From Dyella sp. SG609 (GTDB lineage Bacteria; Pseudomonadota; Gammaproteobacteria; Xanthomonadales; Rhodanobacteraceae), in contig NZ_JAAZQJ010000001.1 of assembly GCF_012275375.1 (NCBI RefSeq), positions 682,001 to 746,000 on the forward strand: 64,000 nucleotides of DNA, written 5' to 3'. Shown one piece after another: positions 1-64,000 of this stretch. Below the pieces are notes generated by a model. The model had not been told where the DNA came from and ran no database searches. It was given only the letters and a program-made list of their open reading frames with translations. Both the position numbers and the translations under genes were made by a program. Within the stretch, counting starts at the first letter, position 1. Each line of letters begins with the position of its first letter.

Positions 1-660
1 CGTGCGCTGCAGGCCGGCGCGGCCCGGGTGGTGGTGGCGGTGGACGACCGGCGCGTCGCCGATGCGCTGGCCGGGCAGCAGGGCATCGATATCTGCATGA
101 CCCGCGCCGACCACGCTTCCGGCAGCGATCGCCTGGCCGAATGCGCCGCGCATTACGGCTGGGCGGACGACGCCATCGTGGTGAACCTGCAGGGCGACGA
201 ACCGTTCGCTCCGGCGGCCGGCATCCGCGAGGTGGCGCGTGCGCTGGCCGAGGACGATGCGCCGATGGCCACGCTGGCCACGCCCATCCTCGATGCGCAC
301 GAACTGTTCGATCCGAACGTGGTGAAGCTGGTGCGCACCGTGTCCGGCCGCGCGCTGTACTTCAGCCGCGCGCCGCTGCCCTGGGCGCGCGATGCCTTCG
401 CCGCCAGCCGCGAGCAGCTGCCGGCGGATACGCCGTTCCTGCGCCATATCGGCATCTACGCGTACCGCGCCGGCTTCCTGCAGCGCTACACCACGCTGCA
501 GCGCACGCCGCTGGAGCAGGCCGAATCGCTGGAGCAGCTGCGCGTGCTGGAACATGGCCACGCCATCGCCGTGCGCCTGACGCCGGAGCCGTTCCCGCCG
601 GGGATCGATACCGAAGCCGACGTGCTGCGCGCCGAGCAATGGCTGGCGGCGCAGGGATGA
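1..660 (+). CDS. kdsB: 3-deoxy-manno-octulosonate cytidylyltransferase, 5' end outside window
   Basis: Activates KDO with CTP to give CMP-KDO for lipopolysaccharide inner-core synthesis in the cytoplasm. The frame is open from base 1, so the start and roughly 30 residues lie upstream. Family signatures are visible in order: [24 protein letters not shown] and a C-terminal GIDTEADV. About 219 residues are present against a usual 245-255. The stop overlaps the start of the phosphatase gene by 4 bases, which suggests translational coupling. Confidence 0.95.
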
Positions 661-1124
661 GCGCGCCGCGCGTCCTGTTCGTGTGCCTGGGCAACATCTG
701 CCGCTCGCCGCTGGTGGAAGGCGTGGCGCGCCAGCGCTGCGCCGAGGCGGGACTCGCCGTGGAGGTGGCCTCCTGCGGCACCGGCCATTGGCATGTGGGC
801 GAGGGCGCCGACCTGCGCATGGTGCATGCGGCCGCGGCGGCGGGCTTCGATCTTTCGCCGCACCGCGCACGGCAGCTGCGGGCCGCGGACCTGGACGCAT
901 ACGACCTGGTCTTCGCCATGGACAGCGACAATCTGCGCGGCATCCAGCGCTTCGTCACATCTCGCTCACGCGCCGAAACCGGCCTGTTCCTGCCCTGGAC
1001 CGGCGCCGCGCCGCCGCAGGATTTCCCCGACCCGTACTACGGCGGCCCCGAAGGCTTCACCGCCTGCGTGGCGCTGGCCGAACGCGGCGTGGCCGGACTG
1101 ATCGAGCGCCTGCGCCGGCGCTGA
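657..1124 (+). CDS. low molecular weight protein-tyrosine phosphatase
   Basis: A 155-residue protein of the LMW-PTP fold. The P-loop CLGNICRS starts at residue 10, giving the nucleophilic Cys10 and Arg16, and the acid loop DPYYGG lies near the C-terminus. The start was chosen at the ATG overlapping the kdsB stop (ATGA); the longer upstream frame is a kdsB shadow. In proteobacteria such enzymes often act on tyrosine kinases of exopolysaccharide export (Wzb/Etp type), but no such kinase is in view and the substrate is unknown. LPS-gene linkage fits an envelope role. Confidence 0.9.
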
Positions 1125-1191
1125 TCCGCGCCATTGCAATGGCGACGCCGGCCTCCATAAGAGAGGGGCGAATCCCGTTAGAATTCACCCT

Positions 1192-3018
1192 ATGCAGCCC
1201 ACTCCGCCGCAGGCCTTCGACGGCAAGGCCTTCGTCCGCACCCTGACCACCTCGCCCGGCGTCTATCGTTATTTCGATGCCGAGGGCGAGCTGCTCTACG
1301 TCGGCAAGGCGGGCAATCTCAAAAAGCGCGTCGGCAGCTATTTCCTCAAGCCGCGGATGGAGCCACGCATCGCCTCGATGGTGTCGCAGATCGAGCGCGC
1401 CGAGATCACCATCACGCGCACCGAGGGCGAGGCGCTGCTGCTGGAATCGCAGCTGATCAAGTCGCTGAAGCCGCGCTACAACATCCTGCTGCGCGACGAC
1501 AAAAGCTATCCGTACATTTATCTGTCCAGCAAAGAGGAGTATCCGCGGCTGGCCTTCCACCGCGGCGCCAAGAACCTGCCGGGCCGCTATTTCGGCCCGT
1601 ATCCGAGCGCGTTCGCGGTGCGCGAAAGCCTCAACCTGATGCAGAAGCTGTTCAAGGTGCGCCAGTGCGAGGACAGCTATTTCCGCAACCGCTCGCGGCC
1701 CTGCCTGCAGCACCAGATCGGGCGCTGCACGGCGCCGTGCGTGCAGCTGATCACCGTTGACGACTACCGCAGCGACGTGCGCCATGCCGAGATGTTCCTG
1801 GAAGGTCGCAGCAGCGCGGTGATCGACGAGCTGGTGGGTTCGATGGAGCAGGCCAGCAAGTCGCTGGAATTCGAGCGCGCCGCCTCGATGCGCGACCAGG
1901 TGGCCGCGCTGCGCGGCCTGCAGGCGCAGCACCACGTGCATGGCGCCAGCGCCGACATGGACGTGATCGCCTGCCGCATCGAAGCCGGCATGGCCTGCGT
2001 CAGCGTGCTGTTCTTCCGCAACGGCATCAGCCTGGGCACGCGTGATTTCTTCCCGCGCCTGCCGCTGGATGCCGAGCCGGGCGACGTGATGGCCCAGTTC
2101 ATCGCGCAGTACTACCTGGACCGCCCGGTGCCGCGCGAGCTGATCCTGTGCCAGCCGATTCCGGACCAGGAAATCCTGGCCGAGGTGCTGACCCAGCAAT
2201 CCGGCCGCACGGTGGAACTGAAAGCCAGCGTGCGCGGCGAACGCGCGCGCTTCCTGCAGATGGCCGAGCGCAATGCGCAGGCCTCGCTCACCGCGCGCCT
2301 GGCCAGCCGGCAGACGCTGGGCGCGCGCTTCGACGACCTGCAGCGGCTGCTGGAGCTGGATGCATCGCCGCGTCGCATCGAATGCTTCGACATCAGCCAT
2401 ACCATGGGCGAGGCGACGGTGGCTTCGTGCGTGGTGTTCGGTCCGGAAGGGCCGGAGAAATCGCACTACCGCCGCTTCAATATCGCCGGCATCACGCCGG
2501 GCGACGACTACGCCGCCATGCACCAGGCGCTGACGCGCCGTTTCCGCAAGGTGGCGGAAGGCGAGGGCGCCAGCCCCGACATCCTGCTGATCGACGGCGG
2601 CGGCGGGCAGGTAGCGCAGGCGCTGGACGTGCTGAAGGAACTGGGCGTGAGCGGCATCCGCGTGGTCGGCGTGGCGAAAGGGCCGGGCCGCCGCGCGGGC
2701 GAGGAGACCTTGATCCTCGCCGACAGCGGCCGCGAGCTGCATCCCGGCCCGGCGTCGCCGGCGCTGCACCTGGTGGCGGCCGTGCGCGACGAGGCGCACC
2801 GCTTCGCCATCAGCGGCCATCGCAAGCGTCGCGAGAAGGCGCGCGAGCGCAGTGTGCTGGAAGAAGTGCCGGGCATCGGCGCACGCCGCCGCGCCGCGCT
2901 GCTCAAGGCCTTCGGCGGACTCGCCGGCGTGGAAGCGGCGGGCGTGGAGGAACTCACACGGATCAAGGGCATCGACCGTGGCCTGGCGGAGCGCATCTAT
3001 GCGGCCCTGCATGGCTGA
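1192..3018 (+). CDS. uvrC: excinuclease ABC subunit C
   Basis: UvrC makes both incisions of nucleotide excision repair after UvrA/UvrB damage recognition. The 608 residues match the family length. Domains in order: GIY-YIG nuclease (SPGVYRYFDAEG...LLYVGKAG, about 20-100), a Cys cluster near 160-185, a UVR segment near 200-235 for UvrB contact, an RNase H-like nuclease domain (CFDISHTMGE), and tandem helix-hairpin-helix motifs at the end (VPGIGARRRAALL, IKGIDRGLAERIY). pgsA follows after 63 bases, the same pairing as in Escherichia coli. Confidence 0.98.
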   Translation: MQPTPPQAFDGKAFVRTLTTSPGVYRYFDAEGELLYVGKAGNLKKRVGSYFLKPRMEPRIASMVSQIERAEITITRTEGEALLLESQLIKSLKPRYNILLRDDKSYPYIYLSSKEEYPRLAFHRGAKNLPGRYFGPYPSAFAVRESLNLMQKLFKVRQCEDSYFRNRSRPCLQHQIGRCTAPCVQLITVDDYRSDVRHAEMFLEGRSSAVIDELVGSMEQASKSLEFERAASMRDQVAALRGLQAQHHVHGASADMDVIACRIEAGMACVSVLFFRNGISLGTRDFFPRLPLDAEPGDVMAQFIAQYYLDRPVPRELILCQPIPDQEILAEVLTQQSGRTVELKASVRGERARFLQMAERNAQASLTARLASRQTLGARFDDLQRLLELDASPRRIECFDISHTMGEATVASCVVFGPEGPEKSHYRRFNIAGITPGDDYAAMHQALTRRFRKVAEGEGASPDILLIDGGGGQVAQALDVLKELGVSGIRVVGVAKGPGRRAGEETLILADSGRELHPGPASPALHLVAAVRDEAHRFAISGHRKRREKARERSVLEEVPGIGARRRAALLKAFGGLAGVEAAGVEELTRIKGIDRGLAERIYAALHG

Positions 3019-3081
3019 ACCTTCGTTACTGTGGGCACGACGCGCGCATGCGACACTGCGCGGATGAGAGCTAAGGAACCT

Positions 3082-3699
3082 ATGCGCATCAATCTGCCGA
3101 CCTGGCTCACCCTGTTCCGCGTGGCGCTGCTGCCGGTGATGGTGCTGGTGTTCTACTGGCAGTTCCCGGGCCACAACATCACCGCCGCGGTGGTGTTCCT
3201 GCTCGCGGCGATCACCGACTGGCTGGACGGCTACCTGGCGCGCCGGCTCAATCTGACATCCGCGTTCGGCGCTTTCCTGGATCCGGTGGCCGACAAGCTG
3301 ATGGTGGCGGTGACGCTGTTCCTGCTGGTGGAATCGCATCGCGGCGGCTGGGCCGGCGTGCTGATGGCGGTGACGGCGGCGATTATCGTCGGGCGCGAGA
3401 TCAGCGTGTCCGCGCTGCGCGAGTGGATGGCCGAGATCGGCATGCGCGCGGCGGTGAAGGTGGCCTTCGTCGGCAAGCTCAAGACCGTGATGCAGATGAT
3501 CGCGCTGGTGGTGCTGATCGTGCAGCACGAGAAGAGCGCCGAGGCGCTGCGCCTGTATCACATCGGCGAGGCGCTGCTGGTGATCGCGGGCGTGCTGACC
3601 ATCTGGTCCGGCCTGTACTACCTGCGCGCCGCATGGCCGATGCTGCGCGGCGAACCGCCGCGCAACGAGCCGGCGAACGAGGAAAACGGCACCGTGTGA
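3082..3699 (+). CDS. pgsA: CDP-diacylglycerol--glycerol-3-phosphate 3-phosphatidyltransferase
   Basis: Integral membrane enzyme that commits CDP-diacylglycerol to phosphatidylglycerol synthesis. The 205-residue protein has four or more hydrophobic segments and the CDP-alcohol phosphatidyltransferase signature spread over DWLDGYLARR, then GAFLDPVADK, which holds the paired metal-binding aspartates. The ATG at 3082 was preferred to upstream in-frame starts because it follows AAGGA at a good distance and gives the usual N-terminus (MRINLPTWLTLFR). It lies between uvrC and the tRNA cluster. Confidence 0.96.
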   Translation: MRINLPTWLTLFRVALLPVMVLVFYWQFPGHNITAAVVFLLAAITDWLDGYLARRLNLTSAFGAFLDPVADKLMVAVTLFLLVESHRGGWAGVLMAVTAAIIVGREISVSALREWMAEIGMRAAVKVAFVGKLKTVMQMIALVVLIVQHEKSAEALRLYHIGEALLVIAGVLTIWSGLYYLRAAWPMLRGEPPRNEPANEENGTV

Positions 3700-3706
3700 C
3701 AGAGGC

Positions 3707-3734
3707 TTGACGACCGCGCTTTAGCCATTACAAT
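3707..3734 (+). promoter_or_regulatory. sigma-70 promoter of first tRNA-Gly
   Basis: TTGACG at 3707-3712 and TACAAT at 3729-3734 with a 16-base spacer. The -10 box ends 13 bases before the tRNA, as expected for a stable-RNA promoter. The -35 box begins 8 bases after the pgsA stop. Confidence 0.75.
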
Positions 3735-3747
3735 GCGCGACTCCGAT

Positions 3748-3823
<76 letters not shown>

Positions 3824-3831
3824 GTTTCGAT

Positions 3832-3858
3832 GAAAGCCCCGGTAAATCCGGGGCTTTC
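3832..3858 (+). terminator. intrinsic terminator after first tRNA-Gly
   Basis: Perfect 11-bp stem GAAAGCCCCGG / CCGGGGCTTTC around TAAAT. The downstream T-tract is short (TTTCTCGTTT). Confidence 0.75.
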
Positions 3859-3939
3859 TCGTTTCCGGGGTCCACGCGCCGGCGGGCTCGGAAGGGGATG
3901 AAAGCGGTAAGCGCGGGCAAATTAATCCGTCGCCGCCTC

Positions 3940-3967
3940 TTCACAAATCCCGATCTTCTGCTATGAT
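3940..3967 (+). promoter_or_regulatory. sigma-70 promoter of second tRNA-Gly
   Basis: TTCACA at 3940-3945 and TATGAT at 3962-3967 with a 16-base spacer, 13 bases before the second tRNA-Gly. The distance from -10 to tRNA is the same as for the first copy, so each gene appears to have its own promoter and terminator. Confidence 0.65.
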
Positions 3968-3980
3968 TTCTGACTCTGAT

Positions 3981-4056
<76 letters not shown>

Positions 4057-4064
4057 GTCTTCAG

Positions 4065-4096
4065 CAAAACCTCGGACCGCCGGGGTTTTGTTTTTT
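4065..4096 (+). terminator. intrinsic terminator after second tRNA-Gly
   Basis: Stem CAAAACCTCGG / CCGGGGTTTTG with one G-T pair, followed by a run of Ts ending at 4096. Confidence 0.8.
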
Positions 4097-4137
4097 AAGG
4101 CGCAGCGTGATCTTTCCGGTTACGATGCGCCGGCAAT

Positions 4138-4211
4138 GGCCAGGTGGCAGAGTGGTCATGCAGCGGCCTGCAAAGCCGTGTACGCCGGTTCGATTCCGAC
4201 CCTGGCCTCCA
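4138..4211 (+). tRNA. tRNA-Cys (GCA)
   Basis: 74 bases with encoded CCA. The acceptor stem GGCCAGG pairs with CCTGGCC, and the anticodon loop CTGCAAA carries GCA. It lies 41 bases after the preceding terminator. A TACGAT at 4121-4126 could be its -10 box, but I see no convincing -35. Confidence 0.97.
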
Positions 4212-4223
4212 TTGCGAAGATTC

Positions 4224-4250
4224 AAAAAGCCCGCCATGCGCGGGCTTTTT
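4224..4250 (+). terminator. intrinsic terminator after tRNA-Cys
   Basis: Stem AAAAAGCCCGC / GCGGGCTTTTT with a short loop; the T-rich end is part of the stem and continues as GTTG. Confidence 0.8.
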
Positions 4251-4368
4251 GTTGCCCGCATGAGCGGGATCCGCGCAGCAGAGGACGCGGCGTGCCGGCC
4301 ACGCACGCATGCTAGGATGCGCCGCGATATCGCAGGCGGCGCGCACCGCACGTGCATCATGTCGCTCG

Positions 4369-4455
4369 GCCCGGATGGCGAAACTGGTATACGCAAGGGA
4401 CTTAAAATCCCTCAGCCGAAAGGCTATGCGGGTTCGACCCCCGCTCCGGGCACCA
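4369..4455 (+). tRNA. tRNA-Leu (TAA)
   Basis: An 87-base class II tRNA with a long variable arm (CAGCCGAAAGGCTA region). The acceptor stem GCCCGGA pairs with TCCGGGC, and the anticodon loop CTTAAAA contains TAA. CCA is encoded at 4453-4455. Gly-Cys-Leu order after uvrC-pgsA is the same as glyW-cysT-leuZ in E. coli. Confidence 0.97.
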
Positions 4456-5014
4456 TGTCTTCCTCTTGTTCCCTGGCTGACGTCACGGCGTCCGTTTCGT
4501 GCGTGTTCGTTTCGCGTGCGGTGGGTGCTTCCGTTTGCGCGACGGCCGCGCTGAGGGGCGGATGCCTTCGTCCATCCATCTGCGGGTGAAGTTTTCCTGA
4601 CATCGCACCGACCACTGATGTAGGACGACACCGCAGACACGGCCCAGCGAAAACCGCCAGCCAGGCCGGAATCACTCCTAAAACCATGCGGCCTTCGGGA
4701 GCTGCGCTGTCAGCGGGCACCTGCTTGAGGCGCTAGGGATTTCCTGGCGCCAACGCACGTCCGGAGCCTCTGGAAAGCGCGAAAATCATCACGGGGAGAT
4801 AACACTCGCCAGCTTATGACGACACACCGTAGGTCATGACTGACAGACCCGGTCAGGGCGATCGAAGATACTTGCGCAAGTCCAGGCGGCAACGCTCCGG
4901 GAAAGGGAGGCGAGAAAAAGTTTTTATGTTGGTGGACGCCACTTACAGGGGGGTGCTTGCATCGTCTGCGCATGCCGCCTACTTTCAGGAACTTGACCCA
5001 CGGAGGGCGGGGAC
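4456..5014. other. 559-base intergenic stretch before the gacA-like gene
   Basis: I see no convincing gene here. It contains two small perfect palindromes, TGACGTCA at 4478-4485 and ACTTGCGCAAGT at 4870-4881, and an A/T-rich patch (GAAAAAGTTTTTATG) near 4913-4927 that could belong to a promoter. The ribosome binding site of the next gene, GGAGGG at 5002-5007, is at its end. A long 5' leader for the regulator is possible. Confidence 0.5.
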
Positions 5015-5671
5015 GTGATCAATCTGGTTCTTATCGACGATCACGAGCTCGTCCGCACCGGCTTTCGGATGATCCTGCAGCAGCAGCCGGACGTGCATAT
5101 CTGCGGCGAGGCGGGCACGGCGGAAGAGGGACTGAAGCTGATCCGCGCGCATGAGCCGGAAATCGCGCTGGTCGACGTGCACATGCCCGGCATGAGCGGC
5201 ATCGAGCTCACCGAGCGCGTCGCCCGCGCCAAGATGCCGACGCAGATCATCATCATCACCGTGGTGGACGACGCGCGCTTTCCCAAGCGCCTGCTCGAAG
5301 CCGGCGCCACCGGCTACCTCACCAAGGGCTGCACCGCCGACGAACTGCTGTGCGCGGTGCGCCAGGTCGCCGGCGGCCGCCGCTACCTGGCGCCGGCGGT
5401 GGCGCAGCAGCTGGCGCTGGCGACGCTGGACGGCGAGGCCTCGCCGTTCGACGCGCTGTCCAGCCGCGAGCTGGAAGTCGCCATGATGCTGGTGCGCGGC
5501 AAGGCGCTCACCACCATCGGCGAGCAGCTCAACCTGAGCCCGAAGACGGTGTCCACCTACAAGCAGCGCCTGATGGAGAAGCTGCAGGTGGATCACATCG
5601 TGAGCCTCGCGCACCTGATGACCATCCACGGGCTGCTGGATACGCACAACAACCAGATCGGCGGCGGTTGA
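5015..5671 (+). CDS. NarL/LuxR-type response regulator of the GacA/UvrY kind
   Basis: 218 residues: a receiver domain with Asp8/Asp9 and phospho-acceptor Asp54 (ALVDVHMPGMSG), then a LuxR-type helix-turn-helix (LSSRELEVAMMLVRG, LSPKTVSTYKQRLMEKL). Length and motifs match GacA/UvrY, which in gammaproteobacteria activates the small RNAs that titrate CsrA/RsmA. The GTG start is supported by GGAGGG 8 bases upstream. E. coli uvrY lies directly upstream of uvrC; here the gene is beyond the tRNA cluster, so linkage is kept but order differs. No cognate BarA/GacS-type kinase is next to it. Confidence 0.85.
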   Translation: MINLVLIDDHELVRTGFRMILQQQPDVHICGEAGTAEEGLKLIRAHEPEIALVDVHMPGMSGIELTERVARAKMPTQIIIITVVDDARFPKRLLEAGATGYLTKGCTADELLCAVRQVAGGRRYLAPAVAQQLALATLDGEASPFDALSSRELEVAMMLVRGKALTTIGEQLNLSPKTVSTYKQRLMEKLQVDHIVSLAHLMTIHGLLDTHNNQIGGG

Positions 5672-5716
5672 GCGCGGCGTAGCGAACCGCGGCTTGCGGT
5701 CGATTCGCGGCATAAA

Positions 5717-5745
5717 AAAAAGCCGGGCGATAAGCCCGGCTTTTT
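5717..5745. terminator. bidirectional terminator between gacA-like gene and rne
   Basis: A 12-bp perfect stem AAAAAGCCGGGC / GCCCGGCTTTTT around a 5-base loop, with A-tract and T-tract on the two sides. It can serve both convergent genes. Confidence 0.9.
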
Positions 5746-5764
5746 CGTTGCACGATGCGCCGGA

Positions 5765-8700
5765 TCAGCCGTTGGAAGCGTGGCTGTCCTTCTTCTCTTC
5801 CGAAGCAGCGTCGTCCTGCGCGGCGGCTTCGTCCGTGCTTGCGTGGGGCGCCGGCGGCGCCACGTGGCCCAGCAGATCGCCCTGTGCGGGCAGCTGCGTG
5901 ACCGGTGCGGGTACCACGGTGACTTCCGACGGCAACTCCGCCTGAGCGGGTTCGTCGGCGATCGCTTCGTGTTTCGTCTCGACGGCTTCCGGCGCCTGGA
6001 CTTCCGGCTCGGTCTTGACCGTCTCGACGACGACAACCGCGGGTTCGATGACCATCGGTTCCACGGCAGCCGGTTCGACCGGCAGCACCGGCTCGACATG
6101 GACCACCACCGGCGCGGCTTCAACCGCGGGCGCTTCGGCGACCGGAGCGGCAGCGACGGGTTCGGCTGCCACGGCCTCGGCGGCGGCGAACAGCGGAGCG
6201 GACTCCAGCGTCGTCACCGTCGCGGCGGCGCGGATCTCGCTTTCCGCCACGGTGGCCGGCGGCGCCGATACGTCGGCGGCGACCGGCGCGTCTTCCACCG
6301 GCGCGTGCGCCACCACCGGCTCGGCCGGCAGTGCGGCCACGGCTTCCGGCTCGTCCGCCTTCGCGGGCACCGGCGGCAGGGCGGGCAGGTTGAACGAAGC
6401 CGGTGCCGGGGCGGGCGTTTCGACCACCGGGACCTCGAGTTCGGCGCGAGCCGCCGGAGCATGGGCCGACTCGATGCCTTCGACGGCGATCACGGTGGCG
6501 GCCGCGGTCGCGGCGACAGCCGCTGCGGCGGGACGCGCTTCGGCCTTGGCCGGCTGCCCGGCGCCATCTTCCTCGCGGTCTTCGTCGTCCAGATCGAACT
6601 CGTTGTCCTGCTGCGCGTCGGGCGAGCCGGCCTGGGCGGCGTCTTCGTGACGGCGGCGGCGGCGGCCGCCGCGGCGGCCACGGCGACGGCGCGGCTGGCC
6701 GCCTTCGGCTTCGGCGGCGGCCGGATCCAGCGCGTCGGGTGCGACGGCATCGGTCACCGGCTTGGCGGCGAGCGCGGCGTCCTGCGCGGCTTCATCGGCG
6801 GGCGCCGGGGCCGGGCGCTGCGGCTGCGGGGCCGGCTGCTGCGGAGCGATCGGCTGGGCTGCGGCGGCGGCCGGAGCAGCCTGCTGCGGCTGCGCGGCCG
6901 GACGCGGCTGGCGCGGTTCCTGCGCCTGCGCGGCCTGCGGCTGGGCGGGCTTGGCCTGTTCCTGGCGCGGCTGCTGCGGGTTCTGCTTGCGCTCGCCGGC
7001 CTGGGCCTCGGCGGCCTTCGGCTGCTGCTGGCGCTGCTGCTGTTCCGGCTTGGCCTGGCCCTGCTGCTGGCGCGGCTGCTGCTCGTTGCCGCGCTGGCGA
7101 TTGCCCTTGCCCTGCTGTTGCTGCTGCTGGGCCTGGCCCTGCTTGGGCTGCTGGTCGCGGCGCTGCTGCGGTTGCTGCTGCTGGCGGTTCTGCGGCTGCT
7201 GTCCGCGGCCGCGCTCGTCACGGCGCTGGTTGCGGCCGCCGGTGTTGGACGGGGTGCTTTCGCGCCTGGCTTCCGGCGCGGGCGCCGGGGCCGGGGCGGC
7301 ACGGAACCAGCCCAGGAAGCGGGAGATCATGCCGCCGCTCGGCGTCGGCGCGGCGGCCGGACGCGGAGCCTGGCGGGCCGGCGGCGCGGCGACCGGAGCC
7401 GGCGCGGTTTCCTCGCGCACGGGGGCGGGCGAGGCGGGCACGATGCCGCTGACGGCCGGCTGCTCGCCGCTGCCCAGGGCCTGGCCCATCTTCGGGATCG
7501 GCGCGGCTTCCACCACGGTCCGGCGCTCGTAGCTGGGCTTGCTGTGCTCGCCCATCTCCGCTTCGCGGATGCGCTGGATCTGGATGTGCGGGGTCTCGAG
7601 CTGGTCGTCGGCCACGATCACCACGTGGACCTTGTTGCGCAGCTCGATCTCGACCACGCCGGCACGCTTCTCGTTGAGCATGAAGTTGGCCACCGCCGGC
7701 GGGGCCTGCACCAGCACCTGGCCGGTGTTGTCCTTCATGGCGTGCTCTTCGATCAGGCGCAGGGTCGACAGCGCCAGCGATTCCACGCTGCGGATGTGGC
7801 CATGGCCCTCGCAGCGCGGGCACACGATCTGGGTGGCTTCACCCAGGCTCGGGCGCAGGCGCTGGCGCGACATTTCCAGCAGGCCGAAGCGCGAGATGCG
7901 GCCGACCTGCACGCGGGCGCGGTCCAGCTTCAGGGCGTCCTTCAGGCGCTCTTCCACTTCGCGCTGGTGCTTGGGGCTGTCCATGTCGATGAAATCGATC
8001 ACGATCAGGCCGCCGGCATCGCGGATGCGCAACTGGCGGGCGATTTCCACCGCCGCCTCGCAGTTGGTGTTGAACGCGGTTTCCTCGATGTCGCTGCCCT
8101 TGGTGGCCTTCGAGGAGTTGATGTCGATGGCCGTCAGCGCTTCGGTCTGGTCGATCACGATCGAGCCGCCCGAGGGCAGGCGGACCTGGCGGTCGAACGC
8201 GCTCTCGATCTGGGTCTCGATCTGGTAGCGCGAGAACAGCGGGGTGTCGTCCCGGTACAGCTTGAGCTTGCGCAGGGCATTGGGCATGACCTGCTGCATG
8301 AACTCGCGCGCGTCGTTGAACAGCGATTCCTCGTCGATGAGGATCTCGCCGATGTCATTGCGCAGGTAGTCGCGCAGGGCGCGGATGAACAGCTTCGATT
8401 CCTGGTAGATCAGGAACGGCGCCTTCTGCGCGCTGGCGGCGGCCGAGATGGCCTTCCACAGCTGCAGCAGGTAGTCCAGGTCCCACTGGAGCTCTTCGGC
8501 GTCGCGGCCCATGCCGGCGGTGCGCACGATCAGGCCGACGTCGTCCGGCACCGTCAGGTGCTCGAGGGCTTCCTTCAGGGCCTGCCGGTCCTCGCCCTCG
8601 ATCCGGCGCGAGACGCCGCCGGCCTTCGGGTTGTTCGGCATCAGCACCATGTAGCGGCCGGCCAGGCTGATATAGGTGGTGAGGGCGGCACCCTTGTTGC

Positions 8701-9025
8701 CGCGCTCCTCCTTCTCGACCTGGACGACCACTTCGTGGCCTTCCTTGATCAGGTCGCGAATATTCGCCTTGTTCGGATCCAGGCCGGGGGTGAAATATTC
8801 CCGGGCGATTTCTTTCAGCGGCAGGAAGCCATGGCGCTCGGCACCGTATTCGACGAAGCAGGCTTCCAGGGAGGGTTCGACGCGAGTGATGCGGCCCTTG
8901 TAGATGTTGGCCTTTTTCTGTTCGCGGGAGGGGATTTCGATGTCGAGGTCGTACAGGGTCTGGCCATCGACGATGGCCACGCGCAACTCTTCACGCTGAG
9001 TCGCGTTGATCAACATACGTTTCAT
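5765..9025 (-). CDS. rne: ribonuclease E
   Basis: Essential endoribonuclease of mRNA decay and rRNA/tRNA maturation, and scaffold of the degradosome. Of 1086 residues, about the first 520 form the catalytic half: N-terminus [11 protein letters not shown]1 RNA-binding domain near 37-120, metal-binding catalytic region with [14 protein letters not shown] and VIDFIDMD, and Zn-link CPRCEGHG. The C-terminal half is low complexity: a Gln/Pro/Arg-rich stretch, an Arg cluster ([17 protein letters not shown]) likely to bind RNA, then Ala/Pro/Val/Glu-rich sequence. AAGGA precedes the start. The divergent neighbour is rluC, an arrangement shared with E. coli. Confidence 0.97.
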
Positions 9026-9372
9026 TGTAGTTTTCCTTGGCTTGCCGCGCGTCGCGTGCCGCGGTGGCGCCTTCTGGGCGGCCTGCCGGGGATCGCGCCG
9101 CAGCGGGGAAGCGGCATAAAGACGGCGCCGTTACCGGCTCCGGGGTATTCGTGGCATCACGCCAGCCGCGCCGATTCGTTAAGAAATCTCTCTTAACAAT
9201 CGGACAAACGGCAACCCGAACCGTTACGATGAAAGGGAGCAGCGACCGGCTGCCGGGTGAGCGGCCGGCGCTATCCTCGCCGGCGTCACGGGCGGGCGTC
9301 CCGGCCCGGACCGGTTTCGGCGGGCTAGGACGTAGCGCCGGCCGAGTATCCTATTTAGTCAGGTTTTTTTCA
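9026..9372. other. rne-rluC divergent intergenic region with a 7-bp inverted repeat
   Basis: 347 bases separate the two starts and hold both promoters and probably a long rne 5' leader. In enterobacteria the rne leader is structured and mediates autoregulation. A perfect inverted repeat GTTAAGA / TCTTAAC (arms 9178-9184 and 9191-9197) stands out in otherwise G+C-rich sequence and could be an operator or a promoter element. A possible rluC -10 box (TATCCT/TATTTA) lies near 9348-9357. No gene is seen. Confidence 0.45.
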
Positions 9373-10374
9373 ATGCAGACGGCAACTTCCCACGACGCAC
9401 CTCACGGAGTGCGTCAAGTCGAGATCGGCCCGGAAAGGGACGGCCAGCGGATCGACAACGCCTTGATGACCATCCTCAAGGGCGTGCCGAAAAGCATGAT
9501 CTACCGTCTGCTGCGCACCGGACAGGTGCGCGTGAACGGCAAGCGCGCCAAGCCGGAAACCCGTCTCGCCGCCGGCGATATGCTGCGTATTCCGCCGGTG
9601 CGCATGGCCCCGGAGAAGACTGGCGAGCAGCCGCCTTCGGCCGCGCTGATGGAAGCCGTCGCGGAGGCTGTCATCTTCGAGGACAAGCATTTCCTGGTGA
9701 TCGACAAGCCCGCCGGCATCGCCAGCCATGGCGGCAGCGGGGTCAGCCACGGGGCGATCGAGCTGCTGCGCGCGGCCCGGCCGAACGAGCACCTGGAGCT
9801 GGTCCACCGCCTGGACCGCGACACCAGCGGCGTGCTCGTGTTCGCCCGCACCCGCGCCGGCCTGACCGGGCTGCAGGCGCTGATCCGCGCCAATACGGTG
9901 ACCAAGCAATACCTCTGCCTGATGGTCGGGCATCCGAACAAAGCCAAGTTCGACGTCAACGCGCCGCTGCAGAAATCGGTGCTCCAGGGCGGCGAACGGA
10001 TGGTAAGAGTGTCCGATAACGGCAAGCCCTCGCTTACTTTTTTCCGCGAGATGGAGCAGTACCGCGGCGCCCGCCTGATGCAGGCCACCCTGGGCACCGG
10101 CCGTACCCACCAGATCCGCGTGCACGCCGCCCACGTCGGCCACCCGCTGGCCGGCGACGCCAAGTACGGCGACAAGGAAGCGAACAAGCTGTACCGCGAG
10201 ATGGGCCTGCAGCGGCTGTTCCTGCATGCCGCGCATATGAGCTTCGAGCTCGATGGGCGCGCCTACGGCTTCTCGGCGCCTTTGCCAGAAGACTTGAAGA
10301 ACTTCCTCGATGTGCTTGCCGTGAAAGGCAAAAATCCCGAGGGCTACCGCCCTAGAGGAAAAAACGCGCACTGA
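9373..10374 (+). CDS. rluC: 23S rRNA pseudouridine synthase RluC
   Basis: Converts specific uridines of 23S rRNA to pseudouridine (955, 2504 and 2580 in E. coli). 333 residues: N-terminal S4 RNA-binding domain (about 24-80, MIYRLLRTGQVRVNGKRAKP) and the RluA-type catalytic domain with HRLDRDTSGVL, where Asp148 is the predicted nucleophile. The ATG at 9373 gives the usual RluC N-terminus; upstream in-frame starts would add an unrelated extension. The 3' end overlaps the convergent membrane-protein gene by 23 bases. Confidence 0.93.
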   Translation: MQTATSHDAPHGVRQVEIGPERDGQRIDNALMTILKGVPKSMIYRLLRTGQVRVNGKRAKPETRLAAGDMLRIPPVRMAPEKTGEQPPSAALMEAVAEAVIFEDKHFLVIDKPAGIASHGGSGVSHGAIELLRAARPNEHLELVHRLDRDTSGVLVFARTRAGLTGLQALIRANTVTKQYLCLMVGHPNKAKFDVNAPLQKSVLQGGERMVRVSDNGKPSLTFFREMEQYRGARLMQATLGTGRTHQIRVHAAHVGHPLAGDAKYGDKEANKLYREMGLQRLFLHAAHMSFELDGRAYGFSAPLPEDLKNFLDVLAVKGKNPEGYRPRGKNAH

Positions 10375-11857
10375 CTTCCAGCGAGCGCAGCAGCCCGCCG
10401 GTCAGCCCGCTTTCCACCAGCAGCGCGCAGCCGGCGTGAGCCAGGGCGACCGGCAGCAGGCGGCGGGAGCGCAGGAAGCACCACGCCCACCCAAGCTCGG
10501 CCAGGAAGCACAGCTGCATCAGCGCTCCGTTCGGGGTGTGCAGCAGGGCGAACAGGGTGGCGGTGCCCAGGATCGGCAGCGCCGTTCCCCCCGGCCAGTG
10601 CTCCAGCCGGCGCAGCACCACCGCCAGCATCAGCCACTGCTGCAGGCCGGCCCAGGCGACATATAAGAAAGCGTGGCGCCATTCCGGCGCGGCGTAGCCA
10701 TGGCCGAACACGGCCACCACGATCGCGGCCACCGGAAGCAGCGCCAGCGGCGCCAGCCAGTCCTTCGGCTTGCCGCCGATCCAGCGCCAATCCGCCGGGC
10801 GCCGCCGCGTCTCCTTCCACCCGGCCCAGGCCAGCGCACCGATAAAAGCCGCCACCGCCGGCGGCGATGCGCGCAGCCCCCATTGCAGGCCGGCGATCAG
10901 CCAGAGCGGGCCGGCCGCCACGGCCAGCACGTCCCAGGCGGGATGGGTATCGCGCCGCGCCGTATACAGCAGCACCAGCAGGTAGGCCGCGCAGATCGAC
11001 CAGGCCAGCCAGGCGGGAGCGGCTTCATGCGCGGTGGCGACAGGGGTGGACCCGGCGGAAACGATGAGGGCGGCCGGCCACCGATCGCGCAGCCGGTCGC
11101 GCAGCCCGAGCCAGTTTTCGACCGAGCCTTCGCGCGGCAGCCAGACCAGCGGCACGGCCGGCATGGTGGGGGCCACGGTCAGCTGTTCGCGCAGATCGAT
11201 CTCCCGTCCCGCCGAAAGGTCGACCGTGGGAGCGGAGCCGGGCAACGGGACCGGCCGCTCCGCCACCAGCGCCGCGTCGCGCAGTTCGAGCGTCCCGCCG
11301 GCCGGCAGTTGCGCGCGCAGGCGGAACAGATACGCCACGGTGGCCGGCATCGCGCAGGGCGACGCGTCCCCGTGCCGCCAGTCGAGCTTGCGCAGATCGA
11401 AGACCTGGGTGGCCGTGTCGCCGACAGGAATCCTGCCAGCGTCGGCCATGCACGAAGGCTCCCGCGCGTGCGGCTGGACGATGAGATAAAGCGATCCGGC
11501 CTTGCTGCCGCGGAGGTCCAGATGCAGCAACGGCCAGTGCGCCAGATCCATCGGCTGCAGCACCGGCAGGCCCAGTTCGAAAGCCTGCCCGTCACGGCTG
11601 GTCACTTTCAGACCGGTCCCATCCGCGGCCACCGAAGCATTCCCGAACGCCCGCCCGGCCACCAGATCGCGCGGCTGCCGCAGGCGCCATCGCCACAGCG
11701 GCTCGCCCGCCTGCAGCACATGCAGTTCGCGCTCCGCCTCATGGCGCAGATGGCTTTCCACCATCCAGCCCGCCAGCGCGCGCAGCCCCAGCAGCAACAA
11801 GGCCGCCGCCAGCACGAAGCTGGCGACGCGAACCGCAGCAGGCAGGCGCGCGCCCAA
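10352..11857 (-). CDS. CPBP-like intramembrane protein with altered motif 1
   Basis: 501 residues: an N-terminal signal-anchor (about 12-32), a roughly 220-residue extracytoplasmic region of beta type, then about eight hydrophobic segments. The C-terminal part resembles the CPBP (Abi/CAAX) intramembrane protease fold, with LFALLHTPN and ALAHAGCA at the places of the two conserved histidine motifs. The usual EExxxR is replaced by QQWLMLA. Activity as a glutamic protease is therefore doubtful; it may be a binding or sorting protein. It lies 2 bases after phhB on the same strand and probably shares its transcript. Family call is moderate. Confidence 0.6.
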   Translation of the reverse strand: MGARLPAAVRVASFVLAAALLLLGLRALAGWMVESHLRHEAERELHVLQAGEPLWRWRLRQPRDLVAGRAFGNASVAADGTGLKVTSRDGQAFELGLPVLQPMDLAHWPLLHLDLRGSKAGSLYLIVQPHAREPSCMADAGRIPVGDTATQVFDLRKLDWRHGDASPCAMPATVAYLFRLRAQLPAGGTLELRDAALVAERPVPLPGSAPTVDLSAGREIDLREQLTVAPTMPAVPLVWLPREGSVENWLGLRDRLRDRWPAALIVSAGSTPVATAHEAAPAWLAWSICAAYLLVLLYTARRDTHPAWDVLAVAAGPLWLIAGLQWGLRASPPAVAAFIGALAWAGWKETRRRPADWRWIGGKPKDWLAPLALLPVAAIVVAVFGHGYAAPEWRHAFLYVAWAGLQQWLMLAVVLRRLEHWPGGTALPILGTATLFALLHTPNGALMQLCFLAELGWAWCFLRSRRLLPVALAHAGCALLVESGLTGGLLRSLEVSARFFL

Positions 11858-11859
11858 GC

Positions 11860-12201
11860 TCAGCGCGCCAGCAAGGCCTCGACGCGCGCGGCGCAGATAA
11901 AGTCGTTGAGCGAAAGCCCGCCCACGTCATGCGTCGACCACAGCACCTGGCAGTGCCCATAGCCGGCTTCGAGATCCGGATGGTGGTCTTCCTGGTTGGC
12001 CATGAAGCCGACCGCATTGATAAAGCCCAGGGTGTGGTGGAAATCGGCGAACTTGAAGTCCTTCACGATCGCCTTGCCTGCGGCGGCCAGCGTCCAGCCC
12101 GGCAGTTTCGCCAGCATGGCCTCGATCTGCGCGCCATCCAGCGCGTGCTCCTTGCCCTTGCGCGGGGTGCAGTGCTGGCTGGCGAGGTCGGCGTAGCTCA
12201 T
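11860..12201 (-). CDS. phhB: pterin-4a-carbinolamine dehydratase
   Basis: Dehydrates 4a-hydroxytetrahydrobiopterin for recycling of the phenylalanine hydroxylase cofactor. 113 residues, the family length. Conserved signature FADFHHTLGFINAVGF followed by EDHHPDLE carries the active-site histidines. No phhA is in the window, so its partner must lie elsewhere. The downstream CPBP-like gene starts 2 bases after its stop. Confidence 0.93.
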   Translation of the reverse strand: MSYADLASQHCTPRKGKEHALDGAQIEAMLAKLPGWTLAAAGKAIVKDFKFADFHHTLGFINAVGFMANQEDHHPDLEAGYGHCQVLWSTHDVGGLSLNDFICAARVEALLAR

Positions 12202-12350
12202 GGTCGGGACTCCGGAAGATTCAAAACGCGAAGCGTCGAAGTTGCGTGGCGAAAAGTCAAAACCATGCAGCCGGCGCGAAAGAGGACTAAAATGGTGCTG
12301 TTTCCGGCGCGGCTCCCCAGCCCGCGCCAGGCCGTTTCCCCGGAGCAGGC

Positions 12351-12959
12351 ATGATCGACATTTCCGAACGCGCGCAGCGGCATTTCCTGCGTCTTCTTTC
12401 GCAGCAGGGCATCGAAGGCCTCAGCATCCGCCTGCGCGTCACCGCGCCGGGCACGCCCGCCGCCAATTGCGAGCTGGAGTTCTGCGAGCCGGACGAGCTC
12501 ACCGGCAACGAATGGACCATCGAATGCGAGGGCTTCCTGTTCCAGATCGAGGGCGACAGCGCGCCCTGGCTCGACGGCGCCAGCATCGACTACGAATCCA
12601 ACGCCACCGGCGGCCAGCTCAATATCCGCGCGCCGCGCATCAAGGGCGACATGCCGGGCATGGAAGCGGGCCTGGTGGAGCGTGTGCGCTACGTGCTCGA
12701 CGCCGAGGTCAATCCGCGCATCGCCGCGCACGGCGGCCGCATCAGCCTGCTGGAGGTGAGTGCGCAAGGCGTGGTAGTGCTGCAGTTCGGCGGTGGCTGC
12801 CACGGCTGCGGCATGGTCGACGTGACGCTCAAGCAAGGCGTGGAGAAGACGCTGCGTGAACGCGTGCCGGAGATCACCGAAGTGCGCGATGCCACCGACC
12901 ACGCGGGCGGCAGCAATCCGTACTACAGCAAGCGGGAAGGGCACTCGGCCATGGGCTGA
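12351..12959 (+). CDS. nfuA: Fe-S biogenesis protein NfuA
   Basis: Carrier that delivers 4Fe-4S clusters to target enzymes under oxidative or iron stress. 202 residues: N-terminal degenerate A-type domain (about 1-100) lacking the usual three cysteines of IscA, then a NifU C-terminal domain with CHGC (Cys150, Cys153) that holds the cluster at a dimer interface. Length and domain order match E. coli NfuA (191). The start follows GGAGCAGGC. It is divergent from phhB across 149 bases. Confidence 0.95.
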   Translation: MIDISERAQRHFLRLLSQQGIEGLSIRLRVTAPGTPAANCELEFCEPDELTGNEWTIECEGFLFQIEGDSAPWLDGASIDYESNATGGQLNIRAPRIKGDMPGMEAGLVERVRYVLDAEVNPRIAAHGGRISLLEVSAQGVVVLQFGGGCHGCGMVDVTLKQGVEKTLRERVPEITEVRDATDHAGGSNPYYSKREGHSAMG

Positions 12960-13008
12960 TCAGGAAGAACGGTCGAGCTTATGGCGATCCTTCGCCCGCT
13001 GCTCCGCC

Positions 13009-13050
13009 CGCCCCCTCATCCCGACCCTCTCCGCGGAGGGGGAGGGGGCA
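13009..13050. repeat. short G+C-rich hairpin repeat (CTCATCCC...GGGGGAGG type)
   Basis: CCCTCTCCGCGGAGGG and flanking bases form a hairpin just before the nfuA terminator. A related sequence with CCTCACCCC, CTCTCCC and GGGAGA motifs lies at 31408-31520. Such elements are scattered through xanthomonad-type genomes. Confidence 0.5.
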
Positions 13051-13056
13051 AAAGAA

Positions 13057-13080
13057 AAAGGCCCGCGCGAGCGGGCCTTT
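13057..13080. terminator. bidirectional terminator between nfuA and cytochrome genes
   Basis: Perfect 10-bp stem AAAGGCCCGC / GCGGGCCTTT with GCGA loop, A-rich and T-rich on the two sides. Confidence 0.9.
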
Positions 13081-13100
13081 TCATGCGGCAAGCTCAGGGC

Positions 13101-13454
13101 TTACTTGTCGCCCTGGATATGCCCTTCGAGCGTGCTGAGCTTGCTCGGCTGCGCGGAGAAATAGGCCGCCACGTCCTCGATGTCCTGCTCGGACAGCGTG
13201 GCGACGAAGCCCTTCATGATCGCGTTGTTGCGCGCGCCGCTCTTGTACTCGTGCAGGGCGCGCTGGATGTACAGGTTGTACTGGCCGGCCAGGCGCGGGT
13301 ACTGCGGATCGACGGAATTGCCGTCGGCGCCGTGGCAGGCGAAGCAGGCAGCGGCCTTCTGCTTGCCGGCGTCGGTGTTGCCGGCGGCCGGGGCCTGGAG
13401 GGAAGCGAACGCCAGGACGGCGCCGAACGAAAGCAGGGTGAGCGCACGATTCAT
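13101..13454 (-). CDS. periplasmic cytochrome c, class I
   Basis: 117 residues with a signal peptide (about 1-24, cleavage near APAAG) and one haem site CFACH (Cys37, Cys40, His41). NAIMKGF supplies the probable axial Met. The size and the SEQDIEDVAAYFSAQ ending are typical of soluble cytochromes c4/c5/c553 that shuttle electrons to terminal oxidases. It lies 18 bases after a second cytochrome gene of similar type; the two probably form an operon and arose by duplication, together resembling the two halves of a di-haem cytochrome c4. Confidence 0.88.
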   Translation of the reverse strand: MNRALTLLSFGAVLAFASLQAPAAGNTDAGKQKAAACFACHGADGNSVDPQYPRLAGQYNLYIQRALHEYKSGARNNAIMKGFVATLSEQDIEDVAAYFSAQPSKLSTLEGHIQGDK

Positions 13455-13472
13455 CGGAATCCCTTGGGCTAC

Positions 13473-13802
13473 TTACTTGGCGAGGCTGGACAGGTAGGCG
13501 GCGATGTCCTCGATGTCCTTGTCGGACAGGCTCTGCGCCTGGGCACCCATGGTCGGATGGCTGCGGTCGCCCGCCTTGTAGCCGTGCAGGGCGTTGATGA
13601 TGTACTGCGCGTTCTGCCCGGCGATCTTCGGCACGGGGTAGCGCGGATAGGCGTTTTCGTAACCCTCGACGCCGTGGCAGCCATTGCAGGTGTAGATCAG
13701 TTTGCGGCCGGCGGCCTTGTCGCCTTCGGCATGCGCGCTGCCAGTGACGAGTAGAGCGGCAGCGACGGTCAGGCCGAGCAATTGCAGTCGAGTCATCATC
13801 AT
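13473..13802 (-). CDS. periplasmic cytochrome c, class I
   Basis: 109 residues from the first of three consecutive ATGs (13802, 13799, 13796); a GTG 6 bases further upstream is also possible. Signal peptide to about residue 25 (GSAHA), haem site CNGCH (Cys39, Cys42, His43), probable axial Met in HPTMGAQ, and the ending SDKDIEDIAAYLSSLAK. Upstream member of the two-cytochrome operon. Which oxidase it serves cannot be told from the window. Confidence 0.88.
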   Translation of the reverse strand: MMMTRLQLLGLTVAAALLVTGSAHAEGDKAAGRKLIYTCNGCHGVEGYENAYPRYPVPKIAGQNAQYIINALHGYKAGDRSHPTMGAQAQSLSDKDIEDIAAYLSSLAK

Positions 13803-13946
13803 TCCCACGATTCCGACGGGTACATGGCGTTAAAGTCTCGGAAGTATAGTCGGTGGGTCCGAGCAGGGACAACAACGCCGATGGGCCATCCGGCGGCTTG
13901 CCCAGCCACTCGAAGAACCAAGACACTTGATAGATAAGGACACGGC

Positions 13947-15092
13947 ATGGTGGGGATTGCGTCGCACGGCCGCCCGGCGGCTTTCCGGTGGATGCTGGGC
14001 CTGGCGGCCCTGCTGCTGATGGGCGCCGCGGTGGCGAAAGAATCGCCAGCCAGCTATCGCATCGTGGGCTATGTGGCCGATGCCGACCCGCTGCCGGCCA
14101 TCGACCCGGCCAAGGTCGACGTCCTCAACTACGCCTTCGGCACGCTCGACGAACAAGGCCACATCGTGCTGCGCAGCCCGCACGCCACGGCCTCGCTGGC
14201 CAGCCTGGTGGCCTTGCGCCAGCGCAACCCGCGGTTGCGCATCGTGCTGTCGGTGGGCGGCTGGAGCGCGGGGCATTTCTCCGAGGCCGCGCTCACCGAA
14301 GCCTCGCGCAAGCGCTTCGCCGACGACGCCGCGAAGCTGATCGGGCAGCACGACCTCGACGGCCTGGACGTCGACTGGGAATACCCCACGCTCCCCGGCG
14401 GCAACATCAGCCACCGCCCCGAGGACCGCCGCAACTTCAGCCTGATGCTGGAAGCCGTGCGCGCGCGCCTGGACGCGCTGGGCAAGCAGCACCAGGGCCG
14501 GCATTACCTGCTGACCATCGCCTCGGCCGACAACGAATTCGTCGCCGGCATCGAGCTGGCGCGCGTGGCGCGTTCGCTGGACTGGTTCAACATGATGGCC
14601 TACGACTTCCACAACAGCCTCACGCCCGCCACCGGCCACCACGCCGGCCTGCATCCGTCGGCGCTCGATCCATCCGGCGACCGCGCCGCGGACAAGGCGG
14701 TGCAGCAGTATCTCGAAGCGGGCGTGCCGGCTTCGAAGCTGGTGCTGGGCGTGCCGTTCTACGGCCGCGCGTTTACCGACGTGGCGCCGGAACACAACGG
14801 CCTGCAGCAGAAGTACGGCAAGTTCTTCGGCGCGCCCTCATGGCGCGAACTGACAGCGGACTACATCGGCAAGAACGGCTACGTGCGCTACTGGGACGAG
14901 CAGGCCCAGGTGCCGTATCTGTGGAATGCGAAGACGCACACGTTTGTGAGCTACGAAGACCCGCAGTCGCTGCGCATCAAGACCGGTTTCATCAAGTCGC
15001 GGCACTTGGGCGGCGCGATGTACTGGGAGCAGAGCCTGGACAAGGACAGCGAACTGCTCGACGTGCTGGTCAAGGGCCTGCACCAGCCCTGA
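13947..15092 (+). CDS. glycoside hydrolase family 18, chitinase-like, exported
   Basis: 381 residues. A signal peptide or anchor ends near residue 30 (MGAAVA). The TIM-barrel shows SVGGW (102-106) and the family catalytic motif DGLDVDWE (138-145), with Glu145 as acid; MAYDFH and a late MYWEQSLD complete the barrel. It should cleave beta-1,4-GlcNAc polymers such as chitin. No carbohydrate-binding module is present. TAAGGA lies 6 bases before the ATG. Secretion suits use of fungal or arthropod chitin. Confidence 0.9.
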   Translation: MVGIASHGRPAAFRWMLGLAALLLMGAAVAKESPASYRIVGYVADADPLPAIDPAKVDVLNYAFGTLDEQGHIVLRSPHATASLASLVALRQRNPRLRIVLSVGGWSAGHFSEAALTEASRKRFADDAAKLIGQHDLDGLDVDWEYPTLPGGNISHRPEDRRNFSLMLEAVRARLDALGKQHQGRHYLLTIASADNEFVAGIELARVARSLDWFNMMAYDFHNSLTPATGHHAGLHPSALDPSGDRAADKAVQQYLEAGVPASKLVLGVPFYGRAFTDVAPEHNGLQQKYGKFFGAPSWRELTADYIGKNGYVRYWDEQAQVPYLWNAKTHTFVSYEDPQSLRIKTGFIKSRHLGGAMYWEQSLDKDSELLDVLVKGLHQP

Positions 15093-15101
15093 GCGCAAGC
15101 C

Positions 15102-16337
15102 TCAGAACAGGCTCTTGAAGATATGGATGCCGGCGGTGTACTCGCCGGCAATCGTGCCCACGCACACCAGCAGGAAGTTGAGCAGGGTGCGCGCCACGCG
15201 GTTCTTCCACCAGCCGGTCCAGTGGCCGATGTCGTCGCGCAGGGTTTCGAAGTCGGCCACGCGCGGTTTGCGCACCCAGGCTTCGGCCATCGCGCTGATC
15301 GCGCCGGAAGGTACGCCGGGGCGGAACGGCTTGATCGGTCCGGCCACGGCCGCGGCCAGCACACTCAGCGGATGGCTGCCGGCGATGATCGCGCCCAGCG
15401 CGGAGAAGCCCGCGGTGTACATCACCCAGTCGCGCAGCGCCTGCGCGCCCAGCGCGCTGTTGCGGTGGAAGGCGATGCCGATCGCCACGAACACCAGCAG
15501 CACCAGGCCGATGGCGATCCATTTCGGCCAGCTCGATTTCACCGGCAGCCTGGCCAGCTCGGCCGCCTGCGCGGCCGCATCGCCCTGCTGCGTGCGCAGC
15601 AGTTCGCTCAGGCCCTTCAAGTGGCCCGCGCCGATCACCACCAGCACGCGCCGCGGCTCGCCGCCGTAGCCGGCCAGGCCGGCTTCTTCGCGCAGGCGCG
15701 CCGCCATGTAGGCGTCGCGCTCGGCGATCAGGCTGCGGTAGAGCGGCTCGGATTGATTGGCGAATTCGCTGAAGGCGCTTTCCAGCATGTCGCCTTCCTT
15801 GAGCTTCTCGATTTCCTTTTCCTCGATCGCCTCGCGTTCGAACACGCTGGCGAGCAGGCCGCCCATCAGGCCGAAGCGCTGCCAGAAACCGACGCTGCGC
15901 CAGGCGCGCTTGAGCGTGGTGCCGACCTCGCGGTCGACCAGCCACACCGGCACGCCGCGCTGTTCGGCGCCGTCCATCGCGGCTTTCATTTCGGCGCCGG
16001 GTTCGATGCCGAACTGGTCGGCCAGGCGCTTCTGGAAGGTGGACAGCACCAGGCTGGCGGCGACCATGCCGGCCTTGCCCTGGCGGATCACCTGGAACAG
16101 ATCCATCTTCTTGAGCGCATCCGGATCGCGCATGCCCTGCGCGCGGCTCGGGCACAGCTCCACCGCCACCGCGTCGAAGCGCTCGCGCGCCAGCAGCTCG
16201 CGCACCGCTTCCACGCTGGCGCGCGACACATGCGCCGTGCCCAGCACCACGTATTCGACGCCGTCGCGCAGCACGCGCTCGATCGGCTGGCCTTCGAGGG
16301 CGGCGGGCAGGGCGGTGTCGGTGGCGTCCAGGCTCAT
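15102..16337 (-). CDS. TraB family membrane protein
   Basis: 411 residues from the ATG at 16337 (MSLDATDTALP); longer starts lack family sequence. The N-terminal part has the TraB/PrgY signature VVLGTAHVSRASVE and FDAVAVELCPSR. The C-terminal third carries several hydrophobic segments (LVLLVFVAIGIAF, VMYTAGFSALGAIIAGSHPLS, and a last one near LLNFLLVCVGTIAGEY). PrgY inhibits pheromone signalling in enterococci and eukaryotic relatives are mitochondrial; the role in proteobacteria is unclear. Convergent with the chitinase-like gene with a 9-base gap. Confidence 0.8.
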   Translation of the reverse strand: MSLDATDTALPAALEGQPIERVLRDGVEYVVLGTAHVSRASVEAVRELLARERFDAVAVELCPSRAQGMRDPDALKKMDLFQVIRQGKAGMVAASLVLSTFQKRLADQFGIEPGAEMKAAMDGAEQRGVPVWLVDREVGTTLKRAWRSVGFWQRFGLMGGLLASVFEREAIEEKEIEKLKEGDMLESAFSEFANQSEPLYRSLIAERDAYMAARLREEAGLAGYGGEPRRVLVVIGAGHLKGLSELLRTQQGDAAAQAAELARLPVKSSWPKWIAIGLVLLVFVAIGIAFHRNSALGAQALRDWVMYTAGFSALGAIIAGSHPLSVLAAAVAGPIKPFRPGVPSGAISAMAEAWVRKPRVADFETLRDDIGHWTGWWKNRVARTLLNFLLVCVGTIAGEYTAGIHIFKSLF

Positions 16338-16418
16338 GCGTCGGTTCGGTGCGTAAGGGAAATCACTGCATGGGGTCGAAGGCCGGAAGGCGCAAGCCAT
16401 GCGGCCGGAGGTCACGCT

Positions 16419-17309
16419 TCAGTCGCGGAAGCGCTTCAGCAGGTCGCCGTAGGCGTCGATGCGGCGGTCGCGCAGGAACGGCCAGATCCGGCGCACGTGC
16501 TCGCTGCGCGCCATGTCGATCTCGACCACCAGCAGCTGGCGCCCGTCGGTGCCGGCCTGGCCGAGGAATTCGCCCTGCGGCCCGGCCACGAAGCTGGTGC
16601 CCCAGAACTGGATGCCGGCGCCCACGCCCGACGGATCCGGCTCGTAGCCGGTGCGGTTGCAGGCCAGCAGCGGCAGGCCGTTGGCCACCGCGTGGCCGCG
16701 CTGCACCGTGACCCAGGCTTCGCGCTGGCGGTCTTTCTCGGCCTGCTCGTCGTTCGGGTCCCAGCCGATCGCGGTGGGATAGAGCAGCAGCTCCGCGCCG
16801 GCCAGCGCCATCAGGCGCGCGGCTTCCGGATACCACTGGTCCCAGCACACCAGCACGCCGAGGCGGCCGACCGCGGTGTCGATCGGATCGAAGCCCAGGT
16901 CGCCCGGCGTGAAGTAGAACTTCTCATAGAACGCCGGATCGTCCGGGATGTGCATCTTGCGGTACTTGCCGGCGATCTTCGCCGAGCGGTCGAACACCAC
17001 CGCGGTGTTGTGGTACAGGCCGGTGGCGCGCTTCTCGAACAGCGAAGCCACCACCACCAGCTTAAATTCCCCGGCGAGCTTGCCGATGCGCTCGGTGCTG
17101 TGGCCGGGGATGGTCTCGGCCAGGTCGAACTCGCCCACGGACTCGTGCTGGCAGAAATACGGGCCGTTGTGCAGCTCCTGCAGCAGCACCAGTTCGGCGC
17201 CGGCCGCGGCGGCTTCGCGCAGGCCGGCTTCGATGGCGTCGAGATTGGCGTCGCGGCTGCCGCGATGGGTTTCCTGCAGCAACGCGACCTTGAGGGTCTT
17301 GCGGGTCAT
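16419..17309 (-). CDS. aguB: N-carbamoylputrescine amidase
   Basis: Nitrilase-superfamily amidohydrolase that converts N-carbamoylputrescine to putrescine, CO2 and ammonia, the last step of the agmatine route. 296 residues from MTRKTLKVALLQ. The catalytic triad is recognisable: Glu in ELVLLQELHN, Lys in KYRKMHIPD, Cys in LGVLVCWDQWYPEA. AguB-type residues (GPYFCQ, YPTAIGWDPN) separate it from other nitrilases. aguA lies upstream on the same strand, separated by palindromic repeat copy 1. Both are on the minus strand, so a shared transcript would run through the repeat. Confidence 0.94.
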   Translation of the reverse strand: MTRKTLKVALLQETHRGSRDANLDAIEAGLREAAAAGAELVLLQELHNGPYFCQHESVGEFDLAETIPGHSTERIGKLAGEFKLVVVASLFEKRATGLYHNTAVVFDRSAKIAGKYRKMHIPDDPAFYEKFYFTPGDLGFDPIDTAVGRLGVLVCWDQWYPEAARLMALAGAELLLYPTAIGWDPNDEQAEKDRQREAWVTVQRGHAVANGLPLLACNRTGYEPDPSGVGAGIQFWGTSFVAGPQGEFLGQAGTDGRQLLVVEIDMARSEHVRRIWPFLRDRRIDAYGDLLKRFRD

Positions 17310-17355
17310 GGGGAGTCCTGCTCGCTGGGGGCGAAAGGGCAATTGTACGTAGTAA

Positions 17356-17441
17356 GTAGGTTGGGGTGAGCCGCAGGCGAACCCCAACAGGCCCGCCACT
17401 GTGTCGCAACGTTGGGGTTCGCTTTGCTCACCCCAACCTAC
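17356..17441. repeat. palindromic intergenic element, copy 1 of 5
   Basis: 86 bp with termini GTAGGTTGGGGTGAGC and GCTCACCCCAACCTAC. Internal GCGAACCCCAAC and GTTGGGGTTCGC flank a variable centre. Each half can fold alone or the whole can form one long stem. It lies between aguA and aguB. Confidence 0.9.
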
Positions 17442-17463
17442 GCCGGCCGATGCTTAAGAAGAT

Positions 17464-18501
17464 TCAGCCGTAGATGCCCGCCGGCAACTGCATGGTGATG
17501 CAGTGCAGGCTGCCGTTCTGCCAGATCAGCGGGCGGCAGGGCACCTGCACCACCTCGCGGCCCGGATGGGCCTGGCCGATGATCCGCACCGCTTCGTCGT
17601 CGGCCGGGTCGCCATAGGCGGGCACCAGCACGCCGCCGTTGACGATCAGATAGTTGGCGTACGAGGCCGCGAGGCGGCGCCCTTCGTCCAGGATCGGCTC
17701 GGCCCAGGGCAGCGGGTGCAGCGCGTACGGCTTGCCGTCCACCGTGCACAGCGCGGCCAGTTCGCCGGCCATGCGCGCCAGTTCGTCGTGGTGCGCGTCG
17801 CCCAGGTCGTCGCAGGCCTGGAACACGATGCCGCCGTCCGGCGAGAAGCGCGCCAGCGTGTCGATATGCGCGTCGGTGTCGTCGCCTTCCAGATAACCGT
17901 AGTCCAGCCACAGGATGCGGCCGGCGTGCAGGCCGTCGCGCAGGATCGCGGTCATCTCCTCGCGCGACTGCTCCGGATGGCGCTGCACCAGGCAGCGCCA
18001 GGTGGTGAGCACGGTGCCGGCGCCATCGCTCTCGATGCCGCCGCCTTCCAGCGCCCAGTCGATGCGCTTGTGCGCGGCGCGGCCGAAGACGCCGGCCTGC
18101 ACCAGGCCGGCCACCAGCGCGTCGTCCTGCTCGGCGCCGAACTTGCCGCCCCAGCCGGTGAAGCGGAAATCGGTGAGCTGGAAGGCGCCCTGGTCGTCCT
18201 TGAGGGTGATCGGGCCGGAATCGCGCAGCCAGGTGTCGTCGTAGGGCAGTTCGACGAAGCGGATGCGGGCGAGATCCACGCCGGCATCGCGCAGCTTCGC
18301 TTCGGCATGCGCGCGCAGTCCGGCGTCGGCGACCACCACGATCAGCGGCTCGAAGCGGGTGACCGCCGCGGCCAGCGCCACATAGGTGGTTTCCACCTCG
18401 GCCAGGCGCTCGGCCCAGTCGGTATCGGCATGCGGCCAGGCGATCAGGACGGCCGACTGGGGCTCCCATTCCGCCGGCAGGCGCAAGGTGGCGTGGCTCA
18501 T
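17464..18501 (-). CDS. aguA: agmatine deiminase
   Basis: Hydrolyses agmatine to N-carbamoylputrescine and ammonia; peptidylarginine-deiminase fold. 345 residues from MSHATLRLPAEWEP; an ATG 7 codons upstream is an alternative. Conserved features are WPHADTDW near the N-terminus, DDTWLRDSGP, the ALEGGGIESDGAGT loop with TTWRCL, and the nucleophile Cys in NGSLHCITMQLP near the end. Together with aguB it makes putrescine from arginine-derived agmatine; the arginine decarboxylase is not in the window. Confidence 0.95.
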   Translation of the reverse strand: MSHATLRLPAEWEPQSAVLIAWPHADTDWAERLAEVETTYVALAAAVTRFEPLIVVVADAGLRAHAEAKLRDAGVDLARIRFVELPYDDTWLRDSGPITLKDDQGAFQLTDFRFTGWGGKFGAEQDDALVAGLVQAGVFGRAAHKRIDWALEGGGIESDGAGTVLTTWRCLVQRHPEQSREEMTAILRDGLHAGRILWLDYGYLEGDDTDAHIDTLARFSPDGGIVFQACDDLGDAHHDELARMAGELAALCTVDGKPYALHPLPWAEPILDEGRRLAASYANYLIVNGGVLVPAYGDPADDEAVRIIGQAHPGREVVQVPCRPLIWQNGSLHCITMQLPAGIYG

Positions 18502-18542
18502 GTGGGGGGACTCGCGTTGCAAGGGGAAACGCGAATTGTAGG

Positions 18543-18640
18543 GGGCGGGAATAGGGAATAGGGAATCGGGAATAGCAAAAAGAGCCGCGGCAAGCGCCGC
18601 AGCTCTTCGATTTCCTATTCCCTATTCCCTATTCCCGCCC
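18543..18640. repeat. GGGAATAG inverted repeat enclosing a terminator hairpin
   Basis: Left arm: tandem GGGAATAG-type octamers (18547-18575). Right arm: their complement, CTATTCCC repeated (18614-18637). Between them AGAGCCGCGGC and GCCGCAGCTCT (18581-18606) form a hairpin with one mismatch; read on the minus strand it is followed by TTTTTG. It is therefore likely to terminate the BamE-like gene and also separates it from aguA. Repeats of GGGAATAG are common in xanthomonad genomes. Confidence 0.8.
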
Positions 18641-18654
18641 GGAAGGCGATGCCC

Positions 18655-18993
18655 TCAGTTCACCGTATCGGGATTCTTGTTGTTGCCGGCCGGGGTGTTC
18701 AGCACCGCATGGATCACATGGCTGTGCTCGAAATACACGATGAAGTTGGAGTAATCCCAACGATTGATCACCGGATGCTTGGCCGTATCGCCGCCGCGCG
18801 GCGAGAGCTTGCGCTTGGGCGCGCCGAACTTCTGTTCGACCTGCTCCATGCTCATGCCGCGGGCCGGAAGGTTCATGCCCTGTTCCTGCTTGACGCGATT
18901 GATCAGCAGGTTGTCGGCCCGGGCCAGCTGCGGCGCGGCGGCGCCGGCGGCGAGCAATACGAGCATGGGCAGGCTGATGCCGAACTTGGTCAT
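18655..18993 (-). CDS. exported small protein resembling the BamE/SmpA fold
   Basis: 112 residues with a signal peptide ending near QLARA (about 26). The mature part has the pattern of BamE/OmlA domains: MSMEQVEQKFGAP, then a basic patch, then WDYSNFIVYFEHSHVIHAV as the central strands. There is no lipobox Cys, so unlike BamE it should be soluble in the periplasm. The function is unknown; I recall similar proteins only from the Xanthomonadales. It ends at the terminator inside the GGGAATAG repeat. Confidence 0.7.
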   Translation of the reverse strand: MTKFGISLPMLVLLAAGAAAPQLARADNLLINRVKQEQGMNLPARGMSMEQVEQKFGAPKRKLSPRGGDTAKHPVINRWDYSNFIVYFEHSHVIHAVLNTPAGNNKNPDTVN

Positions 18994-19250
18994 GGTCCCC
19001 TCTCCACGTTGACGGGGGCAGTCAGGCTGCGCCTCCGCACGTCATATGTCTGTCGATTGCCCCCGAGCGGCAGCGGCGCGAGGCCGCTGCGCAGTGCGGC
19101 GTCGTTGTAGCAGAAACCGCGGCGGGGAAGCTACGAGCACCGCTCGCGACTGCGATGGGGTGGACATTCCGGCCATGGGGCAGGGCGCCGCGTCCGCTAT
19201 CATGGGCGGCTGAGGGCGGCTGCACGCCCTGTCCATGGGTTGTGGTTCCG

Positions 19251-21161
19251 ATGATCGCCTTCCGTCATTTCGCCCTGCGCCGCGGCGCCCGGCTGCTGCT
19301 TTCCGACATCGACCTGGTGATCCAGAGCGGCTGGCGGCTGGGCGTGGTCGGCCGCAACGGCTGCGGCAAGTCCAGCCTGTTCGCCGCCCTGCAGGGCCAG
19401 GTGGAAGCCGACGCCGGCGAGCTGGATCTGCCCGCGCGCCTGCGCCTGGCCTCGGTGGCGCAGGAGACCCCGGCCCTGCCGGACCCGGCGATCGAATACG
19501 TGATGGGCGGCGACGAGGAGCTGGCCATCGCCCTGCGCGACGAACTCGATGCCCAGGCCCGCGGCGACACCGAAGCCATGGCCAAGGCGCACCACCGCAT
19601 CGAGGAACTGCACGGCTACGACGCCCGCGCCCGCGCCGGCCGCCTGCTGCACGGCCTGGGCTTCGCGCCGGAAACGCACGAGCGCGCGGTGCGCGAGTTC
19701 TCCGGCGGCTGGCGCGTGCGCCTGAACCTGGCGCGCGCGCTGATGGCGCCGTCCGAACTGCTGCTGCTCGACGAGCCCACCAACCATCTGGACCTCGACG
19801 CCGTGCTGTGGCTGGAAGAATGGCTGCGCCGCTACCAGGGCACCTTGCTGGTGATCTCGCACGACCGCGAATTCCTCGACGGCGTGATCACCCACACCCT
19901 GCATCTGAACGAAGGCCGCGCCAAGCTCTACACCGGCAACTACAGCGCCTTCGAGCGCCAGCGCGCCGAACACCTGCGCCTGCAGCAGATCGCGCACGAG
20001 CGCGAGCAGGCCGAGCGCGCCCACCTGCAGTCCTTTATCGACCGCTTCAAGGCCAAGGCCAGCAAGGCCAAGCAGGCGCAGTCGCGCATGAAGCGGCTGG
20101 AGAAGATGGCCGGCACCGAGGCCGTGCGCGCCGAGCGCTCGTTCCGCTTCCAGTTCGCCGTGCCCGAACGCCTGCCCGATTCGATGCTGCAGCTGGAAGA
20201 GGTCACCGCCGGCTATCCGGACGACGGCGGCGGCGCGCCCGCGGCGATCCTGCACGACGTGCGCTTCCGCCTGGAAGCCGGCGACCGCGTCGGCCTGCTC
20301 GGCCCCAACGGCGCGGGCAAGTCGACCCTGGTCAAGACCCTGGTCGGCGAACTGGCCCCGCTGGCCGGCGAGCGCAAGATGCACAAGGACCTGAAGATCG
20401 GCTACTTCGCCCAGCACACGGTGGAGAGCCTGCACGAGGGTTCCAGCCCGCTGCAGCATCTGCAGGACAAAGCCCCCGGCGTCGGCACGCAGGTGCTGCG
20501 CGACTTCCTCGGCGGCTGGAATTTCGCCGGCGACCGCGCCTTCGAATCGGTGGACGGTTTCTCCGGCGGCGAACGCGCGCGCCTGGCGCTGGCGCTGATC
20601 GCGTGGGACAAGCCCAACCTGCTGCTGCTCGACGAACCCACCAACCATCTGGACCTGGACATGCGCGAGGCGCTGGCCGACGCGCTGGCCGATTTCGACG
20701 GCGCCCTGGTGCTGGTCTCGCACGACCGCCATCTGCTGGGCATGGTCTGCGACAGCTTCTGGCGCGTCGCCGACGGCCAGGTCGAAGGCTTCGACGGCGA
20801 CCTCGACGACTACGCCCGCTGGCTGCGTGCCCGCGGCTCCTCGCCGAAGAAGAACGCGCCGGCCAACAGCACGTCGGCCAACAGCACGCCGGCCGTGTCC
20901 GCCACCGACCGCCGCCGTGCGGCCGCCGCGCAGCGCGAAAACGAAAAGGCCACGCGGCAGAAGGTCAAGAAGATCGAGACGCGCATGGCCGCGATCGACG
21001 AGGAGCTGGGCAAGCTGGAGGCCAAGCTCGCCGATCCGGAGGTCTACAACGGCGCCACCGCCGAGATGATGAAGCTCGGCCAGCGCCAGGCCGAACTGCG
21101 CCGCGAGAAGGAAACGCTCGAGGCGCAGTGGTTAGAGCTGTACGAACTGCTGGAGGCCTGA
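19251..21161 (+). CDS. ABC-F family ATPase (YheS type)
   Basis: 636 residues with two nucleotide-binding domains and no membrane segment. Domain 1: Walker A GRNGCGKS, signature FSGGWRVRLNLARAL, Walker B LLLLDEPTNHLD. Domain 2: GPNGAGKST, FSGGERARLALALI, LLLLDEPTNHLD. The interdomain linker is charged helix (KAKASKAKQAQSRMKRLEK) and the end is a coiled-coil extension. ABC-F proteins act at the ribosome E site to relieve stalled states. The ATG at 19251 was chosen as it begins the first beta strand. rpfE-like and recJ follow with 4 bases gap and 4 bases overlap. Confidence 0.92.
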   Translation: MIAFRHFALRRGARLLLSDIDLVIQSGWRLGVVGRNGCGKSSLFAALQGQVEADAGELDLPARLRLASVAQETPALPDPAIEYVMGGDEELAIALRDELDAQARGDTEAMAKAHHRIEELHGYDARARAGRLLHGLGFAPETHERAVREFSGGWRVRLNLARALMAPSELLLLDEPTNHLDLDAVLWLEEWLRRYQGTLLVISHDREFLDGVITHTLHLNEGRAKLYTGNYSAFERQRAEHLRLQQIAHEREQAERAHLQSFIDRFKAKASKAKQAQSRMKRLEKMAGTEAVRAERSFRFQFAVPERLPDSMLQLEEVTAGYPDDGGGAPAAILHDVRFRLEAGDRVGLLGPNGAGKSTLVKTLVGELAPLAGERKMHKDLKIGYFAQHTVESLHEGSSPLQHLQDKAPGVGTQVLRDFLGGWNFAGDRAFESVDGFSGGERARLALALIAWDKPNLLLLDEPTNHLDLDMREALADALADFDGALVLVSHDRHLLGMVCDSFWRVADGQVEGFDGDLDDYARWLRARGSSPKKNAPANSTSANSTPAVSATDRRRAAAAQRENEKATRQKVKKIETRMAAIDEELGKLEAKLADPEVYNGATAEMMKLGQRQAELRREKETLEAQWLELYELLEA

Positions 21162-21165
21162 GGCG

Positions 21166-22080
21166 ATGGCGGAGGCGGCGCGACCGCTGGAACTGTGGCT
21201 GCCCGACCTGCCGCGCTTCGAGCCGGACCATCCGCTGCGCGCCTGGCTGGCGCGCGCCGACCGCATCGATGACGGCCCGCGCGGCTTTCTCGGCGGGCTG
21301 GCCGCGTATTTCGACTGCGCCGACGGTTTCGCGCCGGCGGCGCTGACACGTGAGCTGCTGGCCGGCGATGCCGGCGAAGCCACCTGGCTCAGCGCCGACC
21401 CGGCCTGGATCCAGCCCGATCTCAACGGCGCGCGCCTGCTGGCCTGCGGGCAGATGCAGCTGGGCCTCGAAGAAGCCCGCACGCTGGCCGATGCGCTGCA
21501 GCCGGTGTTCGCCGATGCCGGCATGGTGCTGGAAGTCGGCACGCCGGACCGCTGGCACGTGCGCGTGCCGCCGGGCATCGCCTTGCCTTCGTTCGCCTCG
21601 CCGGACGAGGCGCTGGGCGAGAACCTCGTGCAGCATCTGCCGGAGGGCGCCGAAGGGCGCCGCTGGCGCGTGATCCTCACCGAGGCGCAGGTGCTGCTGC
21701 ATCAGCATCCCTTGAATGCGCAGCGGCGCGAGCGCGGACTGCCGCCGGTGAACAGCCTGTGGTTGTGGGGCGGCGGCCATCTGCCGACCAAGGTGCGCAG
21801 CGAACTGAAAGCCTGCGTGAGCGACGACGTGCTGCTCGGCGCGCTGGCTGCGCGCGCCGGCGTCGATGTCGTGCCGCGTGCGCCCGAAGCCATCGCCAAG
21901 GCCGGCACCGGCTGGCTGATCGATCTGCAGGACCTGCAGGCGGGCGAGATCGGCGGCGCCTGGTGGCCGGTGCTGCAGCGTCTTGCCGCGGCTCCGCTGC
22001 AACTGTCCTTCGCCAGCGGCGAACGCTGGCTGCAGCGTCCCTGGCATCGCCTGCGCTTCTGGCGCGGTGGCCGCCGATGA
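21166..22080 (+). CDS. rpfE: RpfE-like protein
   Basis: 304 residues with no signal peptide. The pattern (LWLPDLPRFEP, WLSADPAWIQPDLNGARLLACG, HQHPLNAQRRERGLPPVNSL, WLWGGGHLP) matches what I recall of RpfE proteins of Xanthomonas, which are encoded beside recJ at one end of the rpf locus and are sometimes labelled phosphoglycerate-mutase-like. The biochemical function is unknown. It sits in one transcription unit, 4 bases after the ABC-F gene and overlapping recJ by ATGA. The symbol rests on memory of family sequence plus gene order. Confidence 0.65.
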   Translation: MAEAARPLELWLPDLPRFEPDHPLRAWLARADRIDDGPRGFLGGLAAYFDCADGFAPAALTRELLAGDAGEATWLSADPAWIQPDLNGARLLACGQMQLGLEEARTLADALQPVFADAGMVLEVGTPDRWHVRVPPGIALPSFASPDEALGENLVQHLPEGAEGRRWRVILTEAQVLLHQHPLNAQRRERGLPPVNSLWLWGGGHLPTKVRSELKACVSDDVLLGALAARAGVDVVPRAPEAIAKAGTGWLIDLQDLQAGEIGGAWWPVLQRLAAAPLQLSFASGERWLQRPWHRLRFWRGGRR

Positions 22081-23795
22081 GTCCGCGCCTGAGCCTGCGC
22101 CGCCGCGCGCCGAAAGGCGTGCCGCAAGGCTGGAGCGATGCCGTGCATCCGGTGCTGCGCCAGATCTATGCGGCGCGCGGCGTGCTCAGTCCCGCCGACG
22201 CCGATCACCGGCTCGCCTGCATGCTGGCGCCGCACCAGCTCGGCGGCCTGGAACGCGCGGTGGAACTGTTGGCCGAGGCGATCGGCGGCGACTGGCGCAT
22301 CCTGATCGCCGGCGACTACGACTGCGACGGCGCCACCGGCACGGCCGTGGCGGTGCGCGGCCTGCGCATGCTCGGCGCGCGCCACGTCGATTACGCGGTG
22401 CCGAACCGCTTTATCCACGGCTATGGCCTGAGTCCCGCCCTGGTCGAATCGCTGCAGCCGCAGCCGCAGCTCATCATCACCGTGGACAACGGCGTCGCCA
22501 GCCTGAGCGGCGTGGCCGCGGCGCAGGCGCTGGGCATCCGCGTGATCGTCACCGACCACCATCTGCCCGGCGAGCAATTGCCGGCGGCCGATGCGATGGT
22601 CAATCCGAACCTGGCCGGCGATGCGTTTCCGAGCAAGGCGCTGGCGGGCGTCGGCGTGATGTTCTATCTGCTGCTGGCCCTGCGCGCGGCGCTGCGCGGG
22701 CAGGGCGCGTTCGCCGCGGGCAAGGAGCCCGACCTTTCCACGCTGCTGGACCTGGTGGCGCTGGGCACGGTCGCCGACCTGGTGCCGCTGGACTACAACA
22801 ACCGCGTGCTGGTCGAGGCGGGCCTGAAGCGCATCCGCGCGGGGCGCGCCTGCGCGGGCATTGCGGCGCTGGTGGAGTCGGGCAAGCGCAGCGTCGCCAC
22901 GCTGTGCGCCAGCGACCTGGGTTTCTCGGTGGGGCCGCGGCTCAATGCCGCCGGCCGCCTGGAAGACATGCGCCTGGGCGTGGAATGCCTGTTGACCGAC
23001 GACTTCCGCGTGGCGCGCCGCTACGCCGAGCAGCTGAGCGCGATCAACCAGGAGCGCCGCGAACTGCAGGCGACCATGGTGGCCGAAGCCGAGGTGATGG
23101 TGGCGCGCGCCGCCGATATCGATGCGGTCGGCGTGGCCCTGTTCGAACCCTCGTGGCATGCCGGCGTGGTGGGGCTGGTGGCGTCGAAGCTGAAGGAGCG
23201 GCTGCATCGCCCGGTGATCGCGTTCGCTCCGGCGAGCGAGGACAACACCGGCGAGCTGCGCGGCTCCGGCCGCTCGATCGCCGGCTTCCATATCCGAGAT
23301 GCGCTGGCCGCGATCGATGCGCGCCAGCCCGGCCTGATCGAACGCTTCGGCGGCCACGCCATGGCCGCGGGCCTGAGCCTTAAAGCGAGCGACTTCGCCC
23401 GCTTCGCCGCGGCCTTCGACGCGATCGCGCGCGAATGGCTGGACGAAGCCTGCCTGGAACACGTGCTCTATACCGACGGCGAACTGCCGCCCGGCGCCGC
23501 CACCCTGGAGCTGGCGCGGCAGCTGCGCTATGGCGGCCCCTGGGGCCAGGCGTTTCCGGAGCCGGTGTTCGACAACGAATTCGCCTGCGCCAGCTGGCGC
23601 GTGATGGGCGAAACCCATCTGCGCCTGAGCCTGAGCGATCCGCGCGACGGCGCCGTGCTGGATGCGGTGATGTTCGGCGCCTATACCGGCCAGCCGCCGC
23701 CGGCGCGGCTGCGCGCCGCCTACGAGCTGACCATCAACGACTGGCAGGGCCGCGAAAGCCCGCGCCTGCTGCTGCGGCATATCGAGCCGTTGTGA
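22077..23795 (+). CDS. recJ: single-stranded-DNA-specific exonuclease RecJ
   Basis: 5'-3' ssDNA exonuclease used in RecF-pathway recombination, base excision and mismatch repair. 572 residues starting at the ATG that overlaps the rpfE-like stop. DHH-family motifs in order: LIAGDYDCDGATGTA, ITVDNG, VIVTDHHLPG, then the DHHA1 part with SGRSIAGFHIRDAL and FGGHAMAAGLSL, and a C-terminal OB-type segment. Length matches E. coli RecJ (577). Confidence 0.97.
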   Translation: MSPRLSLRRRAPKGVPQGWSDAVHPVLRQIYAARGVLSPADADHRLACMLAPHQLGGLERAVELLAEAIGGDWRILIAGDYDCDGATGTAVAVRGLRMLGARHVDYAVPNRFIHGYGLSPALVESLQPQPQLIITVDNGVASLSGVAAAQALGIRVIVTDHHLPGEQLPAADAMVNPNLAGDAFPSKALAGVGVMFYLLLALRAALRGQGAFAAGKEPDLSTLLDLVALGTVADLVPLDYNNRVLVEAGLKRIRAGRACAGIAALVESGKRSVATLCASDLGFSVGPRLNAAGRLEDMRLGVECLLTDDFRVARRYAEQLSAINQERRELQATMVAEAEVMVARAADIDAVGVALFEPSWHAGVVGLVASKLKERLHRPVIAFAPASEDNTGELRGSGRSIAGFHIRDALAAIDARQPGLIERFGGHAMAAGLSLKASDFARFAAAFDAIAREWLDEACLEHVLYTDGELPPGAATLELARQLRYGGPWGQAFPEPVFDNEFACASWRVMGETHLRLSLSDPRDGAVLDAVMFGAYTGQPPPARLRAAYELTINDWQGRESPRLLLRHIEPL

Positions 23796-23900
23796 TTTGC
23801 CGCGGTGATTTGTTGGGCGCTTCTTCACGGCGCCTAGCTGCCGGCGCAACGAGCGCCGCGCTTGGATAGGGTCAGTCTCAACCATCGAGGAGCTGGCGCC

Positions 23901-24263
23901 ATGATCGTGCAGATGACCGGACTGCCGCCCGGCGTGATCGGTTTCACCGCGCACAACCAGGTCACCGCGGCGGACTACGAACGGGTGGTGATTCCCGATA
24001 TCGAGGCGGCCTTCGCGCTCAACCGCAAGCTGCGGGTGATCTTCCACATCGACCAGGACTTCACCGGCTTCGACGCCGCCGCGATGTGGGACGACGCCAA
24101 GCTGGGCTTCCGCCATTTCAGCGGCTGGGAACGCGCGGCCCTGGTCACCGACGTGGGCTGGATGCGCAACCTGGCCAAGGCGCTGGGGTTTCTGTCGCCG
24201 GGAGAGTTTCGCTTGTATGAGACGGCGCAGCTGGAAGAAGCGCGGAACTGGGTGAGCACGTAG
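23901..24263 (+). CDS. SpoIIAA/STAS-like protein
   Basis: 120 residues from the ATG after GAGGAG (23887-23892). The sequence has the pattern of the SpoIIAA-like family: MTGLPPGVIGFTAHNQVTAADYERVVIPDIE, RKLRVIFHIDQDFTGFDAAAMWDDAKLGFRHFSGWERAAL. It is cytoplasmic with no membrane segment. Members are found beside stress or lipid-trafficking genes, with no settled role. It is a separate unit from recJ (105-base gap). Palindromic repeat copy 2 begins 4 bases after its stop. Confidence 0.8.
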   Translation: MIVQMTGLPPGVIGFTAHNQVTAADYERVVIPDIEAAFALNRKLRVIFHIDQDFTGFDAAAMWDDAKLGFRHFSGWERAALVTDVGWMRNLAKALGFLSPGEFRLYETAQLEEARNWVST

Positions 24264-24266
24264 CAC

Positions 24267-24352
24267 GCAGGTTGGGGTGAGCCATAGGCGAACCCCAACG
24301 GACCTCGCAGGCTGCCGCACCGTTGGGGTTCGCCGCGCTTACCCCAACCTGC
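24267..24352. repeat. palindromic intergenic element, copy 2 of 5
   Basis: 86 bp from GCAGGTTGGGGTGAGC to GCTTACCCCAACCTGC, with AACCCCAAC and GTTGGGGTT inside. Both ends carry the compensating G-C change relative to copy 1 (GCAGG with CCTGC), so pairing of the arms is preserved. It separates the STAS-like gene from the asnB leader promoter. Confidence 0.9.
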
Positions 24353-24380
24353 GCCGGCCGCGAGGAAGGTAAAAAAGCTC

Positions 24381-24410
24381 TTGCGCGGCGCAGCAAAGCT
24401 GTGCTTTAGT
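24381..24410 (+). promoter_or_regulatory. putative promoter of asnB leader transcript
   Basis: TTGCGC at 24381-24386 and TTTAGT at 24405-24410 with an 18-base spacer. The -10-like box ends 7 bases before the leader ATG at 24418, so the transcript would begin at or within a base or two of the start codon, that is, nearly leaderless. This fits the absence of any Shine-Dalgarno sequence before that ATG. Confidence 0.45.
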
Positions 24411-24417
24411 CGGCCTC

Positions 24418-24546
24418 ATGTCCTGTGCCTTCGCCATCCAGCGCTCCGCCTTCGCCGCCTACGCGGCCGGTCTGCGCGCATCCGCGAACGCGCTGAATAA
24501 CAACGCCAATAACAATCCCCGCATCGACGGGTGGGCCGGCGTGTAG
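24418..24546 (+). CDS. asparagine-rich leader peptide of asnB
   Basis: A 42-codon frame, ATG at 24418 and TAG at 24544-24546. Seven codons are Asn: residue 24, then NNNANNN at 27-33 (24496-24516, a mixture of AAT and AAC). The rest is Ala/Arg-rich and otherwise unremarkable. Position, length, the clustered codons for the product amino acid of the downstream gene, and the terminator beginning 27 bases after the stop are the hallmarks of an attenuator leader peptide. No ribosome binding site precedes it and no alternative in-frame start exists nearby, so leaderless initiation is inferred. It would report availability of charged tRNA-Asn. Confidence 0.75.
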   Translation: MSCAFAIQRSAFAAYAAGLRASANALNNNANNNPRIDGWAGV

Positions 24547-24585
24547 ACACGAAAAAAGTCTCGAATCACGCAAAAGGGCCCGCCG
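24528..24585 (+). promoter_or_regulatory. candidate antiterminator pairing
   Basis: CGG (24528-24530) plus GGGCC (24533-24537) can pair with GGCCC (24577-24581) plus CCG (24583-24585): 8 bp with a small internal loop. This would occupy the 5' arm of the terminator and so exclude it. A ribosome stalled on the Asn run (24496-24516) would leave the first segment free; one that reached the stop codon would cover it. Hand-derived; no folding energy was computed. Confidence 0.5.
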
Positions 24586-24606
24586 ACAAGCGGGCCCTTT
24601 CTTTTT
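24573..24606 (+). terminator. attenuator terminator of asnB
   Basis: Perfect 11-bp stem AAAGGGCCCGC / GCGGGCCCTTT (24573-24583 and 24590-24600) with a 6-base loop, followed by CTTTTT. It lies between the leader peptide and asnB, 47 bases before the asnB ATG, where it would block transcription unless prevented from forming. Confidence 0.85.
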
Positions 24607-24653
24607 CCCCGTACGCAGTTTTGCGCGTCATCCAACCTCAGGAGCGTCAAACC

Positions 24654-26333
24654 ATGTGTTCCATCTTCGGCATGTTCGACCTGCAACCCGGCGACGACCT
24701 GGCCGCCCTGCGCCGGCAGGCGCTGGAACTCTCGCAGCGCCAGCGCCATCGCGGGCCGGACTGGAGCGGCGTGTTCGTCGACGCCGGGGTGATCCTGGTG
24801 CACGAGCGCCTGGCCATCGTCGACCCGGCCAGCGGCTCGCAGCCATTGCGCTCGCGCGACGAGAGCCTGGCCCTGGCGGTGAACGGCGAGATCTACAACC
24901 ACCGCGAGCTGCGCGCCGCCAGCGGCTACGACTTCACCACGGGCTCGGACTGCGAAGTCATCAACGCGCTGTACCGCGAACTGGGGCCGGAGGAGTTCCT
25001 GGCGCGCGGCCTCAGGCAGCTCAACGGCATCTTCGCCTTCGCGCTGTGGGATGCGGCCACGCAGCGCTACCTGATCGCCCGCGATCCGATCGGCGTCTGC
25101 CCGCTGTACTGGGGCCACGACGCGGAAGGGCGCTTGTGCGTGGCCTCGGAAATGAAAGCCCTGGTCGGCATCTGCGCGGACGTCTCCGCCTTCCCGCCGG
25201 GCCATGTCTACGACAGCGCCACCGGCGAAGTGACGCGCTACTACCGCAGGAACTGGCGTTCCTATGAAGTCACCCATGGCCAGCAGCTGGAACCGTCCGA
25301 ACTGCGCGGCGCCTTCGAACAGGCCGTGCATCGCCAGCTGATGACCGACGTGCCTTACGGCGTGCTGCTCTCCGGCGGCCTGGATTCCTCGCTGGTGGCC
25401 GCCTGCGCCGCACGCTTCGCGCGCGAACGCATCGAGGACGACGACCGCAGCGAAGCCTGGTGGCCGCGCCTGCATTCCTTCGCCATCGGCCTGGAAGGCT
25501 CGCCGGACCTTGCCGCCGCCCAGGTGGCCGCCGATGCGCTCGGCACCGTGCACCACGGCTTCGTCTACACCTTCTGGGAAGGCCTGGACGCGCTGCCGGA
25601 AGTGATCCGCCATATCGAGACCTACGACGTCACCACCATCCGCGCCTCCACCCCGATGTACCTGCTGGCGCGGCGCATCAAGGCGATGGGGGTGAAGATG
25701 GTGCTGTCGGGCGAGGGTTCGGACGAAATCTTCGGCGGTTATCTGTACTTCCATAAGGCGCCGTCGCCGGAAGCCTTCCACGAGGAAACCGTGCGCAAGC
25801 TCGACGCCCTGCACAGCTTCGACTGCCTGCGCGCCAACAAGGCGATGATGGCCTGGGGTGTGGAGGCGCGCGTGCCGTTCCTGGACCTGGAATTCCTCGA
25901 CGTGGCGATGGGCCTGGACGCCAAGTACAAGATGGCCGGCCACGGCCGCATCGAGAAGGCCGTGCTGCGCGAGGCTTTCCAGGGCGCGCTGCCGGATTCG
26001 ATCCTGTGGCGGCAGAAGGAGCAGTTCAGCGACGGCGTCGGCTATGGCTGGATCGACGGGCTGAAGGCGCATGCGGAACAAGTGGTCAGCGACCGCGAAT
26101 TCGCCGCCGCCTCCACGCGCTTCCCGCACAACCCGCCGGCCACCAAGGAGGCCTACCTGTACCGGCGCATCTTCGAGCAGCACTTCCCCGGCGAGGCCTG
26201 CGCGGCCACGGTGCCGGGCGGCAAGTCGATCGCCTGTTCCTCACCGGCCGCGCTGGCCTGGGATCCGGCCTTCGCCGCCGCGGCCGACCCGTCGGGGCGC
26301 GCGGTGCGCGGGGTGCATCAGCAGGCACTGTAG
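24654..26333 (+). CDS. asnB: asparagine synthetase B, glutamine-hydrolysing
   Basis: Makes asparagine from aspartate, ATP and glutamine. 559 residues (E. coli AsnB 554). N-terminal class II glutaminase with the nucleophile Cys2 (MCSIFG), RHRGPDWSG and NGEIYNHREL; C-terminal synthetase with the pyrophosphate loop LLSGGLDSSLVAA and LSGEGSDEIFGGY. CAGGAG precedes the ATG at 24654. Expression is probably controlled by the leader and terminator just upstream. The TAG stop at 26331-26333 is formed by the first bases of palindromic repeat copy 3. Confidence 0.97.
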   Translation: MCSIFGMFDLQPGDDLAALRRQALELSQRQRHRGPDWSGVFVDAGVILVHERLAIVDPASGSQPLRSRDESLALAVNGEIYNHRELRAASGYDFTTGSDCEVINALYRELGPEEFLARGLRQLNGIFAFALWDAATQRYLIARDPIGVCPLYWGHDAEGRLCVASEMKALVGICADVSAFPPGHVYDSATGEVTRYYRRNWRSYEVTHGQQLEPSELRGAFEQAVHRQLMTDVPYGVLLSGGLDSSLVAACAARFARERIEDDDRSEAWWPRLHSFAIGLEGSPDLAAAQVAADALGTVHHGFVYTFWEGLDALPEVIRHIETYDVTTIRASTPMYLLARRIKAMGVKMVLSGEGSDEIFGGYLYFHKAPSPEAFHEETVRKLDALHSFDCLRANKAMMAWGVEARVPFLDLEFLDVAMGLDAKYKMAGHGRIEKAVLREAFQGALPDSILWRQKEQFSDGVGYGWIDGLKAHAEQVVSDREFAAASTRFPHNPPATKEAYLYRRIFEQHFPGEACAATVPGGKSIACSSPAALAWDPAFAAAADPSGRAVRGVHQQAL

Positions 26334-26412
26334 GTTGGGGTGATAACCCCAACGGACCTTCCATGCTGACCGGACGTCCGTTGGGGTTCGCCTGCGGCTC
26401 ACCCCAACCTAC
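26330..26412. repeat. palindromic intergenic element, copy 3 of 5
   Basis: 83 bp from GTAGGTTGGGGTGAT to CTCACCCCAACCTAC. The left arm has lost the GCC...GCG segment and reads GTTGGGGTGATAACCCCAAC. Its bases 26331-26333 are the stop codon of asnB, so insertion took place at or into the gene end. Confidence 0.9.
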
Positions 26413-26467
26413 CGTGGGCGAGGTGCGCCTGCTATCCTGTTCGGCCATTTTCCAAGCCATTCCATCC

Positions 26468-27593
26468 ATGATCGAGACCAATCCGATCCTTGCGCAGATC
26501 GCGGACCTCAAGGGCCGCGTCGAGTCGCTTAGGGGGTATCTTTGACTACGCCACCAAGCGTGAGCGTCTCGAAGAAGTAAGCCGCGAACTGGAAAGTCCC
26601 AACGTCTGGGACGATCCGCCGCGCGCGCAGGAGCTGGGCCGCGAACGCGCCCGCCTGGAAACCATCGTCAGCGGCATCGACACGCTCACGGCCGGCCTCG
26701 CCGACGCCGGCGACCTGCTGGAGATGGCCGTCGCCGACGACGACGAATCCACCGTGCTGTCCATCGTCAGCGACCTCGGCAAGCTCGACGCCCAGGTGAG
26801 CAAGCTGGAATTCCAGCGCATGTTCTCCGGCAAGATGGACTCGGCCAATGCCTTCGTGGACATCCAGGCCGGGGCCGGCGGCACCGAGGCGCAGGACTGG
26901 GCGGAAATCCTGCTGCGCATGTACCTGCGCTGGGCCGAATCGCGCGGCTGGAAGGCCGAGCTGCTGGAAGTCAGCGGCGGCGACGTGGCCGGCATCAAGT
27001 CCGCCACCTTCCGCGTGGAAGGCGACTACGCCTACGGCTGGCTGAAGACCGAGATTGGCGTGCACCGCCTGGTGCGCAAGAGCCCGTTCGACTCCGACAA
27101 CCGCCGTCACACCAGCTTCACCTCGGTGTTTGTGTCGCCGGAAGTCGACGACGACATCGATATCGAGATCAATCCGGCCGACCTGCGCACCGACGTGTAC
27201 CGCTCGTCCGGCGCCGGCGGCCAGCACGTGAACAAGACCGAGTCGGCCGTGCGCATCACCCACATGCCCTCGGGCGTGGTGGTGGCCTGCCAGACCGAGC
27301 GCAGCCAGCATGCCAACCGCGACCGCGCGATGAAGATGCTGAAAGCCAAGCTGTACGAGCTGGAACTGCAGAAGCGCAATGCCGAGAAGGACGCGCTGGA
27401 AGCGACCAAGTCCGATATCGGCTGGGGCAGCCAGATCCGCAACTACGTGCTGGACCAGAGCCGCATCAAGGACCTGCGCACGGGCATCGAACGCTCCGAT
27501 ACGCAGAAGGTGCTGGACGGCGACCTCGACGAATTCGTCGAAGGCAGCCTGAAGGCCGGCCTGGACGCGGGCGCCAAGCGCATCGACGCCTGA
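26468..27593 (+). CDS. prfB: peptide chain release factor 2, with programmed +1 frameshift
   Basis: RF2 releases peptides at UAA and UGA. Translation starts at ATG 26468 ([20 protein letters not shown]), meets an in-frame TGA at 26543-26545 after 25 codons and must shift +1 to continue from GAC at 26544, giving about 374 residues. The remaining frame has the RF2 tripeptide SPF in [10 protein letters not shown] and the catalytic GGQ in [11 protein letters not shown]. The reading frame of the second part is open further upstream but only as a shadow. It should be annotated as one gene joined at the frameshift. Confidence 0.97.
26531..26546 (+). promoter_or_regulatory. prfB recoding signal
   Basis: Internal Shine-Dalgarno AGGGGG (26531-26536), slippery CTT (26540-26542) and the TGA C stop context, with the same spacing and bases as the classical E. 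coli site. When RF2 is scarce, slow termination at TGA favours the +1 shift, so RF2 controls its own synthesis. Confidence 0.95.
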
Positions 27594-27637
27594 GCGCTCC
27601 GCCACCGATTCCACCTGACCGCCGACGAGGTGACCGC

Positions 27638-28027
27638 ATGAGCAGCAGCAAGATCTCCCGGATCCTGATCGCCTGTGCGGCACTGGCGGCAGGCATCGGC
27701 ATGGCGAGCGCGCAGGAGAGCACGGGGCAGGGCATCAAGCAGGACGCCAAGGCCGCCGGCCACGCGGTCGGCGACGCCGGCCGCGACGTCGGCCACGCCA
27801 CCCGCGACACCGCCGTCAAGGTCGGGCACGGCGCCCGCGACGCTGGCGTCAAAGTCGGGCATGGCGCGCGCGATGCGGGCGTCGAGGTGGGCCATGGCGC
27901 GCGCGATGCCGGACTGAAGGTCGGCCATGGCGCCAAGGACGTGGGCCTCAAGATCGGCCACGGCGCGCGCGACGGCTGGAACGCCACCAAGCATGCGGTG
28001 AAGCACGCGGTGGGCAAGGAAGACTGA
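27638..28027 (+). CDS. exported 11-residue-repeat protein, LEA-like
   Basis: 129 residues with a signal peptide (about 1-25, GMASA). Residues 51-116 consist of six 11-residue repeats close to VGHGARDAGVK. An 11-residue period of alternating small, charged and hydrophobic residues is what late-embryogenesis-abundant group 3 proteins and related desiccation proteins show; such chains are disordered in water and form amphipathic helices on drying or on membranes. The family is not certain and the function is inferred only from the repeat. It begins 44 bases after prfB with a weak site (CGACGAGGTGACCGC). Confidence 0.65.
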   Translation: MSSSKISRILIACAALAAGIGMASAQESTGQGIKQDAKAAGHAVGDAGRDVGHATRDTAVKVGHGARDAGVKVGHGARDAGVEVGHGARDAGLKVGHGAKDVGLKIGHGARDGWNATKHAVKHAVGKED

Positions 28028-28083
28028 ATGCGCAGCGCACCGCTCGTGCCTGCGAGCCGCACTCCCAGGGAAGAGACCCACGC

Positions 28084-29199
28084 ATGAGAAGCGCCTCGAT
28101 CGCTCTGTTCGCCGTGAGCCTGCTGGCCGCCGCCACGCTGCACGCGGAAAGCCGCCTGCTGCGCGGCACGGTGGGCAAGTATCCGATCGTGATGCAGCTG
28201 GACGAGTCCGACGGCACCGTCTCCGGCACCTACTTCTACGAGAAGTTCAAGCAGGACATCCCGCTGCGCGGCGAACCTGCCAGGCAGGGCTACAAGCTCA
28301 GCTCGGCCGCCTACGACACCGACGAAGCCAAGTCGGACCACTTCGTGCTCACCAAGGCCGGCGACGGCTTCAAGGGCAGCTTCAGCGCGGGCAAGGGCGC
28401 CAGCCTGCCGGTCGAACTGCACGACGTAGCCGCCGGCTCCGTGCATGAGCCGCGGCCGGATCTGAAGTTCGAGCGTGCGCTGTCGGACTACGAAAAGCTG
28501 CGCCTGGCCGATCTCCGCTTCGTGCCGGGCAAGAAGGAAACCGTCGGCGGCAAGTACCAGATCCAGTGGTTCTCCGAGCCGCTGTCCAAGCTCGCCATGT
28601 TCCATGTGGTCGGCGGTTATCCCGAGGCGGCGATGGCGGCGATCAACCGCACCATCGACACCGGTTTCTACGGCGGCCTGCAGGGGTATTTCGGCTGCGC
28701 GAACGGCGAGGGCGGCTCCGGCCAGGAGTCGGCGGAGGTGTCCAGCCACTACCTCACCGAGCGTTTCGTCAGCTACGCCGTCTCCAGCAGCTGGAGCTGC
28801 TACGGCGCGGCGCATCCGGATTTCGGCATCAGCGGCACCACCATCGACGCCGCCACCGGCAAGGAGCTGGCGCTGGAAGACGTCTACTGGCTGGGCAGCG
28901 GCAGCAAGCCGGCCGAGCGCTCCGACGCGTGGTACCAGTACCGCGAGAAGGTCTACGCGCCGGCCGTGGTGAAGCTGTTCCAGAAGCTCTATCCCGACGC
29001 CATGAAGAGCGACGGCGACGACGGCTGCGACTACACCGATCCCGGCGTGTGGGATTTCGGTCCCTGGTATCTCACCGACAAGGGCCTGTACGTCGGCGCC
29101 TATTTCGCGCGCGTGGCGCGCAATTGCGACAACCCGGACTGGTCGGTCATCCCGTACAGCGTCCTCAAGAAGAACAATCCCGCACTCTTCGGCCATTAG
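28084..29199 (+). CDS. exported DUF3298-like protein
   Basis: 371 residues with a signal peptide (about 1-21, TLHA). Residues about 25-75 form a small beta domain ([39 protein letters not shown], typical of proteins that report on substrate structure, here of unknown use). The C-terminal half resembles the DUF3298/RsiV-like domain: [57 protein letters not shown]. Four cysteines could form disulphides. Related domains bind lysozyme in RsiV, but I have no evidence for that here. It lies between the LEA-like gene and lysS. Confidence 0.65.
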
Positions 29200-29248
29200 C
29201 CAACATCCCGGCCATCGCCACTTCGACGGCCGACATCACGGAATCACC

Positions 29249-30784
<1,536 letters not shown>

Positions 30785-30787
30785 GCC

Positions 30788-31087
30788 ATGTGGTACGCCA
30801 TCGTCGGTACCGACGTTCCCGATTCGCTGGAGAAGCGCCTCGGCGCGCGTCCGGCCCATGTCGCCCGCCTGCAGCAGCTGCATGCGGAGGGACGCATGCT
30901 GCTGGCCGGCCCGTTCCCGGCCATCGATGCGGAAGACCCGGGCAGCGCCGGCTTCACCGGCAGCCTGATCGTGGCCGAGTTCGCCTCGCTGCCCGAAGCG
31001 CAGGCCTGGGCCGATGCCGACCCGTACGTGGCGGCCGGGGTCTATGCTGCCGTCTCGGTCAAACCCTTCCGCAAGGTGCTGCCCTGA
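30788..31087 (+). CDS. yciI: YciI family protein
   Basis: 99 residues of the YciI-like ferredoxin-type alpha/beta barrel: [40 protein letters not shown] with the conserved His, and [22 protein letters not shown] with the conserved Asp. Members are dimers with a putative active site but no agreed reaction. It probably shares a transcript with lysS (3-base gap) and the bolA-type gene (1-base gap). Confidence 0.88.
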
Positions 31088-31088
31088 C

Positions 31089-31352
31089 ATGACCGCCTCG
31101 ATGGCCGCCCGGATCCGCGAACGCCTGCAGGCCGCGCTGGCGCCGGTGGAGCTGGACGTGGCCGATGAAGGCCACAAGCACGCCGGCCACGCCAACGAGG
31201 GCAAGGGCCACTTCCACGTGCGCATCGTCAGCCCGGTGTTCGCCGGCCAGCCGCCGCTGAAGCGCCACCGCATGATCTATGCGGCCCTGGAAGGGCTGAT
31301 GGACAACGGCATCCACGCGCTTTCCATCGACGCGCGTCCGCCGGATACCTGA
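31089..31352 (+). CDS. BolA family protein
   Basis: 87 residues. The BolA fold is recognisable: IRERLQAALAPVELDVADEG, then HFHVRIVSPVFAGQPPLKRHRMIYAALEGLMDNGIHALSIDARPP, with the conserved HF.V and the late RHR segment. BolA-type proteins pair with monothiol glutaredoxins in Fe-S handling and affect cell shape under stress. It follows yciI with one base between. The subfamily (BolA or IbaG) cannot be decided by eye. Confidence 0.85.
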   Translation: MTASMAARIRERLQAALAPVELDVADEGHKHAGHANEGKGHFHVRIVSPVFAGQPPLKRHRMIYAALEGLMDNGIHALSIDARPPDT

Positions 31353-31407
31353 AAGCCTTTGAGCGGCCAGGACATAGGCCTTATCCTGCGTCCTCAAGTC
31401 TTCCCGC

Positions 31408-31520
31408 TGGAATCCTTCTCCCTCCGGGAGAAGGTGCCGGCAGGCGGATGAGGGTACGGGCGGAGTGGGGCGCCTCGCTTCGCCTGTACCCTCACCCCAA
31501 CCCCTCTCCCGACGGGAGAG
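31408..31520. repeat. CTCACCCC / CTCCCGACGGGAG hairpin repeat
   Basis: Contains CTCCCTCCGGGAGAAGG, GGATGAGGGTAC, GTACCCTCACCCC and CTCTCCCGACGGGAGAG. These form nested hairpins between the bolA-type gene and smc. It belongs with the shorter element at 13009-13050 and probably serves as a transcriptional boundary. Confidence 0.6.
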
Positions 31521-31569
31521 AGGCTTCGAGTCGAATCGCAAGCCCCTCTCCAGCTGCCGCGGAATCCGC

Positions 31570-34500
31570 ATGCGCCTGACCACGATCAAACTCGCCGGCT
31601 TCAAGTCCTTCGTCGACCCGACCACCCTGCACCTGCCGACCAATATGACCGGCGTGGTGGGTCCGAACGGCTGCGGCAAGTCCAACATCATCGACGCCAT
31701 CCGCTGGGTGATGGGCGAAAGCGCGGCCAGCCGCCTGCGCGGCGACTCGCTCACCGACGTGATCTTCTCCGGCTCCAACTCGCGCAAGCCGGTGGGCCAG
31801 GCCACCGTCGAACTCATCTTCGACAACAGCGACGGCACCATCCAGGGCGAATACGGCCAGTACGCCGAGATCTCGGTGAAGCGCCAGGTCACCCGCGACG
31901 GCCAGTCCGCCTATTTCCTCAACGGCGCGCGCTGCCGCCGCCGCGACATCACCGACCTGTTCCTGGGCACGGGCCTCGGGCCCCGCAGCTACTCGATCAT
32001 CGAGCAGGGCATGATCAGCCAGATCGTCGAGGCCGCGCCGGAAGAACTGCGCGTGCACCTGGAGGAAGCCGCCGGCATCTCCAAGTACAAGGAGCGCCGC
32101 AAGGAGACCGAGAGCCGCATCAAGTCCACCCGCGAAAACCTCGACCGCGTGAAAGACGTGCGCGACGAAGTGGACAAGCAGCTCGAACACCTCAACCGCC
32201 AGGCCCGCGCCGCCGAGCGCTGGAAGGCGCTGAAGGAAGAACAGACGCGCAAGGAAGCCGAGCTGCGCGCGCTGGAATACCGCGGACTCAAGAGCCAGCA
32301 CGACGGCGAAGGCGCCGGGCTTTCCGCCGCCGAGATCGAGATCGAGAAGCGCGTGGCCGCGCAGCGCCACGTCGAAGCCCAGCTCGAAAGCGTGCGCGAG
32401 CGCCACACCGCCGCCAACGAGCACCTGGGCCAGGTGCAGGGCGAGGTGTACAAGGTGGGCGCCGAGATCGCCCGCGTCGAACAGCAGGTGCGCTTCAACC
32501 GCGAGACCGCCGAGCGCCTGGGGCGCGCCCAGGCCGAGGCCGAGCGCGAGCACGAGGAACTGGCCGCGCATATCGCCGCCGACCGCGAACAGACCGAAAG
32601 CCTGCGCCTGGCGCTGGCCGAGGGCGAGCCGAAGCTCGAAGCCCTGCAGCAGCTGCAGGACGACACCGCCGACGCGCAGCGCGACACCGAAACCAAGCTG
32701 TCCGACTGGCAGCAGCGCTGGGACGCCTACACCCGCACCGCTGGCGAATCCGCCCGCGCCGCGGAAGTGGAGCGCACCAAGCTGGCCTATCTGGACCGCC
32801 AGTCGATCGACCTGGCCAAGCGCCGCGAGGCGCTGGAGGGCGAACAGAAGGCCACCGACATCGAGGCGCTGGACGCTTCCTTCGAACAATTGCAGGGCGA
32901 GCACGAAACCCAGCGCGAACGCCTGGAAACCCTGGGCGGCCTGCTCGACCAGCACAAGCTCGGCTACGAGCAGGTGCTGGACGAGGAGCGCCAGGTGCAG
33001 TCCGCGCTCAACGAGGCGCGCCAGCAGCTGCAGTCCGCGCGCGGGCGCCAGTCCTCGCTCGAAGCGCTGCAGCACGCCGCGCTGGGCCAGGAGGAAAGCG
33101 CCGCCAGCGGCTGGCTGGCGCGGCTTGGCCTGGACAAATCGCGCCGCCTGGGCGAGTCGCTGCAGGTGGAAGCGGGCTGGGAGACGGCGGTGGAAACCGC
33201 GCTGGCCGGGTTCCTCGACAGCGTGCTGGTCGACGGCGCGCACGACTACGCCAAGGACTTCGGCGAGCTGAAGGACGCGGATCTCGCCCTGCTGGATGCC
33301 GCCGAGGGCGGCGCCAACACCGCCGGAACGCTGGCGGCGCACGTGCGCGGCCCGTCCGCCGCGGTGGCGATCCTCAGCCACGTGCTCACCGCCGAGAATC
33401 TCGACGAAGCGCACCAGCGCGTGGCCGGCCTTTCCGCGCTGGCGCCGTACCAGTCGGTGATGACGCGCACCGGCGAGTGGCTCGGCCCGGGCTGGGCGCG
33501 CGTGCGCCGCGCGCAGGGCAATCAGGTCGGCGTGCTGGCGCGCGAGCGCGAGATGCGCCTGCTGGCCGAGCAGATCGCCACGCTGGAAGCGCGCATCGAA
33601 GAAGCCACCGGCGAGCTCGACGACCTGCGCACGCGCAAGTTCGAAGCCGAGCGCGCGCGCGACGACGCTCAGCGCGAGCTGTACAACGCCCATCGCCGCC
33701 AGTCCGAACTGGCAGGCCAGCTGCAGAGCCACCGCGGCAAGATGGAAACCGCCCGCGCCCGCGCCGAAAAGGTCAGCGGCGAACTGGGCGAGATCATCGG
33801 CCAGCTGGACGAACTGCAGGCGCAGATCCGCGACGCGCGCGCGCGCCTGGACGAATCGGTCAACCACATGGGCGACCTGGAAGACCAGCGCCGCGAGCTG
33901 GAAAACGAGCGCCGCGCGCTGCTGGAAGCGCGCGAGGAAGCGCGCATGAACGCGCGCGAGGCCGCCGACCAGGCGCATGCGCTGGCGCTGTCGATGGAAT
34001 CCAAGCGCTCCGCGCTGGCCTCGCTCGACCAGGCCCTGGCGCGCATGGACACGCAGATCCGCCAGATCGCCTCGCGCCGCGGCGAGATCGCAGAACAGCT
34101 GGCCGCCGGCTCCGACCCCATCGCGGAACTGGAAGCGGAGCGCCAGGCCTATCTGGACCAGCGCCTGCTGGTCGACAAGCAGCTGGTGGAAGCGCGCCGC
34201 GCGGTGGAAGACTGCGACGCGGAATTCCGCCGCCTGGAGCAGGAGCGCCAGCGCATCGAGCAGGGCCTCAACAGCCTGCGCGAAAGCCTGTCGCAGAAGC
34301 GCCTCGCCGCGCAGGCGCTGGAACTGCGCGCCCAGCAATTGGCCGAAGCGATCGCCGCCTCCGGCCTGGAGCTGGAACCGCTGCTGGCGGAGCTGGCCGA
34401 AGACGCCGACGCCTCGCAATGGCGCGGCGCGCTCACCGACATCGGCCAGAAGATCCAGCGCCTGGAGCCGGTCAACCTGGCCGCGATCCAGGAGCACGCC

Positions 34501-35079
34501 GAACAGAGCGAGCGCAAGAATTACCTGGACAACCAGCTGGCGGATCTGACCTCCGCCATGGAAACGCTGGAAGGCGCGATCAAGAAGATCGACCGCGAAA
34601 CCCGCCAGCGCTTCAAGGAAACCTTCGACCGCGTCAACGCCGGCGTGCAGGAGCTGTTCCCGCGCCTGTTCGGCGGCGGCCACGCGTATCTGGAATTGAC
34701 CGGCGACGACCTGCTCGATACCGGCGTGGCCATCATGGCCCGTCCGCCGGGCAAGCGCGTCTCCAACATCTCGCTGCTGTCCGGCGGCGAGAAGGCGCTG
34801 ACCGCCGTATCGCTGGTGTTCTCCATCTTCGGCCTCAACCCCGCGCCGTTCTGCCTGCTGGACGAGGTGGACGCGCCGCTGGACGAGGCCAACGTGGGCC
34901 GCTTCTCCAACATGGTGAAGGAGATGAGCGAGAAGGTGCAGTTCATTTTCGTCAGCCACAACAAGGCCACCATGGAGGCCGCGTCGCAGCTGTGCGGCGT
35001 GACCATGCGCGAACCCGGCGTGTCGCGCCTGGTGCAGGTGGACCTGGCCGAAGCGGCCAAACTTGCCGGCGCAGCCTGA
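31570..35079 (+). CDS. smc: chromosome segregation protein SMC
   Basis: Core ATPase of the SMC-ScpAB condensin that compacts and individualises origins. 1169 residues: N-terminal Walker A VVGPNGCGKSN (about 32-40), long coiled coil, hinge near 500-640 (a globular stretch with WETAVETALAGFLDSVLVDG), second coiled coil, then signature LLSGGEKALTAVSL and Walker B CLLDEVDAPLDEAN. The ATG at 31570 gives the family N-terminus MRLTTIKLAGFKSF. zipA follows after 10 bases. Presence of SMC rather than MukB fits Xanthomonadales. Confidence 0.97.
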   Translation: MRLTTIKLAGFKSFVDPTTLHLPTNMTGVVGPNGCGKSNIIDAIRWVMGESAASRLRGDSLTDVIFSGSNSRKPVGQATVELIFDNSDGTIQGEYGQYAEISVKRQVTRDGQSAYFLNGARCRRRDITDLFLGTGLGPRSYSIIEQGMISQIVEAAPEELRVHLEEAAGISKYKERRKETESRIKSTRENLDRVKDVRDEVDKQLEHLNRQARAAERWKALKEEQTRKEAELRALEYRGLKSQHDGEGAGLSAAEIEIEKRVAAQRHVEAQLESVRERHTAANEHLGQVQGEVYKVGAEIARVEQQVRFNRETAERLGRAQAEAEREHEELAAHIAADREQTESLRLALAEGEPKLEALQQLQDDTADAQRDTETKLSDWQQRWDAYTRTAGESARAAEVERTKLAYLDRQSIDLAKRREALEGEQKATDIEALDASFEQLQGEHETQRERLETLGGLLDQHKLGYEQVLDEERQVQSALNEARQQLQSARGRQSSLEALQHAALGQEESAASGWLARLGLDKSRRLGESLQVEAGWETAVETALAGFLDSVLVDGAHDYAKDFGELKDADLALLDAAEGGANTAGTLAAHVRGPSAAVAILSHVLTAENLDEAHQRVAGLSALAPYQSVMTRTGEWLGPGWARVRRAQGNQVGVLAREREMRLLAEQIATLEARIEEATGELDDLRTRKFEAERARDDAQRELYNAHRRQSELAGQLQSHRGKMETARARAEKVSGELGEIIGQLDELQAQIRDARARLDESVNHMGDLEDQRRELENERRALLEAREEARMNAREAADQAHALALSMESKRSALASLDQALARMDTQIRQIASRRGEIAEQLAAGSDPIAELEAERQAYLDQRLLVDKQLVEARRAVEDCDAEFRRLEQERQRIEQGLNSLRESLSQKRLAAQALELRAQQLAEAIAASGLELEPLLAELAEDADASQWRGALTDIGQKIQRLEPVNLAAIQEHAEQSERKNYLDNQLADLTSAMETLEGAIKKIDRETRQRFKETFDRVNAGVQELFPRLFGGGHAYLELTGDDLLDTGVAIMARPPGKRVSNISLLSGGEKALTAVSLVFSIFGLNPAPFCLLDEVDAPLDEANVGRFSNMVKEMSEKVQFIFVSHNKATMEAASQLCGVTMREPGVSRLVQVDLAEAAKLAGAA

Positions 35080-35089
35080 GGAATCCGAC

Positions 35090-36178
35090 ATGACCATGCA
35101 ACCCGTGCTCGCCCTGGCCTGGAACCCCGCGGTAGGCGTCCCGCTGCTAATCGTGGGTGCGATCGTGCTGGCCCTGATCTGGCTGTTCGGCCAGCCGAAG
35201 AAGGAACAGGGCCGCCGCCGCGCGCCCGCCGCGCAGGGCGGCGAGGAGCGGCGCGAGCCGACCTTCGGCGACGACGTGGACGTGGCCGACGAAGCGCCCG
35301 GCTTCAGCGCGCGCGACGACTTCCGCCTCGACCCGCTCGACGAGCCCAAGCCGAAGCAGGGCGAGCTGGACATGGGCCTGCGCGAGGAATTGGAGAAGCT
35401 CGGCGCCACGCTGTCCAGCGAACGCGTCGCGCCCGCGCCGGTGAGCGCCAAGCCGATGGGCGCCGCGGCCTCGATCATCGAGGCGCTCCGTGCGCCGCCG
35501 GAGCAGTTCCTGGCCGCGCAGGGGCATGTCGACGAGCCGGTGAAGCCCGCGGCCGTCGAGTCCGCACCCTTGGAAACCAGGCCTGTGGAAACCAGGCCCT
35601 TGGAACCCAGGCCCTTGGAAACCAGGCCGCGCGCGCAGGCACCGGTGCCGCCGCCTGCCGCGCCGGCGCCCGCGCCAGCGGCGCCGCGCGTGCCGCCGCG
35701 TTCGGAGCTGGGCAAGCGCCCGGCGCAGTTGCCGGTGGAGCGCATCGTCACCTTGTTCGTGGTGGCGCGCGAAGGCGCGGTGTTCCTCGGGCCCGACCTG
35801 ATCGTGGCGGCCGAGAAGGCCGGCCTCGAATTCGGCGACATGGGCATCTATCACCGCCTGCTCGACGGCAAGCGCGAACACGGTCCGATCTTCAGCGTGG
35901 CCAACATGCTGAAGCCCGGCAACTTCGACCTGAGCCGCCTCGACGCGCTGCGCTCGCCGGGCCTGAGCTTCTTCATGACCCTGCCGGCGCCGATCCCCGC
36001 GCTCGACGCCTGGGACGCCATGCTGCCCACGGCGCAGCGGCTGGCCGAGCTGCTGGACGGGCAGGTGCTGGACGAAGAGCGCAACGCGCTCGGCCGCCAG
36101 CGCATCGCCCACATCCGCGACGAACTGCGCGGCTGGGACCGCGACCACGAAGGCAAGGAAATCATTTTCGGGCGCTGA
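35090..36178 (+). CDS. zipA: cell division protein ZipA
   Basis: Membrane tether of the FtsZ ring. 362 residues: a short periplasmic N-terminus, one membrane segment (about 15-35, VGVPLLIVGAIVLALIWLFG), a charged and Pro-rich linker, and the C-terminal ZipA domain from about 215 (ERIVTLFVVAREGAVFLGPDLI, HGPIFSVANMLKPGNFDLSRLDALRSPGLSFFMTLPAP) that binds the FtsZ tail. The linker contains near-perfect tandem ETRPVETRPLEPRPLETRP repeats (35574-35629), a likely site of repeat-number change. The smc-zipA pair is common in gammaproteobacteria. Confidence 0.93.
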   Translation: MTMQPVLALAWNPAVGVPLLIVGAIVLALIWLFGQPKKEQGRRRAPAAQGGEERREPTFGDDVDVADEAPGFSARDDFRLDPLDEPKPKQGELDMGLREELEKLGATLSSERVAPAPVSAKPMGAAASIIEALRAPPEQFLAAQGHVDEPVKPAAVESAPLETRPVETRPLEPRPLETRPRAQAPVPPPAAPAPAPAAPRVPPRSELGKRPAQLPVERIVTLFVVAREGAVFLGPDLIVAAEKAGLEFGDMGIYHRLLDGKREHGPIFSVANMLKPGNFDLSRLDALRSPGLSFFMTLPAPIPALDAWDAMLPTAQRLAELLDGQVLDEERNALGRQRIAHIRDELRGWDRDHEGKEIIFGR

Positions 36179-36204
36179 GCCCTGGCCGATGCCGCGGGAC
36201 ACCG

Positions 36205-36247
36205 GGCCCGCTCCCAGGTGGCGACGCCACCGCGGAGCGGGCCTTTT
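36205..36247 (+). terminator. intrinsic terminator after zipA
   Basis: GGCCCGCTCC (36205-36214) pairs with GGAGCGGGCC (36234-36243). A smaller hairpin GGTGGCGACGCCACC lies inside, and TTTTC follows. Confidence 0.8.
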
Positions 36248-36423
36248 CGTATCCGCGGCTGTGCTGCGCCGCCGCCGGCACACGCATCGCCGGCCGCGCC
36301 GCCACCCCTGCAAATCAGCTCCGGCGGACAGCGACGGGCGGTCTTTCGCCGGGAAAACGGCGCTCCCGCATGACGCGGTCGCAAAAAACACCATGCCGTA
36401 AGACACATTTATGCGTTTGCGTC

Positions 36424-36452
36424 TTGGCGGCATCGCTCACATGCCATACATT
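36424..36452 (+). promoter_or_regulatory. putative promoter of the HU-type gene
   Basis: TTGGCG (36424-36429) and TACATT (36447-36452) with a 17-base spacer, giving a leader of about 50 bases. The intergenic stretch 36179-36507 otherwise holds only the zipA terminator. Confidence 0.5.
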
Positions 36453-36507
36453 CCACCTGCCGAAAGGCACAGGTTTCAACCAAACCCATCAAAACTACGG
36501 GGAATGT

Positions 36508-36885
36508 ATGGCCAAGAAAGCCGCCAAGAAGACCACCGCCAAGGCCGCCGCCAAGCCGGCTGCGCTGAAGCCGATCAAGGACGCTCTGAGCAAGTCCGGC
36601 CTGGTCGCCCACCTCGCCGAAACCACCGGTGTGGTGGCCAAGGACGTGCGCGCTGTTCTGGGTGCGCTCGAAGGTGCGGTCGCCGGTTCGGTGCACAAGA
36701 AGGGCCACGGCTCGTTCACGCTGCCGGGTCTTCTGAAGATCACCGCGGTCAATGTGCCGGCCAAGCCGAAGCGCAAGGGCATCAACCCCTTCACCAAGGA
36801 AGAGCAGTGGTTCGCCGCCAAGCCGGCCACGGTGAAGGTGAAGATCCGTCCGCTCAAGAAACTGAAGGACGCCGCGGTCGGCTAA
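36508..36885 (+). CDS. HU/IHF-type DNA-binding protein with Lys/Ala-rich tail
   Basis: 125 residues from the ATG after GGGGAATGT. The first 20 residues are a basic Lys/Ala tail (MAKKAAKKTTAKAAAK). The body follows the HU fold: SKSGLVAHLAETTGVVAKDVRAVLGALEG, then the strand and arm region with GSFTLPGLLKITAVNVPAKPKRKGINPFT and FAAKPATVKVKIRPLK. Such N-terminally extended HU proteins occur in xanthomonads and some betaproteobacteria and are expected to bind and bend DNA with an additional disordered, charge-dependent contact. It is a single-gene unit with its own terminator. Confidence 0.88.
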   Translation: MAKKAAKKTTAKAAAKPAALKPIKDALSKSGLVAHLAETTGVVAKDVRAVLGALEGAVAGSVHKKGHGSFTLPGLLKITAVNVPAKPKRKGINPFTKEEQWFAAKPATVKVKIRPLKKLKDAAVG

Positions 36886-36903
36886 GCCGTCTGCTGGTGA
36901 AAG

Positions 36904-36933
36904 ACGCGGCAGCGCGAGCTGCCGCGTTTTTTT
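36904..36933 (+). terminator. intrinsic terminator of the HU-type gene
   Basis: Perfect 10-bp stem ACGCGGCAGC / GCTGCCGCGT with GCGA loop, followed by seven Ts. Confidence 0.93.
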
Positions 36934-37119
36934 ATGCCTGTGTTCCGGGTCCGGGGGAAGCTGCGCTGGCGGGTAGTGATCGCATGGCGCCTTGGAGCTT
37001 GCCGCCGCGAAATGCCCGAGCTGCTGTTGCGTAGCGCGGCAAGGTTTGGACGTCCATACGCCGGCGCCACCGGCGCGCTGCTATAAAGCCCGCCGCAGCG
37101 GATCACGGCAGAGACGCAG

Positions 37120-37881
37120 ATGCAGGCCACTTCTTCCTCGTCGGGCGGGCAGGGTGCATGGCGGGTCGCCGTGCTGGAGGACGATTGCCGCCTGCGCGAG
37201 GACGTGCTCGTACCGGGGCTGCTGAGCTTCGGTTTCGAAGCCGTCGGCATCGGCCGCGCGGCGGAACTCTATCGACGCATGCTCGCCGAACGCTTCGACC
37301 TGGCGGTGCTGGACCTGGGCCTGCCCGATGAAGACGGCCTCTCGGTGGCGCGGCACCTGCGCCGCTGTTCGCAGATCGGCATCGTGGTGCTCACCGGCCG
37401 CACGGCCGAACACGATGAGATCCGCGCGCTTACCGCGGGCGCCGACATCTACCTGCGCAAGCCGGCCGGCATGGCGCTGCTGGCGGCGAGTCTGCATAGC
37501 GTGGGCCGGCGCCTGCCGGGTGCGCCGCGACTGGCTTCGCCGGCACCGGCCATCCAAGCGGCGGCACATGCCGCTCCCGCCGGATGGCGCCTGTCGACCG
37601 ACGACTGGAATCTCGTGGCTCCCACGGGCGAGTCCATCCCGCTGTCCGCTTCCGAGCGCTGCGTTCTGCGCCCGCTGTTCGCCGCCGGCGGCGGGGCGGT
37701 GGCGCGGGAGGTGCTGATCGGCGCCTGGCATGGCGAGGACGCCGAGTTCGACCCGCATCGCCTGGAAATGCTCATTTACCGCCTGCGCCGGAAGGCGAGG
37801 GCGCTGGGCATGCCGGTGCTGCCGCTGATCACGGTGCGCGGTGGCGGCTATGCCTTCGTCGGACGCGGCGGATCGGCGTAG
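37120..37881 (+). CDS. OmpR/PhoB-type response regulator
   Basis: 253 residues. Receiver domain about 15-130: acidic pair in VAVLEDDCRLRED, phospho-acceptor Asp in LAVLDLGLPDEDGL, Thr in VVLTGRTAE, and Lys in YLRKPAGM. Winged-helix effector about 160-250: PLSASERCVLRPLFAAGG, HRLEMLIYRLRRKARALG and TVRGGGYAFVG. No histidine kinase gene lies beside it, so it is an orphan regulator here and its targets are unknown. The Ala/Pro-rich linker between domains is longer than usual. Confidence 0.88.
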   Translation: MQATSSSSGGQGAWRVAVLEDDCRLREDVLVPGLLSFGFEAVGIGRAAELYRRMLAERFDLAVLDLGLPDEDGLSVARHLRRCSQIGIVVLTGRTAEHDEIRALTAGADIYLRKPAGMALLAASLHSVGRRLPGAPRLASPAPAIQAAAHAAPAGWRLSTDDWNLVAPTGESIPLSASERCVLRPLFAAGGGAVAREVLIGAWHGEDAEFDPHRLEMLIYRLRRKARALGMPVLPLITVRGGGYAFVGRGGSA

Positions 37882-38143
37882 GAGCGGGCCTAAAAGCGCG
37901 GTGTCCCATGCAGCCCGCGTGAGTTTCTCTCCTGCTGCGGCAAGTCATGTTTTGCCCCTCGGATGCGCGTGGCGGCAGGCTTTGCGTGCAGCGCTGCGTG
38001 AGCAAGAAGCCGTGGCACGCCAGTGCCAGGTGATGTCCGGTTGGGAAGCGTGAGTGATCGCCCGCCCGATCTGCGGAAAGCTGACTCCATCGGCGCGACG
38101 CCAACGCCTGCGTCGCCACTTCCCCGCCGTTATGGAGCACCGC

Positions 38144-38350
38144 ATGAAAAGGATGCACAGCAAGGCTCTGCACGATGCCTGGCCGCTTGCCGGTTCGATC
38201 TACGGCAAGAGCGACGGCGACCACGCCGCGCGCTTCCGCTTCGGTGCCTCGTGTGCGGCAGCGGAAGGCCTGCTGGCGGAGCACCTGCGGCGAATCCAGT
38301 GGAACGCATGGCCTGAGCTTCGGCCGATGAGTGCAGGGCACGCCCCGTAA
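38144..38350 (+). CDS. small hypothetical protein
   Basis: 68 residues (MKRMHSKALHDAWPLAG...). I do not recognise it. In favour of a real gene: ATGGAGC at a good distance before the ATG, G or C at most third positions, and a balanced composition with aromatic and charged residues (SIYGKSDGDHAARFRFGAS). No signal peptide or membrane segment. It lies 127 bases before the subtilase-like gene and could share its transcript. Confidence 0.4.
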   Translation: MKRMHSKALHDAWPLAGSIYGKSDGDHAARFRFGASCAAAEGLLAEHLRRIQWNAWPELRPMSAGHAP

Positions 38351-38477
38351 CAGGAGCGCGCCACCCCGTTGGTGGCCCGGCCGCGCGCATGCCGCGCGGC
38401 GACCGGGAGCCGCAGGTCTTCGCGCGGCCGTGGCCACCTCTCCGAACCTTGTCCGGCTCCTTTCCCGAGGTATTCGC

Positions 38478-40355
38478 ATGAAACGACATCTCATCGGCTT
38501 TCCGATCGTGACCCTCATCGCCGCGATGGCGGCATCGGTTCCCCAGCTCCATGCGCATGGGTTTCATGCCGGCATGGATGCGCCCCGCCAGGCCAGCGCG
38601 TCCGATCGCTTCATCGTCACCTACCGGCAAGGCAGCAGCGAAGCCCGCGACCAGGGCGCCGCCCTGCAGAACGTGAGCGCGGCGGTGAGCAGAAGCGGAT
38701 TGGACAAGGCCGTGTTCAAGGACCTGGGCTTGGGCATTCGGCGCTTGTACGCCAGCTACGTGCGCAAACTTGCCGCGGGCGGCGACCTGATCGGCGTATC
38801 GCATTCGCTGGACGACGTGCAGGCACGCAAGCTGATGCGCGCGATCGCGGCGGATCCCGCCGTCCTGCATGTCGAGCGCGACGTTCGTCTGCATGCGCTG
38901 GGCGGTTCGCGGCTTGCGGCTGAAGTATCGCCGCGTGGAATGTCTTCCCATCATGTTTTCCCCATGGCCCGGTGGAACTACGGCGATCCGCGCGGCGGCG
39001 CCAACGTCGAGAAGGCCTGGGAGCTTGCCGACGGCAAGGACGTCGTCGTCGCCGTGCTCGACACAGGCATCACGCGGCACCCCGGACTCGATCTTTCACT
39101 GGCCGATGCCGGTTACGACTTCACCAGGGATCCCTTGACCTCCGGCCGCGACGAGTATGGCCGCGCTGCGGGAGGCTGGGATCCGGGCGACTGGAGCAAC
39201 ACGCCCGAATACGAGGACTGCTTCGATGAGCCGGGTGGGGAAGCCAGCACTTGGCAGGGCACGCGGGCGGCCGGCATCGTGGCAGGGCTGGCTGGCGGCC
39301 CCACGGGAAACCTGGGCATCGCCTATCGGGCGAAAGTGTTGCCGGTCCGCGTGGCAGGGCATTGCGGTGCGGGTTATCTATCGGACATCACCGATGCCAT
39401 CGTGTGGGCCGCGGGAGGGCGCGTCCGCGGCGTGCCGGACAATAAGCATCCGGCGCAGGTCATCACCCTGGGCGTCGGCGACCGCTTCGAGGACGGCTGC
39501 ACGGAAACCTTCAGCCTGAAAAGCGCCATTGCGGAAGCCCGTCTCCGCGGCGCGGTCGTGATCGCTCCCGCCGGCGATTTCGGCGGCGATGTGGACCTGG
39601 CGGTTCCAGCGAGCTGTCCGGGTGTCATCGCCGTTGCCGCCAACGGCATCAGGGGTGGGCGCGCCGGCAACTCCAGCTTCGGTTCGGGCGTCGCGCTGGC
39701 TGCCCCGGGCGGTGGCGAGGCGGCGGATGGCAGCGCCAAGGATCTGATCTGGTCCTTGTCGAACGAAGGAGCGACGGTGCCGGCCGATCCGGGCTATGGC
39801 GGATCCAGCGGTACGGCATTGGCTGCCGCCCATGTGGCAGGTGCCGCTGCGCTGGTGATCGGTGCCGTGAAGCAGGCCGGCCTGCCCGCGCTGGACGCGG
39901 AGCAGGTGGGCAAACTGCTGGTCGATACGGCCCGGGCTTTCCCTGTCGCACCGGATCGGCCGATCGGGGCCGGCATTCTGGATGCGCACGCGGCGGTGAT
40001 GAAAGCCTTGGGCAGCGCGGCCCCGGCCGAGTCCGTCATCCCGCTGGAACGCGGCGTGCTCCGTTCGGAACCATCCATCGCCCAGGGCCAGAGCCTGCTC
40101 TACGCCATCGCGGTTCCTGCCGGTGCACGCCATCTCCATCTGCGTACGCTGGGTGGGAAGGGGGACGCAACGCTTTATCTGAAATCCGGGCTCGCACCAG
40201 CCGTCGATGGCGCGAACGCAGATGCCATCTCGGACCACGCGGGCAATAACGAAGCGATCGCGATAAGCCGGCCGCAGCCGGGCACCTGGTATCTGCGCGT
40301 CCGCGCGAAGCAGGCGGCCAGCCATCTGGCGGTACAGGGCAGCTACGCACTTTGA
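38478..40355 (+). CDS. subtilase-family protein lacking catalytic residues (pseudoprotease)
   Basis: 625 residues. Signal peptide about 1-26 (PQLHA), inhibitor-like prodomain about 42-140, S8 domain about 160-470, and a C-terminal beta domain of pre-peptidase type (about 520-625). The fold landmarks of exported xanthomonad S8 proteases are all present (WNYGDPRGGANVEKAW, PVRVAGHCGAGYLSDITDAIVW), but active-site residues are changed. Asp195 is kept (VAVLDTG); Gln260 stands where HGTH has His (TWQGTRAAG); Asp367 replaces the oxyanion Asn (PAGDF); Ala447 replaces the Ser of GTSMA (GTALAAAHVAG). Proteolysis is therefore unlikely; binding, decoy or chaperone roles are open. Confidence 0.85.
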   Translation: MKRHLIGFPIVTLIAAMAASVPQLHAHGFHAGMDAPRQASASDRFIVTYRQGSSEARDQGAALQNVSAAVSRSGLDKAVFKDLGLGIRRLYASYVRKLAAGGDLIGVSHSLDDVQARKLMRAIAADPAVLHVERDVRLHALGGSRLAAEVSPRGMSSHHVFPMARWNYGDPRGGANVEKAWELADGKDVVVAVLDTGITRHPGLDLSLADAGYDFTRDPLTSGRDEYGRAAGGWDPGDWSNTPEYEDCFDEPGGEASTWQGTRAAGIVAGLAGGPTGNLGIAYRAKVLPVRVAGHCGAGYLSDITDAIVWAAGGRVRGVPDNKHPAQVITLGVGDRFEDGCTETFSLKSAIAEARLRGAVVIAPAGDFGGDVDLAVPASCPGVIAVAANGIRGGRAGNSSFGSGVALAAPGGGEAADGSAKDLIWSLSNEGATVPADPGYGGSSGTALAAAHVAGAAALVIGAVKQAGLPALDAEQVGKLLVDTARAFPVAPDRPIGAGILDAHAAVMKALGSAAPAESVIPLERGVLRSEPSIAQGQSLLYAIAVPAGARHLHLRTLGGKGDATLYLKSGLAPAVDGANADAISDHAGNNEAIAISRPQPGTWYLRVRAKQAASHLAVQGSYAL

Positions 40356-40374
40356 GTATTGCGCCGCGTGCCAG

Positions 40375-40400
40375 CGAGCCCTGGCTCCCGCCGGGGCTCG
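40375..40400 (+). terminator. possible hairpin after the subtilase-like gene
   Basis: CGAGCCC (40375-40381) pairs with GGGCTCG (40394-40400) across a 12-base loop. There is no T-run, so termination is uncertain. Confidence 0.35.
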
Positions 40401-40626
40401 TCCGGCAAGGTTTTCGATCTGGATGTCTATATGGCCGAACGTATGAGCTTATGCGCATCGATCATTTCGTTGCCCGCCGAAAACCCGGCAACCTGCCCGT
40501 GTCCATCCGGACCAACGGCGCCCTAGCACGCCACTGACGCTCTCTGAATGCTTGGCATGGGACAAAGCCATCAGGGTGGAGCGCGCAGGCGCCCACGCCA
40601 TCCCCATCCGCCATTGGAGTCCGACC

Positions 40627-41634
40627 TTGAAACGCCTTGGCCCGACCTTGCTGCTCGCCATCGCCGGCTTTGCTTTCGGCGCCACCGTCCAGGCGCAGGA
40701 CGTGCGCCTGCTCAACGTCTCCTTCGACCCCACCCGCGAGCTCTACAAGGACGCCGACACCGCCTTCGCCGCCTCCTGGAAGCGCCAGACCGGCAAGGAT
40801 CTGCGCATCACCACCTCCAACGGCGGCTCCGGCAAGCAGTCGCGCGCGGTGCAGGACGGCCTGGAAGCGGACGTGGTCACCCTGGCCTTGGCCTGGGACA
40901 TCGACGTGCTGGCCGACCGCGGCCTGCTGGCCAAGGACTGGCAGTCGCGCCTGCCCGAGCACAGCACGCCCTACACCTCGACCGTGGTGTTCCTGGTGCG
41001 CAAGGGCAATCCCAAGGGCATCCGCGACTGGCCCGACCTGGTCCGCGACGGCGTGCAGGTGATCACGCCCAATCCCAAGACCTCCGGCGGTGCCCGCTGG
41101 AACTTCCTGGCCGCCTGGGGCTGGGCGCAGCGGCAGCCCGGCGGCAATGCGGACAAGGCGCGCGCCTACGTGGCCCAGCTCTACAAGCACGTGCCGGTGC
41201 TGGACACCGGCGCGCGCGGCGCCACCAACACCTTCGTCCAGCGCGGCATCGGCGACGTGCTGATCGCCTGGGAGAGCGAGGCGCTGCAGGCCCGGCAGGA
41301 GCTGGGCGCGGACAAGTTCGACGTGGTCGTGCCCTCGCTGACCATCCTGGCCGAACCTCCGGTGGCCGTGGTCGACAAGGTGGTCGACAAGCACGGCACC
41401 CGCGCGGTGGCCGAGGCCTATCTCAAGTTCCTGTACTCGCCGGAGGGCCAGGCCCTGGTGGCCAGGCATTACTACCGCCCGCGCGATGCCGCCGCGGCGG
41501 CGAAGTACGCCTCGACCTTTCCGCCGGTGAAGACCTTCACCCTGGCCGAGCAGTTCGGCGACTGGCGCAAGGCGCAGGCCACGTATTTCGCCGACGGCGG
41601 CATCTACGACCAGCTCAGCGAAGCGGGGCACTGA
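40627..41634 (+). CDS. sbp: sulfate-binding periplasmic protein
   Basis: Periplasmic receptor of the sulfate/thiosulfate ABC importer. 335 residues if it starts at TTG 40627. That start follows GGAG by about 8 bases and gives a clean signal peptide ([18 protein letters not shown]...VQAQD), whereas the upstream ATG at 40552 would bury it behind 25 extra residues. Family signatures are [39 protein letters not shown] and YYRPRD. The choice between Sbp (sulfate) and CysP (thiosulfate) cannot be made by eye. It heads the cysTWA operon. Confidence 0.9.
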
Positions 41635-41638
41635 GGCC

Positions 41639-42463
41639 ATGAGCCGCCGCGCCTTGCCCGGATTCGGCCTCAGCCTGGGCGTCACCCTGGCCTGGCTGGG
41701 CGGGATCGTGCTGCTGCCGCTGACGGCGCTGGCCTGGAAGGCGGCCAGCCTGGGGCCGTCCTTGTGGTGGCAGCACCTGGGCACGCGCCGGGTATTGCTG
41801 GCCCTGCAATTGAGTTTCGGCGGAGCGCTGGCGGCGGCCGCGATCGACCTGCTGCTGGGCCTGCTGCTGGCCTGGGTGCTGGTGCGCTACCGCTTCCCGC
41901 TGCGCCGCGTATGCGATGCCCTGATCGACCTGCCTTTCGCGCTGCCCACCGCCGTGGCCGGCATCGCGCTTACCGCGTTGTACGCACCCAATGGCTGGAT
42001 CGGGCACCTGCTGCAGCCGCTGGGCGTGCAGGTGGCTTATACGCGGCTGGGCGTGCTGCTGGCGATGGTCTTCGTCGGTTTGCCGTTCGTGGTGCGCACC
42101 CTGCAGCCGGTCATCGAGAGCCTGGAACGCGAAGTGGAAGAAGCCGCGCTTACCCTCGGCGCCTCGCCCTGGCAGAGCTTCCGCCGCGTGCTGCTGCCGC
42201 TGCTTGCGCCCACCTTGCTCACCGGCTTTGCGCTGGCGCTGGCGCGGGCGGTGGGCGAATACGGTTCGGTCATCTACATCTCAGGCAACCTGCCCATGCG
42301 CACGGAAATCGTGCCGCTGCTGATCGTGCAGAAGATCGATGCCGGCGACGACACCGCACCGGCCGCGCTGCTGGGCGCGGTGATGCTCGCCGTGTCCTTG
42401 CTGGTGCTGCTGGCGGTGAACGGCCTGCAGCGCTGGAGCCGGCGCTGGAGCGTGGTGTCCTGA
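41639..42463 (+). CDS. cysT: sulfate ABC transporter permease CysT
   Basis: 274 residues with six predicted membrane segments, one half of the importer channel. The inner-membrane loop [25 protein letters not shown] is the EAA motif that contacts the ATPase Cys[18 protein letters not shown] is typical of CysT/CysU. Its TGA overlaps the cysW ATG (TGATG), which indicates translational coupling. Confidence 0.95.
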
Positions 42464-43359
42464 TGGCTGCCGTCGCCGCCCATGCCGTGCATCATCCCGC
42501 CAGCCGTTCGCGCAGCGGACGCTGGCGGCACGCCACGCTGATCGTGCTCGCCTTGCTGTGCGTCGGCGGCCTGCTGGTGCTGCCGCTGCTGGCGGTATTC
42601 GCCGAGGCCTTCGCCAAGGGCTGGGCGGTGTTCGCCGCTGCCGTGACAGACCCCGATGCGCTGGCCGCGGTGCGCCTGACGCTGACCGTCGCCGCCATCG
42701 CGGTGCCGGCGAATACCGTGTTCGGCTTGGCCGCCGCATGGTTGCTGACGCACCACCAGTTCCGCGGCAAGGGGTTGCTGGAGGCCCTGATCGACCTGCC
42801 GTTCTCGGTGTCGCCGGTGGTCGCCGGCCTGGTCTGCGTGCTGGTCTACGGCGTGCACGGCTGGTATGGCGGCTGGCTGGAGGCTCACGGCCTGCGCGTG
42901 ATCTTCGCCTGGCCCGGCCTGGTGCTGGCCACGGTGTTCGTGGCGTTCCCGTTCGTCGCGCGCGAGCTGATCCCGTTGATGCAGGCGCAGGGCAGCGACG
43001 AGGAACTGGCGGCCCGTACGCTCGGCGCCGGTGGCTGGCAGATCTTTTTCCGCGTCACCCTGCCCAGAATCCGCTGGGCCCTGCTGTACGGCGTGCTGCT
43101 GTGCACCGCGCGCAGCATGGGCGAGTTCGGTGCCGTATCGGTGGTGTCGGGACATCTCCCCGGCCTCACCAATACGCTGCCGCTGCAGGTGGACCAGGTC
43201 TACAACGGCGGCAGCGACAGCGCGATCGCTTCGTCCTTCGCGCTGGCTTCGCTGCTGGCCTGCCTGGGACTGGTCACGCTGCTGGCCAAGTGGCTGATGG
43301 AATCGCGCCATGGCGGCGAACTGGCGCACTCCCCCCGACGTTCCGAGTCTTCCGCATGA
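42463..43359 (+). CDS. cysW: sulfate ABC transporter permease CysW
   Basis: 298 residues; second channel subunit with six membrane segments. The family sequence [18 protein letters not shown] and the EAA loop [23 protein letters not shown] are visible. [18 protein letters not shown] near the C-terminus is diagnostic of CysW. It overlaps cysT upstream by one base and cysA downstream by ATGA. Confidence 0.95.
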
Positions 43360-44510
43360 GTCTTTCGATCCGCCAGCTCACCCGCCGCTACGGCGCCTTC
43401 GCCGCGCTGGACGATTTCTCGCTCGACATCGCCGAGGGTGAATTCGTTGCGCTGCTGGGGCCGTCCGGTTCCGGCAAGAGCAGCCTGCTGCGCATCCTCG
43501 CCGGCCTGGACGATCCGGACCGCGGCGACGTGCTGCGCGATGGCACCGACCTGCTCGCGCTGCCGGCCCAGCGCCGCGATATCGGTCTCGTGTTCCAGCA
43601 TTACGCGCTGTTCCCGCACATGACCGTGGCGGACAACATCGCCTTCGGCCTGCGCGTGCGGCCGCGCGCGCGCAGGCCTTCGCGCCGCGACATCGCCGCG
43701 CGCGTGGACGACCTGCTGCGCCGCGTGCAGCTGGAGGAACTGGGCCGTCGCTATCCGGCCCAGCTTTCCGGCGGCCAGCGCCAGCGCGTCGCCCTGGCGC
43801 GTGCCCTCGCGGTGGAGCCGTCGCTGCTCCTGCTCGACGAACCCTTCGGTGCGCTCGACGCCCAGGTACGCGGCACGCTGCGCCTGTGGCTGCGCGAGCT
43901 GCAGCGTTCGCTCGGCCTCACCACGGTGCTGGTCACGCACGATCAGGACGAGGCGCTGGAACTGGCCGACCGGGTGGTGGTGATGAATCGCGGACGCATC
44001 GAACAGGTCGGCACGCCAGGCGAGATCTATCGCGAGCCGGCCACGCCGTTCGTGCACGGCTTCGTCGGCCGCGCCAACCGGCTTCGCGGCCACGTCGAGC
44101 GCGACCGCCTGCATCTGGGCGGACACGTATTCCAGGGCGAGTTGCCGGCCGAGCTCGCCGGCCGCGAAGTCGAAGCCTGGCTGCGGCCGGAACATCTGGC
44201 GCTCGCCGCCCGCGGCCTGGCCGGATGGAGCGGCCGGCTGCAGCACCTGGACCTGGCTGGCCCGGTGGCCCGTGCCCGGCTGGCGATGCATGGCGAAGGC
44301 CTGGTGCTGGAGGCCGAATGGAACGCCGCCGAGGTAGCGGCGCACGCCCTTGCCGTTGGGGACGTGGTGACGGTCCAGCCGCGTGAATTCACCCTGTTCA
44401 CCGACGCTGCCGCCGGCGCCCGCCGCCACCGCTTCGTGCCGGCGCCCGCCGGCCCGCACACCGATTCGCACCCGATCGACTTCGCCGCCTGGCTGCACCG
44501 CAAGGCCTGA
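43356..44510 (+). CDS. cysA: sulfate/thiosulfate import ATP-binding protein CysA
   Basis: 384 residues. Nucleotide-binding domain about 1-235: Walker [11 protein letters not shown]-loop [13 protein letters not shown], signature [15 protein letters not shown], Walker [13 protein letters not shown], and switch His in [13 protein letters not shown]. The C-terminal TOBE-type domain ([13 protein letters not shown] onward) is the regulatory extension seen in CysA/MalK. It energises sulfate uptake through CysTW. Last gene of the operon; no cysB or assimilatory genes adjoin. Confidence 0.96.
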
Positions 44511-45162
44511 GCGGACTGGCACGCTTCCCGCGAAGCTGCGGCAGGGTGCCGCATAGGGTCGGTTTTGGCCGCATGTCCACCATCGCGGCGGGTGGGCGTT
44601 GCCCACCGTGAGGCGCGGCGTCCGTGTTTCCTGAGATTTCTGGGTGAATTCACCAGGAAACGCTGGAAATTTGGCGGCCAGTCTTTCAAGGGGCTTGCAT
44701 CCGCCCAGGCGGATAGACGTCTTTTCATGACGAATAGGACTGGACTGGAATTATTCCTATGACCAATGGTCTAGCCGTCCGCCATGGCACGCTTCTTTCT
44801 TACGTCATCCGCAAGACAGATAACCGATGCACACTGACGTTGACCGCTGGCGCGTGGCAAAATAAGCGTCCGGACGCGGTGGGTTTTACGCAGTAGATAC
44901 TTCTTAGGGCTCGATCTCTCGCCCAGCTCACGCCACCAATCGAGCGTGAAGCGCATCACACATTTCAAGACTTGCTTCTTTGTTACCGGTCCGACGACGT
45001 AACCCGCGGGCTTTTTTTGTTCGATCATTGCAGCTTGATGCCCTTGCCGCCGGAGAGCAGGACGCCGGGGAGGCGAGCGGCGCAGGGGTGGCGATCAACG
45101 ATTGAGCACAGGCGGCCGACGCAAACGGTCGGAGGACGATGGCGACGACGGGGAGGGAGGCT
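44511..45162. other. 652-base intergenic stretch with hairpins and palindromes
   Basis: No gene can be supported. Contents in order: hairpin TGCGGCA/TGCCGCA (44537-44553); perfect hairpin GGTGGGC/GCCCACC (44591-44607), a common short repeat; inverted repeat GTTTCCTG/CAGGAAAC (44626-44661) enclosing the palindrome GGTGAATTCACC (44643-44654); palindromes GGAATTATTCC (44747-44757) and GACCAATGGTC (44761-44771). The stretch is clearly less G+C-rich than its neighbours. The last two palindromes look like operator sites. GGGAGGGAGG ahead of 45163 is the ribosome binding site of the MASE1 gene. Confidence 0.5.
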
Positions 45163-46818
45163 ATGCAGGAGGAATCGATCCGGTTCGTATGGTGGCGCCA
45201 CCTGCTGGTGGCCGTCGGCTATGCCGCCGCGTACGTCTTGCTGCGCAGTGTTTCGGTATCCAACTGGAACCTGCCCGCCAGCCTGCGCCTTGCCGCGCTG
45301 CTGCTGGTGCCCATGCGTTACTGGCCCGCGCTGGTGCTCGGCGAGGCGATGCCGGTCGCTTACCAGGCCTGGCTCAGCCACGGCATGTTCGGCTGGGCCT
45401 GGGCGAGCTTCGCCGCCTTCCCGCCGATGGCGCTGTGCGCGCCTTTCATGGCCTGGTTCCGCCGCCGCACCATGGTCGTGCAGGCGGATGGGCGCGTCGA
45501 TATTCCCGCCGTGCTGACCGCGGCTCTGGCCTGCGCCGTGCTCACGGCCGCCGGCAACGTCGCCGCGCTGGCCTCGGTGCACATGCCCGCGGGGCAGCCG
45601 GCGCCGGCGATCACTGCGCGCATCGTGTTCGGTTACTTCCTGGGCAATTACCTCGGCGCGCTGACCCTGGCCCCGCTCGCGCTCGCCGTGCGCGGCTGGC
45701 TGGCCGGTACGCGTCCGGCTGTGGCCTGGGCATCGCTGCGCCGCAGCGGCCTGCTGCGCGACGGCGCGATGAGCCTGCTGCTGCCGCTCACGGCACTGGC
45801 CGGCATCGGCTACGCCAGCGAGAACGCGGATGCCATGCAGGTCTGCCGCATCGCGATGTTCGTGCCGGTGGCCTGGCTCACCCTGCGCCATGGCTGGCGC
45901 GGTGCAGCTTTCGGCGGCGCCGCGGCCAGCTGCGCGGTGGCGCTCACCTCCACCATCGTGCGCGATCCTTCGGTGATCCAGGCGCAGGCGATCATCGCCT
46001 TCGCCATCTCCACCTTGCTGATGCTCGGCACGCGCCTGGCGCAGACCGCCAGCGGCGAAGCCAGTGCGCAGCGCGAGCGCGTCGACCGCGAATACGGCCT
46101 GCTGCTCGCGCAGCAGGGCCTGTACCAGGAAGAGCTGCGCATGAAGCATGCGGCCGAGGCGCTGGAGCAGGTGCGCCAGTCCATGCGCGATATGCAGAAC
46201 CGCCTGCTCGACCATCTGCGCGACCGCATCCCAGCCAACGAAGAGCGTGCCTATACGCGGCAGGCCGCCTTGGCCCAGCACGAGATGCATCGCCTCACCA
46301 ATGCGCTGTATCCGCGCGTGTGGCGCGAGCAGGGCGAGACCTCGACGGTGCAGCTGCGCGACGGACCGGTGGCGATGGCCGCGGCCGCGATCGGCGCTAC
46401 CTACGAATGCGAATTGGTGGGCCAGGATCTCGAGCATCTGGCCTCCGACGTGCACATGACGCTGTACCGCCTGGCCGGCGAATCGCTGGTGTACGCGCTG
46501 AGCCGCCAGGCCACGCGCCATGTGGACCTGGTGATCCGCGGCGGCCACAGCCAGGGCATGCGCTGGGTGGTGATGCGCATGGATTGCCATCGCGCGTCGG
46601 CCACCGATGGCGGGATGCGCCTGGCGCAGGATCAGTGGAAGAAGGCGATGTCGCTGCTGGGCACCAGCGGGCAGGGGATCGAGACGATCCGCGAGCGTGC
46701 GCAGATTTATGGTGGCGATGCGCATGTGCGGGAGAATCCGCTGGGGTTGCGGGTGACGGTGTTGTTGCATGATGCCTTGCGGGGGCGGGTGGATGGGGCG
46801 CGGGTGTCCGCACCCTGA
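45163..46818 (+). CDS. MASE1-domain membrane sensor with degenerate kinase end
   Basis: 551 residues from the ATG following GGGAGGGAGG; an ATG 8 codons upstream is less well placed. About the first 300 residues carry eight hydrophobic segments with the MASE1 pattern (GYFLGNYLGALTLAPLALAV). A coiled coil (about 300-350) leads to an HPK7/NarX-like ATPase domain with GQGIETIRERAQIYGG as G-box. The dimerisation helix lacks the usual LHD histidine (QHEMHRLTNALYPRVW) and the N-box Asn is missing (ESLVYALSR). It may be a signalling pseudokinase. No partner regulator is adjacent. Confidence 0.7.
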   Translation: MQEESIRFVWWRHLLVAVGYAAAYVLLRSVSVSNWNLPASLRLAALLLVPMRYWPALVLGEAMPVAYQAWLSHGMFGWAWASFAAFPPMALCAPFMAWFRRRTMVVQADGRVDIPAVLTAALACAVLTAAGNVAALASVHMPAGQPAPAITARIVFGYFLGNYLGALTLAPLALAVRGWLAGTRPAVAWASLRRSGLLRDGAMSLLLPLTALAGIGYASENADAMQVCRIAMFVPVAWLTLRHGWRGAAFGGAAASCAVALTSTIVRDPSVIQAQAIIAFAISTLLMLGTRLAQTASGEASAQRERVDREYGLLLAQQGLYQEELRMKHAAEALEQVRQSMRDMQNRLLDHLRDRIPANEERAYTRQAALAQHEMHRLTNALYPRVWREQGETSTVQLRDGPVAMAAAAIGATYECELVGQDLEHLASDVHMTLYRLAGESLVYALSRQATRHVDLVIRGGHSQGMRWVVMRMDCHRASATDGGMRLAQDQWKKAMSLLGTSGQGIETIRERAQIYGGDAHVRENPLGLRVTVLLHDALRGRVDGARVSAP

Positions 46819-46925
46819 GGGTTGGGGCCTGCGGCGGCTTTTTTTTCGCCTTGCGAGTGCTGAGTATGTGTCTCTCTCCTCTTCGTGGAGAGGGGCGGGG
46901 GGCTGAGTTCACCGCACCCTCCAAT

Positions 46926-47290
46926 CCTCGTCATTCCGGCGTAGGCCGGACGAGCGCGTAGCGCGAAGAACGCCCGCAGGGCGGCCCCGAAGGGGTGAGC
47001 GAAGCGAATCATCCAGTGACGGTATCGCGCGGTTGTCGCGTTGACGTTGGTGAGTCTCGCCTACGGCGAGTGTTTCGTGCCGCTGCCGCGGCCCGACTTA
47101 CTTTCTCTTGCGTGCCCAAGAGAAAGTAAGCAAAGAGAAGGGCACCCTGCTTGGCGCCCTCAGCAGCTGCGCTGCTGAGGGTCCGTGAGGGCTGGCCGGG
47201 CTTTTTGACAGGGCATCCATGCCCTGATCAAAAAGGCGAGGACGTCCTGTCCTCGCCCCCTGCGGGGCCTTTTCGTCCAGCCCTCACCGC
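46926..47290. repeat. composite multi-hairpin repeat
   Basis: A chain of perfect or nearly perfect hairpins: TTACTTTCTCTTG/CAAGAGAAAGTAA (47098-47129, 13-bp arms), CCCTCAGCAGC/GCTGCTGAGGG (47157-47181), CTTTTTGA and CAGGGCAT with their complements (47201-47235), and GGCGAGGAC/GTCCTCGCC (47235-47257). I recall sequences with the same ACTTTCTCTTG...CAAGAGAAAGTAAG core in many xanthomonad genomes, where they are often miscalled as short proteins. Confidence 0.75.
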
Positions 47291-47414
47291 CGGCGCCAAG
47301 GGACCCGGTAGATCAAGATCAAGATCAAGATCAACTGCGAAAGCGCACTGAGCATCGGGCTTCGCCCTCGCTCATGTTGTGTGCGTTGTTGTCTTTGCAT
47401 TCCCACATAAAAAC

Positions 47415-47444
47415 ATGGGCGCGGGTGTTTTCACCCGCGCCCAT
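47415..47444 (-). terminator. intrinsic terminator of the exported DUF4124-like gene
   Basis: A 13-bp perfect stem, ATGGGCGCGGGTG on one side and its complement on the other, with a TTTT loop. Read on the minus strand it is followed by GTTTTTATG. Confidence 0.85.
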
Positions 47445-47467
47445 AACGTTGCTTCAAAACAATTAGC

Positions 47468-47926
47468 TCAGTTCACGCGCGAACTGCACTCCACCGGATC
47501 GCTGCAAGTCGAATCCACCGCCTGCATCGTCATCACGCTGTTCGCCTGCGGGGTCACCTGCACCTTGACGTCGTTGTCCTGGTAGACGATCTCGCCCTGC
47601 GTGTTCGCGGGAGCGGGCTGCGGGTCTTGGGGTGTGGCGACGCGGGAGGCGTCGGTGCCGATGGGCAGGACCAGGAAGCTGCCGCCCTGGGCGGCGAAGG
47701 CGGCGCGCACATTGCCGTTGAGGTCGTTGATCTGTACGTAGCGAATGCCGTTGCGTTCGAATACATAGACGTGCCAGCGCGGACTCGAACTCACGTCTTG
47801 TGCATTCGGCCAGGATTGGCCCAGGCCATTCTGATTGGCTGCGATGGCAGGTGCGCTGACCGCCATTCCCGCCAGCAGCGCGATAGCTGCGAGCGCCTTG
47901 AAACCGAAAGTCGGCAGATGCCGCAT
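47468..47926 (-). CDS. exported hypothetical protein
   Basis: 152 residues from the ATG preceded by GGAGGGG. Signal peptide about 1-30 (SAPAIAA). The mature part contains WHVYVFERNGIRYVQINDLNGNVRAAFAAQGGSF in two adjoining pieces, a short beta-rich unit seen in small exported proteins of Xanthomonadales, followed by a Pro/Gln-rich section and a C-terminus with two cysteines (STCSDPVECSS). The function is unknown. It is a single-gene unit with its own terminator. Confidence 0.65.
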   Translation of the reverse strand: MRHLPTFGFKALAAIALLAGMAVSAPAIAANQNGLGQSWPNAQDVSSSPRWHVYVFERNGIRYVQINDLNGNVRAAFAAQGGSFLVLPIGTDASRVATPQDPQPAPANTQGEIVYQDNDVKVQVTPQANSVMTMQAVDSTCSDPVECSSRVN

Positions 47927-48325
47927 ATGCGTCCCCTCCATTTGCAAACTGTGAATTTTAGAAAGATGCCGTAATAAAGCATCTGATTTCAACCAGCACC
48001 ACGGCGTGGCACTGTGCTGTGGTTTGCGCTTCCGGGCGGGAAGCTACAAGTGGCAAAATGTGAACTGCGTCAAAAGATTGATCAAAACTTCGCCAAGTTC
48101 ACGTGAATCCGAGGGCCTGTCGCTATTGAGCTTTGTGAAAAGCGGGAATTAATACTTGGTTCGTTTCGTAACGATTATTCCCATTTCACCTCATAATCAT
48201 CGATATTTCACCCAGGGAAAATGTACCCCGAAATCCACTCGAATATCCCAGCAATCAAGGCGGCGCGAGAACACGCCCCGCCATTAGAGATAAACGCATT
48301 AATCCCCATTCCCCCTTCCTGAAAA
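47927..48325. other. A+T-richer intergenic stretch
   Basis: 399 bases with no gene. It is much richer in A and T than its surroundings. A 7-bp inverted repeat GTGAACT (48060-48066) / AGTTCAC (48096-48102) is the only clear structure. It should contain the promoter of the minus-strand gene at 47926. It also separates that gene from the end of the DUF72 gene. Confidence 0.45.
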
Positions 48326-49198
48326 TCAGCGCTTCATCCGCTTGGCCAAGGCCATCGCATCGAATGGCGCACGCACTTTCTGGTCATTGTCGAAATACAC
48401 ATACACATCGCGCGCGGCGCGCTTCGGCGGTTTGCTGTCGGGCGATGCAAGCCTTGCATCGCGCGGCTGCGCGCCACGCATCCATGCCTGCAGCCGCGCG
48501 CTCCATGCGCGCAGCGCCGCGGGCGAATAACCGCTGGCGTAAAGCTTCTTGTCGCCATGCAGGCGCAGATACATGAAGCCGGCGGTGACGTCTTCCAGCA
48601 GGGGCCAGCGCTTCGCCGTATCGGCTACCACCAGCGCCACGCCATGCCGGCGCAATTGCGCGATAAAGGCCGGGTCGCGGAAGCTCTCGTGCCTGACTTC
48701 CATCGCATGGCGCAGGCGCCGCCGCCGATCCGTCTCCCAGGCGGTTTTCGATGCCGGCAGATCCGCATGGCGCCGCGCCAAGGCGGCGGCGCTTTCGGTG
48801 TCCTTCGGCAATTGCGCGAGAAACGCTTCCAGCACGCCCTCGTCATAACGCAGGCTCGGCGGCAGCTGCCACAGGATCGGTCCCAGCTTCTCGCGCAGGC
48901 ATAGCACCCCGGAGGCGAAGAAATTCGCCAGGCCCTGTTCGGCGTTGCGCAGGCGCCGCATATGCGTCACATAGCGCGGCGCCTTCACCGCGAAGACGAA
49001 GCCACGCGGCGTGTCGTCACGCCAGCGCGCATAGCTGGACGGACGCTGCAGGCTGTAGAACGAGCCATTGATCTCGATACTGGCGAGCTGGCGCGAAGCA
49101 TAGGCAAGCTCCTCGCGCTGCGGCAGGTCGTCCGGATAGAACACGCCACGCCATGGCGCATAGCGCCAGCCCGAGATGCCGATGCGCGCCTTGGCCAT
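48326..49198 (-). CDS. DUF72 (YecE-like) protein
   Basis: 290 residues of the YecE/DUF72 TIM-barrel family: IGISGWRYAPWRGVFYP at the N-terminus, EINGSFYSLQRPSSYARW, FVFAVKAPRYVTHM, and a C-terminal YVYFDNDQK. The biochemical role is unknown; the family has been linked to DNA or stress response only by context. It is last in a minus-strand row with a 53-residue protein and the pyruvate-oxidase-like gene (12 bases after the small gene). Confidence 0.9.
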   Translation of the reverse strand: MAKARIGISGWRYAPWRGVFYPDDLPQREELAYASRQLASIEINGSFYSLQRPSSYARWRDDTPRGFVFAVKAPRYVTHMRRLRNAEQGLANFFASGVLCLREKLGPILWQLPPSLRYDEGVLEAFLAQLPKDTESAAALARRHADLPASKTAWETDRRRRLRHAMEVRHESFRDPAFIAQLRRHGVALVVADTAKRWPLLEDVTAGFMYLRLHGDKKLYASGYSPAALRAWSARLQAWMRGAQPRDARLASPDSKPPKRAARDVYVYFDNDQKVRAPFDAMALAKRMKR

Positions 49199-49210
49199 GC
49201 GCGGGCCTCG

Positions 49211-49372
49211 CTAGCGCACGCCGGTGTCGCGCTTGGCCGCCTTGTCGGTGGCCTTCTCGCCTTCGCGGATCTTGCGGTCGCGGTCCTTCTGGCCTTTACG
49301 GTCCTGGCGGGCCACGGCGTTGACGTTGCGGTCGCCGCTGCCGTGCGGGCGGTTGGCGGGTGGTTTGGGCAT
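49211..49372 (-). CDS. small basic hydrophilic protein
   Basis: 53 residues, MPKPPANRPHGSGDRNVNAV... to ...KRDTGVR, easily missed because of its size. Very rich in Lys, Arg, Asp and Gly with almost no hydrophobic residues, so probably disordered. It fits exactly between the pyruvate-oxidase-like gene (15 bases) and DUF72 (12 bases) on the same strand, which supports a real operon member. A weak GAGGT lies before the ATG. I do not recognise a family. Confidence 0.55.
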   Translation of the reverse strand: MPKPPANRPHGSGDRNVNAVARQDRKGQKDRDRKIREGEKATDKAAKRDTGVR

Positions 49373-49387
49373 GTGAGGTACCTCGCT

Positions 49388-51172
49388 TCAATCTTCGGCG
49401 CCGAACAGGCCGGCCAGCACCTGGCGCGCCGTCTGGCGCACCACGCCGGCGCGGTCGGTATCGCCGCCGGCCAGGGCGCTCAGGTAGTGGCGGGCCTGCT
49501 CCCAGTTCACGTGCGGCGGCAGCGGCGGCACGTCCGGATCGGTCTCGGCCTGGATCACCACCGGGCCGTCCGCCGCGAAGGCGGCACGCCACGCCTCGGC
49601 GATCTGCTCGGGGCGATCCACGCACAGGCCGCGAAATCCCAGCAGCTCGCCGTAGCGCGCATAAGGGAACGGTTCGACGTCCTGCGCCGCGTCGAATTTC
49701 GGATCGCCGGCCAGCGCGCGCTGTTCCCAGGTCACCTGGTTCAGATCGCGGTTGGACACCACCAGCACCACGAAACGCGGATCGCTCCAGCGCTTGCAGT
49801 ACTGCTTGACGGTGACCAGTTCGGCATTGCCGTTCATCTGCATCGCGCCGTCGCCGACGATGGCCAGCACCGGCCGGTCCGGCCAGGCCATCTTCGCGGC
49901 GATCGCATAAGGCACGCCGCCGCCCATGGTGGCCAGGCCGCCGGAGAGGGAGGCGAGCATGCCATCGCGCAGCTTCACGTCGCGCGCGAACCAGCCGGTG
50001 TGCGAACCGCAGTCGCCGCAGACGATGACGTTGTCGGGCAAGTGCGCGGACAACTCCCAGAACACGCGTTGCGGGTTGATCGGCGTAGCCGGCGCCATGG
50101 CGCGGTCTTCCAGCAGGCGCCACCATTTGCGCACGTTCAATTCGATGCGCTCGCGCCAGTCCGGATTGCGCTTCTCGCGCAGCAATGGCAGCAGGCGGCG
50201 GATCGTCGCGGCCGCATCGCCTACCAGGTTCACTTCCGCCGGGTAGCGCAGCGACATGTTGCGCGGTGCGATATCGATCTGTACCGCGCGCGCTTGGCCG
50301 TCCGGCGGCAGGAATTCCGAATACGGGAACGTGGTGCCGATCATCAGCAGCGTGTCGCAACCGTTCATCAGCGCCCAGCTCGGCTTGCTGCCGAGCAGGC
50401 CGATGGGGCCGGTCACGTAAGGCAGATCGTCCGGCAACACGGTCTTGCCCAGCAATGCCTTGGCCACGCCGGCATCGAGCCGTTCGGCCAGTTCGCGCAC
50501 TTCCGCCGACGCGTCAAGCGCGCCCGCGCCGACCAGGATGGCGACGCGCTGGCCCGCATTGATCACCGAGGCGGCGCGCTCCATTTCCATGGCCGTCGGT
50601 TGCGGATGGGGCAGGGCAAGGCCGACGCCGGAATACACGTTGCCATGCTTGCGCGGCGGACTGGGCACGGCAGGCAGCAGTTGCAGATCGTGCGGCACCA
50701 CCACCACCGCAACGGCGCGTTCGGCCTGCGCGATGCGGATCGCGCGGTCCAGCACGTGGCGCACCTGCGCTGGCGTGGTGACGGTTTCCACGTAGTTGGC
50801 GACATCCTTGAACAGCGATTGCAGATCCACTTCCTGCTGGTAGTCGCTGCCCAGCGCCGAGCGTGCCTGCTGGCCGACGATGGCCAGCACCGGCATATGG
50901 TCCAGCCGCGCGTCGTAAAGGCCATTGAGCAGATGGATGGCGCCCGGCCCTGACGTGGCCAGGCATACGCCGATCTGTCCGGTGAACTTCGCGTGCCCGC
51001 AGGCCATGAACGCTGCCATTTCCTCATGGCGCACACGCACGTAGTCGAAGCGGTCCGCGGCGCGGCCCATCGCGCCCATCAAGCCGTTGATGCCGTCGCC
51101 CGGATAACCGAACACGCGCTTGATGCCCCAGTCGCTGAGGCGTTCGAGAATGAAATCGCCGACGGTATGCAT
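49388..51172 (-). CDS. thiamine-pyrophosphate-dependent pyruvate oxidase/decarboxylase-like enzyme
   Basis: 594 residues from ATG 51172 (MHTVGDFILERLSDWGIKRVFGYPGDG). An in-frame TTG 10 codons upstream is possible. Three domains as in PoxB and acetolactate synthase: PYR domain with RHEEMAAFMACGHAKFTG (catalytic Glu), central domain, and PP domain with the TPP motif GDGAMQMNGNAEL. GYPGDGINGLM and GCDTLLMIGTTFPYSEFLP resemble the YdaP/pyruvate-oxidase branch of Gram-positive stress regulons more than biosynthetic IlvB. The substrate is uncertain. It heads the operon with the 53-residue protein and DUF72. Confidence 0.82.
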   Translation of the reverse strand: MHTVGDFILERLSDWGIKRVFGYPGDGINGLMGAMGRAADRFDYVRVRHEEMAAFMACGHAKFTGQIGVCLATSGPGAIHLLNGLYDARLDHMPVLAIVGQQARSALGSDYQQEVDLQSLFKDVANYVETVTTPAQVRHVLDRAIRIAQAERAVAVVVVPHDLQLLPAVPSPPRKHGNVYSGVGLALPHPQPTAMEMERAASVINAGQRVAILVGAGALDASAEVRELAERLDAGVAKALLGKTVLPDDLPYVTGPIGLLGSKPSWALMNGCDTLLMIGTTFPYSEFLPPDGQARAVQIDIAPRNMSLRYPAEVNLVGDAAATIRRLLPLLREKRNPDWRERIELNVRKWWRLLEDRAMAPATPINPQRVFWELSAHLPDNVIVCGDCGSHTGWFARDVKLRDGMLASLSGGLATMGGGVPYAIAAKMAWPDRPVLAIVGDGAMQMNGNAELVTVKQYCKRWSDPRFVVLVVSNRDLNQVTWEQRALAGDPKFDAAQDVEPFPYARYGELLGFRGLCVDRPEQIAEAWRAAFAADGPVVIQAETDPDVPPLPPHVNWEQARHYLSALAGGDTDRAGVVRQTARQVLAGLFGAED

Positions 51173-51381
51173 GCTGCCGCAGTGTGGGCACGCACGGTTC
51201 AAGTCCGCGGCACGCGCCCGTGAACGGGCTGTTGCACGCGAAGCATGCGCTGGCGAGCAGCCGCATTCATCGCACGTTCTTTGCCATACGCAATGTCGTC
51301 GCGCTCTTCACGGTCGGCCAACATGATGTCGACTTCGTTCTGACTAGATTTCCAGCGCACCTCGACATCAGGAGTCCACGC

Positions 51382-52224
51382 ATGAACGAACGGAACCGGC
51401 GCTCGAACGTCCGCGTCGCAGCCAAGCTCTCGGCCGCCGTGCTGCTCGCCTGCGGCAGCGGCGCCGTCGCCGCGCAGCAATCGCCCGCGCTGGATAACGT
51501 CAGCGTGTGGCTGGGCGGCTTCTATGCCAACACGGATACGAGAATCAGCGCGAATGACCGCAATAACCTGGTCCGCGGCCATATCAATCTGGAAGACGAC
51601 CTCGGTTTTCCCGATCACAAGCTCAGCCCGCGGGCACGCGTCGACGTGCTGCTCGGCGAACACCAGGGCTTCTCGTTCGATTACTACACGATCAATCGCG
51701 AGGAAACGCGCTATATCGCCCGCGCCATCGATTATCGCGGCGTGACGTATGGCGCTTCGGCCAAGGTCAGCGGCAAATTGAATTTCGATTTCGGCAGCGC
51801 CGCATATCACTGGTGGTTCGGCAGCGGCAATGGCGTATTCGGCCTCGGTGTCGGCGCCGCGTACTACGGCGTCAGTACGCGGCTGAGCGGCGAGGCAACC
51901 GTGCTTGGGCAGACGGCGCAGGCCACCGCCAAGAGCGACGACAACGCCTGGGCGCCGATGCTGCAGCTGGGCTGGCGCTATGCGATCAACGACCAGTTCC
52001 GCGTGTATGTGGATGCCTCGGGCGTGAAGAAGAACGGCGGCAAGCTGGGCGGCCATATCTACAACGGGGCGGTCGGGCTGGAATGGTTTCCCTGGAAGAA
52101 CGTCGGCGTGGGCGCGGAGTACGGCTACACCAAGATCAAGATCAAGCAGCGCCACAATGCGTATGACGACCAGCTGGATATGAAGGTCAATGGGCCTTCG
52201 CTGTTCGTGCGGCTGCGTTTCTGA
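51382..52224 (+). CDS. outer membrane beta-barrel protein
   Basis: 280 residues from the ATG after CAGGAG. Signal peptide about 1-31 (GAVAAQ). The mature protein is built of alternating-hydrophobicity strands and ends in aromatic Phe (LFVRLRF), as expected for insertion by the Bam complex. Strands such as YHWWFGSGNGVFGLGVGAAYYGV and AVGLEWFPWKNVGVGAEYGYT suggest an 8-10-stranded barrel. Function unknown. Palindromic repeat copy 4 lies 16 bases after the stop. Confidence 0.82.
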   Translation: MNERNRRSNVRVAAKLSAAVLLACGSGAVAAQQSPALDNVSVWLGGFYANTDTRISANDRNNLVRGHINLEDDLGFPDHKLSPRARVDVLLGEHQGFSFDYYTINREETRYIARAIDYRGVTYGASAKVSGKLNFDFGSAAYHWWFGSGNGVFGLGVGAAYYGVSTRLSGEATVLGQTAQATAKSDDNAWAPMLQLGWRYAINDQFRVYVDASGVKKNGGKLGGHIYNGAVGLEWFPWKNVGVGAEYGYTKIKIKQRHNAYDDQLDMKVNGPSLFVRLRF

Positions 52225-52240
52225 AACGCTACCCTCGTGT

Positions 52241-52327
52241 GTAGGTTGGGGTGAGCCAAAGGCGAACCCCAACAATGCGACCACGATGCAATGCGTTGGG
52301 GTTCGCCTTTGGCTCACCCCAACCTAC
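52241..52327. repeat. palindromic intergenic element, copy 4 of 5
   Basis: 87 bp, GTAGGTTGGGGTGAGCC to GGCTCACCCCAACCTAC, with AAAGGCGAACCCCAAC and GTTGGGGTTCGCCTTT inside. Arms are perfect complements over at least 32 bp. It sits between the convergent outer-membrane-protein and ku genes. Confidence 0.95.
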
Positions 52328-52348
52328 GCCGTGCGGCGTGGCGTTCTT

Positions 52349-53254
52349 TCAGCGTCGCCGGTGGCCGGCCCGCTTTGCCGCCTTCTTCGCCGGGGCTTTC
52401 TGCTTCGACCTCGCCGCCGCCTTCTTGGCTGGCGCCTTCTTTGCCGCCGGCGTCCGCTTGTTATCCGACAAGCTCTTCTGCAGCAGCGACATGAAGTCCA
52501 CCACATTGGTCGCCGTTTCCTCGGCCGGCTCTTCCTCCCGTTCCACCGGCGTGACCACGCCCTTGGACTTCATCCGCTTCTCGATGGTCTTCTTCAGCCG
52601 GTCGCGGTATTCGTCCTTGTAATCGTCGGCCTTCCACTTCGTACTCATCGCCTCGATCAGCTGCTCGGCCATGTCCATCTCGCGCGCAGAGATGCGGTAA
52701 TGCGAGGGTGCCTGGTCCGGAATGCTGTACTCGCTGGCGTCGACGATCTCCTGCGGATAGCGCAGCAGCATCAGGTACAGCGCCTTGTCGCGCGGCACCA
52801 CCTCGCACAGGTATTCGCGCGAGCGGATCACCACCCGCGCGATGCCCACCCGGCCGGTGCGCGCCAGGATCTCGCGCAGCAGTACATAGCCTTTCTCGGC
52901 TTTTTTCGCCGGCACCAGCACGTAGGGCTTCTCGACATACTCCGGCCCCACGGCATCGGCCTCGACGAACGCCTCGATTTCCACCATCTCCTTGCTTTCC
53001 GAGCGGGCGGCCTGCACGTCCTCCGGCTCCAGCACCACATAGCTGCCTTTCTTGTATTCGAAGGCGCGCACGATGTCTTTCCACGGCACTTCCTCGCCGG
53101 TCTCGGTATTGACGCGCTCATAGCGGATCGGCGCGTTGTTGCGTCCGTCCAGCATGCGGAAATGCAGGTCTACGTTGCGCTCCGCGGGCATCAGCGACAT
53201 CGGGATATTCAACAGGCCGAACGAAAGCGAGCCGTTCCAGATCGGACGAGGCAT
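52349..53254 (-). CDS. ku: non-homologous end joining protein Ku
   Basis: Homodimeric ring that binds double-strand DNA ends and recruits LigD. 301 residues from MPRPIWNGSLSFGLLNIPMSL; longer starts only add intergenic translation. Core signatures include YKKGSYVVLE, RVVIRSREYLCEVVPRDKALYLMLLRYP and the helical region around MAEQLIEAMSTKW. The C-terminal tail is Lys/Ala-rich (KKAPAKKAAARSKQKAPAKKA), which in other Ku proteins extends DNA contact and threading. Divergent from ligD across 173 bases. Confidence 0.96.
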   Translation of the reverse strand: MPRPIWNGSLSFGLLNIPMSLMPAERNVDLHFRMLDGRNNAPIRYERVNTETGEEVPWKDIVRAFEYKKGSYVVLEPEDVQAARSESKEMVEIEAFVEADAVGPEYVEKPYVLVPAKKAEKGYVLLREILARTGRVGIARVVIRSREYLCEVVPRDKALYLMLLRYPQEIVDASEYSIPDQAPSHYRISAREMDMAEQLIEAMSTKWKADDYKDEYRDRLKKTIEKRMKSKGVVTPVEREEEPAEETATNVVDFMSLLQKSLSDNKRTPAAKKAPAKKAAARSKQKAPAKKAAKRAGHRRR

Positions 53255-53427
53255 GGCGGGGCCACCCGGATAGCGGAAGGGGGATCGCAGCAAAGCGTGG
53301 CACGGGTAAAGCGGGCGTGACCGCTGCGTGTCCGCTGTACCGATGTCGGCTATCAACCTTATGGTCACAGCCGCAGCACTAGGCTGGCCCCACTGCCGGC
53401 GCGGCGCCGGCGCCGGCCGGTCCCGCC

Positions 53428-56010
53428 ATGAAACTTCAGGAATATCGACGCAAGCGCAACTTCCGGCACACCGCCGAGCCGCCGCCCACGGCGCGCGCCA
53501 AGGCCGGCGGCAGCATCTTCGTGGTGCAGAAGCACGCGGCGCGGCGGCTGCACTACGACTTCCGCCTGGAGATCGACGGTGTGCTGAAGAGCTGGGCGGT
53601 GCCGAAGGAACCCAGCTTCGATCCTTCGGTAAAGCGCCTGGCGGTGGAGGTGGAAGACCATCCGCTGGCCTACGCGGATTTCGAAGGCGATATTCCCGAA
53701 GGCAACTACGGTGCCGGCCACGTGGATTGCTACGACCGCGGCGTGTGGTCCGCCGAGGGCGATGTCGACCAGCAGTTGCGCAAGGGACATCTGCATTTCA
53801 CCTTGCATGGGCAGCGGCTGAAAGGCAGCTGGCATCTGGTGCGCGGGCACCGCAAGGAGCGGCAACCGTCGTGGTTCCTGATCAAGGCGCACGACCGCTA
53901 TGCGGTCGAGGACGGCGAGGCAGCCGGGCCGGCGGCGAGCAAGAGCGCGAAGAAAGGCATGGCGAAGAAGACAGCGGGCAAGAAAGCGGTACCCGCCGCG
54001 GCGAAGCATGCCAAGGCCAGCCGCCAGCGCACCGCCCGGCGCGCCTCGCTCGCCACGCTGGCCAAGCAGGCCGCCGCGCTGCCGGGTGCGCGCAAGGCCG
54101 CCATCCAGGCCGAATACTTCGCGCCGGAACTGTGCCGCCTGGTCGAACAACCGCCCCGCGGCGACCAGTGGCTGCACGAAGTGAAATGGGACGGCTACCG
54201 CCTGCTCGCCGCCATCGCCGACGGCGAAGTCACCTTGTGGTCGCGCAACCGCATCGCCTGGACCGGCCGCGTGCCGGCCATCGTGCATGCGCTGGAGCTG
54301 CTGGGCCTGGACAGCGCGCGCCTGGACGGCGAGCTGATCGCCATCCGCCATGGGCACAGCGACTTCGGCACGCTGCAGCAGGTGCTGTCCGGCGAATCGC
54401 GCGCGCCGCTGATGTATGCGATCTTCGACCTGATCCATCTGCAGGGCCACGACCTCAGCCGCGCGCCGCTGCACGAGCGCAAGCAGCTGCTGCAGCGCCT
54501 GCTGGCCGCCGCGCCCGATACGCAGCACCAGCTGCTGTTCAGCGCCCACCACACCGGTGGCGGCGAGGGCATGTTGCAGCTGGCCGAAAAATGGAAGGTC
54601 GAAGGCATCGTCTCCAAGCTGGCCGACTCGCCCTACCGCGGCGGCCGCGGCGACGACTGGCGCAAGTCCAAGCTGATGCAAAGCGACGAGTTCGCGGTAG
54701 TCGGCTACACCCCGGGCAAGGGGACGCGCGAGGGTTTCGGTTCGCTGCTGCTGGGCCGGCCCAATGCCAAGGGCGGCTGGGATTTCGCCGGCCGCGTGGG
54801 CACGGGTTTTGGCGCGGAGCAGCTGCGGCAGATAGCCGCGCAACTGCGTCGGCACATACGCAAATCGCCGCCGGTGGAACAGGACACCATCGATCCCCTG
54901 CTGCGCCAGGCCACGTGGGTGGCGCCCGCCGTGGTGGTGGAGGTGTATTTTCGCGGCTACGGCAACCACGGCCTGCTGCGCCAGCCCAGCCTCAAGACGG
55001 TGCGCCTGGACAAGGACATCGGCGACCTGGGCCAGGGCGAGGGCGAGCGCGAGCGCGAACGCGAACGCGCATCCGCCGCATCGGCCAGGCCATCGAAACG
55101 CAGGCGCGGCGCCTCGTCCGCGCAGGAGCCAGCCATGGTGACCATTACCCATCCCGAGCGCGTGATCTATGCCGACCTGGGCATCACCAAGCAGGACGTC
55201 GCCGATTACTACCAGTCCGTGATGCCGGTGTTTCTGCCGGGCGTGGCCGGCCGGCCGGTCTCGGTGCTGCGCTGCCCCGAAGGCACCGCGGGCGACTGCT
55301 TCTTCCAGAAGCACATGATGAAAGGCCTGCACCACGTGCGCGGCGCGAAGCTGAAAGAACAGCGCGGCGACAGCGCGATCTATCTATGCCCCGACGACGC
55401 GGAGGCGGTGATGGAGCTGGTGCAGTTCGGCGTCCTCGAATTCCATCCCTGGGGTGCGCTGGCCAGCGATCCGGAGCACGCCGACGTGATGGTGTTCGAC
55501 CTCGACCCCGCGCCCGACGTGAAGTGGCCGCGCGTGGTGGCGGCCGCGCGCCTGGTGCGCAAGCTGCTGGGGCAGGTGGGCCTGGCGTCCTTCCTGCGCA
55601 CCACCGGCGGCAAGGGCCTGCACGTGGTGGTGCCGTTGCGCCCGGCCTGCGCGTGGGCGCAGGTCAAGGGCTTCGCGCATGCGTTTGCCGATGCCCTGGC
55701 GCGCGCCTGGCCGGACGAATTCATCGCCCAGGCCAGCAAGAGCCGCCGCGAAGGGCTGATCTTCGTCGACTACCTGCGCAATGCCCGCGGCTCGACCAGC
55801 ATCGCCTCGTACTCGCTGCGCGCGCGCAAGGGCGCGCCGGTGGCGATGCCGCTGCGCTGGGACGAGCTGGGGAAATTGAAAGGCGGCGATGCGTTCGATA
55901 TCCGCACGGCCGTGCAGCGGCTGAAGCGGCAGCGCAAGGATCCGTGGGAGGGCTTCGGCGAGATCGAGCAGGGCATCGAGGATATCGATGCAAGCCTGCT
56001 GTCGATGTAA
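53428..56010 (+). CDS. ligD: DNA ligase D, multidomain end-joining enzyme
   Basis: 860 residues in the order phosphoesterase-ligase-polymerase, the Pseudomonas-type arrangement. Phosphoesterase about 10-165 (FVVQKHAARRLHYDFRLE, GNYGAGHVDCYDRG); Lys/Ala-rich linker about 165-225; ATP-dependent ligase about 230-520 with adenylated Lys253 in EVKWDGYR; a charged linker (GEGERERERERASAAS) about 535-560; primase-polymerase about 570-860 with metal aspartates in VFDLDPAPD. It processes and seals ends held by Ku, often with ribonucleotide addition. The ku-ligD pair is bracketed by palindromic repeat copies 4 and 5. Confidence 0.97.
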   Translation: MKLQEYRRKRNFRHTAEPPPTARAKAGGSIFVVQKHAARRLHYDFRLEIDGVLKSWAVPKEPSFDPSVKRLAVEVEDHPLAYADFEGDIPEGNYGAGHVDCYDRGVWSAEGDVDQQLRKGHLHFTLHGQRLKGSWHLVRGHRKERQPSWFLIKAHDRYAVEDGEAAGPAASKSAKKGMAKKTAGKKAVPAAAKHAKASRQRTARRASLATLAKQAAALPGARKAAIQAEYFAPELCRLVEQPPRGDQWLHEVKWDGYRLLAAIADGEVTLWSRNRIAWTGRVPAIVHALELLGLDSARLDGELIAIRHGHSDFGTLQQVLSGESRAPLMYAIFDLIHLQGHDLSRAPLHERKQLLQRLLAAAPDTQHQLLFSAHHTGGGEGMLQLAEKWKVEGIVSKLADSPYRGGRGDDWRKSKLMQSDEFAVVGYTPGKGTREGFGSLLLGRPNAKGGWDFAGRVGTGFGAEQLRQIAAQLRRHIRKSPPVEQDTIDPLLRQATWVAPAVVVEVYFRGYGNHGLLRQPSLKTVRLDKDIGDLGQGEGERERERERASAASARPSKRRRGASSAQEPAMVTITHPERVIYADLGITKQDVADYYQSVMPVFLPGVAGRPVSVLRCPEGTAGDCFFQKHMMKGLHHVRGAKLKEQRGDSAIYLCPDDAEAVMELVQFGVLEFHPWGALASDPEHADVMVFDLDPAPDVKWPRVVAAARLVRKLLGQVGLASFLRTTGGKGLHVVVPLRPACAWAQVKGFAHAFADALARAWPDEFIAQASKSRREGLIFVDYLRNARGSTSIASYSLRARKGAPVAMPLRWDELGKLKGGDAFDIRTAVQRLKRQRKDPWEGFGEIEQGIEDIDASLLSM

Positions 56011-56028
56011 CCGATCTCGCGGTCCGCC

Positions 56029-56115
56029 GTAGGTTGGGGTGAGCGCAGCGAACCCCAACGCGGTGTTCCCGGTGCCGGGCACGTTGGGGTTCGCCTTTGG
56101 CTCACCCCAACCCAC
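56029..56115. repeat. palindromic intergenic element, copy 5 of 5
   Basis: 87 bp, GTAGGTTGGGGTGAGC to CTCACCCCAACCCAC; the last arm has one change (CCCAC for CCTAC). It lies between convergent ligD and the DUF2383 gene. Confidence 0.93.
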
Positions 56116-56138
56116 GCCATGCGTAGCGGGTGCCGTGC

Positions 56139-56591
56139 TTACGAATGCAGCATGTGCTTCATCCGGCTCATCTGATCGTGTCCGCTGCGCACCGAGATAT
56201 TCGCGTCGGCGATGATGGCCTTCGTATCCTGCGTCACCTCGCCATCCTCCAGCGCGTGCTCGAACTTGTGCTTGATGTGGTCCTCGCCGCGTTCGACCTC
56301 GTCGATCACTGCCGCGTCGCTCTTGCTCAGGCTGTTGCGCAGATTGGTGAATACCCGATGCGCCGAGGCCAGTACGGTGCCGCTGTCCTCCGGCTTGCCG
56401 CCGAGGAAGGCCACGCGCTGCTGCAGCTTGCCCACCACCTGTTCGCGCTCGGCCGCGCGGTCGCGGAACAGGCTGGCCAACTGCGAGCTCTTGGCGTCCT
56501 TGGACGCTTCGGCGTAGCCGTCGGCGCTGTCGAGCGTGGTGGCGATGAGGTCGTTGAGAACCTTGACGTCGTGCTGGTTGGTGGCAGTCAT
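56139..56591 (-). CDS. DUF2383 (PA2169-like) four-helix protein
   Basis: 150 residues, all helical in pattern. The family signature runs through VKVLNDLIATTLDSADGY, LFRDRAAEREQVVGKLQQRV, then a second pair of helices with IDEVERGEDHIKHKFEHAL. The ferritin-like helical bundle carries Glu/His positions but no confirmed metal site. The P. aeruginosa relative is stress- and anaerobiosis-associated; the biochemical role is unknown. AGCGGAGAC is a weak ribosome binding site. Divergent from the DUF3309 gene. Confidence 0.85.
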   Translation of the reverse strand: MTATNQHDVKVLNDLIATTLDSADGYAEASKDAKSSQLASLFRDRAAEREQVVGKLQQRVAFLGGKPEDSGTVLASAHRVFTNLRNSLSKSDAAVIDEVERGEDHIKHKFEHALEDGEVTQDTKAIIADANISVRSGHDQMSRMKHMLHS

Positions 56592-56643
56592 GGATAGTCT
56601 CCGCTAAGGGGGGGATGAATGTCCGGTGGCGGACGGCGCCGCA

Positions 56644-56659
56644 TGGCACGGTTGCTGCT
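56644..56659 (+). promoter_or_regulatory. sigma-54-like site before the DUF3309 gene
   Basis: TGGCAC-N5-CTGCT keeps the GG and GC at the -24/-12 spacing and differs from TTGCT at one base. It ends 35 bases before the ATG at 56695, similar to the site before 58713. Weaker than that site and possibly chance. Confidence 0.35.
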
Positions 56660-56694
56660 GCGTTCAAGCTGCCACCGAAGACAGGAGAAACGTC

Positions 56695-56853
56695 ATGTCG
56701 TTGTCGATGATCCTCTTGATCGTGCTCGTTCTGTTGCTGATCGGTGCCGTGCCGGCCTGGCCCTACAGCCGTGCCTGGGGTTACGGGCCCAGCGGCGGAC
56801 TCGGCGTACTGCTGATCATCGTGATCGTGCTGCTCCTGATGGGCGTGCTGTGA
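56695..56853 (+). CDS. DUF3309 small membrane protein
   Basis: 52 residues with two hydrophobic helices (MILLIVLVLLLIGAVPAW and LGVLLIIVIVLLLMGVL) joined by YSRAWGYGPSGG. The WPYSRAWGYGPSGG turn is the family hallmark of this widespread two-helix protein, which is often upregulated or encoded next to stress genes. CAGGAGAAAC precedes the ATG; the upstream in-frame start would not give the family N-terminus. Function unknown. Confidence 0.9.
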   Translation: MSLSMILLIVLVLLLIGAVPAWPYSRAWGYGPSGGLGVLLIIVIVLLLMGVL

Positions 56854-57119
56854 ACCCTCACGCCTCGCCGATGCGGCGGCAGTGCCGCCGCATCGGGTAT
56901 CGCAACATCCATGCCAGCGTTCGCCAGCGCGTCGTTGGCGCCAGGGCGGCGCGCGGCCGCGCGGATGGCTGCGCGCTGCTGGTAGTAAGTGCAAGCGAAG
57001 GAAGAAATTACACGCCGGCTCTCGCGCCGGCCGGGCCGGCGGACACGGCGTGGCGACGCGCTGTCGACCATGCGTTCACCGGCGGGAACAGGGAGGCTCG
57101 TCATGGCCTGGTGCCGCAC

Positions 57120-58472
57120 CTAGGGCTTGTGTGCCAGCTCGTCGTCGGTCGACGCGTAGCGGGCGAGCTTGTTGTAGATGGTCTTGAGGCTGATGCCCAG
57201 CACGTCGGCGGTGCGCGCCTTGTCGTAGTTGAAGTACTCCAGCGTGCCGAGCAGCGCGCGCTTTTCCATTTCCTCCAGCGACATGCCCACGTGCATGTCG
57301 AAGCGGGTGCGGTCGCGCAGCGGCGCGTCCATCGCCTGCAGCGACGCGGGTATGTCGATCGAATCTTCCGCCAGCACGAAGGCGCGCTGGATCACGTGGC
57401 GGAGTTCGCGCACATTGCCGGGCCAATGGTGCGCCAGCAGCCGCGTCATGGCGTCGGCGGAAAACTGCTTGTTGGTGCCATAGCGCTCGTTGAGCCGCTC
57501 CAGCAGGTGCGCCGCGACATAGGGAATGTCGTCCGGATGCTCGCGCAGCGCCGGCATGCGGATGGGAAAGTCCATCAGCCGGTAGTACAGGTCCTGGCGC
57601 AGCAGGCCCTGGTCGACCGCCTCCGCCGGCACGCGGTTGCAGGCCGCCACCACGCGCACGTCCACCGGCTGGCTCTTGTTCGAGCCGACGCGGGTGACGC
57701 GCCGTTCCTCCAGCACGCGCAGCAGATGCGTCTGCAGCGCCAGGGGCATCTCGGTGAATTCGTCCAGGAACAAGGTGCCGCCCTCGGCCTGTTCGAAATA
57801 GCCGGCATGGTCGCGCACCGCTCCGGTAAAGCTGCCGCGCTCGTGGCCGAACATCTCGCTGGGCAGCAGCTCCGGCGCCACCGCGCCGCAGTTCACCGCC
57901 ACGAAGCGGCCCTTGCGCCCGCTCAATTCATGTACGGCGCGCGCGGCCAGTTCCTTGCCGGTGCCGCTCTCGCCGTGGATCAGTACGGTTATGTCCATCG
58001 GTGCCACACGCTCGATCTTCTCGAACACCGCGCGCATCGCGCGGCTATGCCCGATCAGCGCGCCGCAGTGCGTCTGCTGGCCTTCGCCGGCCTGGCGCAG
58101 GGCGGCGCTGGCACGCGCGCGATCCAGCAGTTCCTCGAGCTTGTCGCCGCGGATCGGCTTGACCAGGTAGTCCGCCGCGGGCAGCCGCACCGTGCGGATC
58201 GCCGTGTCCACCGTGGGGAAGCCGGTAAGCACGATGGCCTGGCCATGGCGCGACAGTGCGATGCGTTCGAGCAGATCCAGGCCATTGCCGTCGGGCAGAG
58301 AGACATCGATCAAAGCCAGGTCGTAGGTATGCGCCGTGGCCGCATCGCTCGCCGCGGCGAAACTGGCGGCGGAGATCACCTTGCAACCCTTGAGTTTCGC
58401 GTGGGCCGTCGTCGCCTGCAGGCATCCGGGATCGTCGTCGACCAGCAAGATCATGGGTGCAATGGATGTCAT
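57120..58472 (-). CDS. NtrC-family sigma-54 response regulator
   Basis: 450 residues from MTSIAPMILLVDDD. Receiver about 6-120 with Asp12-14 and phospho-acceptor Asp56 (LIDVSLPDGNG). AAA+ domain about 140-375: Walker A GESGTGKE, GSFTGA (a tolerated variant of GAFTGA, which contacts sigma-54), Walker B GGTLFLDEFTEMP, and arginine-finger region. C-terminal Fis-type helix-turn-helix (YDKARTADVLGISLKTIYNKLARY). It should drive open-complex formation at sigma-54 promoters. One such promoter lies in the divergent intergenic region. No cognate kinase adjoins, though an orphan hybrid kinase is 1.4 kb away. Confidence 0.93.
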   Translation of the reverse strand: MTSIAPMILLVDDDPGCLQATTAHAKLKGCKVISAASFAAASDAATAHTYDLALIDVSLPDGNGLDLLERIALSRHGQAIVLTGFPTVDTAIRTVRLPAADYLVKPIRGDKLEELLDRARASAALRQAGEGQQTHCGALIGHSRAMRAVFEKIERVAPMDITVLIHGESGTGKELAARAVHELSGRKGRFVAVNCGAVAPELLPSEMFGHERGSFTGAVRDHAGYFEQAEGGTLFLDEFTEMPLALQTHLLRVLEERRVTRVGSNKSQPVDVRVVAACNRVPAEAVDQGLLRQDLYYRLMDFPIRMPALREHPDDIPYVAAHLLERLNERYGTNKQFSADAMTRLLAHHWPGNVRELRHVIQRAFVLAEDSIDIPASLQAMDAPLRDRTRFDMHVGMSLEEMEKRALLGTLEYFNYDKARTADVLGISLKTIYNKLARYASTDDELAHKP

Positions 58473-58563
58473 GGAGTTCTCAAGCGGGCGTGAGCCGGCG
58501 AGGCGCGCCGCCGTGCGGCCGGGCGTTGCCGGAATGCCGCGGAAACCGGGGCGTTCCGCGGAA

Positions 58564-58612
58564 GAGGTGTGTCGTGCGCTATCGATGGTGCATGGGCTCG
58601 GGTGCACACCTC
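58564..58612. promoter_or_regulatory. inverted repeat, candidate activator-binding site
   Basis: GAGGTGTG (58564-58571) and CACACCTC (58605-58612) are exact 8-bp complements 33 bases apart. They end about 44 bases upstream of the sigma-54 promoter and lie in the intergenic region of the NtrC-type gene, where an enhancer site would be expected. Confidence 0.4.
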
Positions 58613-58655
58613 GTCTAAATCGCGTGGACAGGCCGACACAGCATCCGTGATCCGA

Positions 58656-58671
58656 TGGCACACCGTTTGCT
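58656..58671 (+). promoter_or_regulatory. sigma-54 promoter (-24/-12)
   Basis: TGGCAC-N5-TTGCT exactly matches the sigma-54 consensus, with GG (58657-58658) and GC (58669-58670) at the right spacing. Transcription should begin near 58682. The downstream gene starts at 58713 and a divergent NtrC-type activator begins at 58472. Confidence 0.8.
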
Positions 58672-58712
58672 GCGCAGGAAGCGGTGCGTTTGCCGCGCGC
58701 GCAGGAGAGGCG

Positions 58713-59096
58713 ATGTCCGAATTACCCGTAGTGATGCTGGTGCCCGATGCGCGCGGCGAGGTGGAACGCGCGGCGCAACGCCTGCGCGAGGCTGGCTTGC
58801 GCAACCCCATGGTGCACCTGCGCAGCCTCGACGATCTCGCGCCATGGCGCAGGCAGCATCCGTGGGAGATCGCCTTCCTGATCGTCCCCGCGGAGTCCTG
58901 CAGCGAATACCTGGCCGGCGATGCGGCGCGTCCGTTGCCGGCCTATCCGGTCTTCGCGCTGCACAGCATCGGCGGCCGGCTGATGGCTTCGGTGTGGTCG
59001 TCGCCGGGTGCGGACGCCGCGTCGCCGGTGCCGTTCGACGCGCGCGGCGTGGTGCGCTCCCTGCACAAGCTGGGCCTGCGCTGGCTGGTGATCTGA
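58713..59096 (+). CDS. degenerate receiver-domain protein
   Basis: 127 residues from the ATG after AGGAGAGG. The layout follows stand-alone receivers of the Rcp type: first strand VVMLVPDARGEVE, helix and AGLRNPMVHLRSLDDL, central strand IAFLIVPAES, late PVPFDARGVVRSL. The acidic pair is reduced and no Asp occupies the phospho-acceptor position (residues IVPAES). The conserved Lys before Pro-Phe is also missing. It is probably a pseudo-receiver that works by binding. Expression appears to depend on the sigma-54 promoter 41 bases upstream. Confidence 0.55.
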   Translation: MSELPVVMLVPDARGEVERAAQRLREAGLRNPMVHLRSLDDLAPWRRQHPWEIAFLIVPAESCSEYLAGDAARPLPAYPVFALHSIGGRLMASVWSSPGADAASPVPFDARGVVRSLHKLGLRWLVI

Positions 59097-59759
<663 letters not shown>

Positions 59760-59788
59760 CTGGCCTGCGCCGGCGTTGCATCCCTTAA

Positions 59789-59814
59789 GTCATGCCGGCC
59801 TGCGCCGGCATGAC
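59789..59814. repeat. GTCATGCCGGC hairpin element
   Basis: Perfect 11-bp arms GTCATGCCGGC / GCCGGCATGAC with a 4-base loop. It lies between convergent genes, so it may act as a terminator for either despite lacking a T-run. A relative (CGTCATTCCGG...) occurs at about 46931. Confidence 0.7.
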
Positions 59815-59840
59815 GGAAGATGCCGGCCAAGCGCCTGGCT

Positions 59841-61913
59841 TCAATCGACCCCGGCCAGCGTGTAGATCTTGCTGAGCAAGGCGCCCATATCGAACGGCTT
59901 GGTCAGCATGTCCATGCCTTCCCGCAGCGGCGGCCCCTGCTGCAGCACCCACGAATCCGCATAGCCGGTAGTGAACAGCACGCGCAGGCCCTGCCGGTGC
60001 GGCGGTGCCTTGTCGATCATCATGCGGCCGTTGATGCCGGGCAGGCCGATGTCGGCGATGGCCAGGTCCAGCGGCTGCGGCGAACGCAGGATCTCCAGTC
60101 CGCGGTAGCCGTTGTCCGCCTCGATCACCGCGAAGCCCATCTCGCGCAGGCGCAGCGCCACCGGTTCGCGCACGGCCGGTTCGTCCTCCACCAGCAGGAT
60201 GGTCGGCTGGCCTTCGAGCTTGCGCGGCCGCGGCGGCTCCGGCACGGCGACGCTCTCGGTGGCCTGGCCGGTGGGCAGGTAAAGCGTCACCGTGGTGCCG
60301 CGGCCCGGTTCGCTGCGTATGCGCACGCTGCCGCCGGACTGCACCGCGAAGCCGTACACCATCGACAGCCCAAGGCCGGTGCCATGGTCCTTGGGCTTGG
60401 TGGTGAAGAACGGATCCATCGCGCGCTTGAGCGTGGCCTCGTCCATGCCGCAGCCGTTGTCGCTGATTGCGATGGCCACGTAGCGGCCGCGGGCCAGATG
60501 CGGCACTTGCGGCGGGCTGCCGGCGTTGTCGAGCTGGCCGATGGTGATGGCGAGCAGGCCGCCGTCGCGCATGGCGTCGCGCGCATTGATCGCCAGGTTG
60601 AGCAGGGAGCTTTCGAAATGATGCGGGTCGCACAGCACCAGGCAGGGTTCGCGCGGGAAATCCAGGCGCAGCGTGATCGACTCGCCGATGGTCTGGCGCA
60701 GCAGCTGCTCCATGCCCAGGATCGATTCGCGCACGTCCACCGAGCGCGTCACCAGCGGCTGGCGCCGCGCGAACGCCAGCAGGCGGTGGGTAAGGGTGGC
60801 GGCGCGGTCGGCGGCGCTGTGCGCGTTGTCGATAAAGCGCACGGTGTCCGGCAGCACGCCCTGGCCCGCGCGCAGCCTGGCCACTTCCAGCGAGCCGATG
60901 ATCCCCTGCAGCAGATTGTTGAAGTCGTGCGCGATGCCGCTGGTCAGCTGGCCCAGCGCCTCGATCTTCTGCGCCTGGAACAGCTGTGCGCGCGCCTCTT
61001 CCAGATGCCGCTCGCTGTCGCGGCGCTCGCTCACGTCGCGGATCACCAGGGCGAAGCCGAGCAGCCGGTTGGACTGGTCGTGCACCGCGTCGACGATCAC
61101 GCAGGCCTCGAAGCGGCTGCCGTCGCTGCGCATCTGCAGGCATTCGGCGGCGGCCTTGCCTTCGGCGCGCGCTTCGTCCAGCAGCCGCCGCGGCAGGCCG
61201 GTTTCGACGTCCTCCGGCGCGAAGAACGTGGCGTAGTGGCGGCCGACCACGTCCTCGGCCTGGAAACCGTTCACCCGCCGCACGCCGCGGTTCCATTCGG
61301 TGACCAGGCCTTCCACGTTGAGCATGCAGATCGCGCAGTCCGACACGCTGTTGACGAACAGGCGGAAGCGCCGCTCGCTCTCGCGCAGTTTTTCCTCGGC
61401 CATGCGCCGGTCGGTCATGTCGCGCAGCATCTTGGCGTAGCCGATCAGTTCGCCGTGTTCGTCGCGGATCGCGTCCAGCGCCACATAGGCCCAGAAGCGG
61501 TGGCCGTTCTTGCGCACGCGCCAGGCTTCCTCCGCATGACGGCCAACGCGCGCGGCAATGGCCAGCGCATATTCCTCGCGGTGGGCGCGGCGTTCGGCGG
61601 CCGGGTAGAACATGGCGGCGGACTGGCCGATCACCTCGTCCGGCCGGTAGCCCAGGATGCGTTCAGCGCCCTTGTTCCAGCTGACGATGCGGCCGTGCGC
61701 GTCCAGCATGTAGATCGCGTAGTCGACGATCGAATGCACGAGCAGTTCGTAGGAAAGCGGGGTGGCGGTCGGCACGGGAAGCTCCGTGGACTGGCCAGGT
61801 TCGGAATGGCCCGCCGGTGCCAGTCCAAGCTCGCCGGAGGCCGGTTCGCCGCCGGCGCCGTGGCCCGTGGGCGGCCTTGTCGCATCGCGTTGCCGGCGGT
61901 CCGTCCCGGTCAC
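59841..61913 (-). CDS. PAS-PAS hybrid histidine kinase with receiver
   Basis: 690 residues from a GTG that overlaps the stop of the receiver gene (GTGA); a TTG 6 codons upstream is the alternative. Two PAS domains (about 45-165 and 180-300), a HisKA helix with the phospho-accepting His in GIAHDFNNLLQGI, a HATPase domain (NLAINARDAM, DNGCGMD, GTGLGLSMVYGF), then a C-terminal receiver (ILLVEDEPAVREP, LAIADIGLPGINGR, TTGYAD, LTKPFD). No membrane segments, so the signal is cytoplasmic. Both PAS domains lack an obvious haem or flavin signature. It is translationally coupled to the preceding receiver gene. Confidence 0.92.
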   Translation of the reverse strand: MTGTDRRQRDATRPPTGHGAGGEPASGELGLAPAGHSEPGQSTELPVPTATPLSYELLVHSIVDYAIYMLDAHGRIVSWNKGAERILGYRPDEVIGQSAAMFYPAAERRAHREEYALAIAARVGRHAEEAWRVRKNGHRFWAYVALDAIRDEHGELIGYAKMLRDMTDRRMAEEKLRESERRFRLFVNSVSDCAICMLNVEGLVTEWNRGVRRVNGFQAEDVVGRHYATFFAPEDVETGLPRRLLDEARAEGKAAAECLQMRSDGSRFEACVIVDAVHDQSNRLLGFALVIRDVSERRDSERHLEEARAQLFQAQKIEALGQLTSGIAHDFNNLLQGIIGSLEVARLRAGQGVLPDTVRFIDNAHSAADRAATLTHRLLAFARRQPLVTRSVDVRESILGMEQLLRQTIGESITLRLDFPREPCLVLCDPHHFESSLLNLAINARDAMRDGGLLAITIGQLDNAGSPPQVPHLARGRYVAIAISDNGCGMDEATLKRAMDPFFTTKPKDHGTGLGLSMVYGFAVQSGGSVRIRSEPGRGTTVTLYLPTGQATESVAVPEPPRPRKLEGQPTILLVEDEPAVREPVALRLREMGFAVIEADNGYRGLEILRSPQPLDLAIADIGLPGINGRMMIDKAPPHRQGLRVLFTTGYADSWVLQQGPPLREGMDMLTKPFDMGALLSKIYTLAGVD

Positions 61914-62305
61914 GAGGCCTGCGCGTGCCAATGCGAAGCGTCACCGGCGGCGCGGCCGCAGGCCTCGTCGATCGCCGACAGCAGCTGGCGGCGCCCGTAG
62001 GGCTTGGGCAGGAAGGTGGCATGCGGATGCGACCAGCCGCTGAACGGGTCCATGTCGCCGGACACCACCACCATCGCCGCGCGCGAGCCTTGCGCGCGCA
62101 GCTTGTCCACCAGGGCGGTACCGCTCATGCCATTGCCCAGGTTCACGTCGGTGAACACGATGTCGATGTCGTCGCGCGACAGCGCCACGCGAAAGCCTTC
62201 TTCCGCGTTGCGCGCATGCAGTACCTGGTAGCCCGAGGAAATCAGCAGGACGCTGGTGACTTCCAGGATTTCGGGCTCGTCTTCGATAACCAGGATGGTG
62301 GACAT
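61910..62305 (-). CDS. single-domain response regulator
   Basis: 131 residues, a receiver domain only: ILVIEDEPEILEVTS, phospho-acceptor Asp in IVFTDVNLGNGMSG, Ser/Thr in VVVSGD and Lys in FLPKPYGR. There is no output domain, so it acts by phosphotransfer or protein contact. It precedes the PAS hybrid kinase in the same operon with a 4-base overlap, which makes the kinase its obvious partner. Start at MSTILVIED; a longer frame upstream is shadow sequence. Confidence 0.9.
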   Translation of the reverse strand: MSTILVIEDEPEILEVTSVLLISSGYQVLHARNAEEGFRVALSRDDIDIVFTDVNLGNGMSGTALVDKLRAQGSRAAMVVVSGDMDPFSGWSHPHATFLPKPYGRRQLLSAIDEACGRAAGDASHWHAQAS

Positions 62306-62463
62306 GGCGGGTATCGCATGCAGCGGATGGGGCTTGGGGACTGTAGCGGCACGCGCAGTCATGGCGGCGTGATGGCAGCGTGCATGGCTTGCCGGGCCGC
62401 GCAGCGCCGCGCGGCCTGATCCATGCAAAGAACGCAGCCGGGCGGCAATATTTTCAGTGCGCG

Positions 62464-62961
62464 TCAGCTCAGCACCGCCGGCGTATCGAACGGCAATTGC
62501 CGTGCGCCGATCTCCGCCAGCCGCGGCGCCGCCCGCGCCAGCGCCTCGCCGCTGCCGTCGAGTACCAGCAGGATGCGGCCCTGCGCGATCTCGTCCTCGA
62601 ACTTGCGCCGCACCGGATCGGGCACCGACGAGCCGGCCAGCGCGCTGGCCCAGGCGCCCATGCTGGCGCCGATCAGGGTCATCGCGCCGACGCCCGCGAG
62701 GGTGAGGCCGATCGGAGCGATGCTCACCGCCACCACGCCGGCCAGCAGGCCCGCCGCGCCGCCGCCGACCACGCCGCGCACGGCGGCGGGGTAGAAGTCG
62801 TTGTCGACCACCTTGCGCTGGTCGGGAATCGCTTCGAGCTCGATATCGTCGCGCGCGATCAGCGAGATATCGTCGAAGGCGATGCCGGACTCGCGCGCGA
62901 TCTTCATGCCGCGCTTGACCATGTCCATGCCGTCGGTACTGAAGACGTGTCTGGTTTTCAT
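62464..62961 (-). CDS. glycine-zipper membrane-associated stress-type protein
   Basis: 165 residues. The N-terminal 55 residues resemble the general-stress YflT/DUF1269 start (HVFSTDGMDMVKRGMKIARESGIAFDDISLIARDD). A central Gly/Ala-rich hydrophobic stretch (about 60-110, VRGVVGGGAAGLLAGVVAV, LTLAGVGAMTLIGASMGAWASALAG) has glycine-zipper spacing. A short alpha/beta end (GRILLVLDGSGEAL) follows. Probably embedded in the inner membrane; function unknown. Divergent from the DUF3182 gene. Confidence 0.7.
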   Translation of the reverse strand: MKTRHVFSTDGMDMVKRGMKIARESGIAFDDISLIARDDIELEAIPDQRKVVDNDFYPAAVRGVVGGGAAGLLAGVVAVSIAPIGLTLAGVGAMTLIGASMGAWASALAGSSVPDPVRRKFEDEIAQGRILLVLDGSGEALARAAPRLAEIGARQLPFDTPAVLS

Positions 62962-63093
62962 ATCGGCCTCGTCTGTCTGCGTGGGGAAAGCGGTGCCGCG
63001 CGTTCACGTGCCTTGCGCGCCGCGGCGGGAACACTGCGGGCATGGCGGACGGGCCGGATCCCGTTCCCTTGCTCACCAGCGCCGGAGGAACCC

Positions 63094-64000
63094 GTGTCCA
63101 TGGCTGAGAGCTCCCCGCATTCCCGCGATGCAAGACGCGTGCTCGTCTACGCGCCGATGGGCCAGGCGCCCGGCGGACACGAGCTGGCCACCCACCTGTG
63201 GGTCGCCGAACGGTTGGCCGGCCTGCTCGGCATGAGCTACGGCGGCATCGGCCGCGACACCGAACGCCGGCCGCAGGGCGAGCGCTACGTGGTGCCCTAC
63301 CGCACCTTGAATGCGCGCGAGGCGCGGCGTTTCGGCATCGCCGGTCCGGCCGACCTGTTCGGCGGCGTGGTGAACGAGGATTTCGTCGGCACCAAGCTGA
63401 TCACGCATGGCCTGGTGCATCCCGGCAGCGTCGCGCCGCCGGGATGGTCGGAACGCTTCGCCGAGCGCATCGCCGACGTGGTGCTGCCGGGCTATTCGGT
63501 GTTCACCGCCAGCGACCTGCGCATCGCCGCCGCGCAGCTGCTGCGCGATGGCAGCGTGCGCATCAAGTCGCCATGGGACATGGGCGGCCTGGGCCAGCGC
63601 GTGGTGTCCACGGCCGCGGAGCTGGAGCCACTGATCGAAGCGGCCGGGCCGGGTCCGTGGCTGGACGGCGGCTACGTGGTGGAACGCAATCTGCAGGACG
63701 TGGCCACCATGAGCGTGGGGCAGGTGGTGCTTGAAGGCATCCGCGCCAGCTATGTCGGCCGCCAGCGGCTCACCCGCAACCACGACGGCCTGTGGGTCTA
63801 TGGCGGCACCGACCTGCTGTGCGTGCCGGGCGGCCTCGAAGCGCTGCGCCAGCTGCCGCTCACCGGCGACCAGCGCCTGGCGGTGGAGCAGGCGCGCTGC
63901 TATCACGACGAGGCGCTGCAGTGTTTTCCGGCCATCTACGCCTCGCGCGCCAACTACGACGTGGCGCAGGGCCGCGATGCCGCCGGCCGCTGGTACTCGG
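63094..64000 (+). CDS. DUF3182 family protein, 3' end outside window
   Basis: 302 codons from the first possible start lie in the window and the frame is still open at base 64000. GGAGGAA at 63083-63089 precedes GTG 63094 and, 6 bases on, ATG 63100 in the same frame; either may be used. Family features: LVYAPMGQAPGGHELATHLWVAERLAGLLG, FGGVVNEDFVGTKLITHGLV, VLPGYSVFTASDLR, and VRIKSPWDMGGLGQRVV, which looks like the lysine-and-glycine loop of ATP-grasp enzymes. The substrate is unknown. Confidence 0.8.
   Translation, partial: MSMAESSPHSRDARRVLVYAPMGQAPGGHELATHLWVAERLAGLLGMSYGGIGRDTERRPQGERYVVPYRTLNAREARRFGIAGPADLFGGVVNEDFVGTKLITHGLVHPGSVAPPGWSERFAERIADVVLPGYSVFTASDLRIAAAQLLRDGSVRIKSPWDMGGLGQRVVSTAAELEPLIEAAGPGPWLDGGYVVERNLQDVATMSVGQVVLEGIRASYVGRQRLTRNHDGLWVYGGTDLLCVPGGLEALRQLPLTGDQRLAVEQARCYHDEALQCFPAIYASRANYDVAQGRDAAGRWYS

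Follow-up and report, generated by a model that had tools for sequence, protein, structure and literature searches.

The trp, his, leu, thr, ilv and phe operons of proteobacteria are controlled by ribosome-mediated attenuators. In such systems, as set out in the excerpted text of PMC1183508, a short ORF rich in codons for the product amino acid, mutually exclusive RNA pairings and an intrinsic terminator precede the biosynthetic gene. We have analysed a leader with the same layout in front of asnB, the gene of a glutamine-hydrolysing asparagine synthase, in 64,000 nucleotides of the Dyella sp. SG609 genome (hereafter the window). It differs from the proteobacterial examples in that it would read asparagine, in its target, asnB, and in that it probably has no Shine-Dalgarno site and starts at its AUG.

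The peTrpL/rnTrpL leader of Sinorhizobium has a leaderless start. Its peptide comes from a transcription attenuator (excerpt of PMC7298713), as that of the candidate asnB leader would, but it responds to Trp and has a function in trans as well, whereas any trans role of the asnB leader would be hypothetical. Leader peptides without a 5' UTR, including LeuL, TrpL1 and IlvL, are described for Streptomyces lividans in the available portion of PMC8079986. These also lie before amino-acid genes and are leaderless, as is proposed for the asnB leader; however, they belong to Actinobacteria and, in that portion, concern Leu, Trp, Ala, Ile, Met and Thr, with none for Asn. Among the asparagine genes of Firmicutes, asnS is mentioned as a T-box target in a small number of species (PMC2494555, in the part consulted). 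There, tRNA charging is read at a terminator, as proposed for the asnB leader, but no T-box is listed at the latter and a translating ribosome is the proposed sensor.

The original prediction knew of no Asn-specific leader peptide for asnB. Likewise, we recognised neither an Asn leader peptide nor an asnB attenuator in the literature or Rfam among the matches listed; mention in reviews is possible. The attenuators named in the literature, including the accessible sections of PMC2965389 and PMC4833913, sense other amino acids, and a term search of the accessible text of PMC1262725 gave no matches. The mechanism is familiar; the specificity (Asn) and the target (asnB) would be new.

The leader, its start and its asparagine codons

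Feature coordinates are collected in Table 1. Re-reading the sequence returned the coordinates originally given for the leader, with its seven asparagine codons, six of them in NNNANNN; the seventh (24487-24489) lies ahead of the main run. The two strands of the window hold 526 ATG ORFs of 15-60 amino acids, none of which has as many Asn as this one (seven; the next has four). With the base composition of the window, the chance of at least seven Asn in 41 codons is 8e-7. The NNN-x-NNN codon pattern of the leader, AAYAAYAAYNNNAAYAAYAAY, occurs only once in the 5.13-Mb genome, at this locus. Compared with shuffled sequences, the whole-leader fold is more stable, with a z of -2.5 and 2 of 200 shuffles equally good.

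Table 1. Features of the leader-asnB unit and neighbouring repeats (window coordinates).
Feature	Coordinates	Strand	Remarks
-35-like element TTGCGC	24381..24386	+	Spaced 37 nt from the A of the leader ATG
-10-like element TTTAGT	24405..24410	+	End lies 8 nt from the leader A; read from the sequence
Leader peptide ORF	24418..24546	+	42 codons; ATG at 24418, stop TAG at 24544-24546
Asn run AAT AAC AAC GCC AAT AAC AAT	24496..24516	+	Regulatory codons
Segment 1:2 hairpin	24518..24531	+	24518-24521 with 24528-24531; fold -5.7 kcal/mol
Segment 2 of antiterminator	24530..24543	+	24530-24537 and 24539-24543
Segment 3, partner of segment 2	24567..24584	+	24567-24571 and 24577-24584
Intrinsic terminator 3:4 and T run	24573..24606	+	Hairpin 24573-24600, T run 24602-24606; two-sided changes in relatives
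Shine-Dalgarno-like AGGAG of asnB	24640..24644	+	91 of 112 distinct loci have such a site ahead of asnB
asnB, glutamine-hydrolysing asparagine synthase B	24654..26333	+	NCBIfam PRK09431
REP-/BIME-like copies	17360-17437, 24271-24348, 26334-26408, 52245-52323, 56033-56111		

Across the 112 distinct loci described below, the number of Asn codons per leader varies from 4 to 10. At five core columns of the 74 thinned leaders of family f1, Asn is found in 70/74, 67/74, 70/73, 68/74 and 65/71 cases, with AAT:AAC ratios of 46:24, 43:24, 38:32, 42:26 and 28:37, respectively. Asn is therefore kept at these columns in at least 90% of leaders while the two codons alternate, and most of the earlier residues are variable. 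Since AAC and AAT are swapped at columns that stay Asn, this comparison shows that the regulatory Asn codons are under coding selection.

Upstream, the T-A-G region of the -10-like element is conserved in the consensus of relatives, and in 105 of the 112 loci TTG[CT] is spaced 35-37 nt from the leader A. Leader starts were picked among in-frame ATGs partly by the presence of TTG[CT] within about 32-42 nt upstream, so that only the narrowness of the spacing is informative. A Shine-Dalgarno-like site is found ahead of the leader in only 4 of the 112 loci (3 of 119 with slightly different starts). Together, this spacing and the rarity of such sites fit a leaderless start: the transcript would begin at 24417-24418, probably at the AUG itself and with no Shine-Dalgarno site. 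A sigma-70 consensus scan of the leader region found no promoter.

The terminator and its competing pairings

A perfect 11-bp terminator stem with a loop of 6 and a following CTTTTT is present exactly where it had been proposed after the leader stop. A scan of 601 bases gave 3 terminator-like sites where shuffles would give 0.6. In all 112 distinct leader loci a terminator stem begins 19-34 nt past the leader stop. In an alignment of 58 sequences, 99.2% of terminator cells are paired and two-sided changes occur in 58 cells compared with 15 in shuffles, a figure matched by none of 500 shuffles. Counted as pairs with a two-sided change there is no excess (4 compared with 3.6 in shuffles).

The pairing of 8 bp that had been proposed to exclude the terminator is real, but its ends were slightly off: 24528-24537/24577-24585 should read 24530-24537/24577-24584, including one G-U. 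The latter stretch falls within the left arm of the terminator. After a break, a second antiterminator helix (24539-24543 with 24567-24571), missed in the original prediction, adjoins the stop codon. At least five perfect pairs of this helix are present in 57 of 79 loci, compared with 21% of shuffles.

Taken alone, the 2:3 pairing of the window is not beyond chance (p = 0.31 when the last nine codons are resampled synonymously); it is the relatives that support it. The mean for 2:3 over 119 loci is -21.2 compared with -16.2 under synonymous resampling, with p <= 0.05 in only 39. Each family's own pairing reaches -21.4 (94 f1 loci) or -21.6 kcal/mol (16 f2 loci), whereas swapping partners between f1 and f2 gives -13.6 and -14.7 kcal/mol, so the own pairing is better by 7-8 kcal/mol. 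The second family has a different terminator (in many f2 loci its arm is CCCGCATCGGCC while the last leader codons hold GGCCGATGCGGG), and the partner in those last codons has changed along with it. In a strongly thinned set of 21 loci, own pairings average -19.9 compared with -18.0 when permuted (P = 3e-4); the own segment 3 is ranked first in only 5 of these, and that of the window is 13th. The antiterminator 2:3 excludes the terminator and reaches under a ribosome at the stop codon; it is significant across families, not for the window alone. The 1:2 hairpin is visible in f1 but reaches p <= 0.05 in only 8 of 79 loci, so that a protector hairpin common to the relatives is a weakly supported candidate.

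The leading edge of a ribosome lies about 11 nt beyond the A-site codon. With a ribosome placed on the window sequence at each of three Asn codons in turn, the RNA left uncovered folds as the antiterminator (-25.2 kcal/mol); when it is placed at the stop codon, only the terminator forms (-22.1 kcal/mol). When the fold is run without a ribosome and with RNA polymerase at 24590, where segment 4 is still unmade, 2:3 is already present, and an untranslated leader might therefore read through.

Distribution in relatives and genome context

We first considered the best 80 of 490 asnB loci, 77 of which carry an Asn-rich leader and a terminator. Of the other three, two (L047 and L049) are cut by a contig edge and one (L083) is without a leader. 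The contig of L083 is labelled Rhodococcus maanshanensis, with an asnB 83% identical to that of Dyella; this reflects either gene transfer or a labelling problem. A second set was obtained by searching 151 further genomes of the order and taking the upstream DNA of all 89 further places scoring above 700 bits. All 44 further genomes of families f1-f3 with an asnB at least 77% identical have the leader and terminator (7 of these loci duplicate loci of the 80-locus set); the leaders of L100 and L127 have three Asn each. The leader is absent from both f1/f2 asnB genes at 64-65% identity. In families f5, f6, f8, f10 and f11 it occurs at 1 of 43 outgroup loci, for one of which (L151) the upstream DNA is only 325 nt long. 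At the exception, L141 from a single f8 genome, an Asn-rich leader with terminator is present in diverged form (MFAIYNTINTTNNRLLRSAGSF), either an old remnant or of separate origin.

The 119-locus set used above holds seven duplicated loci, leaving 112 distinct sequences. L064, L078, L100 and L127 carry the leader but are absent from both because of a 420-nt cut or a four-Asn threshold. The distance from leader stop to asnB ATG is 75-280 nt, and more than 400 nt in L064; repeat-like insertions are seen between terminator and asnB in this and other Rhodanobacter-type loci. The original prediction had proposed a check in close relatives, and this was run: frame and Asn codons are conserved, as are the terminator and the competing pairing.

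Among 185 genomes searched in the class, the only match above 700 bits outside the order is that of G288, with no Asn cluster upstream of its asnB. Neither the E. coli nor the Aeromonas asnB has an Asn-rich leader within 700 nt upstream; the sole E. coli frame with several Asn runs into asnB. Given its near-universal presence in f1-f3 and 1 of 43 occurrence in the outgroup families, the switch looks ancestral to the branch holding Rhodanobacteraceae and a second family, probably Xanthomonadaceae (f2). Matches to RF02236, a Xanthomonas sRNA family, were found neither in 27 genomes nor in the controls, and the search is thus uninformative on this naming.

The identity of the gene downstream of the leader and terminator was upheld by its match to PRK09431 (asparagine synthase B; 851 bits, cut-off 499). 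It is 98% identical to asnB of D. marensis, and the genome is that of a Dyella close to this species. AsnRS is present; asnA and gatB were searched for in this genome and neither was found. Nor was a second full-length AsnB of this type found, although a 706-aa frame has a partial AsnB-like match and could be another asparagine source. If these genes are indeed missing, most of the asparagine that the cell makes for charging tRNA would likely come from AsnB, as would suit an attenuator reading Asn-tRNA. No leader was seen at asnS of this genome. A His leader at hisG, sought as a positive control, was not seen and a poly-His pattern search was no help, so that this genome provides no positive control from another attenuator.

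Two other features of the neighbourhood were observed. A REP-/BIME-like dispersed repeat of paired GTTGGGGT/ACCCCAAC palindromes has five copies in the window, two of which flank the leader-asnB unit. In addition, prfB lies downstream of asnB with a CTTAGGGGGTATCTTTGA motif at 26528, that of the known programmed frameshift.

Proposed mechanism and alternative explanations

In the proposed mechanism, RNA polymerase would begin transcription at the leader ATG or beside it, and a ribosome would load directly on the 5' AUG. With ample Asn-tRNA, the ribosome would translate past the Asn codons, reach the UAG stop and cover segment 2; segment 3 would then pair with 4, the terminator would form and asnB would remain untranscribed. 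With scarce Asn-tRNA, it would stall in NNNANNN, covering segment 1 and leaving segment 2 free, and 2:3 would form before segment 4 is made, allowing transcription to proceed into asnB. We consider it very probable that asnB is under a ribosome-mediated transcription attenuator sensing charged tRNA-Asn; most likely, the switch turns asnB on when the cell is short of asparagine. From comparison come the selection on Asn codons, the conserved terminator, the conserved and rightly placed competing pairing and the constant association with asnB; the start site, ribosome stalling and the response to asparagine are what we infer.

The leader might instead encode a functional small protein, or a peptide or RNA acting in trans like peTrpL/rnTrpL, with the terminator simply ending its own transcript and asnB having a separate promoter. 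The promoter-terminator unit is indeed self-contained, and leader peptides with trans functions have been published (excerpt of PMC7298713). However, most residues outside the Asn core vary, which is ill-suited to a functional peptide, and the last codons track the terminator sequence between families; we regard this as improbable as a replacement for attenuation, although the leader may have a trans role in addition. Variability also weighs against nascent-peptide arrest, in which the peptide rather than tRNA supply would stall the ribosome on asparagine or another ligand, as with ErmCL or TnaC. A peptide-encoding leader with conserved residues ahead of a regulated terminator would be expected there too, but only the Asn of the run are strongly conserved, their number and grouping vary (4-10 over the 112 loci) and the residues following the run differ between genera, making arrest very improbable.

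The remaining explanations dispense with translation or with regulation. A T-box, riboswitch or protein-binding attenuator would share the terminator with a competing pairing, but nothing in Rfam, T-box or other known leader, reaches its gathering score in 24270-24800, where the T-box covariance model is also absent among the matches listed with E up to 5. As synonymous swapping of the Asn codons needs translation, such a device is hardly credible. Nor is it credible that a chance ORF precedes an ordinary terminator: the non-significance of 2:3 in the window alone would allow it, but it is contradicted by conservation in relatives, and the rarity of the Asn run and the AAC/AAT swapping rule it out.

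In addition to charged tRNA-Asn, a ribosome-mediated attenuator at asnB might read a further signal, the efficiency with which tRNA-Asn decodes. A single tRNA, which can carry queuosine at its wobble position, serves both AAU and AAC, so an AAU-rich run could read queuosine supply. AAU makes up 349 of 802 leader Asn codons compared with 93 of 701 in asnB (112 distinct loci), and the leader stop is UAG in 95 of 112 distinct loci compared with 15 of 97 for asnB. That the AAU-rich run and a stop read only by RF1 tune the attenuator to queuosine supply and release speed is a speculative and unlikely extension; if true, asparagine would share control of asnB with a vitamin-like modification of tRNA. 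On plainer readings, AAU keeps structure out of the Asn run, and UAG is used in part because it suits the antiterminator helix.

Our analysis adds to the original prediction the second antiterminator helix, the signs of a leaderless start, the range of taxa that carry the switch, its equivalent form with another sequence in the second family, the 1:2 hairpin (weakly supported) and the genome context (AsnRS, asnA, gatB). If the proposed attenuator is correct, leader-peptide attenuation would extend to asparagine, and the control of what is apparently the main asparagine-making enzyme in a branch of the order would be explained. Over 110 distinct forms of the switch occur naturally, one of them re-sequenced in a second family, and in this genome a closed loop seems to link AsnRS and AsnB.
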